A stretch of DNA of 64,000 bases from Schizochytrium sp. TIO01 (Eukaryota; Sar; Bigyra; Thraustochytrida; Thraustochytriidae): assembly GCA_004764695.1 (NCBI GenBank), contig SMSO01000031.1, forward strand, positions 6,505,261-6,569,260. The letters are read 5' to 3'. Below are positions 1-64,000 of the stretch, in pieces. The notes beneath the pieces are model-generated. The model saw only the letters and a program-made list of their open reading frames with translations, made no database searches and was not told the origin of the DNA. Position 1 is the first letter of the stretch, and every line of letters begins with the position of its first letter. Position numbers and translations under genes: made by a program.

Positions 1-30
1 GTTCCTCTTTAGATTGCGCGAGATAACACA

Positions 31-70
31 TTCACTCATTCATTCATTCATTCATTCATTCATTCACTCA
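31..70. repeat. (ATTC)n microsatellite
   Basis: About eight near-perfect copies of the tetranucleotide ATTC, with an ACTC variant at each end. Confidence 0.9.
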
Positions 71-108
71 TTTGGATGGGAAATAAAAGTAAAATAAAAG
101 CCATTCGA

Positions 109-172
109 ACATTCAAACATTCAAACATTCAAACATTCAACACTCAAACACTCAAACATTCAAACATTCACT
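109..172. repeat. ATTCAAAC 8-base tandem repeat
   Basis: Eight-base unit repeated about eight times with small variants (ACTCAAAC). It is related in composition to the ATTC run just upstream. Confidence 0.85.
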
Positions 173-1169
173 CAGGTCTTCTTCCTTGCAGAACAGCGGG
201 AGCGGCAGCGCAAGGCGGCCTCAGGGAGACTTTGGAATCCTCGACAGCGGCAGGCTCTGAGAGAGGCGGCGGGCGCCAGGCCTCTCCCTCCCTCCCTCCC
301 AAGTCGCGGCGTTTCGATTCGAACCGCCTTCCTGTTCTACGTAGAAGTGGCAGGTATTTTTGTTTTTGTTTTTGCTCGAGCGCTCGATAAATTGCTTTTC
401 GTTTGCTTGCTAGCTTCGACTTCTTCCGCATTCACCAATCTCCACCTCTGCGGCGGCCTCTCGTCGCTTTGCTTCGTTTGACTCCGTCGCTCGTGCCCAC
501 TGCGGCGCCTGGACATCTTCAACCCGCGCCGCGCCGCTCCCTCGTCGCTCGCAGCTCCCTCTGCCCAGCCCGAAGCCTTCACCGCGCGTTCACGAAGTAG
601 AAAGCAGAGCCAAATTCAACTTTCAGGTTAACCTCGCTAGGACACCAAGAGAGAAACCGCGAGCTCGCTACAGCTCGCTTTCAACACAGCTCCGAACCCC
701 TTGCTGGAGTCTTTCCTCTCTGGGCGAGCGGGCTGACGAGCAGATTCTGTGCTCGCTGCTCGCTCGCTTCTAGGTTGCTAGTAGCTCTGCCACCTCAATT
801 TACTCCTCTTTTTATTTTGAGCGAGCGTCTTGATTGAGCCTCTGCTTGTGCTCTACTGGCCCTCAACGTTTCTGGGTTCTTTAGGTCCTGGCACTTTTGC
901 TTCCCCATCGCAAGGCTGCTACCTTGACGCGTTGGTCCTGCTCCTCTTCGTGAAGCTCTTGACACAAACACGTTTAATTCACTACAGCCTGGGAGGTCTT
1001 TTGATACTTTAATTTGAACCTTTTCAAGTCTCAGCTTCGCACGGGTTGTGTGCAAGCCGAACGATCAGTTGGACTTGATAGTGAGTCCAGCTTACTGTAC
1101 GGTCTGAGAAGAGACGGCCTAGCTAGCTAAGAAAAGGGCTTTTCCTGTTTCTCGATCGAAGCGAATATA

Positions 1170-1811
1170 ATGGTACAATTTGTGTTCAGACACTTGAGCA
1201 TCTTCAAGCGGCCCTCCAGCATTGAAGGCAAGGAGAGCTGGGAAGAAGTTCACGAGCCACGAATTCTCCTAGACTTTAAAGTGGGTATCTCGTGCCTTCT
1301 CTTTCTCCTAGTTGCGGCCGTTTTATGGAGATACGGCGCCTGGTTTGGCGCATACACCTTCATTATCGTCACTCTCTTTTCCACGCTCTCTGATGCCGTC
1401 TACTACCGGCACTATTATCTCGACGTCATTGACCGATTGACCGCGACGCTCGGTGTTTTCTACATGTGTTGGTTCTCAACACGGTGGTTCATCGCAAGCG
1501 ACCTGACTCTCCTCGTAAGCTGGTGCAAACTTTTCTTGCAGGTTGGTAGTGCCATGACGCCATTCAAATTTTTGAACCAGTGCCGTCAATTCCCTGTTCG
1601 CTCAGAGCACTGGCGCAAGAACCACGTCTGGTGGCACATTACAGGTACAACTGCAATGATTCTCTGCATTTACGTTAGTCAGGGGGATCTCGACGACTAT
1701 TTTCAACAATTGCCTAATCTTGACATGGAAGCGCTCAAGGGCTACATCTCCGAGTCCCCTTTAGTGGAGCTCATCGACATCGAGCCTATTGTTAAATTTT
1801 TGGAAATGTAA
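1170..1811 (+). CDS. Multi-pass membrane protein, possibly CREST/TMEM8-like
   Basis: A 213-residue single-exon protein. Hydrophobic segments lie near residues 37-54, 58-74, 92-108, 112-128 and 155-169; the N-terminal 30 residues are soluble and basic, and the tail is acidic. The pattern is Ser71/Ser74 in the second segment, His81, Asp85 and Asp88 just after it, and a His-x3-His pair (152/156) at the start of the last segment. This resembles the Ser/Asp/His arrangement of the CREST superfamily of membrane hydrolases (alkaline ceramidase, PAQR, TMEM8/myomaker). That assignment is tentative; the gene itself is well supported by length and codon use. The ATG follows an in-frame AT-rich leader. 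The stop is TAA. Confidence 0.75.
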   Translation: MVQFVFRHLSIFKRPSSIEGKESWEEVHEPRILLDFKVGISCLLFLLVAAVLWRYGAWFGAYTFIIVTLFSTLSDAVYYRHYYLDVIDRLTATLGVFYMCWFSTRWFIASDLTLLVSWCKLFLQVGSAMTPFKFLNQCRQFPVRSEHWRKNHVWWHITGTTAMILCIYVSQGDLDDYFQQLPNLDMEALKGYISESPLVELIDIEPIVKFLEM

Positions 1812-3560
1812 ACTCCCTTTTCATTTATGTGAAACAATTCACGTTTGAAAGAGAGAGGTGAGAGTGAATTTAGTCACAGTGCTCCTACTGTGTTTTCCTT
1901 TGACATTCTTTTTACTTACATTTACCAACGCGCATTCCGCGCCTTTCAACGCATGGACTCAATCATAGCTTTGTTACTTTTGCAGGACTACTCTTTTTAC
2001 AACAGGCTTCACCCTGTTCAGAAGGTTTCATACGCGGTTCTACATCTCTCCATCCTTCAACAGTCACAGCAATACTGTTGAGGTGGTAACCTTTCTTTTT
2101 TAATTGCGCCTCGGTCTCTGTGGAGGATGCTGACGACCTAGTTATTTATTAGACGGGGTCGTCGGCAGCTCTTCTCTCAGGAAATCTCTGAGCCTTCAGC
2201 CCTCTTTTTATGCGAGTCCACTCTGCGTGTTAATCATGCGTTTCCATAATCACAAAAAATCACACACATCGGAAGATGGAGGAGAGGAGGAATTTCTTTC
2301 TGTTTTGCTACTACAGTTGTAGTGGCTCCCAAAGATTGCCTCACTCGCATGCTCTCTCCCGTTTTCTCCATGACGAATTAACCTCTTTGACATATTACAT
2401 ACACATCCTACTTCAACCACTCTTCCTAATTCCCCTCCCCTCTCGATTTCCTACAATTTATTTGTTATTGTTTTAGTCGCTTTGCTTCTGATCCAATCAT
2501 CAAAACACTCGCTCTTGTTTGCTCCGCCCTCATCCTGCCCCCCATTCCCCCCAACAAAAAAAAGGCTACGGTCTTGCGTTTCGAGAAACCTCGAGTGTTC
2601 TGCTCTTGTATCTCGTTCATGTACTACAGCAAGCTCTAAACATACATACCAGGTGTCGTCCGAGTTCATGTTTGCATCAGGTTCTAGGTCCTATTTACAA
2701 CAAGTGAATGAGTGCATCGTTTGCGCAACCCAGCATTGCGCTAATGCTAACCGTCCGTGAAGTGAAAACCTCCGCGTTGTCTGGCTGCCGAGGTACCTGC
2801 CCTCTGATGAACGAGCTTGAAGCATTCCCAAGCTCGTTTTGCGCCGCACCCCAAACTCAAGGTCTGACAGGTGCAATAAGTAGGCAGCTATTTAGCTAGC
2901 CTAGCCAGCTAGCTAGTCTTCTCAGCTACCATTAACGCAAGGATTCCCGGGTAGTCTGATGGTCTCCCCCCAGACCGAGAACTTCTTCGCGCAGAACTTC
3001 TTCTTCTTCTTCTTCTTCACGCAGAACTTCCTCGCGCAGAGCCCAAGTCCCTGCCTCCCCAGGCAAGCAGGCGCCGAGGCAGCTAGCTGCCTCCAGTTAA
3101 GCCCTTGCAAGTCTTTGCACACCCTGGCGAGGCGCAAATCCCGATCCGCAGGTGCTCCATATCGCCCCAGCTTTGGGGCCCTCGCGCTTCCTCGCTCAAG
3201 TTTTGCGCGAGCGCATCTTGAACTGAAGCCACCCACCTCAATCAGCACTGGCAATACCCATTGTGCTCACTCGCTTCTTATCACATCAGCTCCACAAGCG
3301 GAGCTCGAGTCTTCAGGGGGCTCTCGAGCGGTTTGATGGCGGCAGCAGTATCCATCTCCTGCGCAGACCATGGCGACGAGTCGTAGGTTATGCATGATCT
3401 GATGACAGCCACGAGCCGACTTCGAGAGCAGCTGTTGCCACAGTTGGAAAGAGAGCGCCCAAAGGCCGGAATCGCATGCGTATTGATTGCAAAAGCTCAG
3501 TTGTGCTTCCAAGCACGTACCAAACTCGAGGCGCCTCATCAGGCGGTCTGCCTCGCAGCT

Positions 3561-3605
3561 GTCAGTCAGTCAGTCAGTCAGTCAGTCAGTCAGTCAGTCA
3601 GTCAG
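3561..3605. repeat. (GTCA)11 microsatellite
   Basis: About 11 perfect copies of GTCA. The Ser-Val-Ser-Gln peptide frames across it are artefacts of the repeat. Confidence 0.95.
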
Positions 3606-3904
3606 ACCGACGCCAGCGAGCAGCGCGAGGGAAGGCTCGCCTGAAGCTTCGGCTCCGCTCGAGGCGGTCTTGTCTGCCGCTCCGCCCGACTCCTAGGCTC
3701 CTGGCGCTGCGTTTGACGCTTCCGCACGTTTTTTCACGAGCTGTTTCGATGCTCTCTCTGGCTATGGTTGTGCGAGACCATGAGGGAAATCGAATCGCCC
3801 GCGGAGCCAAGAGCCAAGTCGGGCGCCCGAGCGAGGTGGCAGGTGCCTTGCGCAAGGTGCACCCTGGACCAGCCGCAGGGGCCCGCGGGTCTCATGGGCT
3901 GGCG

Positions 3905-3970
3905 CTGCTTGCTTTGCTTGCTTTGCTTGCTTTGCTTGCTTTGCTTGCTTTGCTTGCTTTGCTTGCTTTG
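3905..3970. repeat. TGCTTGCTT 9-base tandem repeat
   Basis: About seven copies of a nine-base unit alternating TGCTT and GCTT blocks, immediately downstream of a GC-rich patch. Confidence 0.9.
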
Positions 3971-4098
3971 TTCGTGCGAGAGGTACCTTACAGAAGCAGG
4001 GCGATCTTAAATCTTGTGCCGCACTTTATGTGAAATGTAAATAAAATACAGCTTCGATGATGTTCTTTTCTCTCATTCATTATTAGTAGTTATTCTTT

Positions 4099-4139
4099 AT
4101 TTTGTTTTGTTTTGTTTTGTTTTGTTTGTTTTGTTTTGC
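4099..4139. repeat. (TTTTG)n microsatellite
   Basis: About eight copies of TTTTG, with one TTTG variant near the right end. Confidence 0.9.
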
Positions 4140-4328
4140 TTTATTATGTGATTGAATTATAACAGAAAATTGTAGTAAATAAGCTGTGTATAGGATGTAT
4201 CTTTTCATTTCATTGGTAAAACTCGTTTTACTGTTTTTTTGTTTTTTTGCCTTCTCAGTGCTACGGCCGACTATGTCATGCCTAGTGCTCACTAAGCAGC
4301 AATGCAGTGTGGTAACCTCACCTCAACC

Positions 4329-4381
4329 AAAGCAAAGCAAAGCAAAGCAAAGCAGAGCAAACCAAAACAAACCAAAGCAAA
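4329..4381. repeat. (AAAGC/AAACC)n microsatellite
   Basis: Pentanucleotide AAAGC run that degenerates into AAACC/AAAAC units at its right end. Confidence 0.85.
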
Positions 4382-5610
4382 CCCCAAAGATTCAGGGGAC
4401 AGGACTGGGAAACGGAGACATGTGAATCGAAGAGAGCTTTGCCGATCCAGTATGCACGCACAGCTCTACGAGCTTTGCAAGCGGTGGCTCCCTTGTTAGC
4501 TCTTTCTAAGCTATCTAGGAATTAAAGGGAAGAAAATATCACTTTCAAGATAGAAAAGAAAAGCAAAAACAAAAGCAGAAGTAAAAAGAAAAAGAGAAAA
4601 GAAAAAGAAACAGAAGGTACAAAAATCTCGGTCGTCCTCCTTTATCCTCGACCTGAGAATGCAAACCAACAGAGGATAACTGAGCGGCGAGGCGACAGAA
4701 AGAATATGCGTTGATCAAGGTTCACAATTACGCTATTCGTGCGCCCTTTTCCCGCCTAATTGCGGGTTTTGGGCACAGAAGAACGAGCGATTCCAAGCTT
4801 TCCCTAAACTTGGCCAAGAAACAAACAGACAAAAGCGAATCATTTTAAATTAATTAATTATAAACATATTACAATGAGAAAAATGGGAAAAAGCAAAACT
4901 TTAACTTTTGTAAAGTTCATAGTTAAAAAAAACAGGTCATCCCCAAATTCCGCCTCCACGCCCGACTCTCGCCGAGGCAGCGCTGGACTGAACGGGCTGT
5001 CAAGTGCTCGATCTTTGGGGATCATGAAGCAACGATGCCGTGGCCGCTGCTTTGAGCCAGTCTGCTCGAGCCTCGGCAGATCGTTTCGAAATGATGGATT
5101 GCTTTTGGGAAATTCGGTTTTTGGGGCCCTCTTCACATTGGCTCATAACAACTTCTTTTAGCATAATAGAAACGTTAATATAAACAACCAATAGAAAGAA
5201 AAAAAGAAAAAGAAAAAAGAAAAAGAAAATTTTGTTTCCAAGATGTGTCCGCTTCGAAATTCGATCGCGCAAGGATCCAGCAGAGGCGAATCCTCGCTCG
5301 TGCGGCCTCGGCAGCGCGGGCGCTCTTGCCTCTAGCTGACACCCGGCTTGAAAATCCATCTTGCATCCTCTCGAGCACGTCTTCTTCCTGCGCACGCCAG
5401 ACTCGTCCTCCTGAACCGGGTTCCTGGGTCCGCCAGAGGGACGATTCTTCACCCCTCTCCCATCATCTGCATCCTCCGCGACTCCGTTTCAACGATAGAC
5501 AACAAAGTTGAGGCTACATACTAAGGATTGTCTAGAACGGGCGCGGGCAGTTTCTTCAGCGTTGGCGCACTGCACGAAGGTGCTGAGCAGAAGTCGAAGT
5601 TCTGGTAGAC

Positions 5611-6759
5611 ATGGCCTCTCATGAGCAAGCTCATTTGGTGCTGATCGTGAAGCTTGTCTGCAAAGAAGGATGGTTCCGATTCGCGCACGAAGAAGCTCTC
5701 GCGTGCAGCTTGGTATGTCGCGCCTGGCGCGAGGCCTTACGAGGCTCACCAATTGAGGACAACGTCTGGCGAGACTTGGAGTGGGTCCAACAGTGCTTCC
5801 CACCACGAAGATCGTTTTGGAGACTCAGAGCACTTCGCCTCAAGGCAACAGTACCTTCACCTGCAAGAACTACAGACAAGTCACTCTACTATTATCAGAG
5901 CCAAGCTAAAGCGCACCGCCTTGATCGCGAATTGAAGAATCCGCTTGCGAAGATTGTACCGCAGCTTCGGCATCTTACAACCCTTTCACTTAGAACGGAC
6001 TTTTGCAAGGCGAACTCACTTGCAGCATTACAGGTATGCACTGCATTGGAGCACTTGCAGCTTGGAAGTACGGCATGCCACGTATCATTAGACTTTTTGC
6101 AAAACTGTACGAAGCTGAAAAGCTTAGAGATTCTCGATGGAAGCGCATTGAGGGACCTAGATGCCCTAAGCACGTGCTGCCCACGACTAGAAACTCTCAT
6201 CGTGAGACAAGGGGTACGCCTGCTCAACGTGGACGGCTTAAGAGGCTGTAAAAGCCTCAAAACTATTGACCTGACAGGAGCTCTAAAACTTCGCGATATT
6301 GAGGGTCTAACCATGTGCACCAAAGTAGAATCGTGCACGCTAGTGCGATGCCTTGTCCTCCGAAGCATTGCACCTTTACAAGAGTGTACGAAGTTAAAGA
6401 CCTTGTCTCTCACACACTGTGGCTTGTTAAGCTCAATTGAGGTATTGCAAAACAAGCACAATCTACAAAGTCTCTGGCTGGCGCACTGTCGTAGTCTGAA
6501 AGACCTTCAATGTCTAGCTCGTTGCTCGTCATTGCAGACGCTGAGCATCTGCAACTGCCCTGAATTATTCCATCCTAAAATTCTTGAGCCTGTATTGCAA
6601 CTAGACCATGTCAAAGAGCTCTATGCCTCAGGAATGCAGCGTGGTATTCTCGATGCCAAGGCCTCCCGACGAGTTGCTTTCGATTCAAACATGAATTGCA
6701 GCGTATTCACACGTTGGGGTGAGCCTCGTTTCAAAAGGCTTCGTGTAATCTCCTCCTAA
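5611..6759 (+). CDS. F-box/leucine-rich-repeat protein
   Basis: A 382-residue single-exon protein. Residues about 28-58 look like an F-box (helical, with L-V-C-R-x-W-R followed by W-R-D-L), the segment that binds Skp1 in SCF ubiquitin ligases. From about residue 110 to 330 there are roughly nine leucine-rich repeats of 22-26 residues with regularly spaced Leu and Cys, of the Cys-containing FBXL/AMN1 type (C-x-x-L-x-x-L-x-L). The repeats would select the substrate. The basic C-terminus (about 345-382) lacks repeats. The ATG at 5611 is the first in frame and begins just before the F-box. The substrate cannot be told from sequence. Confidence 0.85.
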   Translation: MASHEQAHLVLIVKLVCKEGWFRFAHEEALACSLVCRAWREALRGSPIEDNVWRDLEWVQQCFPPRRSFWRLRALRLKATVPSPARTTDKSLYYYQSQAKAHRLDRELKNPLAKIVPQLRHLTTLSLRTDFCKANSLAALQVCTALEHLQLGSTACHVSLDFLQNCTKLKSLEILDGSALRDLDALSTCCPRLETLIVRQGVRLLNVDGLRGCKSLKTIDLTGALKLRDIEGLTMCTKVESCTLVRCLVLRSIAPLQECTKLKTLSLTHCGLLSSIEVLQNKHNLQSLWLAHCRSLKDLQCLARCSSLQTLSICNCPELFHPKILEPVLQLDHVKELYASGMQRGILDAKASRRVAFDSNMNCSVFTRWGEPRFKRLRVISS

Positions 6760-6762
6760 TCT

Positions 6763-7369
6763 ATTCCAGCCTGATTCTGGACCTTAGCATCTCTGGTCTT
6801 TGCTCTTTGCTCTAGATCTAAGATGCTGTGTTAGTTCTATCTAACGTGACGAGCTTCAGGGCAGCCATGTGCACACTCTACTTGGGATTTCAAAATTTCC
6901 ACTCCCTGTCGTAGTGGGTCCAAGAAATGAAAAAACCCATGCTTTGACGATAAAAGTATTTATGAGGACGTACATGGTTCCTTCTGTAGACTTCCAAACA
7001 TTGTATAAACAAATTCGTATTTCTCAATTACATCTACTACTAGAATATCATTCTTACATTATATATCATCAAATTACCAAGGTTTCACATATCGCCCTTT
7101 TTACTGTGTATAGCTAGCAGCCAATTGGTTACTCTGGCTCACAGCACGCTGCTCAAGATTTGCACTAGGAAGGATTACGAAAGGAAAAGTCTATACAATT
7201 TTCAACTTTTTTTTGGTTTCATATTTTGCTCGTGTTCATCATGGAGTTTGTGTGGATAATATAGAGAGACAGGGGAAAGAGCAGCCGCAGGAACGTCTGC
7301 TCGCGCGCTAAAGGAGGGAGCAGGGACAGTATTTTCTATTGTTGTTGCTTGGGAGTTTTGTTTGGTTGC
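6763..7369. other. AT-rich spacer between convergent genes
   Basis: Intergenic region between the 3' ends of the F-box/LRR gene (+) and the PINX1-like gene (-). It is AT-rich (about 6930-7110) and contains no supported gene. It probably holds both polyadenylation regions. Confidence 0.6.
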
Positions 7370-8095
7370 TCATGAGGAGATGCCAAGGATGGCGTTGAGG
7401 TCGCCACGAGAATAAGAAGCAACGTCCTTGGCGCGCACAAGCTTCATGTGAACCTTGCGGGCCACAGTGACATCTTCCTTAGACTTCTTCTTGCGCTTCT
7501 TCTTCTTCTTCTCGTCGTCGCTAGATTCGTTTTCAACGTTGCTCTCCTCATCAGTTTCGTCGGGCTTGCTGCGTTTCTTGGAGGACTTCTTGTCCTTCTT
7601 AGACTTCTTTTTGGACTTCTTAGCATCGCCGTCTTCAATGTCTACCTCACCAGACTTGCGGGACTCAACGTTGACTACATCAATGTCGATCTCCTCCTCG
7701 CCATTCTCAAGCTTCTCGACGCGGACCAGAGTACGTGTCTCGCTAATCACTTGGTCAGTCGTGCCGGCAGCGGCCTTTTTCAGACGCTTCAGACGCCGGC
7801 GTTCCTCCTTGCGGACCTCAGCGTCGCGACCGTGGGACTGGTTCAAACTCTGGAGCACGTCGTTGAAGTTGCTGATCTGGCCAAGGAAGGCGGTGTTTCC
7901 AGCAACATCGTCATTGCTGCCCAGGCCCAGAAGGTCCGCGCGCTTATCAACCTTGACGTGAGCAGCGCGGCCATCTTCGTTTTTGCCAGCACCCTTGCCG
8001 TCAGTCCAGCCCATCTTGACGAGCATCTTGTAGCCAAACTTGCTCTTATCATTGGCCCAGCGCTGGTTCAACGTATCCATCTGAACGCCCGGCAT
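7370..8095 (-). CDS. PINX1: PINX1/Gno1-like G-patch protein
   Basis: A 241-residue protein read from the ATG at 8095; the open frame extends 11 codons upstream but only to a TTG. Residues about 13-60 form a G-patch: S-K-F-G-Y-K-M-L-x-K-M-G-W, then G-K-G-x-G-K and a short basic segment. The middle is a long Lys/Glu/Asp-rich low-complexity region typical of nucleolar proteins. The C-terminal 25 residues (R-A-K-D-V-A then L-N-A-I-L-G) match the conserved tail of the PINX1/Gno1/Pxr1 family. The family acts in rRNA and snoRNA maturation as a cofactor of a DEAH helicase; metazoan PINX1 also binds telomerase. It is divergently paired with RRP9 (start at 8896). Confidence 0.85.
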   Translation of the reverse strand: MPGVQMDTLNQRWANDKSKFGYKMLVKMGWTDGKGAGKNEDGRAAHVKVDKRADLLGLGSNDDVAGNTAFLGQISNFNDVLQSLNQSHGRDAEVRKEERRRLKRLKKAAAGTTDQVISETRTLVRVEKLENGEEEIDIDVVNVESRKSGEVDIEDGDAKKSKKKSKKDKKSSKKRSKPDETDEESNVENESSDDEKKKKKRKKKSKEDVTVARKVHMKLVRAKDVASYSRGDLNAILGISS

Positions 8096-8895
8096 AGTGA
8101 GAGCTTGATGCGAGATCCGAATGTACAATCAATCCCTACGAACGGCAAGGTTTGAGTTGCTTTGTTTTGTCTAAAATCACGAGTTTCCAAGAACCAGCAG
8201 ATCGGTGTACACCTGCTGCTGCTGCTGCTGTTTGACCTCGAGTGGCACGAGACAAGGTTTGGGGTCTCGCGAGATGCAAGCCCTGCCTATCGCACTGTAA
8301 CTACCCGCACAGCCAGCACGTGAGCGAAGAGAATGCGCGCAAACTCGCTGCTGGTTCTGGGTCTGAGGATTGGTGGTGGCCAGCACGACCTTCGCCCTTC
8401 TTCCAGCCTTCTTCGCCTCCTTCCTGCTCTTTCTTTCCTCCAGCCGCTCAGCATTTTCATACAGGTGTTTCCCTTCTCAAGTATTTCTCAAGGTATCGGA
8501 GCACTTACTTGTCGCAATTTCATCATCTTTCATAAGCACTCCTTTAAGATGCTCATACAAGTACCCCGTCGACTCCTTCACGGCCAGTGGTGCTGATATA
8601 TTTTATATGGGGCTTCGCAGGGCTCCTTGCAGACTGGTAGTAAATAATAGAGGTCTATTACCGCAATTATTTTGAGCTCGTCTCCATCATTCATTTTTGC
8701 CTGCTTAGGGGGACTCGTTCTTAATGTTCTAACACTAATATCAAAGCCTATAGGGTAAATTAGTAGGACTGGGGTAAAATAGAACGGGAACAAAGGGAAC
8801 AAAGTGGAGGGGCGAGCCGTGGCGGTGGAGAGCAATCAAAATCAAATCAGGCACCACCAGTCCCGCTTCTCGAGCAGACTGCAGCGTTGGTCGCG
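8096..8895. promoter_or_regulatory. Shared bidirectional upstream region of PINX1-like and RRP9 genes
   Basis: About 800 bases separate the two divergent start codons. It contains a CTG run (8213-8230), a CT-rich stretch (about 8390-8460) and no supported coding sequence. Both flanking genes act in nucleolar RNA processing, so co-regulation is plausible but inferred. No specific promoter element was recognised. Confidence 0.5.
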
Positions 8896-10964
8896 ATGAA
8901 TCAGAAGCGCGCGGGCGCCGCTTCGGCACAGGTACGTGATGATTGAAAACTTGGTGCAAGAAACTGCGTGGAGGCTAGCCTCCTGTTCAGGAGACGCTTC
9001 GCCTTGCCGCATTTAGGCCGTGAGCACTGGAGGCCACTGGCTGGCAGCCAACCAACCGTCCTTTCGATGGCTTATTGATCCATAGTGGATAATAAGATCG
9101 ATGTGATATGGGCAGGGCGCGTAGTTTTTGTCAGGGGACACGAAGAAGACGAAGGGTATGATGTTGTGATTGGGCCGGTGAAGATTTCTGCAGTTTTGAC
9201 ACTTAATGGAATTCCTCGTTTCTGATTCCGTGTGATAGCGGAAAGTGAGACTGTCCAAACCTAGGCTGTGATGGCCGACTGAGGCTCCCAGATCAACAAT
9301 CATTATCTAAAGACCTGTATACGCCGCTGTGCAGGTCTGTGCAATTGTCTTTTTCCTTTCTTCTGTGTTCTAGCGTTGGAAAGCTTATGTCTTGCCTTGG
9401 CTAAAAATGGATGGTCACCATGACTGGCTAGCTTGGCAAGGTTCCATCCATGTGCTAAAGCGCTCATGAGAGAGTTCACGTTCTCAGGACAAAGGAAAAT
9501 AAACAAGAAAATGAGGAAACTAACTTTTGATGATGATAACTTCTTCTCCTTACACAGAAATATCAATCAAACGGCACTAAACGTCCTCGTCGCGAGAATA
9601 AACTCAAGGTCGATTGGGAACTTGATAGCAACGATGCCGACTCTGATCTAGAAGACAACCAGCAACAGAAGAAGCAGCAGGAGGATCTGGAAGAGCTTCA
9701 AAAGCAGAAGGAAACTGTTGCTGAGAAGCGTCTTCGCGTTGCACGTGAGATCCTTGAGAAGGTTCGTGCTTCCCAGGTCCGTGCTGGTGTTGGCTCTGAT
9801 GGCGAAGAAGATGATGCTTCCGATGCTGGCGACGAGCTAAACGAAACTGTTGCGCGTGGTGCTGATCCCATGCTCGACCCTGTCACACGTAAACTCCACC
9901 ACGACCTTCTTCGCGCTGAGGGCCGCCTCCGGCGCGGTGCAGCTGCAAACCTGAATTCTGAGGAGATCACTGCTGTAAAGTGTCCTCGTATTCACCGTCA
10001 GTCCATTACCTCGGTTGCACTAAGTGCTGCAGAGGACTTCGCATATACTGGCTCCAAGGATTGCTCCATCGTACAATGGGATGTTGAGACTGGTAAGAAG
10101 ATTTGCCAGCTTCCGGGCCGCCCTGCCACCAAACAAGTAAGGCCTTCCAGTATCAAAGGCCATCATGATGAGATCATGGCTCTTTCCGTTAGTACTGATG
10201 GACGCTACCTTGCCAGCGGAGGCAAGGACAAGGTCATCCACATTTGGGATGTCCGCTCTAACACCCTTATCGATACCTTTTCCGGTCACCGTGATACTGT
10301 AACAGGTCTTTCGTTCCTGAAGGGTCAACACACGCTTTACTCTGCCTCGTTTGACCGTAGCGTCCGTGCATGGAACGTGGACGAAATGGCATATATCGAG
10401 TCTCTGTTTGGCCATCAGTCCGAGATCCTTGGCATTGATTGCTTATATCGCGAGCGAGCTGTGACCTGCTCCATGGATCGCACAGTTCGTTTCTGGAAGT
10501 TCCCTGAGGAATCACAGCTTGTGCTTCAGGGTGTCCATAAGTCTTCGATCGATACCATCTCAATGATCGACGAGGCACACTTTTTGACCGGATCACAAGA
10601 AGGAACTCTTGCTTTGTGGAGTACTGCAAAGAAGAAGCCAAGCTCCATCGTAAGACGCGCGCATGGTGATACCTGGGTCTGCTCCGTTGCGGCCATGCCA
10701 AATGCAGATGTAGCCGCCTCGGGCGCCTCTGATGGCTTTATTAAGCTCTGGAAGGTTGATACCACTGTCCGCCAGATCCGTGCTCCTTCTTTGATGAGCT
10801 TGCCTGTGCCGGGATACGTCAACGCTCTTGAGTTTGGAGCCTCTGGTCGCGTTTTGGTTGCAGGTACTGGCCAGGAGCACCGTTTGGGCCGTTGGGAGCG
10901 CAAGTCTGAGGGTCGTAACACACTCTACATCTTTAGACTGCCCGAGGTTCCTGAGGACTCATAA
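8896..10964 (+). CDS. RRP9: U3 snoRNP protein RRP9 (U3-55K), two exons
   Basis: WD40 protein of the U3 snoRNP, needed for 18S rRNA processing in the nucleolus. Exon 1 is 8896-8931 (12 codons from ATG) and exon 2 is 9558-10964; joined they give 480 residues, close to the roughly 475 of human RRP9. Exon 2 opens with a basic segment (K-R-P-R-R-E-N-K) and an acidic, Gln/Glu-rich coiled region to about residue 110, as in the family. From about residue 150 there are seven WD40 repeats with G-H and W-D signatures, such as S-K-D-C-S-I-V-Q-W-D and G-G-K-D-K-V-I-H-I-W-D. The last repeat is followed by the G-x-E-x-R-x-G-R-W family tail. The frame is continuous across the splice, which sets the start. 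Confidence 0.9.
8932..9557 (+). other. RRP9 intron
   Basis: A 626-base phase-0 intron. Donor is CAG|GTACGT and acceptor is TTACACAG after a CT-rich stretch. Removing it joins codon 12 to an exon whose frame is open upstream of the first internal ATG (9870) and has RRP9-like composition. No gene was seen inside it. Confidence 0.85.
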
Positions 10965-11612
10965 ATACCTGTGTCGCATCTTGTGACCTAAAACAGACAC
11001 TGCCACGCTTCATTCCACATCGAAAATGATGTGGAAAACCTCATGTTTCCAACACCACACAATAGAATTGGCCAGCTATTGGTGATCACGAATTCAAGAT
11101 CACCATTAGAGATTTTGTTGTTTCAGCAGAGGAGTGAGATTTTCTTTGTTTGGAACTTGCAGAATCATACTTGGTCAACCCATGTTAGTATCGCTACCCC
11201 CCTCCCCCTTTTCTCATGATTATTTTTTTTTGACTGTGTATTTTGAAATTCTTTCTTTATTGTTTGCTCTTGAATGTTGTTGAAGAATCATCAACAAATT
11301 TGTGTTCTTGTATGGGTCCTTTCCCGAAATGGATGACTGTGTCTGAGCTACCCTCTGTATGCATGCTCATTCCCGGAGAACTTTTGTTACAGAACAAGGG
11401 CATTCCCTTTTCTCAAACATTTTGATTCTTCCGGATGGAGTTTGGTTCGAGGTAGGCCTACTTTACTTACAGAAAAAAAGCTGGCAGCACAAGGGTAAAA
11501 CAATACCGCTTTTGGCTCCGTTGCGTATTCTCTGAGTTGACCGTAAAAGAAAAAGATGTTCGACATTTTGTGAATTTTCTTACTTATATCAAATTTTGTA
11601 GTAGTGTTGCTA
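10965..11612. other. AT-rich spacer between convergent RRP9 and DGAT2 genes
   Basis: Contains the two 3' flanks and no supported gene. There is a short T run near 11224-11231; otherwise nothing distinctive. Confidence 0.6.
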
Positions 11613-13166
11613 TTACTTCTGAATTAAAAGAGAACCTTGGCGGTGAACAGCCCAGCGCTCCTTGTACAAGTTCCATAGCTCACGCAGAGCCCGGACATAT
11701 TTCTCGTGGTACTTATCAACTAAGGCGACACCTTCTGCGGTTGTAGAGAGAGCACGGCCCTTTAATTCATCCGGGATCTTGGGAATCTTAATTGGTTTAC
11801 CCACCACGACAATGATAGGCTTGCGGTGCGGCATGAGGCCCATGTTGTATTGGAAGATACCTCGTCCACTAAAAATTGGAGTCGCAAAGCCAAGCTTCTT
11901 TCGAACGAACTCCTGAACATTTCGTGCCCAGGAGTTGGGTGGTAAGTAGACGGTATCGAAGACATCATTCTCACCAAATCCTAGAACAGGAACAAGATCG
12001 GCACCGTTGTCAAGTGCAACACGGACGAAGCCCTTGCGACCAAGCGTGAGACGATATGTACCAGGTTGCGAGTCAAGGGATTCTGCAGCACCACCTACGA
12101 CAAGCATGATAGCTGACCCAGGTCCGCGCTGGAGAATTTGATTGCATGACTTCTTGGCGGCAGAGCAGAGGCCCATATACAGCAGAAGCTCCCGAATGAT
12201 TGGGCAATAAAAGTTGATCTGCAAAGTAAGAAGGCGCAAGTCAATGCCTGGAAACTTGCGCGAGAAACCAGTGGAATCAGTTGCGAAGTTACCAAAGGCA
12301 CCAAGCGAAATGATCCCGTGCGGGTGGTAGCAAAAGACATATTTCCTGCGCGGATCAAGGGGGGTTGTACGGATGAGGCGCAAAGGGAAATAGTTTGCAA
12401 AGTGGCGCCACATTTTCCAATAACGCATGAACGGCTTGCGCTTACCAGTCTCATGCGACTTGTCAATATACATAATCCAGATAAGGTATGAAAGTGTGGG
12501 AAGGGTCGTGAGTGGGAAAATGAGGAGGATCAGGGTCCAAGAGTAGACTACCATAATCATCGGCAAAAGCATAACGAAAAGCAAGACCACTGCAGTTTGC
12601 TTGCGTCGAGCTAGCGGAACGTCCCAAAAACTAACCGAGTGGATCTCCTTTCCAAAGAAGACCCGCGCCACAAATGATACAGGCCAAAAGAGGATCGAGA
12701 GGAAGACGTTAAACACGCGAAGTGCAATAAGAACAGGCATCCACGCAAGCATTGAGTACCAGGACCCAGGTTGTTCTGCCCAAGAGTCCTCCTCGCGCCA
12801 TTCCTTCTCAAGACGCAAGAAGAGTTCGCGCTCTTCTTGCGTGAGTTGTCTTTTGGACGATTTGTTGTACGCAGAATCCCGCTTGCCTGGACTGCCATCC
12901 ACACTGTCCGCAGGGTCCAGAGCAGGCTCAGATCCTTCGCCTTCGGACTGAGCGTAGTCTCCAGAAGACGAATAACTTGAAATAGAGCCCATGGATGTGC
13001 TGTAAGGCGTGTTCAGGCCTGTAGGAGTGTTGCTTCCATCCTCCTCCTCGCCATAGCCTTGCTTGAGCTTCTCTACGCGACGACGCTGGGACACGCTGCT
13101 CCGACTAGACACCCCATTGCCAGTTTGCTGGCGAGCAGGAGGAGCTTTAGCGGGGCTTGAAGACAT
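11613..13166 (-). CDS. DGAT2: Diacylglycerol acyltransferase, DGAT2 family
   Basis: A 517-residue ER membrane acyltransferase that makes triacylglycerol from diacylglycerol and acyl-CoA. Family motifs are present in order: N-Y-F-P-L-R-L (about 258-264), the catalytic Y-H-P-H-G block (280-284) followed by G-A-F-G-N-F-A-T, R-G-P-G-S with V-G-G-A-x-E (347-362), L-V-P-V-L-G-F-G-E-N-D (391-401) and P-I-I-V-V-V-G-K-P-I near 450. Hydrophobic segments lie at about 142-172 and 190-232. The N-terminal 130 residues are polar, Ser-rich and acidic and are longer than in typical DGAT2 (about 340-390 residues), suggesting a regulatory extension. A monoacylglycerol or wax-ester acyltransferase activity cannot be excluded from sequence. 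Confidence 0.93.
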   Translation of the reverse strand: MSSSPAKAPPARQQTGNGVSSRSSVSQRRRVEKLKQGYGEEEDGSNTPTGLNTPYSTSMGSISSYSSSGDYAQSEGEGSEPALDPADSVDGSPGKRDSAYNKSSKRQLTQEERELFLRLEKEWREEDSWAEQPGSWYSMLAWMPVLIALRVFNVFLSILFWPVSFVARVFFGKEIHSVSFWDVPLARRKQTAVVLLFVMLLPMIMVVYSWTLILLIFPLTTLPTLSYLIWIMYIDKSHETGKRKPFMRYWKMWRHFANYFPLRLIRTTPLDPRRKYVFCYHPHGIISLGAFGNFATDSTGFSRKFPGIDLRLLTLQINFYCPIIRELLLYMGLCSAAKKSCNQILQRGPGSAIMLVVGGAAESLDSQPGTYRLTLGRKGFVRVALDNGADLVPVLGFGENDVFDTVYLPPNSWARNVQEFVRKKLGFATPIFSGRGIFQYNMGLMPHRKPIIVVVGKPIKIPKIPDELKGRALSTTAEGVALVDKYHEKYVRALRELWNLYKERWAVHRQGSLLIQK

Positions 13167-13632
13167 GGCGTCAAGAAGTTTCGTATAAGGCGACGAAGGT
13201 AGAGGTGACGGCTTTGATAGTCTCTGCAGATGACAACGTGAAGTGATGCCACGAGCTAGTGTTTCCTTCAGTTAAGCGCCCCCAGCCACTTTCGAACCTA
13301 GAGATACCAATGCTCGCAAGAGCTCCTGTCGAAGCCTGCGCCAATGGGTGTACTGTAGTTCCTTTATCTGCACGCAGGAGATACCTGCAAAACCAAACAG
13401 CTGACTCGCTGCCTCCGCTGAGTCCTCTTGAGCTTCTTCCTCAACAAGAAGATCAGCACCAAGAGGCCTCTGGATCAGAAGAGCAGGGCCCCCGAATCAG
13501 AGCCTCAGGCAGGCAGGCAGGCAGTCCGTCCTGGCAGTAGGCCTCGCTCCGGAATCCAATCCCGTGCCCGGGGACTCGAGTCTTGTCTGCAACGGGACTG
13601 CCCTCTCTTCTTTCGCGTCGTCGTTGACGCCA

Positions 13633-13657
13633 AAGAAGAAGAAGAAGAAGAAGAAGA
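13633..13657. repeat. (GAA)8 microsatellite
   Basis: Eight near-perfect GAA/AAG units. Confidence 0.9.
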
Positions 13658-14961
13658 TACCTCCTGATCAAACAAACAAACGAGAAATGTGGAAACACGT
13701 AAACAGAAAGAAGCAGAAAGAGAAAAAAGAAAGAGAGAGAAAGACTCTCTCTCTTTCTCTTTCAGTTTCTTTCACCCAACAAATAAAAGCCTTTCAAGTT
13801 CTATATTCTTATGAAAGAAAGAGGAGAGTCAAATATACAATCTATAAATGTCTATATTTTATTTAAAAAATAATTATTAACTTTTACAGTTTGGCTCCCT
13901 TGAGCCTCAAGCCGGCTTGTCAGAAGTTACTGTCTGTTAGTTCTCAAAGAAGCGCGGCGCTGAAGTTCCTTTTAAAGAAAGCGGGGCGTGCTTACTATGG
14001 CCTTTAGCGATGCTCTCACCTGAGTTCTACAGTATCTTGAGCAAAGAAATGTCGATACTTTCTTTGATTTCAGGAGTGGAGACTGATTTTTAGGGCCAAA
14101 TAAATAAATAAATAAAATAAAGACAGCTTTCTTTGGTCTCTTATTTTTCGTGCGTAACAAAAAATAGCTTTAAATAAAGTTAAAATTAAATTTAAAAGGA
14201 AGGCTTTTCGAAAGCTAACTTGAACAAAAAACTAACTCGACATTAATTTATTTTCATTCTTTCCTTATCATTGCTGCTTCAGAAAACCTTCGAAATGGAT
14301 GGATGCTCTGTGCATTACAAAGTGCCACCACTCAGGAGAAAGTAGGCACGGGCTTACTCGTGATGGTAGGTACCTTCGAATTTCTGATCGCAAAACAGAT
14401 GTCAAAGTTTTTTTTTTTTTAAATTAAAAAGAATTATTTTATTGATTTTCTACGATCGATTTTCCATCTTAGCACTGGGTTAGTAGCTAGTAGGAACTTC
14501 CTAGGGTTTAGGTATTGGGTTTGCGTTCTCTTCAAAGTTTCCTTTGAGCTTGCAAGTACGTAGTTAGGTAGGTACGTACCTAGTGTTATTTAGTTTCACG
14601 ATTGAAAAAATATGATATTAAATAAACAAAAACAAAAAATCATTTTAAAAACAAAACAAAAAACATTAACGATTGTTTAAAGGCCATGAATTAGATATTA
14701 GTCATTCATTATCGTTCGAGTCGCTTTTGGGTCACGTTTATAGTCTGAAGATCCCTTTCGCAATCACCGCCTTCTGCTTTGATGGGCACTTACGCATCGA
14801 TGCGCTTCTGCTCAGAGGCCTTGATGGACACGCGAATGGATGAACAGTCAGATATCTATCTGCCTATTGATTGATTGGTTGAGCTGAGTGAATGAATGAA
14901 CCCAACGGCGGATCTTATCCTCTTTGACTCGTGAAAGCTTTCACTGTTTCTCAGGTATCGT

Positions 14962-15160
14962 CAACAAACAAACAAACAAACAAACAAACAAACAAACAAA
15001 CAAACAAACAAACAAACAAACAAACAAACAAACAAACAAACAAACAAACAAACAAACAAACAAACAAACAAACAAACAAACAAACAAACAAACAAACAAA
15101 CAAACAAACAAACAAACAAACAAACAAACAGATAAACAAACAAACGAACGAACGAACGAA
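14962..15160. repeat. Long (AAAC)n array ending in (GAAC)n
   Basis: Roughly 42 nearly uninterrupted AAAC units, then one GATA interruption and a short run of GAAC/CGAA units at the right end. It encodes Lys-Gln-Thr-Asn periodic peptides on one strand and Phe-Val-Cys-Leu on the other; these are artefacts. Confidence 0.97.
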
Positions 15161-15233
15161 CTCAGTCTGAACAAAGGCAAAAACAAAAACAGGTTTTATG
15201 TACGTATGCATGTTTCATAACTATTTATTTCTG

Positions 15234-15269
15234 GCAATACACAACGATGACGCAATACACAACGATGAC
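15234..15269. repeat. Perfect 18-base direct duplication
   Basis: The 18-mer GCAATACACAACGATGAC occurs twice back to back (15234-15251 and 15252-15269). Confidence 0.95.
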
Positions 15270-16927
15270 GAAAGGGCGCTTGTTGGAAAACCAAGGGACA
15301 AAAATCGAACAAGAAGAACTTGGCCGCAGACCAAAGACCCGTGAACTCGCCGGCACTCGCCGCCTTCGCGGACGCAGGCAGAGCGCTCTTCGAGCCCAGA
15401 ATGCCCGGGTCCTTGTCTACCTTCTGCCAGCTGCCGGCATAAACGGATGCATGCGCAAAATACAAAACACCAAGTCGGCACTACGTGTACAGTTTCCCAG
15501 TTCCTGAGATGGCGACGTCGTTGAAAGCAGTCCTTGAGAGGGCGGTTTCTGCAATGACACGGAGCTGAAGACGTAGACACCGCGGATACTAAGCTTGAGC
15601 AGGTGGTGCAAGGGGCTCATGATGAAAGCATCCAAGCACTCAGTCGCGGGAATGGTGATTGATTGATACCTTGGGTGGTAGGTGTCACGCCGCTTAGGGT
15701 CAAGTCCTTTGGAGATTGTGAACGCAGGTGTTACTAAGAGGATGGTGATCGTGGGTGTTGTGGATGCAGATGAGGACACGGTTGAAAACCTCGGCAAAGG
15801 TCTTAGAGGGAGGGAGGGAGGGAGGTATGCACACAGACTTAGGAACCTGCTAGGTGGCAGATGACATCATCATCGTGGTGGCGGAAACGACGACACATGC
15901 GAGATTTCAATGGGTAGACATTGGAAAGACAGAATTGGTAACTAGGTAGCTAGGTAGCTACCCTGGTAAGCTTCGTTTCCATGACATCGGATGGTGTACC
16001 AGGGAAGTGAAGGTCAGTCAACATCTGTGAACTCGAAGAAGTGCCAGCTGTAAGGCGTTTGACGGTGATACAACACGGGAAGCCCAGAGACTCGGAATCA
16101 AATCAGACCAAGATATCCGAAAGAACGCAATGCCATGTTTATTAACGTGAAGCTGGACAAGATTTCTGCACTTTCGAGATTTATGTTTTGGCGAAACGGT
16201 CTGCGCCTCAGGGGAGGGCGCTCGATAGTTACTTCCTATGCAGGTAGTTTACCAAGCTTTTTCATCATGGTACTTGGTGCCAGGTGCGAGGCGAGTCTTT
16301 GCATGGTATAAACGCCCAGGTGTGTGGCACCCTAAAACCTGCACGGGCTTGAAATGACAAAATACAAATAAAAAATTTACTACTTAACGTCATCCAAAAC
16401 TCACAGCAAGTGATACCGCTTGCTGTAGGAAAATGTTTCTTGTTTCTTCCCCCCCCCCCGCAAACCTCATTAACCACAGCAGGGAAAGCTCCATCTAGTC
16501 GGTATTGATGACTGTCTCCTTAAAAAAGAAAAGGAAAAGGGATATGAGAGCAAAGTAGCGAAAGTGAAAGGTGAACAGACTCTGCGAAACGAAGAAAGAC
16601 GAGATGCGAGTGACTTCTGTGAGGTTCAAAAATAAGAAGTGTACTCATGGGTTTGAAGTATTAGTAGATGAATGTGTAACGCAAAAAAAAAAAATGTGAA
16701 GTTTGGTTAAATGGATAGCCAAATGATACTTTGAAAAGCCAGTAATGGAAGTGAGTATAGGAGCTACACAAAGGTACTAAAATCTAACATTAACAGCTTT
16801 CAGTCCTGACATTGCCGGCATTATGAAAATTAGCGAGCGAGCAATCATACAACGCCAGAGTCATCGGTGTGGACATTGCAACCGACAGTTATGGTGCATA
16901 GTGAATTGATCCCGAGCGGGACGGCTT

Positions 16928-18416
16928 CTACCTGCGACGATTTTTATTACTCCTGGTCGATTTAAGAGGAGCAGTGCGTACATTAGAGTTGCTAGTACTT
17001 CCAAAGCTGTTCGACTGTGGTGTGGAAGGAGGAGCTCCACTGCTGCCTCCAAAAAGCGAGCCTCCAGTGCCTGAAGATCCAAATAATGAGCCTGACGTGG
17101 ACGATGCTCCGTTCGTGGCCGAGGTGCCTCCAAAGAGACCTCCCCCAGAGCTACCCGTTGCATCGCCTGTGCCAGATGTTGCGGTGCTTCCACCAAAGAG
17201 ACCTCCCCCAGTTGCCGGCGTTGCCGCAGGGGCGGCTGCTGTATTACTATTACTACTATTGCCAAAAAGTCCACCAGAGCTTGCGGCTCCAGGAGTTGCT
17301 CCTCCCGCAGATCCTCCAAAGAGACCGCCAGAGCTTGAGGAAGTGTTTCCTGCAGGTGCAGGTGTGGAGGACCCAAAAAGACCTCCTGAGCTTGTCGAAG
17401 GAGCCGGTTGCGTCGTGCTTGCTCCACCAAAGAGTCCTCCTGAGCTCGTTGAGGCTGCAGGCTGCGTCGTGCTTGCTCCGCCAAAGAGACCTCCCGAGCT
17501 CGTTGAGGCTGCAGGCTGCGTCGTGCTTGCTCCGCCAAAGAGCCCGCCTGACGATGAAGTTTGTGGCTGCTGCAAATTCGTCTGTGCTGTAGCGTTATTG
17601 TTGTTATTGTTCTGCTGCTCGTGGTGAGCTGGTCCTGTCCAAAGTGCGGCCTGCTCATCAACCTTGCGTAGAAGCTTTCTACGACGTTCGCGCTCCTTGT
17701 TATCCTCTTGCTGGAAGTCTCTAGGCACGTCCCCATGGGCCATAACATGCCACTCCTTATACTGCTCACGGAGCTCGTCCATTTTGTCATGCATTTCTGC
17801 AACGTTTGCTGCAATGGCCTTAAAGGTCTGGTGCTGCTGGCGGAGGATAGAAACGATGACTTGGATGGGGGCTCGGTTTCGAGATGTGGTCTGGCTGGTG
17901 AGAAGTAGCGAAAGCTCCTTTGTGCGGGCGTCGTATTCCTGGAGACGCTGTTCGAGGGACTGAAGCAGAAGCCAGAAAAAGTCTGAGGGCACGCCCTTAT
18001 TGGTGGTGAAGCCGCCCGGGTGCGCCATGCGTCTTGCCTCGTGCAGAGCGTCATCAACCGCCTTGAAAGATCTTGCGTCCGCCTTGAGGCCCAGCACCAT
18101 TTCCTCTTGCCGTTTGAGCGAGTTCCGCAAATGCAGCACGTTCTGGTCCACCTGGGCAGTCTTCTCGAGCAGCTGCAGGGCTTCTGCGTTTGACTGATTC
18201 AGCATATCACGCAAAAGACGGCCCTGGCGATTCATCTCAACCTGCTGCTCAAGAAGCTGTTGGTGTAGCGGCTCAGGAATCACACCCTCGCGGAAACAGT
18301 CTGCAGAGCTCTTGGCACCTTCAGGAATTCGAGCAAACTTGAGCTTGCTCGCATCAGCATATTGCATCAGCTGCAAAGCCCCTTCAAAAGGAATCTGTTG
18401 GGGCATTTGTTGCTGT

Positions 18417-18448
<32 letters not shown>

Positions 18449-18943
18449 TTGACCTCCGAAGAGGCCTCCCCCAGCAGTGTTGTTGTTATTATTATTAGCG
18501 CCGCCGAAGAGACCGCCTCCGCCACTGTTATTATTGTTGCTGGAACCGCCAAAGAGACCACCTCCACCTCCAGAGGTGTTGCCAGAAGACCCAAAGAGGC
18601 TAGAGCCAGAGTTGGTGTTGTTGTTGGTGGATGATCCAAAGAGACTACCTCCGGAACTGCTGGGGTTCGTGTTTGAAGAGCCAAAGAGACCGCCAGAAGT
18701 GCCAGTAGAAGTGTTTGAGGAGCCAAAAAGGCCGCCAGAAGCATTGGCGGAGTTAGAGTTATTTGTGGTGCCGAAGAGACCGCCGCCAGAGGTTGTTGAA
18801 GCAGTTGAGCCACCACCAAAGAGACCACCTGAAGAGCTCTGGCCAGACGGGGCGGGAGTGCTGGACCCGAAGATAGAACCCCCAGAGGTTCCACTGCCGC
18901 CAAAAAGACCCCCGCCAGAAGTGCTACCGCCGAACATGGACAT
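16928..18943 (-). CDS. NUP58: FG nucleoporin NUP58/NUP45
   Basis: A 671-residue nuclear-pore protein of the central channel (Nup62-Nup58-Nup54 complex). Residues 1-170 and about 440-655 are Gly/Ser/Asn-rich with many G-L-F-G and S-L-F-G repeats, the disordered barrier that binds transport receptors. A poly-Gln run (about 166-180) precedes a helical region of about 250 residues with heptad-like patterning and the Nup58 signature P-S-D-F-F-W-L-L-L-Q-S-L-E-Q-R-L (about 320-335). FG repeats on both sides of the coiled-coil core distinguish Nup58 from Nup62 and Nup54. The C-terminus is basic. The ATG at 18943 opens directly into the first G-G repeat. Confidence 0.9.
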
Positions 18944-19166
18944 GGCTTAGCAGCGAGAGCCTACGAACCTAAATAATGCGTGAACCGATGGATGAACGTG
19001 TGGATGGATGAGGGCACCGAAGAGGCCCAGATACAGCCTACAAGAAGACGCCTGATCCCCGAGCGGCGCTCCCAGAGACCAAGTCACACTCCAGAAAGTG
19101 ACAGAGAAGGCCAGCTCGCGCCGCCGCCAAATACTCTGCGGCCTGCGGAGACTCGCTCGGAGCGGT
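18944..19166. promoter_or_regulatory. Intergenic region between divergent NUP58 and small TM-protein gene
   Basis: 223 bases, GC-rich towards the right, between the NUP58 start (18943, -) and the ATG at 19167 (+). The layout suggests a bidirectional promoter. No defined element recognised. Confidence 0.4.
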
Positions 19167-19289
19167 ATGTTTAGATCGCTTAGCTCCACAAAACAACAAA
19201 CTGTCGTGGCCCTCCTCTTCACAGCCTTGTTCCCAATGTTCTATAAGTTCTACATCATCCAGATGTTCTATCTCCCCAAGGTTCTCTAG
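19167..19289 (+). CDS. Small single-pass membrane protein (40 residues), unrecognised
   Basis: A 40-codon frame from ATG to TAG. It starts M-F-R-S-L-S-S-T-K, has a hydrophobic stretch over residues about 11-34 with several aromatics (F-P-M-F-Y-K-F-Y), and ends basic. Codon choice (CTC, TTC, ATC, AAG, CCC) resembles the well-expressed genes in the window rather than spacer DNA. It is divergent from NUP58. The size, basic N-terminus and single TM resemble tiny accessory subunits of mitochondrial respiratory complexes or translocases. That is inference; no family was identified. Confidence 0.45.
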   Translation: MFRSLSSTKQQTVVALLFTALFPMFYKFYIIQMFYLPKVL

Positions 19290-19565
19290 AGCTAGTACTT
19301 TTCGGGTCCTTCGAGAGGCTCTTCAGGACCAACTGCCCTTCGCGTTTGTGTTTGGAGTTCGAGAAGAAGAATCGGTTGACAGCCACTCAACTCATGGCGA
19401 TGACAGGTTTAGAGCTGTGGTCTTGATCGCTGGAATGCGCGCACAAGGCGGTGCTATAGCATCTGCGCCCTCTGCAAACCGGTACCACTTCGAAGCTGTG
19501 CTCCGAATTGGGAGCGTCCAATTTCTGAATTATTTGCGATTCCATACGTACAGAACATGAGCATT

Positions 19566-19641
19566 GCGTGGCGTGGCGTGGCGTGGCGTGGCGTGGCGTG
19601 GCGTGGCGTGGCGTGGCGTGGCGTGGCGTGGCGTGGCGTGG
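19566..19641. repeat. (GCGTG)15 microsatellite
   Basis: About 15 perfect copies of GCGTG. Confidence 0.97.
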
Positions 19642-20110
19642 CAACCCATCCGCGAAGAAAGTCCAGGATTGGCTGCGAAGATGTCTGAAAAACATTGGAC
19701 CTTGGGCAGCTTGCGTGGGCGGGCTCTTCGCCGGTGCTGACAAAGGCTCCACGAGGATGAAAGATGATGCACCGTGAGTGAGTGAATGGTCTCAGTTGAT
19801 CTCGATTTGTCGGTACTACCTCTGCTCCCAGTGCCGCATTTACATGGCAAATGTAGTATATTACTTGTGAGATGAAATACACAAAACAAATCCAAGATGG
19901 CGGGATCTCTGCACAGAGGGTCCGAGGCACTCACTCTGCACGCCGCGCGACCTCCGCAACAAGGCGCTGCATGCCGCCAGCTAAAACGTCGCGACGCGTG
20001 GGTGCCAGAATCCATCGGCTCTGGCGCGAATTCTTGCCACCTCAAATCGTATAACCGCCGCTGCAAATGTTCACATGCACACAATCAATATACATGTACA
20101 TACATATACA

Positions 20111-20185
20111 TATATATACAATATAATATAATGTATATATATACAATATAATATAATGTATATATATACAATATAATATAATGTA
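20111..20185. repeat. Three perfect copies of a 25-base AT-rich repeat
   Basis: Identical 25-base units at 20111-20135, 20136-20160 and 20161-20185, each beginning TATATATACAATATAATA, flanked by further TACATATA-type sequence. Confidence 0.93.
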
Positions 20186-20518
20186 GAATATAATGTAATG
20201 TAAAATAAGTGTAATAGCGTATGATATGATATCGCGGATTCTAAACAGAGAGAGTGCCCGCAGGAAGCAGCGGAGTTCATGAAACCTTGAGTACCATCCC
20301 GAGCAAGTTGCGGTCGAACTCGAGACCACGAGACACCGTGAGGTCCTCCAAATCTGGCCCTTTCGGCGAGCACCGTCGACCTCGAAGGCCGACGGAAGGC
20401 ACTGTTATGACGGCCAGCGGGACTGCAACAACGAAAACTTGGCACCTCGCGCCTATCCCTCTTCGAGGCGCGACCTCGAGTGAACTTCGCACTTCCATAT
20501 GCTCAAGTTGCGCCGTTA

Positions 20519-21840
20519 CAAGTGAAGTATACGCGCATAACCTACTTTGAGGAGCACCCGCAAGTGAACTATAGCGTGCCTCTGCGCCGCCTCTCGCTTT
20601 TTTTTTCCCTCGCCCAGACTCTTAGCCTTTCGAGTAGTGGGCTTCTAAAAGTACCTAACGACGCCAGCAAAAAGATTTTCCCGCCGCTTGTGCAAGCAGG
20701 TTCCCCGCTCCTACTGTAGCCTATGCGACTGTTAGCGATTCCCTCGCTAAAATAAAATACCCCTAGAAACGCCTTTTCGTACACGATGTGTTCGAAATTA
20801 CGACACAGGGCCACTAGGGGTCGGTTAAGCGTTGCTAGCCATCGCGGCAATTTTCCCTTGACGGCAAGAAATGCGACATACTTCACTTGCGGAGCGCAGG
20901 TAAAGTGGACTATTCTGTATAGCGCACTTGCGCAGCGCGGGAGGAAGTGAAGCAAACCCTGGCGGGGCTACTTGTGGGAAAAATCAGGGTTTTGGATTTT
21001 GGACAAGGGTGCGTGTGTATTAAATAAAACACGGAATTAGTGCGGAGAAGCAGAGCGTCTCTTCTTCGTGGAGTTGCTGCGGCGCACACAGTGGAGTATA
21101 GGAATACCCCACTGTACGGAGGGTTTGGTCTACAGTAGCCCAAAGAGAAGTATAGAGGAGCAAAGTGGAGTATCAATGGGGCTGTCTGTTTGAATGATCG
21201 ATGGATTGAGCGATCGATCGATCGATCGATCGATTCAAAGTCGGAGCCGCCGGCACGAGCCCGGCGCGCCAGCAGCTTCAGCCTCAGAGCGGTCTTCGGT
21301 CGGTCCCCCGCCTCCCAACTTCGACCGCCGGACAGGCGTGGAGGCGCGAAGTCCGGAGGACGTGGTGCACTGCTCTGCATCGGTCCCGGAGAGCGCGACA
21401 GAAAGAGAGACAAGAAAGAAAGAAAGAAAAGAAATCACTCAAATCTCTCAAATCATTGAATCGAAAGACAGAAAAGGAGGAAAAGAAGAAAGAGAGCGAG
21501 AGAGAGAGAGATCAAGCAAGCAAGCAGCGACATCCCTCTCCAGGCACAGAGGCAGGGAGGACAGAGGAGCGGGGAGAGAGAGACAGGACCCGGCAGCCTC
21601 CAGGCGGGACCCGGGCCTCCCAGGCAGGCGCGGAACCCACTTCTCTTCGCTGTCCTTTCTCTGTCTCGCTTGCCTGCTGACGGAGTAGGGCTAGGAGCCC
21701 AGGTAGCGAAATAGGTAAGCAGCGGGGCCTAGGCGGGCCTAGCAGAGCCTAACGAAGAAGAGAGCGCCTGGCGCAAGTGGAGTATACGGAGGATAACCCA
21801 TTTACGCAAGTGAAGTATAGAAAGGCGCAAGTGGAGTATT
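20519..21840. promoter_or_regulatory. Cluster of GCGCAAGTGRAGTATA-like motifs upstream of the BRWD-like gene
   Basis: Related sites at 20519-20531, 20560-20573, 20878-20891 (reverse strand), 20902-20911 (partial), 20919-20934 (reverse, diverged), 21087-21100, 21161-21173, 21771-21786, 21804-21819 and 21825-21840. The shared core is CAAGTGRAGTATA or AAGTGGAGTAT. The last copy ends 116 bases before the BRWD-like ATG. Recurrence in both orientations suggests regulatory sites or remnants of a repeat family; function is not known. Confidence 0.5.
21211..21234. repeat. (GATC)6 microsatellite
   Basis: Six consecutive GATC/CGAT units, self-complementary. Confidence 0.9.
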
Positions 21841-21883
21841 GAGGCCCAAGTAGAAAGAAAGAAATAACAACAACAACAACTAT

Positions 21884-21918
21884 CAAACAAACAAACAAAC
21901 AAACAAACAAATAAACAA
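21884..21918. repeat. (AAAC)n run just upstream of the BRWD-like start codon
   Basis: About eight AAAC units, preceded by a short AAC run, ending about 38 bases before the ATG at 21956. Probably transcribed in the 5' leader. Confidence 0.85.
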
Positions 21919-21955
21919 AGCGCAGACAAGCACGAGCTACGAGCGCGCCGCCGCC

Positions 21956-24900
21956 ATGGCCGAGCCCGAGCCCGCCGCCGCTGCGACACAGCCCGAGACA
22001 GCTCCCGGAGCAGAATCAGCTCCCTCCCCCGCCGCCGGCGCCTCTCCGGCGACGCAGCAAGCCGCCGCCATGGATGGCGCTGCCGAGATGGAAAAAGCGG
22101 CAAAGCCGCAGGAGGCAGCAGGGGAAAAACGAGGAGACCATGAACATCAAGACCTGCCCGGCGAAAGCGCCCAAGAACAAGCCCAGGTTGAGGATGCACA
22201 AGAAGGAACAACCTCCGAGGGCGTCGGGAAGACCCTGGGCGCACCTCCAGCCGCGCAGCAGGTCGGAAACGACGGAGAGCTTGGCAGGTGAGAAGAAAGA
22301 AGTGGAAAAGCAGGACCTGAGCCAGACTGACAGTGCTAACGGTGCCGACAAAAACGAAGGCCAAAGCCAGTCTGAGAAGATCGTTGTCGAAGGCGAAATT
22401 GCGGCACAAAAGGACTCTGAAACCGTGGACGATTCCAAGGAAACGCAAGATACTGCTGCTGCTGCTGGGAATGCCACGGTTGGAGATAAGGCCGAGGATG
22501 CTCAGGCCGGCGATGGGGAGACCGCCATCTCTGGGGAGGAGAACGCGGATGGAAAGGAGGCGGAAGTTGTCGGGGAAGCAGGAAAGACTCTAGAGGACTC
22601 AACTATGCCGGTAACCCAGGATGAGGAATCCATGACGCCCGTGGATGATGACGATGACGACGATGATAAAGCCTCGACACACTCAACCGCGCACAATGAA
22701 GCAGAGGAAAGCAGCTCCGCGATAGATACTGAACACAAAGGCACAGAGGAAATTAAGCCAGTCCAGGAGAATGATGCCCCAAGTGCGGCAACAAATGTAG
22801 ATGTGCCCGCAGAAGATGCCTCGAAGGCCAACATTGACAATAATGCAGATGGAGATGTAGAAATGGGTGAGGCAGATATTGCGCAAAGTGAAAGCAAACT
22901 GGCTGAGAGCATTGACCAGGAGGATAATAAGACTGCACCGCAACTTCCTGTCCCAGAAGCAAACTCGCAGCCCTCCCCTTCATTGGTCACTGCTGCTGAT
23001 GCTGCTGCTGATGCTGATGCTGATGCCTCAACCTCAGTGGAGGCGGATGTTAATGTTGATGTGGAAGCACCAGAGACTGATGTTGTTGTCGATACCGCCA
23101 CCAATGTTGAGGAATCATCTGTAGACAAGCCAGCCTCGGCACCTGTGGATCTGCAAGAGCCAAATCAATCCGCATCCTCCTCTGTTCCACCTGCCGAAGT
23201 GCCAAACTCGGCGGAGGAGAAACGTGATCAAACCTCTGAGGAGAAGTCTTCAGAACACGCGCCTGTGGGTACTACGATCAGCGAGCGTGTCCGCGACGAC
23301 CCTAGCGATAGCTTGAAAGCAATATCTTCAGAAGCACAAGCAGAAACGCAGGAAATTCAAGATGAAGACGTTGTAATGGGCGACGAATCTGAACAAGTCC
23401 CTGGCGAGGCTCAGAGAGCTGCTGCCCCTGCCAGCAATACACAGACTCAAGAAGACACTAAGATGGCAGATGATGACGTTGCCGTTGATGTATCTGCCGA
23501 GGTGCTTGAGAAGATGGACCAGTCTGAGGAGACAGATAAACCTGAACCTTCTTCGAGTGCCCCTGTCACGGTTTTTCAGCACACCAGCGAGATGGATCAA
23601 TCTGAGGAAGATGCACTCTTGAACGAGGGAGGTGTAGCTCCTGAAACCAAAGCAGACCATGCCACGGAGGATGAAGAGGATTTACTAAATGAGGCCAAAC
23701 ATTCAACCCAACTTCAAGACAGCCAGGCTGACCAAGTTGTTCAGGAGACCCCTGTCCAAGAGGCAACCTCTGACCACAGTGGAGATGAACGCAAGGTTGC
23801 AGAGGTGAAGGAGAAGTTTATATCACCAGAAGAGAGTGCACCTGCTGAGGAGGCTCAATCCACGGAACAGACAACACCAAAGGCTGACACTGCTATGGAA
23901 GATGTTGAGGCTAACAAAATTTCTGCAGAGCCTATTCAAACCGCAGAGGCAACTAATGCCAGCGAAGAAAAGATGGCGTCTAATTCCAAACTAGAAGGAA
24001 ACGAGTCTGCTGGTGCCAACCAGGAGACTTCATTGGATAACAAACCTGATGTTCCTTCTATCGTTGATGTTTCTGCTGGAGAGCAAGCTACAAATGAATT
24101 CCAGGGTGGGGAGCCTAGTGAACCAGCAAAAACTATTGAAAAGTCGCAATTAACATCGGAGCAGACAGCACAAATGGAAGAAGATGAACTTCTTGGCGAT
24201 TTAGACACAAAAGATGTTGCTTCAAATGAAACTGAAAAGAAGGTGTCTGGAAGCGACACTGCTGAGCTGACCAAGGCCGAGGAAGATCAACTTTTAGATG
24301 ACTCCGGCGAAACTTCAGTCCCTGTTCCAGAGTCTAGTGTCGAGCAAACTGTAGAGGCCAAGGTAAGTCAGCATGTCCCTATCAAGGACTCTGCCAAAGT
24401 TGATCTTGAAGAAGTAAATATCGCCGATACCAGCAAGACAGATACAACAGCTGATTATAAGACAAACCTGGAAACTGGTAATATTGATACCGCAAACAAT
24501 GCCGATGAAGAAGCAAACGTATTGAGTAACGATAGCAAGGTGCCTCAAGTTGGACTTGAGAACCAAGCCCATAGAACTGAAGACGCTGTGATGGAAGACG
24601 GGGTTAGCGGATCTGCCAGTCAGGATACCGTGACGAACTTAGAGGCCAGCAAACCAGGAAACGATGCTATTGAACACAAGGAGGAGGATGAAGAGATGAA
24701 AGATGGGGAAGAAATCTCAGTAAAGATGGATGAAGCATTATTAGGAGCTGCGCAAGCACAGACCAGTAATACATTGGATTCCACTGCAGTCACCCAAGCT
24801 CCTGATGGCCCTGTCCCAGTTCTGACTACTTCTACTGAAACCCTGAAAGATGTGTCATTGTCCGCTGTAGATACTGAGATGAAGATAGAGGAGACGAATG

Positions 24901-27900
24901 TTATTACGATCACCGACAAACTAGGTCAGGGAGCAGAACTAAAAACTGCGCCTGTAGATTTGCCAAAGGAAATGGCAGAGAAATCTGGTGAGATGGCCAA
25001 ACCGTCATTAACAGCCCCACCAGAGCAACAATCATCTGAAGTTATGAAGAATAATACTGACGATAACCTTAAAGAGCTCACCGATGATCAAGACATGCAT
25101 AACGTAACATTAGCATCTGCTGAGCAGATGGAATCAACCGCACCATCAGGGGCTTCTGTTGAAGCCCAGGTAGAAGTAAAGCAGCAAGATCCTGTTTCAT
25201 CATCCGTGGGCGCTCCCAATTCTAGTCAGAGTGACTTGTCACACTCCAACGCACTCATCGATGCCCTGGCTCCAGCAACTACAGCCACAAAGCTTGAAGG
25301 AGTGAAGGTTGATGCATTCAAGGAGATGTCTGGTTCAGATATTTCAGTTACAACCTCAACAATAGCAAAACCAGTAGATGCACCATCGTCTAGTAGCTTG
25401 GTGAACATCCAACCTCAGCAGGTTCAATCTTCAGAAGCACAATTTTCATCAAATACGAGTTCTAGTGAAGGAAAGGCCGCCTTTGAGGTAGTTGATTCCA
25501 CAACTTCAACATCCGTATCGCAAAACCCCACGGTTAGTAACACAGACTATGTTGCTAATACCACTACTTCAAAGCCATCGTCGACCGTGGAGGTTGGCGT
25601 CTCGGCATCAGAAAATGATAGTGTACCACAATCGGCTGTATCGACTAATGCTCAACCCGTTGCACCTGTAGAAGCGTCTGTGTCTGCCTCCGTGTCTTTA
25701 AATGATACCCCTACTGTCCCCAAGTTGACAACGGGGGAGCAAAACGATGCTTCACTTTTCAACAACGACCATAAATCTGATGTCGACTCTGTCGCTGGCA
25801 TGGACCTTGACTTTGATATCCCTTTTGATGCCTCAGCCAGCCACCATGACGTTGAGGATAATGCATTTGACAGTTTCAAAGCCAACCCCTCAGATAGGCC
25901 ACGGCTTGCTTCGATTGACGTGGTAGCTGTTACTTCGAGTTCCTCTTCTTCTGGAAATCCTTCTGAGAATACAAATACTAAGGTTAGACCTACTGAACCA
26001 GTTGTGACCTCGGCAGCATCATCAACAGCATTACTGACAGCGCCTGCAGAATCCTCAACTACATCAGATATTGCTACCACGGGAGGTAGTTCTACGGCGG
26101 CTCCTGCTGTGTCCTCATTAGATACACCTATTGACCCGGCTGGAAATGATGACATGGATATGGATGAGGTGATTGATAACGATAAGAACACTGATGATGG
26201 CATGTCTTCTTCGGGCCTAGAGGTGGTTCCTCAAAGCGGTTCAAACTCAAATCCTGTAAATCTATTACCAATTGTGCCAAGACGTTGGGAGGACACAGCG
26301 GAGTGCAACCTCATCCTTGAGCATCAAAAATTAAATGAAGAGGAAATGAATAAGGCCCGAATGATCCACTTCATCTCTTCTTATCTTTCTAAAGAACTCG
26401 GATGCTCCGACGCTGTTGAAGCGCTGCACGCAGAGGTTACAAGGAAGAATATCCTTCCTAAAGTGACGAACTGGACTGGTTATACTCGCCCTGGAGAACT
26501 CAATGATCTTACTTTACACTTTGGGAAGCTTGATGGAGTCATGGAAAGTATCACCTCTAGTATTGTAGACTCGATCAAAGTCAGAAACGAAGAGGCTGTC
26601 TCTGAGCAACGCCAACTGATTCTGGATCTGCTTGAAACCCGGGATGCTATTAGATCGCGTGAACGCGAAGCTCATTTTCTTGAGGCCCGTGCGCTCAAGA
26701 ACCCTGCGGACAATTTCGAACATAGGATTGCTCGTAAGCGTGCCGAGGCAAAAGATCTGGAAGGCAAAGCTGCTATCCTGCGTCGTAAGATCGCTTTAGG
26801 ACGCAAGCCTCTACGCGCGTCTTATACAGGCCAGCACAACGAGCCAAAAATGCCTGTGGGTGCACTCTACAGCAAACTGCAATTCCTGAAAAAGACCCAG
26901 GGCCACTATTCTTTTGTGTACTGTATTGGTGTGGATCCTGAAGGTGAGTTTGTTGTCACAGGCTCTGATGATACACTCTTAAAAGTATGGTCTGCACACA
27001 GTGGCCAACTTTTAAAGACTTTGCGAGGCCATTCTCACAATGTCTGTGATGTAGCGATTAAGCGAAGACCTGATGGTGGAGTACTCCTTGCATCCGCTTC
27101 TGATGATCTCTCCATTCGCATTTGGGAGCTCCCTTCTGGTCGTGCACTATGTGTTTTTAAGGGACATACCAAGGGTGTGGAAGCTGTTCGATTCGACATT
27201 CATACTGGTCTATTATACTCTGCAAGCAATGATGGATCGCTCTGTGTGTGGGATACAGATTCAATCTACGAGACTTCGGTTATACGTGGTGAAACTACAA
27301 CCCCCGAGCAGCGCACACCAATCATGCTTCCTCACGTGAACCGTGCTAATGCTCGCCCAAGCGAAGTAAATGTTGTGGCTGTGCACCCGGCGGGTGGATT
27401 TATTGCTACGGGCGCAGAAGATGGTACTGTTCGTGTCTGGTGCGGTCAAAAAAATCCGCATCCAGATGTCCTTGCAAAATGCCAAACAGCTTTAATTTCT
27501 GCTTCTCCTCTTGTCGATGGGGCTTATCGGAATGGCTCAAATCGTCTGGTGAATATAATCCACACCCAGTTGACCAACGTATCTAGCCTCGTATGGTCCA
27601 AGGATGGCTATCGTCTATTAGCAACATCTGCTAAGGAGGGCTTGGTGCGTGTCTGGGAGTGGAAGCACACAACTCAGTTCAGTTCTCTCGACACAGTTGT
27701 CGGGTTTTTGTTCTCGCTTCCTCGTCTCGGATTCACATTGAGCACGCAAACAGAGCCTTCACCGGAGGTAGTAAAAACTTGTATTGAAGTTCCTGATGCA
27801 AATACTGCTAACGGGACGGGTGATACGACGAATACTGCCGAGAGTGGTGCTCGTGATCTTGGGGGGCGGCAACCTAGTGAGGCCTCGGCTAATACTAATG

Positions 27901-30900
27901 CTGCTGGTCGCCGTTCGCCTGCTAACAACCACGCCTCCGCTAAAGCGGCTCGTCGTAACAAACGTCTTCCTGGTCTTGATGCTGTGGCTTGGTCTTGTGA
28001 TGACCGCTGGATTGTGACAGCTCAGACATTGATGCCTTCCAATAGTCGAGATGTTCGAGCGTACTGGGGTCAAGAAATTCGAGTTTGGGATGCTCACAGC
28101 CGAGGAGAGCTTACACATGTACTCCGCAGGCATCGAAGTCAAGTGCTGGCCTTGGTTACTCATCCAACGAACCCACGTTTGGCTATGAGTGCAGGTTGGG
28201 ATGGTTTGGTGCTTCTTTGGGATATCGTCGACGGCTCATTAGTATGTGAGAACCTCGCTGTCCATTCATCTGGAATTACTTTTGTTCTTGACGTTCAATT
28301 TTTGCCGTATGGTCGCACTGGCTCTGATGTTGTCTGCACTGATTCAATGGGACGACTCAACTTTCTTGGTATTGGTGATGGCCGTGAGTATAGGGGAACG
28401 TACCCTATTCAGTTTTTTGCCCGTGATAAGAAACCTCTTGCGTACGATGGTTATGGAAATGCTGTTGATGCCGAAACTCAATGCCCACCTCATCTTATTA
28501 CTTCTCAGCCACTTTGTGACTCGCAGCTTATCCCTTACGAAGAGCAACCAGGTAAGCCAAACCCGGAAGCCCGTATCAGGGCTGTGCAGAATTTGGAGCG
28601 CGTTTCTCGTGAAAAGGAAAATGCGGCTCTGAATGAGGTAAAGGCTATTCTTGAGGAACAGGACCGCGATATTCTTGAGCACGGCCGTCGCTCTGTTAGA
28701 CGCCGTGTTATCACATATAGAGATGACAATGACCCACCTACACAGCCACAACCCCGTGCTCCTGCAGCTCGCAATGCTATTCCTCGTGCCGGAGCTGGTG
28801 GTCGACTTCCTGCCCCATTGATGAACAGTGCTTCGATCGATACCAACGCTGACGGAGATGAAGATGAGGCTTACGAGCTTGGTGACGACGATGATGAAGA
28901 GGAAGAGCGTCGAGCTGCGCGAGAACTCCAGATTACCAGAGGTGAATTACATCTACTGCGTAATGAGAGTCCGTCCAATGCTGACGCGCAGGCAAATGAG
29001 GCACCTCGGACAATTCGTCGTGCCGCTCGCCGCGCTGCTGGTCGTATGCGCCAAGTTCGGGATCTATTGCTGGATGCTAATGGAAATGCGGCTACTACAT
29101 CAGCTTCTTCGTCGTCGTCATCGGGTCTAGCTGTTGGTGCTCCTGGAGGGCAAGGCACTGCCGTTGTTGGGGGATCTGGCGCTTCATCGTCCTCATCAGG
29201 TTTTCAAGACCCTAATGCCCTTGCAAGATCTCGTGTGACAGGCGCCACTTCGTCAAGTAGTTCTACTTTTCCTGATGGGCCTGCTGCGGAAAGTAGTGGT
29301 ATTTCACCTGTTCGTCGCGCGGCTAGCTCAAGCTCAAGTACTAGCTATCGCACAGAAGATGGATCTGGTGATGCAACCGGTGCCTATGGTTCTTCGTTGC
29401 TAACATCTACGGGTTCACGAGGTGGGCTTCCCGCGATGCTCGATCAAGAGTGGTTGCAACGCTCAGCAATGTTTGATCGTAAATGGCTACATGCTAATCA
29501 CCGGATTCCTCAATACGGCGATGTTTTCATATACTGTGCCCAAGCCCACAAGATGGTAACAGAAAGATACCTTGAACTTCGGAAGACGTTGTATGCTTCC
29601 CAGAATAATCATGTGGCCCCACTTTACGCGCCTTGGGAGAGTCTTCTTTATGATCTGCCAAACTGGCCCCTTGTCATGTGCGAATTGTTGAACACCAAAC
29701 CCATTTTCCCATACTCCAAGAAGTCTCTTATTGCGAACGATCAGATCACCATCAGTGAATATCACAAGGCCCTTCCTGCAATTGCTCTTGAACTTAAACT
29801 CAAGATTGTTGCTACGCCGCCAAAGAACTCGAACGGAGCCTTGCCTCGCACAGATTCGTGGGAACCGTGGAGCGATGGCGAATCTTTTGTATTTGATATC
29901 GTTTATTTCCGCCCCGAGCCTAACGACCCTGCAATTTTCCTTTCCAAGGGTGAGTTCAATACATATTTTGTGCAAAGTTTCATTCAGGGTATGCATGTCG
30001 CGGATGCTTCAGGACGCGGTGGTTCTGTGCACGGTTTTCAACCTGCGGATTCAACATCAATGGTATGGCCCTCGCCCTACTTGCGCGGTATTACTGTGTG
30101 CTTCCCAGGCACGGCTGGTGCGCCAGGAGAGACGAAGATATATGCTCCGTGGGAAATCAAACCCACTGCGACTCAGATTCAACCATGGTCTCTCCCTTTT
30201 GGCCATCCTGTGGATCCAAATACTTCTGAACGTGTAGCGGGAACCTTGATGGAGCTCTCTGTTCGAACTGAAGTAGCGCGACCTTTTAAGGAGCCAGTAG
30301 ACGCAAATGTTGTAATTGGTTACCTTTCCTTTATTGCATCTCCCATGGATATGGGCACGTTAGTGGAACTGTTGAAGAAAGGTCACTACCGTAGTGTGCA
30401 TCAGATTTTTGCAGATATTGAGTTGCTTTACCAAAATTGTATTACCTATAACCCGAAGGGAACACCTATTCGTCGACTGGGCAAAAAGTTTCGCCAATTG
30501 GCAAACACAGCAATTTTACACAGCATCTCCGCAGATATGGTGCCGCCTATGTTTGATCGTGAAAAGAATGAGCTGAAAAAATATTCTGAGGGCAAACGTA
30601 TGAAGGGTGCTAAGGCCCGTCCAAAGACCCCAACGTTGACTCCTGCTGCAAAGGACTTCAAAACAGATAAGAAGAAAATGATTCGCATGAAGAGGGCACG
30701 TCAACCAAGCCCTACCCCGATTACTATGACGGGTGCCCGACCGGCAAAAAAACGTGCTGCGGCACAAATTTCGCCTTCTATCCCACTTGGAGCCCCGCAC
30801 CCGTCGTTGAATGCAAGCTCAAGCTCAGGTCAAGCTACATCAGCTCCTGCGTCAACATCTACCTCAGCTCTCGCTCCTTCACGTGCTCCTGCTCCGAAAT

Positions 30901-33807
30901 CTCGCGGTGCTGGCTTTGAAACAAGCCAGATGCAAATGCAAGCTCGCGCGCAAGCACAAGCTCAGGCACAAGCTCAGGCGCAAGCTCAGGCACAAGCTCA
31001 GGCACAAGCTCAGGCACAAGCTCAGGCACAAGCTCAGGCACAAGCTCAGGCGCAAGCTCGGGCACAAGCTCGGGCACAAGCTCAGGCGCAAGCTCAAGCT
31101 CAAGCTCAGGCAGTAGCTGCTGCTCAGGCACAAGCACAACATGCCCAGATGTGGCCAGCTTCTCAGATTCCAGCTGCCTGGCCTTCACAAATGATGGCAT
31201 CTGTGCCTGCTCGTAATGATATGGGTTTTGCCATGTTGCAACAACAACAACAACAACAACAGACGGCTCAACAACAACAACAAAAGCAGGCTACTGTTTC
31301 CGCTGTCCCTCAAGTCTCTGGTCTGCAAAGTGTACCTCAACAGGTACCAAAAACGAAGAGTACGACCAGTACCGGTATCTCTGCTGCTGTTCCCAGTTCT
31401 ATGAGTTCGACCCCATCTGCTACTCCCCCCATACCTGCCGCAACTGCTGGTAAGCAAGCAAAGTCTGCGAAACAGCCTAAGGCTCCTAAGGTCCCGAAGG
31501 CGCCAAAGCAATCAGCCAAGGCACCAAAGCAGCCAAAGGCCCCTAAGGCGCCAAAGGCAACAAAGCAGAACAAGGTTGCAAAGCAGACTCCTTCACCTAT
31601 TCCTCAATCAATTCAGCCCATGCATCTCTTGCAACCGGTCCAACCACTTCCCGTTGAGCCTGGGCAGCTTGTCCAGCCTTCCATTCTGAGCAGTATGCCT
31701 GCTCCTGCGGCAGTTCAGCGTACGGCATCGCAGCAGTCTCGTCGTAGGCAGTCTTCGGAATCGGCATCTTCAAGACCTACAAAGAAAGCCCGCAAGACGC
31801 CTACTAAGGCCCAACAGGCTGCCCAAGCTCAGCAGTCGGCACCTCAGCCTGCATCCTCATACATGTCATTTGGTGCATCAACTCAGCAACAGCCGAAACC
31901 TTTTTCTACTCAGCAACATGGTGTTTACCCCCATCCTCAAATGACCGTGCCTCAGCAGCAGTACATGCAAATGATGCAGCAAAAGAGCGCATCCCGCCAG
32001 TCTTCGGAAGGCCAGCAATCCAATGCATCCGCTGTGCCAGGATATAATGTTCAGACATACCCAGTTCAACCTCAGCCAGCAAAGACTCAAGCAATGCCGG
32101 CAAATGGCTTGTCTCGCCAAGGCAGCACTAGCTCCCAAAAGAGTCGCAGCAGCTATCCCCAACCACAACCGCTTCAGCCTAGTGCATCTAGCTCGGCAGC
32201 CAGCGCCCCTTCCCCTGCACAGCCTTCGTCTGCAGCGACATCTACTACAGCTAAAGCAAAGAAATCTGGTCGAGGAGCAAAGGCTGCGGGCGCAGCTGCC
32301 AAACCTGAGACAACGCGTAAGCCGCGCGCTCCAGCAAAGGCAAAGGCACCTAAAACTCAGAATCGACGCACTGCATCTAGTTCTTCTTCGACGTCATCTA
32401 CAAAGGCAACTCCTGCTAACACTGCGGCGCAGACTTCAGCATCTGAAGCAGCAGTACCATCAACGCAACGCCAGGCACAAGCAAGCACAGACAACGAATT
32501 CCGCTTCTGCAGGCTCGGCAGCGGCGCCCCAATATACTCAACAGCAGCAACAGCCTTATGGGTACTTTCCTCAGCAACCTTACCCTGGTTCTGTACAGTA
32601 TGGCGGTATGATGTCGCACGGCAGTCAAGCTCAATCACAACAGCAGTCGCAGTCCAAACAACCCCAGCAGGCTCAACAGAAGCAACCAGCGCAGGTGCAG
32701 CAACCGAAGCAGCAGCAGCAGCAACCAGCTCAGGCGCAGGCGCAACAGCCCCAGACGGCACAACAGCAACAGCCCCAGGCGGTACAACAGCAACAGCCCC
32801 AGGCGGCACAACAGCAACAACAGGCTCAACCACGCCACCCTCAGGCTGCCCAAATGATGCAAGGGCAGTATCCGATGATGCCAAACGCACAGGGAAATCC
32901 GCAGCAGCAACAAGTTATGATGATGATGATGCAGCAGCAACAGCAGCAGCAACAACAACAACAACAACAACAACCACAGACCTCAAGGCCGGAGGATCAA
33001 CAGCAGCCGCAACAAGCAGCCTTACAACAACGTCAGCAGCAGCAGCAGCAGCAACAACAACAGGCTCAACAACAGCAACAAAGGTTGTACCAGCAGCAAC
33101 AGGCTCAACAACAGCAGGCTCAACAACAGCAATTACAAAGGCTATACCAGCAGCAGCAGCAACAGCATGGCTTCCCCTATCACCAGCAACAATATCATCA
33201 GCAGTATCAGCAGCCGCAGCCCTCGATGCACATGTCGTCAGAATATGCTAACTATGGTGCTATGGGACACCCTCAAGGCCAACAAGTACATCAGCAACAG
33301 CAACATCAGATGATGCATGGATCTGGTAATCAATCTGGTGTTTCTATGGGCTACAACAACCCTCAACATCAGCAGCAACAGCAGCAACAGCAGCAACACT
33401 CGAATGGTCAATGGTACCCTATGGGCATGAGCAGCAGCAGCAGCAGTAGCAGCATGTCTGGAAGTGTTGATGGTGCAGATGCTAGTGAATCGAAGATGCA
33501 ACATGACGGTGGTTCGGCTGGGAAGCGCGCTCGTGCTCCGAAGGCAGCAAAACCCAAGATGAAAGAATCTCCGGTTGTTTACGACGAGGCAAGCAAGATA
33601 TGGTTCTTTGTGAACTCAGAAGGGTCAATGGAGAGCCTTGGCTCTTTCCGCAATGAAAGACAAGCACTCAAAGCTTATAACGAGAGGCAGCAAGAGCGTG
33701 AGATGTTCAATAATCTGTCGTCATTTGATTCCGTCACCCCTGACCTGAAGGACATCAAGGACGATGATATCATTGAGGAGTTCTCTGATGACTTGAACTT
33801 CTTTTAA
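21956..33807 (+). CDS. Giant BRWD/PHIP-like WD40-bromodomain protein with AP2-like tail
   Basis: Proposed exons 21956-22287, 22334-32453 and 32491-33807 give about 3,922 residues, far above the roughly 1,800-2,300 of animal BRWD1/BRWD3/PHIP. Order: acidic Glu/Asp/Ser-rich disordered region (1 to about 1,510); helical segment; WD40 propeller (about 1,640-2,120) with [10 protein letters not shown] and [12 protein letters not shown] repeats; acidic and Ser-rich linkers; BRWD-specific module (about 2,480-2,716) opening [12 protein letters not shown], comparable to the PHIP cryptic Tudor; bromodomain (about 2,765-2,840) with P-M-D-M-G-T-L and Y-N-P-K-G; then Ala/Gln, Lys/Pro and poly-Gln tracts; and an AP2-like segment (about 3,845-3,884). 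A chromatin reader of histone marks is the likely role. Exon boundaries at the two frame changes are inferred. Confidence 0.85.
22288..22333 (+). other. Proposed 46-base intron 1 of the BRWD-like gene
   Basis: The acidic N-terminal frame beginning at 21956 stops at 22289, while the frame that continues for 10 kb is +1 to it. A donor GCAG|GTGAGA and acceptor CTGACAG|TGC bracket 46 bases, whose removal restores the frame (phase 2, giving Ser at the junction). It is short next to other introns here (85-626 bases) and not AT-rich, so a single-base indel is an alternative. Confidence 0.5.
30937..31116 (+). repeat. In-frame 12-base Ala-Gln repeat within the BRWD-like gene
   Basis: About 13 units of CAAGCTCAGGCA (with GCG/GCA and CAG/CGG variants) encode an alternating Gln-Ala tract of roughly 55 residues. 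Synonymous variation between units suggests it is maintained as protein rather than freshly expanded. Confidence 0.85.
32454..32490 (+). other. Proposed 37-base intron 2 (or frameshift) in the BRWD-like gene
   Basis: The long frame becomes Thr/Ala/Ser nonsense after about 32500, while the +1 frame carries the Gln-rich tail and conserved C-terminus. GTACCA at 32454 and GCACAG ending at 32490 bracket 37 bases whose removal joins the frames in phase 0. The size is extreme and the donor weak; acceptors in the following CAG repeats (91 bases or more) or a one-base assembly insertion are alternatives. Confidence 0.4.
32923..33420 (+). repeat. CAG/CAA-rich poly-Gln tracts in the BRWD-like gene
   Basis: Several in-frame runs of CAG/CAA (around 32931-32975, 33031-33082 and 33364-33396) encode poly-Gln with mixed codons. 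ATG and AGC triplet runs are adjacent (about 32917-32931 and 33427-33455). Confidence 0.85.
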
Positions 33808-34540
33808 GTTTTTGAACATTCAACCTGACTATCTTTCACCAGATGTTGAAAGTGCAGAATGGTTCCTTTTGTTGTGCCTGAATGCGAATTCAGCTGCGCT
33901 GCGTCTCACTTCTACAACCATACAACTGATTGCCCACTCCTAGCGCACTATTCTCATTCTCTGATTGGAAATGAATACTTTGATCTGTCTGGAGGTGTCT
34001 TCAAAGATTGTATTCTGGATATTATAAATCCATCCGGTGGGGCACTCTAACTTGAAGTTTCTGGCCTCCTTTATTGGCCTACCCACTACGTATTCTTTTT
34101 GCTCATTCTTTTTTTTATATAATGACGTGAAATTGAAATGAATTGTCTACATGTGCCTGCCTTTTTTATTTGAGTTCGTGTATGATGATCGGCCTTCTAA
34201 CACAGCTTCACAGGTTTTATAGGAATACACAACGGCAGCACATTTATAACAACTTTTTTAAACCAAAAATAATTAGATTTTGTGTTTGTATTGTCCTGAT
34301 ATTTTGCAATTCCCATTAGGTTCTGTAGATATAACTGCCTCCTAAAGATAAAGAGGCCGTAGTACAGCAACTTGGTGAGGGCTGTACGCGTAAAGGCAGG
34401 TCTGTTCTGTCAATAATACAAAAGAAGAGCAAGAAGAGGAAGAGGAAGATCATATGATGTATACTATAATTGAATTTGAATCTAATAAAATGCGCTTCCG
34501 AGTTCATTCTTGATTGCGCACTGGGGACAAAAATAAAGAA
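33808..34540. other. AT-rich spacer between convergent BRWD-like and UreG genes
   Basis: Two 3' flanks with no supported gene. A 63-codon frame at 33859-34050 has no recognisable features. Confidence 0.6.
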
Positions 34541-35398
34541 TTAGGCTTCAACCTTGCGCTTCTTGCTGAAGCTCGGGTCCATCTGCTCAATGGCTTTGAG
34601 GATATGGTCAGCAACCTCAGCAACACCAACCTTATTCTTCACCTGAGTAAAGAGAGTAGGACCGGTGCCACGCATTTTTTCAGCGTCGCGCTTCATCACA
34701 TCAAGATCGGCGCCAACAAGCTCAGCAAGATCGGTTTTGTTGATGACAAGAAGGTCAGACTGTGTGACTCCGGGGCCGCCCTTACGAGGAACCTTGTCTC
34801 CGCCCGCAACATCGATAACGTAGATGATGTAGTCAGCGAGCTCACGGCTGAAGTTGGCACTGAGGTTATCACCTCCGGACTCGAGAAGGATAAGCTCAGG
34901 GTGGAACTTGGCAGTCAGCTCCTCAGCGGCAGCAAGATTGGAGCTAACATCTTCACGAATGGCAGCGTGTGGGCATCCACCAGTCTCGACGGCCTTAATA
35001 CGCTCCGGATCGAGGGCCTTGTTACGGACAAGAAATTCACCGTCTTCGCGAGTGAAAATGTCGTTGGTGATGGCAACAATGTTCTCATGGCCCGTCTCAT
35101 TAAAGTGTCTGCAGAGCATCAGCGTGAGGGCAGTTTTGCCACTGCCAACAGGGCCGCCAATGCCGATGGTGAATGCTCGTTTCTCAAATGTGTCACGTCC
35201 CTCGGTGAGGTTAATGGGTGCCTCACGCTTGGCATAGTCTCCAGGACCATCGAGGATTTCATGAGTGTGACCATGTCCGTCTCCGTGACCATGCCCGTGG
35301 CCATGTCCGTGGTCGTGCGAGTGGCTTCCGGACGGCTGTGCCTCTGCGACGCCGTCTCCAGTCTTGAACGTGCAAGTTTCCTTCGCGGGTTCCGACAT
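34541..35398 (-). CDS. ureG: Urease accessory GTPase UreG
   Basis: A 285-residue SIMIBI-class GTPase that drives nickel insertion into urease with UreD, UreE and UreF partners. The ATG at 35398 is chosen; the frame extends upstream only to a TTG. Residues about 26-46 are a His/Gly-rich metal-binding stretch (many H-G repeats), as in plant UreG. G1 is G-P-V-G-S-G-K-T (about 82-89), followed by T-N-D-I-F-T-R-E-D, the nickel-binding C-P-H within [21 protein letters not shown], and the guanine-specificity N-K-T-D-L-A. No urease or other accessory gene lies in this window. Cytosolic location expected. Confidence 0.95.
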
Positions 35399-35532
35399 CT
35401 TGTTTAGTTCCTGTTTGGTCCTAAGTCGAGACAACAATAGTCTTTGCAAGGTATCACTGTCTTGCGTCCAACCTTCTCACTAGAAGCTAACCTTGCGCGT
35501 GCCAAGCTCAACAACTCCAACCTGTCGCTTGA

Positions 35533-35570
35533 GCTGTGGATTTGGATTTGGATTTGGATTTGAATTTGGA
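35533..35570. repeat. GGATTT hexanucleotide repeat upstream of UreG
   Basis: About six GGATTT/GAATTT units. Confidence 0.85.
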
Positions 35571-36470
35571 TTATTTAGATTTAGGTTCAATCTTCTTTTT
35601 CTTTTTTTAATATAATAAAATTCCCTTCGAAACTTTAAACATCAACTTGAAGAAAGCGACAGTCCTAAAAGATTTTAACACACACAAAAATTAAAGGTAC
35701 AATTATTGTTAGTCTCAGTAGTACCGAGGTCACTCATATACCTATCTACCTATAGTAGCATCGATCAACTCGATTCTTTCTCCGCCTTTCATTCGTCTTT
35801 TTTGGCCATTTGCAGACCCAGTCCACTGCCTCCTACGCCTTCCAGTGTGCGCGTGAGGAAACTTTGCAATAAGTTTTGCGTTTCCCTCACTTAATCCGGA
35901 CAAAGCACGCCTGTCGCTACTGTGGCTCTGTTTGTGAGGAACATAGGTACTTCCTTCCTTCATCCCTTCTTTTTATCTTTTTAAGTGTTTTTAGTTTTCT
36001 TCGTAGTATTTTTGTTTTATACTTTGGATTTAGTTTGGATAAAACCCTTTTTCCCAAGTCTTCAGAAATTGAGCTCCAAGAACGTGAACTCCATCGCAAG
36101 CTTCGGACTCGAGGCCCGAGCTCGCGAGGAAACCTTTTGAGCTATCGCAATGGGTCTCCACGCCTCGTGGACCCAAGCCTCTCGATCTGCTGCGCATGCG
36201 CCTGTGCACAAACAAAGAAACACACACTCTTTTGGGTTGTTTTCATCTTCTCCTCGAAAGAAGGCCGCGAAGAGGGATGAGCATAGATCTCCAAAACTGC
36301 CTCTTCTTCAAGGAATCAATCAATCAATCCAAGGCTCCGTGCAATTCCCAAGAGTGACAGGCGGCAGGCAGCCAACCTTGTGGAGGCACGTCTTCTCTCT
36401 ACCTCTGCAAACTCGAGCGGAGCTTGGAGCGAGTCCAATCGACACGTAGCATCGAATTGAGTTCTGTGGC

Positions 36471-36503
36471 GATGAATGAATGAATGAATGAATGAATGAA
36501 TGA
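36471..36503. repeat. (AATG)8 microsatellite
   Basis: About eight AATG units. The reverse complement is the same ATTC motif seen at 31-70 and next to the tRNA-like element near 40213. Confidence 0.9.
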
Positions 36504-36758
36504 TGTCTGTTCCAGATTTCGCCTCTCTTCTTTGCTCTTCTTTGTAGAAGACTAAAATCAGAACACATTGTATTGTTGTTCTTTCATTCATGAATAGACG
36601 CATACTTCTTCCCTCCCGTCGAGTGGACGAAGGAACTCTGCTCGTAAATGCGATCTTCGAATCTGCTCGCAGACCGCCTCAGCTACCGAAATGCGGAGCG
36701 GGATCGTCACATAGAGAGGCGGAAGAGTACCACGCTCGAGCCCAAGAGATGATGCGCG

Positions 36759-36827
36759 TTGCTTTGCTTTGCTTTGCTTTGCTTTGCTTTGCTTTGCTTT
36801 GCTTTGCTTTGCTTTGCTTTGCTTTGT
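36759..36827. repeat. (TTTGC)13 microsatellite
   Basis: Thirteen or so perfect TTTGC units following a GC-rich patch. Confidence 0.95.
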
Positions 36828-37443
36828 TTAGTTTGCAATGCTGCTGTCTGTTTTTATTTATATTGCCACTGAGTATCGTTTCGATTCCTTTTAGTTCCTT
36901 TGCTTTATGCCATTCTATGCTACTCTGTTCTATATCCTTCTCTATTCTGTTTTATGAAGTGACTTGTGATGTGATGACATCAGCGAGATACGGAATCGAG
37001 GTGATAACCTTGGATCTTCGGTGCGTGGATTGCGAGATTGGAAAGGATCTTCGACAGATTGGACGGCTGGACACTTTGCAGACGCGAAGGTATCTTGGAC
37101 GTGAGGAAAAACAAACAGTCTCTAGGCATGTGATGCCAAACAAATTGCAATTTCTTTCTTTCTTTTTTTTATTGTTTCTGACAATTATAATTGATCAGCG
37201 AAAGAGAAAGAAGATAGCAGCTACTATCTGCGATCTGAATGGATATAGACAGCGTTGCGCCTTAAAGCCGCACGCTCCTGAGCTGGTTGAACGCATGGAA
37301 GTGCAATGCGACTACTCTGGTGGAGGGGGCTTTGACTTAGCATACAATTGCACGTCACGTTAAGCCTTTCTCACTCAACGCGGAGGAAACATAAGTCAAG
37401 ATTACCCAGAACAACCACCAAAAGGAGACTAAGGTTTGCTTAC

Positions 37444-37513
37444 TATTATTTATTTATTTATTTATTTGTTTGTTTGTTTGTTTGTTTGTTTGTTTGTTTA
37501 TTTATTTATTTAC
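37444..37513. repeat. (TTTA)n-(TTTG)n-(TTTA)n compound microsatellite
   Basis: A symmetric compound repeat: TTTA units, about seven TTTG units, then TTTA units again. Confidence 0.9.
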
Positions 37514-38515
37514 ATATCATGTATCTATAATAATAAAGATACTTCTTAATAGTATATTTTTATTTATTTCCAAAAAGAAAAAAGATATGCGATCTTCAGG
37601 CACGATCTCCAGGCTTGTTTGCAAATTAGAGGCTTTCGAGCGGTTGCCAAACAGTGATGGGCCCTCAAGAGCAATTCAGCGACGCAAACTCTGCATGAAT
37701 TGGCTCAAGATCTCCAGAAAGGATTAGGTTCCTATCGTGATGGTGTCCAGAAACAACTTCAAAGTATTTTATTTATACTTATCTCTCTTTGATTACTTAC
37801 ACTCAGGCTTCCTTTTTTTGGGTTAATAAATTAATTAATTCGATGGATGATAAATGACTTGAAAGAAAACAGAAAATAAAAAATGTTTTGGGTAATTTGT
37901 GTATGTGACTTTAGAAATGATGCTTTCATAAGGCAAACACAACTTTAAGGGAGACCCCTGGGGCAGGAAATCAAGTGCCCTGGCAGCAAGGCACCGTCTA
38001 GTTAGAGCTTCTTTTGGTGGGCGTGAGGGGTCCTGAAGAGCATGCCTACGACTCTTATCTGCCACGGTCCTACCCTCTTGCGTCCTCTAATTGAAGAGCG
38101 ATGTATAATGCGAAAGAAAGCCTTAGGGCGGAAGATTGATCGCTCACTTACTTCACGATTCCAATGTTTATTTAATCTTCTTTTTAGCTTCACTTTTTAC
38201 TTTTTACTCTTTAACCTTTTCCTTCAAAAAGTTTTATTTCTGTTCTCAGTTAGATGTAAAACCTTCAAGTTGTTCGCTTTGCTTGATCGATTGATCGATT
38301 GATCGCGATATAACCAGGCTCCCAGGCTATGAATGCTCTGTAAAGGGTGACGCGCCATCGACGCTGATGCTGAAGGCCGGTGTTGGTGGAGTTGCCCAAG
38401 CCAGAAGAATTAAGAAGTGCTCTCGGGGTTGTGCAAGTTGAGGTCTGCCGGGTTGCTCTTCTCCAGCCTGGGTGTGCTAAGGTTTCCTCTATACAAGGCT
38501 TTTCAAAACTAGAAA

Positions 38516-38709
38516 ATGGGTTGCGCCAACGCCAAGTCTTACGAAGGTTTGGAGGCGGTGATTGATTAGATAGAACTTACGGTGCAGCAGAGATAGTGTT
38601 GAGCGCAAGCATGAAAGATCTTGACATGCCCGAATACGACCCCCTGCGAGGGAAGCTAATTGACGACCAAAAGAAAAACGAATGGCGAAAGAAAGTGGAT
38701 GAAAGATGA
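38516..38709 (+). CDS. Possible small dually acylated protein, two exons
   Basis: Exon 1 (38516-38546) starts M-G-C-A-N-A-K-S, a classic N-myristoylation plus palmitoylation N-terminus. The frame stops after 17 codons. Splicing a 41-base GT-AG segment (38547-38587) joins it in phase 1 to a highly charged frame that ends K-K-V-D-E-R at TGA (38707-38709), for about 49 residues in all. The second part has codon use and charge pattern unlike neighbouring spacer. Such small M-G-C proteins are membrane adaptors in many protists. The donor (GTTTGG) is weak and no family was recognised, so this is a candidate only. Confidence 0.3.
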
Positions 38710-39947
38710 GAAGAACATCGCTTGCTTGGTGTGATAAGCAACATAGTCTGGCTTACCTTCTACGAACCCAATTAGGAAGACGAAGTCTGCCAAACCAGTT
38801 TACGAAACAAGAAGGTTTTGATCACATCCTCGTCACATACTCCGCTCCTCTCCAAATGCGACTTTTGTTATTTTATACCGCAAACTGAGCAAAGATCAAC
38901 ACAGCACCATCCACGAACATACGATTGCGTCCAGCTGCGGGCTGTAGTGCATGCATGCTCTATGAATATATAAGGGACTCCTTTCTCGCAAATGTGGAAA
39001 CCCACTCGTCAGTTCAGCAGCCAGGTTTTAATGAAGTTATCATAACCTCAGGGCCAATGACCAGACAGCCACCTGCATATAGCGTTTTGAGCGCTCAATG
39101 CCAATACGGGCCTTCAAGATACATCTTGCAATCAAAGAGTTACATGACTCTACACAGGCGAAAACTGTTTGCGCTACAGTTTAACTTCGTATTTTACACA
39201 CTACCTGCTGTGCTCTTCTCAAGACCATCGGTCCTCCCACCATGCTAATAGAATCAAACTTGCTCGGCTCGCTACCCGTCAGTTTCTTGCACTGTCACTG
39301 ACCTCCGTCTAAGAACCTTTTCTTTGTCCCATCTAGCACATATCTTCTGTGGTGGCCATCCACGTAACTCACTCTTCTCAGCAGAGTTAATGTATTCATT
39401 GAATCTTGTTGCGTTGTGAAGTTTCTTCATTGACAACTGCATCATTTCGTTTGGCCCACTGTAGCCCACGCATAATCGATGGGAGTGGCATTTGCAGCTG
39501 TATAAGCTCGCTTCTGTCGAGGTCCGCTTGTGCACGCGCTCTTCTTCATAAGAAATCACGTCATCGTGGTTGTTGTCTCTGTAAGTCTTCTACCTCTTAT
39601 GGTGTTCTTATAAGGCTCTATTCGAGGCCATCTCTGCCACCCTTTACAAAGCACGATGAATAACTAAATGATCAACTAAGTGCGTGGTAGTGGGAACTGA
39701 TCTTGATCGACTCACGTAACAGGCCAGGAGGGACGAGGATAACTAAAACTAATTAATGTCTTCTGCCGTCCTAGATCGAAGACGAGCATCATCGACAACA
39801 ACACATTTGGTTGCGCTGTTGAATGTTGTGGATACACCCGTAAACCAGTTCAGCTTCTTTGAGGTAGTCTTGGTTAGTTTTTATAAAAGGTGTCGATTAT
39901 CAGTGCCTGTCTACAGTGGAGGGTTGTTGTGGTTGTTTAACAGAGCA

Positions 39948-39977
39948 AAAGTGGAGTCAACAGAGAAAACTCCACTT
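39948..39977. repeat. Inverted repeat AAGTGGAGT...ACTCCACTT
   Basis: A perfect 9-base inverted repeat with a loop of about 11 bases. The arm is the same AAGTGGAGT core as the motif cluster upstream of the BRWD-like gene. Confidence 0.7.
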
Positions 39978-40212
39978 ACGAGACCGAAATAGTCTACTTT
40001 GGAAGCACGCCCGAAAGTGAAGAATGTCGGTATCAGCAGTGATTCAGGGCCATAGCCACAGCACCAACTTCGCGCGAACGAGTTTTATGTACACTATAAC
40101 CCCTACCTACCTAGTCATATAGTCCTATAGTTAGTTAGTTAGTTGGTTAGTTTCGTTTTTTAGTGATTTTTTTGTTTGTTGAATGGGGAAAGAAAGGGAA
40201 GAAGAGGACGAA

Positions 40213-40306
40213 ATGAATGAATGAATGAAATCCACTGAGGTCGCTTGAACTTGCGACCAAAACCTCTGCCGCCCGCCCTAGAGCGAGCGAGCGAGCTAAG
40301 CTGGCC
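40213..40306 (-). mobile_element. Possible tRNA-derived SINE-like element with (ATTC)n tail
   Basis: Read on the minus strand from 40306: GGCCAGC, then an A-box-like TTAGCTCGCTCG, a B-box-like GGTCGCAAGTTCAAGC about 50 bases from the start, then CAGTGGA and an ATTC tetranucleotide tail (40228 down to about 40213). The 5' end, the TTAGCTC and the GGTCGC-x-x-GTTC block resemble a tRNA-Ile-type gene, but the anticodon and T stems do not pair, so this is not a functional tRNA. A tRNA-like head with a simple-repeat tail is the SINE layout. No second copy was confirmed and no target-site duplication was identified. Confidence 0.35.
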
Positions 40307-40341
40307 GCTCTGTCAACGCAGCCAACCTCACCTTAGCGACG

Positions 40342-41814
40342 ATGTTTGGCGTCTGGCGTTCTGCCGCCGCCGGTCTTCGGACCGTGGCTGGTCGCCGCTC
40401 CGTGGCCGTCGCGCAGCGGTCCTCATCCACCGCGTCGTCTGCTGCTGCACCTTCTGCGTCGCCGTCTGCGGCACCGCTCTCCAAAGCAGCTCTCAACGTA
40501 GCTGCATCACCGGCATCAGCAGCAGCAAGCGCTGAGCCAAAGAAAAAGTCTTTCCAGGCCGGTGCTCTCGCTGCCTGTGCCGGAGTTTGGGCCCTCGGTG
40601 GTGCTCTTTTGTACGGTGTTATCTGCGTAGAGACCTCTCCTGCGGCAAAGACCGAAGAGGCCGAGATCGGCGATGACGAAAAGGAGGTTCTCACATCCAA
40701 GTTCACCTACTACAGCGGCCGCAAGCTCGCAGACCCCTCCAAGGTCATGCTCTTCGCAGGTAGCGGAAACACCGCCCTTGCAAAGGACGTCGCGCAGTAC
40801 CTCGGAGTTAAACTTGGCAACATCGACCTGTCCAGATTCGCTGATGGAGAATGCTCGATCAAGGTCAACGAGAATATTAGAGGTAAGCACGTGATTATCG
40901 TGCAGTCTACGTGCCCCCCCAACTTGAACGATGCGCTCATGGAGCTTCTGCTCATGATTGCCACCATGCGGAGGTCCTCGGCGAAGACGATTACTGTAGT
41001 CATGCCATATTGCGGATATGCCCGCAGTGACGCCAAGAGGGGCCGTGAGAGATCTCCGATCGCGGCAAGGGATACCATGGCAATGCTTGAGACCATGGGA
41101 GCTGATAGACTGGTATCGATTGACATGCACTCAGGACAAATGCAAGGATTTCTGTCCCCGGCGGTGCCAAGTGATAACATTACGGCAATCAAGGTCGGAG
41201 CGTTGTACTTTGCAGAGAGACTCAAGAATGCTGACAACGCACGCAACGTAGTTGTAGTGGCGCCCGATGAAAAGGCAGTGAGCCGTGCTAAGGAGTTCTG
41301 GCAGGTACTTTTGGAGAAGGGCATTCCTGAAGCGAGGTTTGCAATGGTACTCCGCAAACCGAACCTTGAGGACAAGGAGCGCAAACAGCGCCCGTCCGGG
41401 TCTGCGTCCGCATCATCAGATGTAGAAAGTACATCTCTTGAGCACGAAATTGTCGGAGATGAGGCCGCCATTGAGGGTTGTGATGCCATTATTGTGCAGG
41501 ATATTGTCGACTCTGGCCAGTCCATGTGCAACTCAGCCAGTGCACTCAAGGCCAACGGTGCACGCCACGTCTATGGTTTCGCAACTCACGGACTCTTCTC
41601 CAACAATGCGCTTGACCGCATCGAGCGTGCTCCCATCGACCACATTGTCGTTTCCAACACGGCCTCGACCGCAGCGACCTTTGAGGATAAGCCCGCCGAA
41701 AAGGTGACCTGGATCTCAATTGCTCCTCTCCTCGCTGAGGTACTCCGTATTATTTCTGACAAGGAGTCGCTTAACCCCATTTTTAGCTTGCCCAAGGAGC
41801 CAGAACAGAACTGA
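40342..41814 (+). CDS. Ribose-phosphate pyrophosphokinase, mitochondrial-type with membrane anchor
   Basis: A 490-residue enzyme making PRPP from ribose 5-phosphate and ATP for nucleotide, histidine and tryptophan synthesis. The first about 65 residues are Ala/Ser/Arg-rich with no acidic residues, like a mitochondrial presequence. A hydrophobic segment at about 72-94 could anchor it in a membrane. The catalytic part begins near 125: F-A-D-G-E (166-170), the flexible loop S-D-A-K-R-G-R-E-R-S-P-I-A-A (about 229-242), D-M-H-S-G-Q-M-Q-G-F (261-270) and a PRPP loop at about 385-394 reading V-Q-D-I-V-D-S-G-Q-S rather than the usual V-D-D-x-x-D-T-G-G-T. A charged insertion (about 343-378) resembles those of PRS-associated proteins. 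The altered loop leaves open a regulatory or low-activity subunit. Confidence 0.9.
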   Translation: MFGVWRSAAAGLRTVAGRRSVAVAQRSSSTASSAAAPSASPSAAPLSKAALNVAASPASAAASAEPKKKSFQAGALAACAGVWALGGALLYGVICVETSPAAKTEEAEIGDDEKEVLTSKFTYYSGRKLADPSKVMLFAGSGNTALAKDVAQYLGVKLGNIDLSRFADGECSIKVNENIRGKHVIIVQSTCPPNLNDALMELLLMIATMRRSSAKTITVVMPYCGYARSDAKRGRERSPIAARDTMAMLETMGADRLVSIDMHSGQMQGFLSPAVPSDNITAIKVGALYFAERLKNADNARNVVVVAPDEKAVSRAKEFWQVLLEKGIPEARFAMVLRKPNLEDKERKQRPSGSASASSDVESTSLEHEIVGDEAAIEGCDAIIVQDIVDSGQSMCNSASALKANGARHVYGFATHGLFSNNALDRIERAPIDHIVVSNTASTAATFEDKPAEKVTWISIAPLLAEVLRIISDKESLNPIFSLPKEPEQN

Positions 41815-41817
41815 TCA

Positions 41818-44800
41818 TTGAGCGCACGGATCTACTTCCCCCCCCCTCCCTTCAACAAAACATTACAAAACCAAAATACCCTAGGTAATTACACGAAGCA
41901 AATACATCGCATTCATCCCCCCCGATGTAGGATTCTTGGGGAATGTATGATTTTTATTCTTCATTACCCATGTTCAAGTCACCCATCTTGATCCACGCAA
42001 TATGACCAGCTGGCCAGTTCTCCCTAGCTCGCATGCTCGTCATATCTGCCCTTTTGTAGATGTTCAACATTTTTTGCTTTGCTCGTGCAGGGCTGGCTGC
42101 CTCTAGCTGAAGCTATTGCCTCTCATGAGACACAAGATTGTCTAACGGTCTGCCATATGATAGACATTTAGAACAACTAACTTGGCTGACTTTGGCCATC
42201 TAATGGTTAGACATTTTCGTTCTTTTTGTTTCCATCTTTTCCTCTCAAAGAAGGAGAAAACGTTTCATCATGTCAACTGTGTAGTACACTGCATGCCATA
42301 AGTATTGGTTAGGTTTATAGCCAACTAAATGTGCAGTTCTGATCATAAAATGTTTCTGTTGTATCAATGCGGAACTTCAGCGCAAACTCCTGGTTATCTT
42401 GATGGTCTAATACGCAGGTGTAATAGATTATTATAAGAAACTACTATTCTTACTCAAAATACCGTGCTTGCGTCTGCACATGTGAGTACTGACAAGAGAC
42501 ATGACTAAGCTCATTTAGAGTAAGGGAAGCTTTCTTCAATAAATCATTTGTTTAAATTTGTACCGCCTGAGCTTGAACATCACCGCGATGCGTTTCAAGG
42601 TGCCGGAAGTGAATATGATCTTAAACATTGAAAAATAAGTGAAATATTTGTATTTTTTGAGGAATATGAATTAACGAAGTTTACAGTAATAAAATGTGAT
42701 CTCCATCTAACAACTTTTAACTTTTAATGCACTGAATGAACGACACTAAGGTCGCATTTGACGATTTAAGTTGTCTAATGTAAAGGAGCCTCTGATAAAC
42801 CACAGAACAGTCATTTGGAGGTGGTAGGTATGCGTGATTGTATGTACATACATGATCCGTATTTGCATGAGTTCGATGTTCTTGCTGCTATTACTTGTGC
42901 AAGTCAGTACTAGCATTGCTATGACAAGGAGAAGTAATTATAAAACTATGTTGAAATGCTGAAGATAGGGACCTTGAACACGGCACATTTCTTCAGAATA
43001 ATCCATATTTCTATATTCGAATTTATGATTTGTAATTCATTATTTGGCAGAGCTAGAAGTAGTCTACCTTTAACTTACCAAAGAAAGAAAAGAGACTCGT
43101 CTTAGCTATATCCTTAGCGTACGTCACCATTTTGTTGGATAGCTCTAGGCACTATATCATTCAGATGTCACATAGAAAAGCAATTATCTTGCAAACATTT
43201 TTTCCATGCAAATGCCTTGTCGTAGATATGAATAAATTTTCGATGTAGTTACAATGGTTTTCTAGAGAGAGGATGGTTACCTTTAGTATGTACAATCCCT
43301 CAATAGAAAAGTGGTCAATAGGATTATCCAAAGTGACCTGCACTTATATGCCACAGTATGTACCAAGTTGCCCTGAGCTAAAGACCTTTATTAGAGTTCT
43401 ATTGTTCTTTGGTAGTATCGAAATACTCAATTCAAAAGACAAGAAATAGTTTATCTTATTTAAGAAGAACTTATTTAAGAACTCTTTTCGATGTTATCAA
43501 GTCTCCATTTGAACATGTCTTAAATCCGTCCTCTTTGTGTCGCAGATGCGATTAATCATGAAACGCCATTCCCAAGTCCTGCTGGTATCTATTTTCTCTC
43601 AGATTGTTGCTGTTCATGATAAATCTGAACGTACACCGTTCCGAATTAGATTGCTTGCTTTTTCAAGATAAAGAGAATATTTGAACAGGAATAACTCTTC
43701 CAACTTGCTTCTGTGAGTAAATTGGAGACATCTCTAGAATACAGGATGATATAGTCTCTTCACTAACAGCTGTATTAGATGTAATATGTACCCACTAGCG
43801 TCTCCTAAACTTATGTACGTATAATCACACAAGTGGTAATTAGAATCTGTCCAAGGGTCTAGTTTTACAAATTCAGACCACATTGCCTTCACCATTGTAC
43901 AAATATGTGAAAAGCATTTGGATGCTATTGAAAAATTGCGACAAGCATTTGAACGTGCGACCATTTTTATATATCCTTGCTTGAGAATAGCTTATCAGGC
44001 TCTCAACAATAGAAACAGTTATTGTAGCACTTGTTGAGGAAAATACCGAAATCAGAATTATGGTCCATGCTATGCTCGATTTGTGCTTCCAGAGTAGATA
44101 GTTCATTAAAGCGCTACTGCATACTCTTGTGAACCATCTTCAAACAGACCAAGCCGAATGCAAGCTTTGATAACATCTTGACGAACCTTCACAACGTCTC
44201 TTAACAGCCTGAATGAGTCCAAGATCTTGACACGACAAACTCTCGCAATCAGATAGTATCTGAGATGAAGAAAATCGAATTGCTTGTCTTTGAACAGATG
44301 TAGTTGAAGCACCAGCATTTCGTTCAACCGCCTGAAATCACAAAATCTTTGAGTATATCCAAGCCTTCATTTCTTCCCTCTATCCAATATTTCATTCTTA
44401 TTCGGCTAGTCATTCCAAAGCAAACTGGGAAGGCTCTAGGTCAGATGTGACCCATTTCATAAACGTGCCATCCAAGTTTCCATCCATGTCCGTCTTCTCC
44501 TAACTAGGCTATCCATAACAACGATCCATCCACACACTTATCAGGTTACTAATCATGTCATCTCTGTTGCTAAGTAGGTAGTTAGTCGCACCTTGCTTCA
44601 CAATGGCTGCGAGTCCTCCTTCAACTGCGCAACTCTTTTCACGTCTATTTGTAAGTCCTCCTAGTACCCCCTTCGGTCCTTCTTCCTATCTCTCCCTGCT
44701 GTTTTACTTCACTCATTAATCCATAGGCCCTCTTACCACCTCGCAATAGTACTTACCCAGTCTGTCCCCTTCAGCTCACACCTTCCATTGATTCCCTGTG

Positions 44801-45767
44801 TTCCCCGGTTTGACTCCTACTCGTAAAACCCTATGGTTAATTCTAGCCCCGAATCGCTCAATACCCTAACCCGAGTTTGGTACACTATTTTGGTCTTGGT
44901 ACCACTGCCCTTTGTTTTTTCGTGGCCGCGAGGGGCGGGGAATGCAGGGAACGAATGAGGGAGGCAAAGGAATTGAAAAGCAGAGACAGGAAAGTCGAAC
45001 GAAGGTAGGTGGAGCGAGCATGAGCTGCGCAAGTGGACCTTGCGGGCTGCGTGGAGGCGTTAGAAGCTGCGTGGAGGCATCTAGAGGCGGCTACTTCGTC
45101 CCTTTGAGGGTCTTCGCTGTTGGAGTAACCTTTGGTAGGGATGCGACGGCGATGATGGCGATGATGGCCTCATGAGTGGACGCCAAGGTGGCCACAACAC
45201 CCTTTGGACTATGGAAACTGAAGCTACGACGACAACTGGAGACATCAGCGGCATATATCGATGGAGGAGGAGACACCTGCAATCTGCGAGAAGACTAGAA
45301 TTGGGCAAGAATGCTGTCTACAGAAAAGTGCCTGCTGAGGACACCTTTAGGTTTTCATTAATATGCTTTGCGCTTGCACATGCTATTTATCACACGCGAG
45401 CTCCGAAAAGATATCTAATGATCTTTGTTGTGGAACATTGGTCGTGCGAGAGAGATGTTGAGGACGTGGAGAAGGTGATTGGCAGCTCCTGGCGGTGCTT
45501 CTCGTATATGATGCTGTCGTTGAGATTTCCTGGGATTGTTGACGTGTTATTTATGCTAGAGATAATGACATGGTGGCGCTTTGGTTTCATTTGGGGCTAA
45601 GCTGTGTGGATGTTAAGATTGATTTGAAGAACTAGATGAACTGACGTTAATTGATTCACCCATTGTGTCTGACTCTTTGTGATGGATTGTGGATTTCTCG
45701 TGGTCGTTTACAACTCTATATAGCCCTCTGCTTGTCAACTTGCTATTCAGCAGTTAACTAGGACATC
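41818..45767. other. AT-rich gene-poor stretch
   Basis: Almost 4 kb, AT-rich, with only short open frames. Minus-strand frames around 43734-44327 lie behind a good splice acceptor (TTTTGTGATTTCAG at about 44330-44343) and have protein-like composition, so decayed or intron-rich coding sequence is possible but not assignable. On the plus strand, an ATG at 44603 opens 16 codons ending in a consensus donor (GTAAGT at 44651). GC-rich sequence at 44920-45300 precedes the RPS29 gene. None of these rises to a gene call. Confidence 0.4.
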
Positions 45768-45932
45768 ATGACGGACCTCCAGAACACCCACCCCCGCAAG
45801 TACGGCAAGGGCTCCCGCCAGTGCCGTGTCTGCGCTTCCCGCTCTGGTCTTATCCGCAAGTACCACCTCAACATGTGCCGTCAGTGCTTCCGTGAGCGCG
45901 CCACCGACATCGGCTTCAAGAAGTACAGGTAA
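45768..45932 (+). CDS. RPS29: Ribosomal protein uS14 (RPS29)
   Basis: A 54-residue protein of the small ribosomal subunit. It shows the zinc-binding pattern C-R-V-C...C-R-Q-C, with the signatures [10 protein letters not shown] and [16 protein letters not shown] and a terminal D-I-G-F-K-K-Y-R. Length matches eukaryotic S29 (54-56). Codons are strongly biased to C-ending forms (CGC, AAG, CAC, ATC), as expected for high expression. The last codons read AAG TAC AGG TAA; this TAA overlaps a splice-donor-like AG|GTAAAT. The antisense frame over this region is a shadow. Confidence 0.95.
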
Positions 45933-46679
45933 ATCGAGGGATAGAGATTGATGAAGCGAGGTTCCTGACCCCGCTTGCGTCTCTGTTTTTCGCAGGTCGT
46001 TTCGGGTCAGCAACTGCGTAAATGATGCTATTTTGGATCGATCTATGAATGATTGGACTTCAATATTAAAACTTTATCGCTTCAAACTTGATTATGACAG
46101 ACCACTGCCGTGGCAAAGACTCTACTTCTCATAGTAAGAGTGGAGACCTTGCAAGTCTTCTAAAGCATATCCTTCGGCAGGTGTCTCCCCAAGGAAATAT
46201 CAGCATCCAAATCTTCTTCTTGATTTCAAATATCTATCATGGTATTGACTTGTCTTGTTTTATCCAATGGAAATTGGTTTTAGCTCGTTGTGAATATTAC
46301 ACTTCTGTCCAGCCCTTAGTCAATGTGTTTAATTTGTTTCTTGGGAAGCTTGAAGGTTCCAGTTCTGTCTAGCACACTGTTAGGAAAATCATCATTCCCT
46401 GATTAGAAAATACTTCTGATTTTAAGACTCTATATTCGGGTAGGTCAACATCTTACCTCAAAGATCGACTGGATAGATGGACATTTGTGTTCGGATACAC
46501 CATAGGAACTAGAAAAAAAAATACAGCATTACACTTATTTGGATTATGGGCGTGAGAATAGTAGTTCGCTAACAAGGGCGGATCAATCTTGGTGGCCAGG
46601 ATCTTGGAACGATCTTTCTTGTCTAAACATGACGTGTTTTCATTGAGAGTTTTGTTTCAGCTCGGCGCCTTAGACTGGT
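45933..46679. other. Spacer between convergent RPS29 and TrpC-TrpF genes
   Basis: Begins with the RPS29 3' flank, which contains a good acceptor-like TTTTTCGCAG ending at 45995. AT-rich afterwards. No supported gene. Confidence 0.5.
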
Positions 46680-48450
46680 TTATGATGAAGCAGAAGGGGT
46701 GGGTTCTACTTCTGGTGCCTTTTTGGCATTCTTGATGAAAGCACGAATCTTGTCATGGTCCTTCACACCAGCACTAGCCTCAACGCCGCTTGCCACATCT
46801 ACGCACCAAGGCTTGGCAACAGCAACTGCCTCAGCCACATTCTCAGGAGTGAGGCCTCCAGCCATAACAAGCGGCAAGCTGTTACGCTCTGCCAGCTTGC
46901 AAGCAATTCCCCAGTCAAAAGTCTGACCAGTGCCCCCACTTGCACCTCCCTTGATGCTGGTATCAAGCAGAAGGGCTGCAGCAGGACCATCAAGGAGCTT
47001 GGAATCATCAACTGGCAATGTCTTCTCCGAGGCGCTAGCATCGGCGTCAACATGGACAACACGGATGACAGGCAGGGCACATTGAGCCTCAAACTCAGGA
47101 TCTTCAGTGCTATGAAGCTGGATCATATCCACACCAGCCTCGAGAGCAAGTTTATTAACCTCGTCGAGAGGCTGGTTCATAAAAACACCCACAAGCAGAG
47201 GACGGCCTTGTCCACGACAAGCCCTGCTGATGACATCTCCCCACATCTGAAACCAACCCTTCTCAACACGCACACGCTTGCCAGGGCTGCGAAGCTCGCC
47301 TTCATCATCGCTACCATTCGTACGTGCCTTATCACCATTGCTCTTATCTGTGGGTAGTGCCGCACCAGAAGTCGAGCGTGAGAACTCTTCCATAAGTTCC
47401 ACACGCCCATCGCGTTCACGAAAGTCACGAATAGCTTGTACAATTTCCTTCGCCTTTTCCATGGTGACATAGCGGGATGACTTTTCTACAAAGATAAGTC
47501 CAATTAGGTCAGCGCCAGCCTTCGCGGCCGTCAATGCAGCATCGGGGTCATTCATGCCACAGATCTTCACCAGAGGTGCCTGTTCACGTGCAGCAGTCTC
47601 TCTGACGAGGCTTGAAATCATCTCCGTTGGGTTAGGTGCCCGCATGAGGGTTTCTCCCACCAGCAAACCGCTAATGCCTCCATGTTCCTCATACTTGCGT
47701 ACATCCTCGCGTGATTTGATTCCGCTCAAAGCCAAAATCACAGTGTCATCCGCAGCTCCGGCCTCCTTGACCACGCGAGCGATCCGAGGGGTAGTTTCCA
47801 TGTCCACTTTGAAGGTATGAAGGTTGCGATTGTTCACACCAAGCACCTTAGCACCAGCTTTGAGAGCAATCTTTGTCTCCTCCTCGTTGACCACCTCTAC
47901 GAGAGGCTCCATTTTGAGCTCACGGCACCTCTTTCAGAAGTTTGGTCAGCTCTGCCTCGTCTAACACACTCAGCATCAGCAAAACAGTATCAGCGCCGAA
48001 AGCTCTGGCTTCGAGCAATTGATATTCGTCCACTACAAAGTCCTTCCGCAAAACCAAAGTGCGAAATCCGCCGAGTTGGTCGATCTCGTCGATGGCCCTA
48101 CGCACGGAAAGCATGTCGTCGAGGGAGCCCTTGAACCATTTGGGCTCAGTGAGCACTGACACAAGGCCAGCACCAGCTTTGGCGTATTTGATGGCCTGTT
48201 CGGCAGGGTCAAGATCTGTAGCAATGTCACCTTTGCTTGGAGAAGCCCGCTTGAACTCAGCGGCGACGAACATCTCGTGAACAGCGCTGGAGTGCTTCTT
48301 AATAGCCTCGAAAAGGTCCAAAGGCTCACCTAATTCGGCCTCGCGAAGCTTAATAAGCTTTTCAAGCTGAGATGAAGTCACGGCCTTACTGTCGGCGGCG
48401 ACATCCTCGCGGCGCTGGTCAACGATGAGCTCAAGCTTTGACTTGCCCAT
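46680..48450 (-). CDS. trpCF: Bifunctional indole-3-glycerol-phosphate synthase/PRA isomerase, frame broken near 47928
   Basis: Fused TrpC and TrpF catalyse two consecutive tryptophan steps (PRA to CdRP to indole-3-glycerol phosphate). Part 1 (48450 to about 47929) has F-K-R-A-S-P-S-K-G and L-R-K-D-F-V-V-D-E-Y-Q; the stop TGA is at 47920. Part 2 continues in the +1 frame with M-E-P-L-V-E-V, G-V-N-N-R-N-L-H-T-F and L-A-L-S-G-I, then TrpF: V-K-I-C-G-M, L-L-L-D-x-x-x-K-G-G with G-G-T-G-Q-T-F-D-W, A-G-G-L-T-P-E-N-V and V-D-V-A-S-G-V-E. Omitting one base at about 47928 gives uninterrupted family sequence of about 589 residues, so this looks like an assembly insertion or a +1 recoding site, not an intron. 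A polar insertion of about 60 residues lies within TrpF. Confidence 0.9.
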
Positions 48451-50546
48451 TGTAAAGAAGTTTGAGATGCTGAGTTTGCTTCACCTGGAGGAAAACGGGC
48501 TCGGATGAAGAGATCTCGAGCGGTGCCTGCGAAGGTATACAAATATGGCCCAGTGAAGACTATGAACGCCTGCAAAGGCGAAACAAAGAAGAGCTGGAGC
48601 TCGTCGGGGCTCGGAGATTGAACTCTATGCTCAGTTTATTTTCCTTCTCTGTGCGATTAGATTGATTGTACTCAGGGCACTTTGTTTAATGCTAAATAGC
48701 AGGAGTAAGAGTCATTTAGGTGGCAGTACTAGTATTTTTATGCTGTTCGTAATGGTTCAAGAGTGTTCCTTGTCTTCAGGTTTGTTATCGAGCTCTTTCT
48801 TTTGTATCGTAGAGTCAGAGGTTGTTTCAATTGCAACTGGACTGTAGTTCTTGCGGGCACGTGTTTTGCTCAGAACAAATCCGCACAGCAAACCATGCAA
48901 ATCATGTACTAAAATGATGACTATGGAAGGCAGCAGTAAAAGGTTTTCAAGAGAGATAGTGTGTAGCTCGAATAATTGTATTATTTGCTTTTTGCAGCAG
49001 AAAACTCAAACATTTTCTAGTAGGACTGACTGGGTATGTTCCATCTACACATTCAAGTATATAAAGTCTCACTAGTTTGCAAGGATCATTGAAGAATGAT
49101 TTATCACTTAAAGCCTCTTTTCAAACGCCATCTCGGATTAGCGTTTTCTTTTATAGGATGAAGGTAACCAACTTATGAAGTGCTCAGGAGGCCATTACAA
49201 ATCGAAGGTTTAGAGGGGGAAATCTGAAAAAGTCTTACTCTCAGTACAGTATGTCAACATTTGCATCACTATGTGTGGAACTGTGAATTGGTATTTGTTA
49301 CTTGAATACTGAGCAGGTTTCGCATTCACGTAACTGTGACAGAACAAGATGGCAGAACGCCGTACATATCTATTAAAAATTGAGAGACAATAGGCGTTTA
49401 GGACAGCCAAATCTTTTAAAAAAGTTCTTTGTTGTAATTAATAGGAAAAGAACTAAAGAGCATGGCAAAATGTGCACCATATCGCAGAGAAACAATTTCT
49501 AAGATTTGAGATGCATATGTTACTTCTAGTTGATGTGGCCGAAATTGAAGTCAGACGCATTATTTTCCAAGAATCCTGTTATCAGGAACCAGCGGAGCAT
49601 ACAGTAAGATATTTGATAGCCCTTCTTAACTCGGAGTTAGTAGGCACGATGAAGTGGGTACTTATGTTAGGTATTAAGGCCAGAAGAGAATAACAAGCGC
49701 ACTTGTAAACTCTCCATAGGATCCAGCTTTCTAAATCTTAAGCTTGTTATTTTAGATATACATGAAATCTTTTACTCGATAGAATATTTGTAAGCCATGC
49801 TTCATGTCTTACAAATAAATGATTAAGATCACGGTGTCTGCTGTAATTCATATTAATTCATATTGAAGCCGCGATAGTGCTAATCAGGTGCATACACCTT
49901 TCCTCCTTTCAAGCCTCTCGCTCTCGTTCAAAATCAATGACATCATCCATAGCTATCCGCTAAAGCATAAATTTCCCATGAGTTGATTGGCACCGACATA
50001 AGTATGCTTTCATAGTTCTATGCGAAGAAGATGATTATATTCTGGTGCTTGCTTGCTTGCTTGCTTGAAATCAAGTATCTTCAAACATTTTGTGGATGAC
50101 AATTCACAAGATACAACAAGCAATGTAAGAAAGAGACTTTTGGAGGTGACGTCGTACAGAAGTAAATCATAAAAATTAATATTATTTCACCAAATAGGGG
50201 TACTGTATAACAACAATACACGATCATGTCTGGACAAGAAAATTAACACGTGTAGTTTCCAATTGTGATGTCTATAGTTTTGTCATAGTATTTGGAGTAT
50301 TCTATCAATTGTTTAATGGTGAAATTTAAGGTAAATCAAGTGCACTGAAAAGAACAAAGAAACGAAAGCAGAGCCTTCTGATAAGTGTCGAGAATTCAGA
50401 TGGGTCATACTTTTTTCTTTGGAAGAAAAGGACAAACTAGTTAAGAGAGAGAAGAACGGATTGGCTCAGCATATGCTCATAGATCATCCATTTTGGGATA
50501 CTTCCATGGATTTATCTTTGAAAACAAGCGAAGCGCTGTTGTAGGT
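48451..50546. other. AT-rich spacer, no supported gene
   Basis: About 2.1 kb between the TrpC-TrpF 5' end and the NASP 3' end. AT-rich, short frames only, with a GCTT run at 50046-50067. Confidence 0.55.
50046..50067. repeat. (GCTT)5 microsatellite
   Basis: Five GCTT units. Confidence 0.85.
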
Positions 50547-52421
50547 TCACGAAGATTCACTCTTAGCACGCTTCACTTCGGCAGTTTCTTCTGCTGCAAG
50601 ACCCTCAGCTTTGCGTTTCCCGGCGTCTGTGGTCTCAGAGCTTTCAGGTTTATCGTCATTGGAGGTTTCCTTAGTAGACTCATCCGACTCTTGGGATGGA
50701 GCCGCTGCCTTCTTGCGAACTTGCAAAAGGTTTGTCGGTGCTGCAGAAACAGACTCTGCTGCGGTACTTGAGGGCTTATCGAAAGCGCTCGATGTAGTTT
50801 CATTGTTTTCGTTTTCATTATTAGACGCTGACCCGATAGCATCCTCAACAACATCACCGGCGGATCCAGTCAAAGCCCGTGTGGCCTCTGGATTCTCAAG
50901 CACAATGTAAATATCATCCACCTTCATCTTGAGCTCATCAATCATAATCACAAATCTCTCAGCACCCTCGGCTTCCTCCTTCAGATCGTCCTTGGAAGGT
51001 AAAGTGCCGAGAAGCTTATCAAGCTGAACCTTTGCCTTCGCAAGTGCGGATTTTTCGGCACTGGACAAGGGGGGGTCTTCGCCCTCCTCAGATTTCTTGG
51101 CTGGGGCCTTTGATGGGCTAGTTTTAGCAGGTTCCTTGCCACTGCTATCCATTTTAGCGTCGCCATCGTCTTCATCATCGTCGTTTGCATCATCGTTAGC
51201 CTTAGCTTCATCATCGCCAGCGGCTTTCTCGCTATCAACCCGCACCTCATCAAGGGCAGAGATGATATCTTCAAGGCCAGTCTTGTCGGCCTTGAGCAAG
51301 TACTGGCGGTGGATTGCGATATGCACCATGGCGGCGAGGTAGTGTCGCAGGGAGTGAATCTGATGCACGCGCATTTCACTGACAGTGTCTACACTGGAAG
51401 AACAGAATACATGAGCTGTGGCAAGATGAGTGTGAATATCAGCCAGATCAAGGTGGGGAGAGTTATCTTGGGACGTTTCCTCCTTACGCTCCAAAGCCTT
51501 TGCTAGACTCTTGGCATAGTCTTCTACGGAAGCCTCGAAGAGGCCCCGCTCCATGCTTAGGTCACCCAGGCGAAGATAAATGTTCACCATGATCTTATGG
51601 ACGTAATCATTGACCTCCTTGCTGTGATCTGCGTCTTCGACTTTGCCAAAGATGACTCGAGCGCTCTCCATTGTCTCCCAGGCAATGCTCATGATTTCCT
51701 CAATGTCGTCGGCAGTCATGCTAGAGTCATTTCCTTCCTCACCCTCTGCAGGTGCTTCCGCCTGGTCATCCTTAGAATCGTCTTCTTCCTCGGCATCGCC
51801 GTCTTCTGCGGCAGTAGCATCTTTAGGAGCGGACTCTGCCTCAGATGCCGGAGCGGCTCCACCCATGAGAGCACTCAGATCAGCACCAGCAAGAGACTCT
51901 TGCCATTGTTTCAGGACGTCGTCGGTGGGGTCTTCGTTATGCTCAGACTTGTATGCGTTGATAAGTTCTTGAAGAATTGCGTCAACGTCGAATCCGCCAG
52001 CAGGGGCGCCAACATCACCAGCAGCAGAACTCTCATCCTTGGACTTCTCTTCAGGCTTATCCTCGGATTCCTTCTCTACCTCAGCGGGGGCAGCAGAAGA
52101 TGAAGAGGAGGATGAAGAAGACGCAGCAGGCTGGTCACCCTTTGATTCACCAGTCTCTTCTGTTTGCTTTTTGTGCTTGACAGATTCTCCAAAAACATTT
52201 GAAGAGCTTTCAACTTGAAGCAACAGAGCGTTGCCGTACTCGAAGTAAGCCTTTGCAACAGGGGTGCCGAGGTCTCCGTGTTCCTCCACAAGTTCTGCAA
52301 CAGCTTCTCCAAGCTTATCAACAGCCTCGCCGTACTTCTTCTCCTTCAGGAGTTTCTTGCCCTCCTTGTACGACTCTAGTTTCTCCACGAGAGTAAGCTG
52401 CTCCATGACGGAATCTGCCAT
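50547..52421 (-). CDS. NASP: NASP-like histone chaperone (SHNi-TPR)
   Basis: A 624-residue protein of the NASP/Sim3/Hif1 family, which binds histone H3 and H3-H4 in the nucleus. The first TPR (about 15-75) has K-x-x-L-L-K-E-K-K-Y-G-E-A-V-D-K-L with A-Y-F-E-Y-G-N-A-L-L. A long acidic Glu/Asp/Ser insertion (about 85-235) splits the TPRs, the hallmark of the family. Further TPR helices follow (about 235-400) with Y-L-R-L-G-D-L-S-M-E and D-I-H-T-H-L-A-T-A. A second acidic stretch, a coiled region and a basic C-terminal nuclear-localisation-like segment (K-R-K near the end, then V-K-R-A-K) complete it. The ATG at 52421 starts the family-like N-terminus. Confidence 0.88.
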   Translation of the reverse strand: MADSVMEQLTLVEKLESYKEGKKLLKEKKYGEAVDKLGEAVAELVEEHGDLGTPVAKAYFEYGNALLLQVESSSNVFGESVKHKKQTEETGESKGDQPAASSSSSSSSSAAPAEVEKESEDKPEEKSKDESSAAGDVGAPAGGFDVDAILQELINAYKSEHNEDPTDDVLKQWQESLAGADLSALMGGAAPASEAESAPKDATAAEDGDAEEEDDSKDDQAEAPAEGEEGNDSSMTADDIEEIMSIAWETMESARVIFGKVEDADHSKEVNDYVHKIMVNIYLRLGDLSMERGLFEASVEDYAKSLAKALERKEETSQDNSPHLDLADIHTHLATAHVFCSSSVDTVSEMRVHQIHSLRHYLAAMVHIAIHRQYLLKADKTGLEDIISALDEVRVDSEKAAGDDEAKANDDANDDDEDDGDAKMDSSGKEPAKTSPSKAPAKKSEEGEDPPLSSAEKSALAKAKVQLDKLLGTLPSKDDLKEEAEGAERFVIMIDELKMKVDDIYIVLENPEATRALTGSAGDVVEDAIGSASNNENENNETTSSAFDKPSSTAAESVSAAPTNLLQVRKKAAAPSQESDESTKETSNDDKPESSETTDAGKRKAEGLAAEETAEVKRAKSESS

Positions 52422-53417
52422 TTTATCTCAACTCAAATCTATCCTAGGTAGCTCTTCCCCAACCCGTTGCTGTTCTACCGTCCCAACGCAACAAACAACA
52501 CAGCGGAGGAAACGAGTCACCGCGATCCGTCAGAACCGGCAACGGGATCAAACCACCGAAGTGCTCGTGTCTAAACTCGAGTGCTTTGCCACCGTGGTTA
52601 GGATTCTGCTTCGCCTTTTTTGCTTTGCTCTTTTATTCCAAAGGAACTCTCAGAGGCGCGAACTCACTGAGTCAAACTGCGAATTTGCTAACAGTTTACA
52701 TATCATTAACTATAGGAATAGCACGTAGTTGTTGGAAGAAGGCAAGCAGGAGTCTAACGACGACTTTGAGGAAATTTGGGAGCATAGTGAAATAGCGAAA
52801 ATCTTCGCGAAGTACCGCAAGATTGAGGACAGCAAATGTGCAGCTTGTTAGAGCATATGGGCAATGCTCGCAGTGTGGGTCGGGTTTTGAATGTAGAATA
52901 AAAGCACATTTGTATTGATTGTGCAACAGAAGCTGCATTGGATTGTACCTTTAGGCCGAACTTTTCAGGGTCGAACATGTTATTCTCCTGCAATGGCGAA
53001 GGCATGACTCGTCTTTGGCCTATGCAGAAGATTTAGAGAGGAGTTGAATTTAAACAAACACATTGCGAACTGAAGAACTGAATTGCACTCCAATCGCCTT
53101 TCTCTGGAATTCATTATTCTAAGGAGTACCAAGTAAGGCGAAGTACTCCTTATTAACAGGAAGTGCAAAGATTTGATTATGTGTTACTAGAACTGTAAAG
53201 CTTTCACTACCCTCCTAGATGTTCAAGCTATGTACAGATCTGTACCTTAGTTGCCCATATCATCTGAATAGATTCTAATACCATCTCAATCGGAAAAGTC
53301 GTGAACATGATAACCAGACAAGAACAACACTGTTTAATATGTGAAGCAGTAAATGCATTACCTTGGAAAACCATGCAACAGTATGAAGAAATCCGTGTGC
53401 TTGAGACAATGTCAGTG
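52422..53417. other. NASP upstream region and spacer
   Basis: NASP promoter side (about 52422-52700, GC-richer) followed by AT-rich sequence to the 3' end of the SGNH-like gene. No supported gene. Confidence 0.55.
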
Positions 53418-55185
53418 CTAAATAAGAGTAACAATCTCAATTCCAAAGAGCTTCAGTTTTGAAAGTGCATGAAATGAATCACCTTGCGAACATATCCGGA
53501 TATAAAGAGGGCAATTCGGTCGCTGTGATAGAAGGGATAAGTCCTGATTAAGCATTCGCGTGACACTTTGTGATGATTTGTCATCCCACTTACAGTTAAC
53601 AGTCTCCCTGTAAAATGGAACAGTGCTATCTAATTCGCTTTTATCTACTCTTTTCTGACAAGATGGAGGCTGAAGAAGGCTGACCTCTGCCCGACTAATA
53701 TTCACATAAGTATGCAAAAGATTCAGGGAAATGAGAGATACAGGTTCACGCAGCTTAGTGTTTATCATCATACAACTATCGCTGCTCATGGTTAGTGCTG
53801 CTTTTGGCTTATTTTGTAAATCTGTCCCAAAAGTCCAATTGAAAGTGAGTTCTGGCATGGTGTATTTATCATAGTTCTTCTGCGTGTCAAATCGGATTAC
53901 TTTTTTGGGCTTTTTTTGAATTAAGCGGTCAAGTGTTTCACTCATTGTTAGAGGAGCAGGTGATATGTTGATCGGAGACATCATGTTGGGCCAAAATACA
54001 AGACCTCCTGTTTCCAAGCGATTAATCATTTTCGCGAAAGTCCAACCAAGCACAGAGGCCCCTAAGTTGTGCCCAAGTTTTGTTGGATGCCAGAGGTCAC
54101 TATAAAAGCACTCCATTAGAAATCTTGCAAACTATCTGAATGCAAAGGTCCAAGCATTCGCATAACATTAACTTGGGGTAAATCATAATATTCAAGCACA
54201 CGCAAATGCGCGTTTGCTGCGTTTGTGCTGTACGGAGGAGGATGGTTTCCAAGTCCAGTCTCGTGTAACAAGTTCAAACCACAGCATTGCAACGCTTGGA
54301 TGAGAAACTCGCATATATCTAATGATCGCTTCTGTCCAGAATTCGCCTGGGACTAAATTATGAGAACTGCCTTCCGCAGAATTCTTAAACTTGCCAAGCA
54401 TCATATCAACATCATTGGAAGCTGCTTCAAAGATAACTAAATCAACTGTCTGAAGATAAGAAGAACTCGATTTATCCCGTAGAATTCGAAAGTGAACATC
54501 TGACCCGCAAGCATGCTTGCTCCAGTTATCAACAGTATGTTGTTGCTCGACTGGAGAGCCTGTTTTGGAGTTAGTAGAGCATGGGTATCTTTCATTGAGC
54601 AACTCTGCAAGGCGAGTAGGCCATGCATCTTTTCTGCCTCCGGGACCATCTGTTTCAGTTCCGTTTCCGGAATAGCCGACGGAGACAGAGCCTCCCATGG
54701 CTAAAATTCGCACACACTGGCCACTAGCAAGCTTCTCTAGAAATTTGGCAAAATGTGCCTCATTCCCAACATTTGTTTGGGTTCGCAAGCACATGTTGGA
54801 GCTCAGATTTTCCATGATTTGAGCGCAGGTTGGTTTCTTCTGAATCAAATACTCGCCAAACAAAGAAGCATCATAACAAGGAACATCCCTGGTACTATGG
54901 TTGGATGCGATGAATACACTCATTGTTATTAGTGTCGTTGATAACATTTTCTTGATAGCTCCCGATGTTGCTAGTAGAGGTATTGAAAACTTCAATTGAA
55001 GTACTGTTGACACTGAGAGGTAGGAGAGGTAGTTCCTTATTCTCGCATATCGTTAAAGACGTATGGGTCTGCGATCGCTGTCCTGCCAGAAACGCAAAGA
55101 CCAGGAGTATGCTTAAAATACCTAGTTTCGCTCTTGTATGAAAAATGCTTTCGTCACTTCCTGTGCAGTTGAAAACCTTTCTCAT
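53418..55185 (-). CDS. SGNH-hydrolase-like type II membrane protein, frame disrupted
   Basis: Starts at ATG 55185 with a short cytosolic tail and a signal-anchor (about residues 19-36), then Asn-linked glycosylation sequons. Catalytic-type blocks follow: G-G-S-V-S-V-G-Y (serine block; about 54690 down), D-L-V-I-F-E-A-A-S-N-D, and D-L-W-H-P-T (Asp-His block; about 54100). A C-terminal domain of about 200 residues with several Cys ends at 53418. Family-like sequence runs through three frames: shifts are needed near 54906 (+1), near 54247 (+1) and near 54120 (-1 or +2). The segment between the last two, with L-E-Y-Y-D-L-P-Q-V-N-V, belongs to the same protein. Either a decaying gene or uncorrected indels; short introns are not excluded. 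Confidence 0.6.
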
Positions 55186-56680
55186 TCTTTTGCTTCACAA
55201 CAGTCGTGCACTGAGCGTACTAGACTCCTCAACTTCGTCTCAAGAGTTATGCCCTTTGCCCGCGCTGCCTCCACAGCAGAGAGTCGTCTTCCGGCCTCCA
55301 AATGATACTTGGCCATGCAACACGTGCAGCTAAATAGGCGTAACTGTGCATTTTCTGTGGCACTTGCGCATACACAGTCTACTCCAGTAGCTATTATTTA
55401 GGTAGAATCCTAAGCCACAGTTAAGCTCTGTGGCATCTAATGAGTCCGTTAGGGCCCGATGTAGCAGAACTGCGCAACAAGGTTTGCTAGTTTTATGAAG
55501 TTTGAGGAGTAAAATGGTTATTGTGTAGGAGCGTTTATCAGGAGAGTTGCCAGCGTTATCTTTTGAAAGAGCGCAGATGCGGGGTTTGGACGGAAAAAAC
55601 ATATTCGATTGATTGACTGGTGTAACGTTGAGTGAAATGTTTTAATAGAACACCTACAGAGTAGAGAATATATTTATAAGGACTAATTGATAACCTTGTG
55701 GGATAAACTAATACCTAGCAGGTAAAGGTCTTCACTCTAAGCGGAGTTTGCTCATGTTAGGTGAATTACATACATACTAAATCTATGGTGCTTCCTTGAG
55801 ATGTTGAAAGAATATTTTGCGGGATGAACCGTGCAAGTTCGATTCAAAGCTAAACTCTCAAAATATTGTATGGCTTTGCTACCCTTTAGCACAATATGGG
55901 TCAATGAAAAGGGTTAATATATGCAACAAACAGGTTGCCTAATCTCCAGCTGAAGAAATATTCAAAAATTATACAGCTTGCGCTGATATCGAACCGTTTG
56001 ATACTAAATTCATTTTTCGAGCGTGTGAGAATGACTTTTCAGTAAGCCAAAATGAAAAAGAGTGACACTCTGACTTGTTGATCAACATTATCAGCACCAC
56101 TAGAAACATCTCGGTACGCTCACATAAGCAGGAAACATGCAACAGTTTACTGTAAGTGGGGACATGACCAGCAAATGTAGGCTTCAATCGTGAGCCCCAT
56201 GGTGACTCTAAGATGGATAGCTTCCATGAATCTCACCCCACGAAAGCCCACGAAAGGGAGGGAAGCACCTTTAGACAATCCTGTTATTCCTTTCCCTCCT
56301 CGAAAGATATTTGGTCTCATCGCAACGCGAGGATTTCAGATTTTGAGTGAGTCATTTCTCTCACGTGCGATCAGTCTTTCAGGAATTGTAGGTCCCTCTA
56401 AAAATGCACACTAGTTACTCCTAATTTATAGCTAGTAGCCTCTCTGAGAGTATAGTGCTACCTACTATATGGAGAAAAAAGGGGAGAACTATCAAAGCGA
56501 GAAGCGCCCGAGCAAGGCCATGTTCTGAAACGGCGATGATTTGGTGAGGATTTGGTTTGAGCAATTCCCAAACAAGAATATTTCCAAACCAGTTCCTTTC
56601 TTGGAAGCTTGATACGACCTGCCCGTCGTCACTACGTTCAAAGCCAAGGTGGCACAGGGGTTGGCTATAGCTCATCCACC
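55186..56680. other. Divergent upstream region of SGNH-like and HAD genes
   Basis: About 1.5 kb between start codons at 55185 (-) and 56681 (+). AT-rich; no supported gene or repeat array. Confidence 0.55.
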
Positions 56681-57959
56681 ATGACACGTATTCGGGCGAT
56701 CTTCTCAGACCTTGACGTAAGTTAGAGAGCAGACTTGACTAGGGAACTTGAAGACTCACGCACAATATTGCGTTATCGCCTGTTTTGACTGTGATCCTTT
56801 ACAATTGTTAATATCGACAATAATTACTCTGGCTGTTTGCTTTGTCGAGATAATTGTATCGTGGTGTGGAGCGTGAACCTTTGTTATTATTACAGGGGAC
56901 CCTCACCCACTTTGAAAAATACTTTAACAAGCAAGGTGCCCGTGTGGAGGATATGTGCTCTGAAAAAGGAACCGCCAAGTTTGTAATGGGCGATGAAACA
57001 GTGAGTCAGTCTAATGGTATGATTTTTTCTTGGTTCACCACAAACTGCCATGATGCTGACTAATTAATTTTCATGTAATGCGATTTGTAGCGGGAGTGTG
57101 TTTTATTGCCGACTACAACGATGGGTTCTGGACTGATGAGCAAGAAGTCCATTAAGCTTATTCGCTCCCTTCGAGACCATGGTGTGCATTTCGTTTATGT
57201 CACAGGTGCGAGAAAGTCAACACTCATGGAGCGCCTCCCGATCATGGGCCATGTTGACGCCGCCTTTGGGGAAACTGGTGGTAGATACCTAACAGACAAT
57301 TGCATCAATCTGGACAAGGAATGGTAAGTAAAACCAATCCAAACATAAAACCTCTACACTGCCATGTACTAATTTTATGCTTCATGCAATCGTACGAAAT
57401 TGTTGTAGGACTTCCCTGATGGAGAAATTCTGTGGACCTGAGTCAACAGAGCTCCCGCCCTTAGAGCGTGAGGGTGTTCTTTGGGACTGGGCTCGTAAAC
57501 TCTCTGAACGCGGCTATGAAATAGACGCCCGTAGCTACTACTTTGGTTTTCGAGTAGATCTGGAGAAGCAGTCAAATGACGAGTGTAAATCTGATGAGGC
57601 TTTTTGTGACTTTGTAAACAAGAATTTACCTGAGGATTTAGCAACTTCAACCAATATTGGAAAATATGACTTCTTCCCTAAAGTGTCTGGTAAAGGGAAA
57701 TGCGGTGCGACACTACATGAAGAAGTTCGACATTAAGCCTGAAGAAGCAGTTGCACTTTTTGATGACGAAAATGACCTGCCAATGGCAGACGCTGTCGAA
57801 CATTGCTACGTCATGCAGGCGACGCACCATACTATTGAGAAAGCTCTTGAAACAAACCCACACTGGCATCAGGCAAAAGGCGTAGGAGTAATTGCAACGG
57901 AGGAGGTTCTTCAGACACTGCTCGATCAGTGCGAAAAAGACGCTAGAAGCACAAACTAA
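56681..57959 (+). CDS. HAD-family sugar-phosphatase-like protein, four exons, frame broken near 57698
   Basis: Exons 56681-56716, 56896-57000, 57091-57323 and 57409-57959, with consensus GTAAGT/GTGAGT donors and TAG/CAG acceptors. The first splice reconstitutes the HAD nucleophile motif F-S-D-L-D-G-T-L. Motif II is in Y-V-T-G-A-R (exon 3). The class IIB cap region holds E-T-G-G-R-Y and W-A-R-K-L-S-E-R-G-Y. Motif III/IV is K-G-N-A-V-R-H-Y then F-D-D-E-N-D-L-P. It resembles the sucrose-phosphate phosphatase/Cof-like subfamily; the substrate is unknown. In exon 4, V-S-G-K-G and N-A-V-R-H-Y lie in frames offset by +1 (about 57695-57702). One surplus base in GGGAAATGC accounts for it. Confidence 0.82.
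56717..56895 (+). other. HAD gene intron 1
   Basis: 179 bases, phase 0, donor GAC|GTAAGT, acceptor TTATTACAG. Its removal joins D-L-D to G-T-L in the catalytic motif. Confidence 0.9.
57001..57090 (+). other. HAD gene intron 2
   Basis: 90 bases, phase 0, donor ACA|GTGAGT, acceptor ATTTGTAG. Confidence 0.85.
57324..57408 (+). other. HAD gene intron 3
   Basis: 85 bases, phase 2, donor ATG|GTAAGT, acceptor TTGTTGTAG. It restores a Trp codon across the junction. Confidence 0.88.
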
Positions 57960-59282
57960 GCAGAACTCCCCCACTCGGATAACGTTTATGGCATTTCTAG
58001 ACTGCTGTGCTGTCTGCATTTCTATGCACATGTAGGTGCCAAGCATTAAGTAAACTTATTTGCTCTTTCCTTTTCTCAACTGCCAAAACTTTCCTACATC
58101 ATTGTTCTTCCTGAGTATACCTTAAATTCAGGCAGTCTCTAATCCATCTTTGTCTCAGGATAATGAAGTTGATCTACTTGCCATCAGCAATGCGAAAGAT
58201 ACAATCAAACGTCTTGCTACCTGAAAGTGTATTTTATAATTTACCCATGCCAATCATAGTACACTCCGTCTTCCAGACTTAGGACATCTTCGCCCAATCG
58301 AGGGAGGGAGTGCTTGTCAATGATTAGTATATCTGTTAGCCCTCGCAAAAGTCAGAATCAGGTCTTTATGTGGAAATAATAAGCACGGACCATTTCTTCG
58401 CTTCTGCTTCCAAGCCAGCTCGTAAAGCATTATTCTAGCTCCATAGTTCCGACATCTAACGCCCCAGAACCGTAGAATACTTAATGCTTTCCACGGATAA
58501 GCTCAGCTAAGAGGTCCTAGGAGTTTTGCTATCACGCATGTTGAAATCAATATGGAAAGTCTTTCAGCAGATCCTCACGGATTGATGCAGAAAGCCTGTT
58601 CGCACCTCGAATTCGCGCGTGAATCGAGTCTCGACCCTTGCAGTACCTGAATGTAGAGAAAACTCGTTGCTGCCTTTGCTGGTCGTCGCAAGTCCCTCGC
58701 AAGCTACGAACTCGACTGAAAGCAGCTGAGAAACCATTGGAAAATGTATAAAGCTAACCTTGATCTAATGTATGATTATTAATTATATACTAGGTAGTAC
58801 GACCATTGCCACCTTCGATCGAGCGAACAAAACCCAAACACGAAATCCAACGAAGCGAGTTCTTTGCGGCGAGCCTTGCTTTGGGCTCCTCGCTTGACGG
58901 TGGCGCTGGATTTACGTCGACGAGAGCTGCAGAGGGGTGCTCTCAGCACCAGGAAAATAGAAGTTCCTCGGACTTGACCAGTACGAACCTACTGACCTAA
59001 GCTAAATTGGAGTACCAGCTGGCAAGGGTTGAGAGCATTTCTGTTTTGGGGAGGCGATACAGCGACTGCTCCGCGCAGACTCGTTTGCAAAAGTTGCAGT
59101 AACTGGTGGAGTTACGGAGTCTTGTTGTAAACTTTCGTTTGTTTGAGTGTTTGTTTATATATTGTGGAAACTGGGCTTTCTGAAACTCTGAGATCTGCTA
59201 CGTATTGATAACAGCGGATTGTAAACAGGAAAAGTCTAGAGGACTTTAACTATTGAGAGCAGTTGCGTCAGAATAGTGCATA
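57960..59282. other. Spacer and upstream region of the SPX-Frag1/DRAM gene
   Basis: About 1.3 kb. AT-rich at left, GC-richer near 58560-58990 where a 64-codon frame (58806-59000) lacks recognisable features. No supported gene. Confidence 0.5.
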
Positions 59283-61424
59283 ATGAAGTTTGGCAAGCGC
59301 CTCGAAGATGATCTCGCAGAACCGCGCTGGGAAGAACATTATGTGCGTTACCGGGTCTTGAAGAAGATGATCAAGGTCCTCTCATTGCTGGGCAAAGATG
59401 CGAATGAGCAACTACTTGAGGAAACCCTGATGCTTTTTCCCCGCAAGAAGAAGAAGAAGTTGCTCCGCGGATTGCGGGACACTGAGGTGAATTGCACGGT
59501 GTGCAAACGGTGGAACCTTTTCTCCTCCATTCTGCTCGAGGACGTTGCACACGTGCGTGGTTTTCTGAGCTCCACTGTGCACGGTTTGCAAGTATCTTTC
59601 TATAACAACATCCACCCTCAAGTAGCAGCGCTGCTCAACGACATCCGTATGGGCGGAGAACCCCGTCTTTATCCTGGCAGTAAAGAAACAATTTTGCTCG
59701 CAAGGTTTGCCGTCTTCCTGGATACATTAGAGGCACTGCGGCGTTTTGTTGTGGTCAACGACATGGCCATGGTTAAGGTTATCAAAAAGTTTAAGAAACG
59801 CGTCCTATCCTCAGTGGATGTTGATGCACCTGCTTGCTGCGAACAGTGTGCTAAGCATATGCTCAAACGTCGCGCTTTCTCTTTGGAACACCTCCTGAAG
59901 TCCTCGATGGGAAGTAGCGATGTGGAGCCTGATGAGGAAGCTGATCTGTACAGCAGCAGTGATGACGAAGCTATGGGACGTCTCAAGACCCAGAGTGCTC
60001 CGAGTTCAAAGGTTGAAGGTTTTGCTGATACTCAGATTCCTCAGGAGGGTTGCATTAAGACGGCGGCTTCAGAAGTAGTTCTTTCACAGAAACCCTTTTT
60101 ACGAAAATTAGAGAACGAATGCAGCTCGGAGTGTGACACTATTGCTAAGCTCGAGGCTGCAGCAGAAACTCTTTTGTCTCGCACAATGGTGTCAAGCAGT
60201 GTATATCATGATTTCATTGTAGATCAACAGACTCAGTTGCAGGGGCAACGGCAGCAGGAGAAGCTTGCCCGCGTAGAAGCTCGTGCAAAGATGCTCACCC
60301 GTCTTACTCGCCACATCGATATGGAAAACCAAGTGCGCCCTGCAACGTTTCTACTTGTGGGAGTGATCCTGCCTCTCCTAACTCTTGTTGCTACATACTA
60401 CGTTTCAAGCACCATTTATATTGATGAAAACAAGAGTATGACCATCTTCGATGAGAAGGGTTTTTTCATTAGCGCAAGTCTAGATGTTGCTCCGGCATCT
60501 AACATTGGCACGTTAGGTCTAACCACTACTTTGATGATGCTGTCGGTAATTATCTTTGTCAAACATAAGCTTGTGAAAAAGCAACTTCGAGGTCGCCAGT
60601 GGATGCGCACACATCGTATTGCCACGGCCTTTGGCATGATGTCTCTCTTTTGTGGCAATGGTGTGGCGGCCTTTCAACATAATGCCAATGCCACCGCCCA
60701 CAATACCTTTGCTGCACTTTTTTTTGTATTTGGCATGATTCATGTCGTCCTTGAGACTATGTTGGACCTGATGTTTAGTTTGTCAATGCCATTCACGCGC
60801 AAAGCTCGAGTGACCATCGCTATTGTATTGATTATCTCCGTTCTAGGGTTTCTTGGACCAATGTCCTATGTTTTAGTTCACGAGCCTCCTCCGGATGTTT
60901 TGCGGTACTACAAGCACGTTGCGGCATGCTTCGAAATCACTGCCTTCGCCTGCTTTGTTCTTTGGTTCGGTAGCTATTACTCGATAATGAAGGCCAGTCA
61001 GTTCAAATTGCACGTAGTGCACCGTGTGCGCCTCGACAGCTCAGAAGACCTTACGAACTTGCGTTTCTCGCACCACATTCACCGTCGTCAAAATTCAATG
61101 GACTCTCTAGAGTCTTTTGACTCGGACCTTGGTTCTGCGGAGGATAATAGCCCTAAAATGCTCTCTTTCGAAGATGCTGTTGCAGAACAAGAGGCGCGTG
61201 CGCATGCTTCCAGTATTGATGCGTCCTATGTATCCGATGATGACGATGACGACGATGACGACGACGATGATGAAAACGACGAGGACACAGCTGCTGGCAA
61301 CCGTTTCTTTAAGCGTCAGAGGAGTATTGTACATGTGGAGAGCAATCCACGGATGGGCCTTGATCTTGATGATATTGCGTTTCACGAGGCTCGTCAAAAT
61401 TCTGGCAAACTGAAAGCCATGTAA
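59283..61424 (+). CDS. SPX domain fused to Frag1/DRAM/Sfk1-type membrane domain
   Basis: A 713-residue single-exon protein. Residues 1-200 are an SPX domain: M-K-F-G-K-R-L start, P-R-W-E-E-H-Y-V-R-Y, and a lysine-rich helix (K-V-I-K-K-F-K-K-R, about 164-173) matching the inositol-pyrophosphate-binding surface. An acidic/Ser linker and coiled helix (about 270-340) follow. Six hydrophobic segments lie at about 353-373, 406-427, 444-466, 473-495, 510-530 and 546-568. They show Frag1/DRAM/Sfk1 features: a loop ending P-A-S-N-I-G, then H-R-I-A-T-A-F-G, V-A-A-F-Q and A-H-N-T-F-A-A-L-F-F-V-F-G-M. The tail is acidic with an Asp run (about 652-667). SPX proteins sense phosphate status; DRAM proteins act at lysosomes and Sfk1 at the plasma membrane. 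Phosphate- or inositol-phosphate-gated membrane function is inference. Confidence 0.88.
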   Translation: MKFGKRLEDDLAEPRWEEHYVRYRVLKKMIKVLSLLGKDANEQLLEETLMLFPRKKKKKLLRGLRDTEVNCTVCKRWNLFSSILLEDVAHVRGFLSSTVHGLQVSFYNNIHPQVAALLNDIRMGGEPRLYPGSKETILLARFAVFLDTLEALRRFVVVNDMAMVKVIKKFKKRVLSSVDVDAPACCEQCAKHMLKRRAFSLEHLLKSSMGSSDVEPDEEADLYSSSDDEAMGRLKTQSAPSSKVEGFADTQIPQEGCIKTAASEVVLSQKPFLRKLENECSSECDTIAKLEAAAETLLSRTMVSSSVYHDFIVDQQTQLQGQRQQEKLARVEARAKMLTRLTRHIDMENQVRPATFLLVGVILPLLTLVATYYVSSTIYIDENKSMTIFDEKGFFISASLDVAPASNIGTLGLTTTLMMLSVIIFVKHKLVKKQLRGRQWMRTHRIATAFGMMSLFCGNGVAAFQHNANATAHNTFAALFFVFGMIHVVLETMLDLMFSLSMPFTRKARVTIAIVLIISVLGFLGPMSYVLVHEPPPDVLRYYKHVAACFEITAFACFVLWFGSYYSIMKASQFKLHVVHRVRLDSSEDLTNLRFSHHIHRRQNSMDSLESFDSDLGSAEDNSPKMLSFEDAVAEQEARAHASSIDASYVSDDDDDDDDDDDDENDEDTAAGNRFFKRQRSIVHVESNPRMGLDLDDIAFHEARQNSGKLKAM

Positions 61425-61427
61425 AGT

Positions 61428-61824
61428 AAACTTATTCCGTCACCAATTGTCGAATGTCGAATGTAGATTGTAGATTGTAGATGATCGTTTTTTGTCTAAT
61501 CCAAGATTGTATCTTTCTTTCCTTCCCGAATAATTCACCTCCACAAATGCATGCATGAATAACTATCATTTTGCCTTTATTATAGTCACAAGACCGAAAA
61601 GATCACTCAACCAAAATTTTCAATTGTATCGAAGCACTAACTCGTTTCCGGATTCAGGTTAATTTGTATTTTCGATTTAGTAGGGTAAACTCGGTGTCAG
61701 GGTACGCGTCGTGATTCTTTGTTCAGTCACATGAATAGGATTGGATAATCAGCATAGACATTAGCATATATCATGGTGTTCAAGGGATTTCATATTCTGA
61801 GTGGTGTGTGTGTGGGGGGGGGGC
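61428..61824. other. Spacer between convergent genes
   Basis: Short spacer with small tandem repeats of GTCGAAT and GTAGATT (about 61448-61482) and a G run near 61813-61822. No gene. Confidence 0.6.
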
Positions 61825-62652
61825 TCAAATCAAGGAGAGAGAGTCTGCGTGTGAGTGTAATGTTACCTGGTAAAATTTGCTCAGCCAGCTTTTGTTTTTT
61901 TGCATATGAATGTGCAGCAGACTCAAGAGGATGCGAAGTTGTTGAGCACTTTCGCCCGATGCAGGTCGAAACTCAAGCCTTCCACTACGCGAATCGATGC
62001 AAATGATGTCTCCTTCACCTCCAACCTTGAAAACGTCCTTAACATGCAGGCTGGGGGTGTTCGCAAGAGCGTTCTGGTTCAAAAGAACGGAGGCGCGTGG
62101 ATTTGCTTTTGTCAGCACGAGCTCTTCATGGTCAGGTGAAAGGCGCAGGAACATGCGATCGTCTCGCTTCATTGACCTTTTCACGACCGGGACAGCCGCC
62201 TTGCGTTTGGATGGAAAGCAGCCACAGGATGATGGTGGCAGGGGTGGGATGTCTTCTGGTTCCTCATATCGAGGTAATTCCCGTACAATTTTTCCTTCAA
62301 GAAGCTGTGCAGCGAATGTGGCAATGTGTCGATTCCAGGCAAGGTAGCCGTGGTGCCCCATTAAATCATAGACGCTGCGCTGCCAATCGTCAGATAAAAC
62401 TCGAAAAGCCTCTGTAACAGCCATCAGATTGTCATTTGGTGTTGTGGACATTGTTGGGGGCATCTCTGCATCTGGCTGCTGAGCCACTTGCAGTGCTTGT
62501 GCCTTCCGAGCTGCCACATGATACGCAGGTCTTAGCAAAGACTTTGAAACACCAGGTTCGACGCCCAAGATTGAGTAATAGTTTTCATCTCGTTGTGTAT
62601 CCTGCACGGGGCCTGCCGGGGACGATTTAATCGGGCTGTTGCTTTTACCCAT
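61825..62652 (-). CDS. Degenerate J-domain protein with PH-like C-terminal domain
   Basis: 275 residues from the ATG at 62652. The frame is open about 57 codons further upstream (to about 62823) without an ATG, so an upstream exon is possible. Residues about 19-95 look like a J domain (N-Y-Y-S-I-L-G-V-E-P, then A-V-T-E-A-F-R-V-L-S-D-D-W-Q-R-S-V-Y-D). The HPD tripeptide between helices II and III, needed to stimulate Hsp70 ATPase, is missing and replaced by a Gln/Pro/Thr loop. Residues about 165-260 have the alternating strand pattern and final helix of a PH-like fold (R-M-F-L-R-L-S at its start; a helix L-R-I-L-L-S-L-L-H-I). A role as a lipid-binding J-like protein is inferred. Confidence 0.7.
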   Translation of the reverse strand: MGKSNSPIKSSPAGPVQDTQRDENYYSILGVEPGVSKSLLRPAYHVAARKAQALQVAQQPDAEMPPTMSTTPNDNLMAVTEAFRVLSDDWQRSVYDLMGHHGYLAWNRHIATFAAQLLEGKIVRELPRYEEPEDIPPLPPSSCGCFPSKRKAAVPVVKRSMKRDDRMFLRLSPDHEELVLTKANPRASVLLNQNALANTPSLHVKDVFKVGGEGDIICIDSRSGRLEFRPASGESAQQLRILLSLLHIHMQKNKSWLSKFYQVTLHSHADSLSLI

Positions 62653-64000
62653 ATTCTCCCTTTTTAACAGCCAGTCGTAGGAGCGCTTCAGCTGGACCGC
62701 CTTCGTTTTGCAGCAATCAACTAAGGGAACTGCAGACGCTGCCACTGGGATCTCACGTGAGAGTCCTCTGCTTTCTCTGTCCCGTTGTGGGTCTACTTCA
62801 GCGGCAATGCGCTCTTTAAACCCTCAATTTCCGCACGTGAATCGAACAACGAATGTTATTTCTCTTATTTCCCACACCTCTGCAGAAACTTAGAATTCGA
62901 CAATAACTTCAACAACAAACAACAACAATGACGACGACGACGACAACGACGCCGGCAGAAGCGTCTACGATATAGAGATTGACAAAGGTGACTGCTGCTC
63001 AGGACCTCGAAGGTCGATCTCTCGCAGTCTTGTCTGTCTGGGCGTCTCGCTTAGTTCTGTAGAGCCTCCACCACCGGCACGGGCACAGCGGCAGTTCGAG
63101 CAGGAATCGAGCTTTGGTCGGGCTCCTAGGGCTTTCTCCTGCAGCCACTACGAAACAGCAATCGCAAGAACTTGCAAGAGCAGAGGGAGCAGGGAGGCCA
63201 ACGCGGCCGGAGACTGACCCGCCGAGATGGAGCAGCGAACGGGGCTTTGCAGAAGAAGGCAAAGGCTAAGCCGTCTGGGTCGGTAGGTAGGAGGTACCTC
63301 CTGAGAGATTATTCTTTGCTGTTTTGCTGAGTGCTCTTTGGTGCTGCGTGCTCTTTGTTAGTTTGTCTTTCTCTTTTTAATTAGCTTTCTTTTTGTTTCT
63401 TTTTTCTTTTTTTCCTCTTCCGCTCTGAGTGATTAAGTGGTTTCTCTTCTTCTGTGCTTATCCTCGCGTAAGTTTCCTGCTCGTAAAGACTTTTCAGCAA
63501 GGTGGCCGCCTTGCTTGCAGAAACTCCGGAGGGCCCAGAAAGTCTGCACAATTCTTCTGAGACCTCGGCAGCGAGATCGGATCGAGGGGCTTCGGCCTCG
63601 CAGTTCGAGGGCGGTGTTGCTTTGCCACCTTTTATCACCTTCTGTGTACAATTAGTTTTCTTTTTGCCCTTTATATTTTTAATTAATTAATTAGAAAATA
63701 TAATTTGTTGAAAAAGTAAAAAAGTAAACACCCAGATACTAAGAGCAGACTTATCTACTACTACTAGAAGGGTCGATCTATAGTGGTTTTATAAGAAAGA
63801 AAGAAAAGTAAAGAAAGAGAAAGAAAGAAAGAACTCTTTCGTTCTCTTTTACAAGTTGTTTCATGAACTGCTTTTGTAAAGTAAAAAAGGAAAGCAAATA
63901 CATTGCACTGATTGGGTTATTCGCTATTTTCCGCTCTCCCGTGCTCCTTTGCGTTGGGTGGCTGATCATCAGGCGAGGTATTCCGGCTCGAGATCTATGA
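62653..64000. other. Right-end spacer, GC-rich then AT-rich, no supported gene
   Basis: Upstream side of the J-like gene, possibly including an unidentified first exon. Contains ACG/AAC triplet repeats (about 62910-62952), a GC-rich patch (about 62950-63290), CT-rich and AT-rich tracts, and GAAA-type purine runs (about 63795-63832). The window ends without a further gene. Confidence 0.5.

What the first reader, a model, noticed from the sequence alone, without database searches (positions are those of the whole stretch)
59283..61424. SPX domain fused to a Frag1/DRAM/Sfk1 membrane domain
SPX proteins are known in a limited set of architectures (SPX alone, with EXS, MFS, RING, VTC, GDPD or SLC13-type partners). 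Here an N-terminal SPX with its lysine helix is followed by six TM segments carrying the Frag1/DRAM hallmarks (V-A-A-F-Q, the A-H-x-x-x-A-A-x-x-F-x-F-G-M segment, the P-A-S-N-I-G loop). This would couple inositol-pyrophosphate/phosphate sensing to a family tied to autophagy, PI4P or GPI biology. I know of no described SPX-DRAM class; that is from memory, not a search.
Basis: partly seen in the sequence, partly recalled or inferred. Interest (0 to 1): 0.75.

Follow-up and report, generated by a model that had tools for sequence, protein, structure and literature searches.

The report
Phosphate-sensor domain fused to membrane domain
One intact gene in a single-celled eukaryote joins a phosphate-status sensor (SPX) to a membrane domain of the DRAM/Sfk1 family; the pairing is real and little noticed, though a 2012 table had already listed it in a choanoflagellate.

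Summary
One uninterrupted frame (59277-61424, ATG 59283, 713 aa) scores over Pfam's cut-offs for SPX (36.8 bits, cut-off 27.8) and for Frag1/DRAM/Sfk1 (65.5, cut-off 30.3; 5-214 of 220 positions). Frame 0 has the best codon score in 17 of 17 windows, linker included, so it reads as one gene. Ligand-site residues Y23, K27, K165, K168, K169 are invariant in 7 of 7 aligned SPX sequences (this gene and six paralogues); the SPX model matches solved SPX domains. It is the only Frag1 match found in the 64-Mb genome, a probable thraustochytrid.

So the architecture is not unique; in the searches made here I found no paper that describes or tests it.

Most likely an inositol-pyrophosphate-controlled membrane regulator of lipid or vacuole/autophagy state. 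That function is inferred; searches for EFR3, PI4K and GPI partners found nothing, without a positive control.

The parts
59283..61424 (+). Whole SPX-Frag1 gene, one open frame, 713 aa plus stop
   Evidence: Open frame 59277-61424; translation; frame 0 best codon score in 17 of 17 windows
59283..59807 (+). SPX domain, first block (residues 1-175): N-terminal MKFG hairpin with Y23/K27, then long core helices
   Evidence: PF03105 over cut-off; model pLDDT 69-91 per ten-residue block over residues 1-180; structural matches to XPR1, VTC4, GDE1 and rice SPX1 SPX domains
59757..59801 (+). Lysine helix (residues 159-173): N159, K165, K168, K169, K171, K172
   Evidence: N159, K165, K168, K169 invariant in 7 of 7 aligned SPX sequences of this genome
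59910..60050 (+). Low-confidence, Ser/acidic-rich insertion (residues 210-256) after the first SPX block
   Evidence: pLDDT 31-39 per block over residues 201-260
60051..60326 (+). Two long helices (about residues 257-301 and 305-348): the first aligns with the end of solved SPX domains, the second leads into TM1
   Evidence: Model helices H257-301 and H305-348; alignments to isolated SPX domains such as 8tyu, 5ijp and 5ijj end at residues 302-304 of the model
60348..60980 (+). Frag1/DRAM/Sfk1 membrane domain (residues 356-566)
   Evidence: PF10277 65.5 bits, profile 5-214 of 220; hydropathy
61026..61421 (+). C-terminal tail (residues 582-713), predicted cytosolic, mostly disordered, with an Asp run
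   Evidence: Sequence; pLDDT under 50 except about residues 628-639 and 708

Best explanation
A genuine single-gene SPX-Frag1 protein. Shown here: one continuous coding frame; an N-terminal SPX domain with the ligand-site residues kept; a full-length Frag1/DRAM/Sfk1 profile match; and, in the same genome, members of kinase families that include the makers of inositol pyrophosphates. Inferred: SPX, linker and C-tail face the cytosol. SPX binds inositol pyrophosphates when phosphate is plentiful. Through the long helical linker, binding changes what the membrane domain does, most likely stimulus-dependent phospholipid or phosphoinositide control of the Sfk1/TMEM150 type or a vacuole/endolysosome (DRAM-type) role. 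It would work as other SPX membrane proteins do, with SPX as the phosphate-status switch, but with a lipid/autophagy-type effector in place of a transporter or polymerase. Likelihood as I judge it: fusion real 0.95; SPX a working inositol-pyrophosphate sensor 0.8; lipid/autophagy-type regulator rather than transporter 0.45.
Against: No direct functional evidence. The TM half modelled poorly (pLDDT 31-73 per block over 351-570) and no solved structure matched it. EFR3_ARM, PI4K_N and Per1 profiles found nothing in the genome (no control rang). In yeast, Sfk1 was not required for the heat-induced PI4P signal tested (PMC7071650 passages). Most SPX membrane proteins that I know of are transporters or polymerases (recalled), which favours a transport rival. 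No relative was found in the viral or prokaryotic collections, so conservation of the fusion could not be measured.
Confidence: 0.45

Rival explanations
1. SPX-gated transporter or channel: the membrane domain itself moves phosphate or another anion, and SPX gates it as in XPR1, Pho90/91 and SPX-MFS proteins.
For: SPX joined to a membrane domain is often a transporter (recalled); this genome has SPX-EXS and SPX-like-MFS genes. Ten of the listed whole-chain alignments to XPR1-type structures run on into the TM half, but at rmsd 8-28.
Against: The TM half matches Frag1/DRAM/Sfk1, and no EXS, MFS or other transporter family is listed. I know of no demonstrated transport by that family (recalled).
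Confidence: 0.25
2. The Frag1 half is a PGAP2-like GPI-lipid remodelling factor brought under phosphate control.
For: FRAG1/PGAP2 belongs to PF10277 (recalled; PMC5651094 was seen only as a listing and abstract start), and this is the only Frag1 match found in the genome.
Against: The Per1/PGAP3 profile found nothing in the genome, without a positive control. Subfamily within PF10277 could not be tested: no reference members were available.
Confidence: 0.12
3. Two neighbouring genes run together by an assembly or prediction artefact.
For: No transcript data were available; internal in-frame ATGs exist (for example M302, M337).
Against: Single frame without stop; the linker scores as coding in the same frame; five of the six SPX paralogues in L016-L021 also hold their SPX start and the rest in one long frame (the frame of L019 lacks the N-terminal MKFG part); same pairing listed independently in Monosiga.
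Confidence: 0.03
4. SPX is a passive targeting or dimerisation module and the protein does not respond to inositol pyrophosphates.
For: SPX domains also contact each other, as in VTC (PMC10167327 title and passage).
Against: Ligand-site residues are kept; in VTC the contact is itself controlled by inositol pyrophosphates (same paper's title).
Confidence: 0.12

Closest known systems
Monosiga brevicollis XP_001747358.1 and XP_001746889.1, listed as 'Frag1+SPX' (PMC3407069 Table 9)
   Same: Same two domains listed in one protein
   Different: Choanoflagellate, not the probable thraustochytrid here; sequences not available here, so domain order, homology and linker were not compared
SPX-EXS (XPR1/PHO1/SYG1) phosphate exporters
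   Same: N-terminal cytosolic SPX with the same lysine helix, followed by a membrane domain; SPX folds match
   Different: Membrane domain is EXS; none listed here. The genome has its own SPX-EXS gene at C35 (L016)
Frag1/DRAM/Sfk1 family (PF10277): DRAM1-5/TMEM150, Sfk1, PGAP2
   Same: Full-length profile match of the TM half
   Different: The members named here are, as I recall them, not SPX fusions; which subfamily this one belongs to was not testable
Other SPX fusions: SPX-MFS, SPX-VTC(-DUF202), SPX-CitMHS, SPX-RING
   Same: SPX as the regulatory module
   Different: Different partner; an SPX-VTC-DUF202 frame and an SPX-like-MFS frame exist elsewhere in this genome

Membership tests
SPX domain (PF03105) | Profile match over the curated cut-off | tested here: met
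   36.8 bits against 27.8
SPX domain (PF03105) | N-terminal Tyr/Lys and helix-4 lysines of the ligand site | tested here: met
   Y23, K27, K165, K168, K169 invariant in 7 of 7 aligned sequences, this gene included
SPX domain (PF03105) | SPX helical-bundle fold | tested here: met
SPX domain (PF03105) | Binding of inositol pyrophosphates | not testable with these tools
   Needs a binding assay
Frag1/DRAM/Sfk1 (PF10277) | Profile match over the curated cut-off across the domain | tested here: met
   65.5 bits against 30.3, positions 5-214 of 220
Frag1/DRAM/Sfk1 (PF10277) | Six-helix transmembrane bundle | tested here: inconclusive
   Five segments over the hydropathy threshold; six helices in a low-confidence model
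Sfk1/TMEM150, DRAM or PGAP2 subfamily | Placement in a family tree and characteristic function | not tested
   No reference members in the collections on hand
SPX-EXS, SPX-MFS, SPX-VTC classes | EXS, MFS or VTC domain after SPX | tested here: not met
   None among the four families listed at E up to 10
SPX-Frag1 architecture of Monosiga brevicollis | Both domains in one protein | tested here: met
   Both over cut-off; Monosiga entries read from Table 9 passages only
SPX-Frag1 architecture of Monosiga brevicollis | Common descent of the fusion | not testable with these tools
   Monosiga sequences not held

The most novel reading that the evidence does not exclude
SPX-Frag1 is an ancient, overlooked class of SPX membrane protein, present before stramenopiles and choanoflagellates parted, in which inositol pyrophosphates directly switch a lipid/autophagy regulator. 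It would link cellular phosphate status to phosphoinositide supply, from which the inositol pyrophosphates themselves are made: a feedback loop in one polypeptide.
Probability: 0.2. Interest if true: 0.72.

Novelty: new variant of a known kind. Interest (0 to 1): 0.42.

Why it matters
The well-described SPX membrane proteins are phosphate transporters or polyphosphate polymerases. An SPX sensor on a DRAM/Sfk1-type domain would put phosphoinositide, plasma-membrane lipid or autophagy control directly under inositol pyrophosphates, and would give the poorly understood Frag1/DRAM/Sfk1 family a ligand-controlled member whose activity can be switched in a test. Its listing in a choanoflagellate and its presence in a probable thraustochytrid, two distant eukaryote groups, make a proper family survey worthwhile.

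Tried and rejected
Relatives: scans of viral contigs with the whole protein and the TM half, and of genome contigs with the TM half and the whole protein, gave 0 confirmed relatives each. These collections hold viruses and prokaryotes, so this says nothing about other eukaryotes. A scan with the SPX alignment could not be made.

A second Frag1 in the genome: none even at E up to 10, with 3 candidates scored; that search does not follow introns, so a split copy could be missed. Is L020 (SPX plus a hydrophobic half of no Pfam family) a diverged second copy? Its SPX half is the closest to the window's among the three of seven other SPX genes that I compared pairwise (L020 score 116 against shuffled 32, 0 of 500; L021 71, 0 of 500; L016 57, 1 of 500). 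The TM halves are not above chance: L020 44 against shuffled 35, 68 of 1000 shuffles reach it; controls L021 152 of 1000 and L016 202 of 1000. blastp of the two TM halves gives E 0.10 with a 59-column stretch at 29% identity, and single-sequence hhalign 2.4% probability. Left open.

PI4K reading: PF00454 gives 17 matches. I looked at one of the 17 (2241-aa frame, L025) as a possible PI4KIIIalpha; it is a PI3K instead. The other 16 were not examined.

Solved structures for the TM half: phmmer of the whole protein found none; Foldseek and the VIA second look returned SPX matches and generic helical bundles. The TM half was modelled too poorly for the fold searches to mean anything.

Literature: SPX with Frag1, PF10277 or Sfk1 (7 papers); SPX domain with DRAM/Frag1 (swamped by words such as 'dramatic'); SPX domain architecture in protists (6 papers); damage-regulated autophagy (0 papers); choanoflagellate (1 paper, not opened); Pfam/InterPro accessions together (0 papers); thraustochytrid with SPX (2 papers, titles off topic). 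Of what I opened, only PMC3407069 holds the pairing. The library holds open-licence papers only.

Full report
What is there. The frame 59277-61424 on the + strand is open from stop to stop, with its first ATG at 59283, the third codon of the frame, followed by MKFGKRL, a start like that of other SPX proteins. It encodes 713 aa. Pfam-A hmmscan at E up to 10 lists four families: Frag1 PF10277 (65.5 bits, cut-off 30.3, residues 356-566, profile 5-214 of 220), SPX PF03105 (36.8 bits, cut-off 27.8, two stretches), DUF7103 below its cut-off (20.2 bits against 27) and a chance-level DUF3246.

One gene or two. A codon score trained on 10 other frames of this genome (6244 codons, SPX paralogues among them) is highest in frame 0 in 17 of 17 windows along the gene, linker included; one window, 521-580, is slightly negative at -0.4 but still best of the six frames. 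Five of the six SPX paralogues in L016-L021 hold their SPX start and the rest in one long frame too; the frame of L019 lacks the MKFG part and may have an exon upstream. About 1.3 kb separates the gene from the frame upstream and 0.4 kb from the frame downstream. No transcript data were available.

Membrane half. Hydropathy shows five segments over threshold, at 356-374, 408-426, 476-494, 514-532 and 546-564; the model adds a helix at 438-465. The stretch after TM2 holds 8 Lys/Arg in residues 427-445, while the TM1-TM2 loop is rather acidic (sequence), which fits both termini in the cytosol. The model of this half is poor (no alignment depth), so its fold was not verified independently. PF10277 annotates six-helix membrane proteins, with structural similarity to DUF998 clusters in prokaryotes (PMC10584675 passages) and an archaeal pfam06197 family as a remote homologue (PMC5898192 passages).

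Genome context. G000 is 64.06 Mb in 37 contigs. PF10277 matches once, here, even at E up to 10. SPX matches at E up to 0.001 fall in 7 frames (9 matches), with an eighth frame at C24 appearing at E 0.002: SPX-EXS (L016), SPX alone (L017, L019), SPX-VTC-DUF202 (L018), SPX plus a hydrophobic half of no Pfam family with five hydropathy segments and six model helices (L020), SPX plus ten hydropathy segments of no Pfam family (L021), SPX-like plus MFS (L024; SPX 27.0 bits, just under cut-off in hmmscan), and the window gene. Ten acyl-carrier domains lie in one 2172-aa frame on C4; eukaryotic PUFA synthases carry 6-13 in tandem (PMC9702510 passages). From this I infer a thraustochytrid; the record itself is unnamed. 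Kinase families that include the makers of inositol pyrophosphates are present: PPIP5K2_N once, IPK three times in two frames; which IPK members these are was not examined.

Prior record. PMC3407069 (2012, autophagy genes in microalgae), Table 9, lists Monosiga brevicollis XP_001747358.1 and XP_001746889.1 as Frag1+SPX; domains there were assigned with SMART, CDD and PFAM (passages). SPX occurs twice in that paper's text, both in this table. So the architecture was seen before, and in a distant lineage, but in the searches made here I found no paper describing it. Passages on SPX classes list SPX, SPX-EXS, SPX-VTC, SPX-MFS, SPX-RING, SPX-DUF202 and SPX-CitMHS (PMC8233357 and PMC12388464); a 2026 review of plant SPX proteins holds neither 'Frag1' nor 'DRAM' (PMC13153306, term count).

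How it may work. Sfk1 and TMEM150 act in PI4KIIIalpha complex II in stimulus-induced PI4P/PI(4,5)P2 synthesis, although Sfk1 was not required for the heat-induced PI4P signal tested there (PMC7071650 passages); Sfk1 is also implicated in phospholipid asymmetry (PMC9018018 passages). DRAM proteins sit at lysosomes, endosomes or plasma membrane, and DRAM-4/5 are induced by nutrient loss (PMC9544835 passages). The economical reading is an SPX switch acting through a long helical linker on a membrane domain of this kind. Against a strict Sfk1 reading, EFR3_ARM and PI4K_N profiles found nothing, although no control genome rang either. Against a PGAP2 reading, Per1 found nothing, with the same limit. 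A transporter role cannot be excluded.

Verdict. Real, intact and almost undescribed, but not unprecedented. Function is open.

Noticed in passing
L020:3703-5004 (-) (G000 C13): SPX protein with a hydrophobic half of no Pfam family (five hydropathy segments, six model helices); its SPX half is the closest to the window's of the three paralogues compared pairwise. May be a diverged SPX-Frag1 or another SPX class; TM similarity is at chance level.
   Followed up: partly
L021:3473-6070 (-) (G000 C34): SPX protein with ten hydropathy segments and no Pfam transporter match; possibly a diverged MFS.
   Followed up: no
L025:457-7149 (-) (G000 C30): A class I-like PI3-kinase frame with SH3 (3 stretches) and cyclic-nucleotide-binding domains (4 stretches) ahead of a Ras-binding domain: an unusual combination as far as I recall.
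   Followed up: partly
L024:2975-5698 (+) (G000 C24): SPX-like plus MFS frame; SPX score 27.0 bits is just under Pfam's cut-off.
   Followed up: partly
window 21915-33251 (+): Very long open frame (3778 aa); its first 1029 aa match no Pfam family at E up to 0.01; a 12-base tandem repeat lies inside it at 30954-31112.
   Followed up: no
window 46680-47933 (-): Frame with the C-terminal part of indole-3-glycerol phosphate synthase followed by phosphoribosylanthranilate isomerase: a fused tryptophan-pathway enzyme, perhaps with a further exon upstream.
   Followed up: no
G000 C4, about 611495-614707: Ten acyl-carrier domains in one 2172-aa frame, as in thraustochytrid PUFA synthase.
   Followed up: partly
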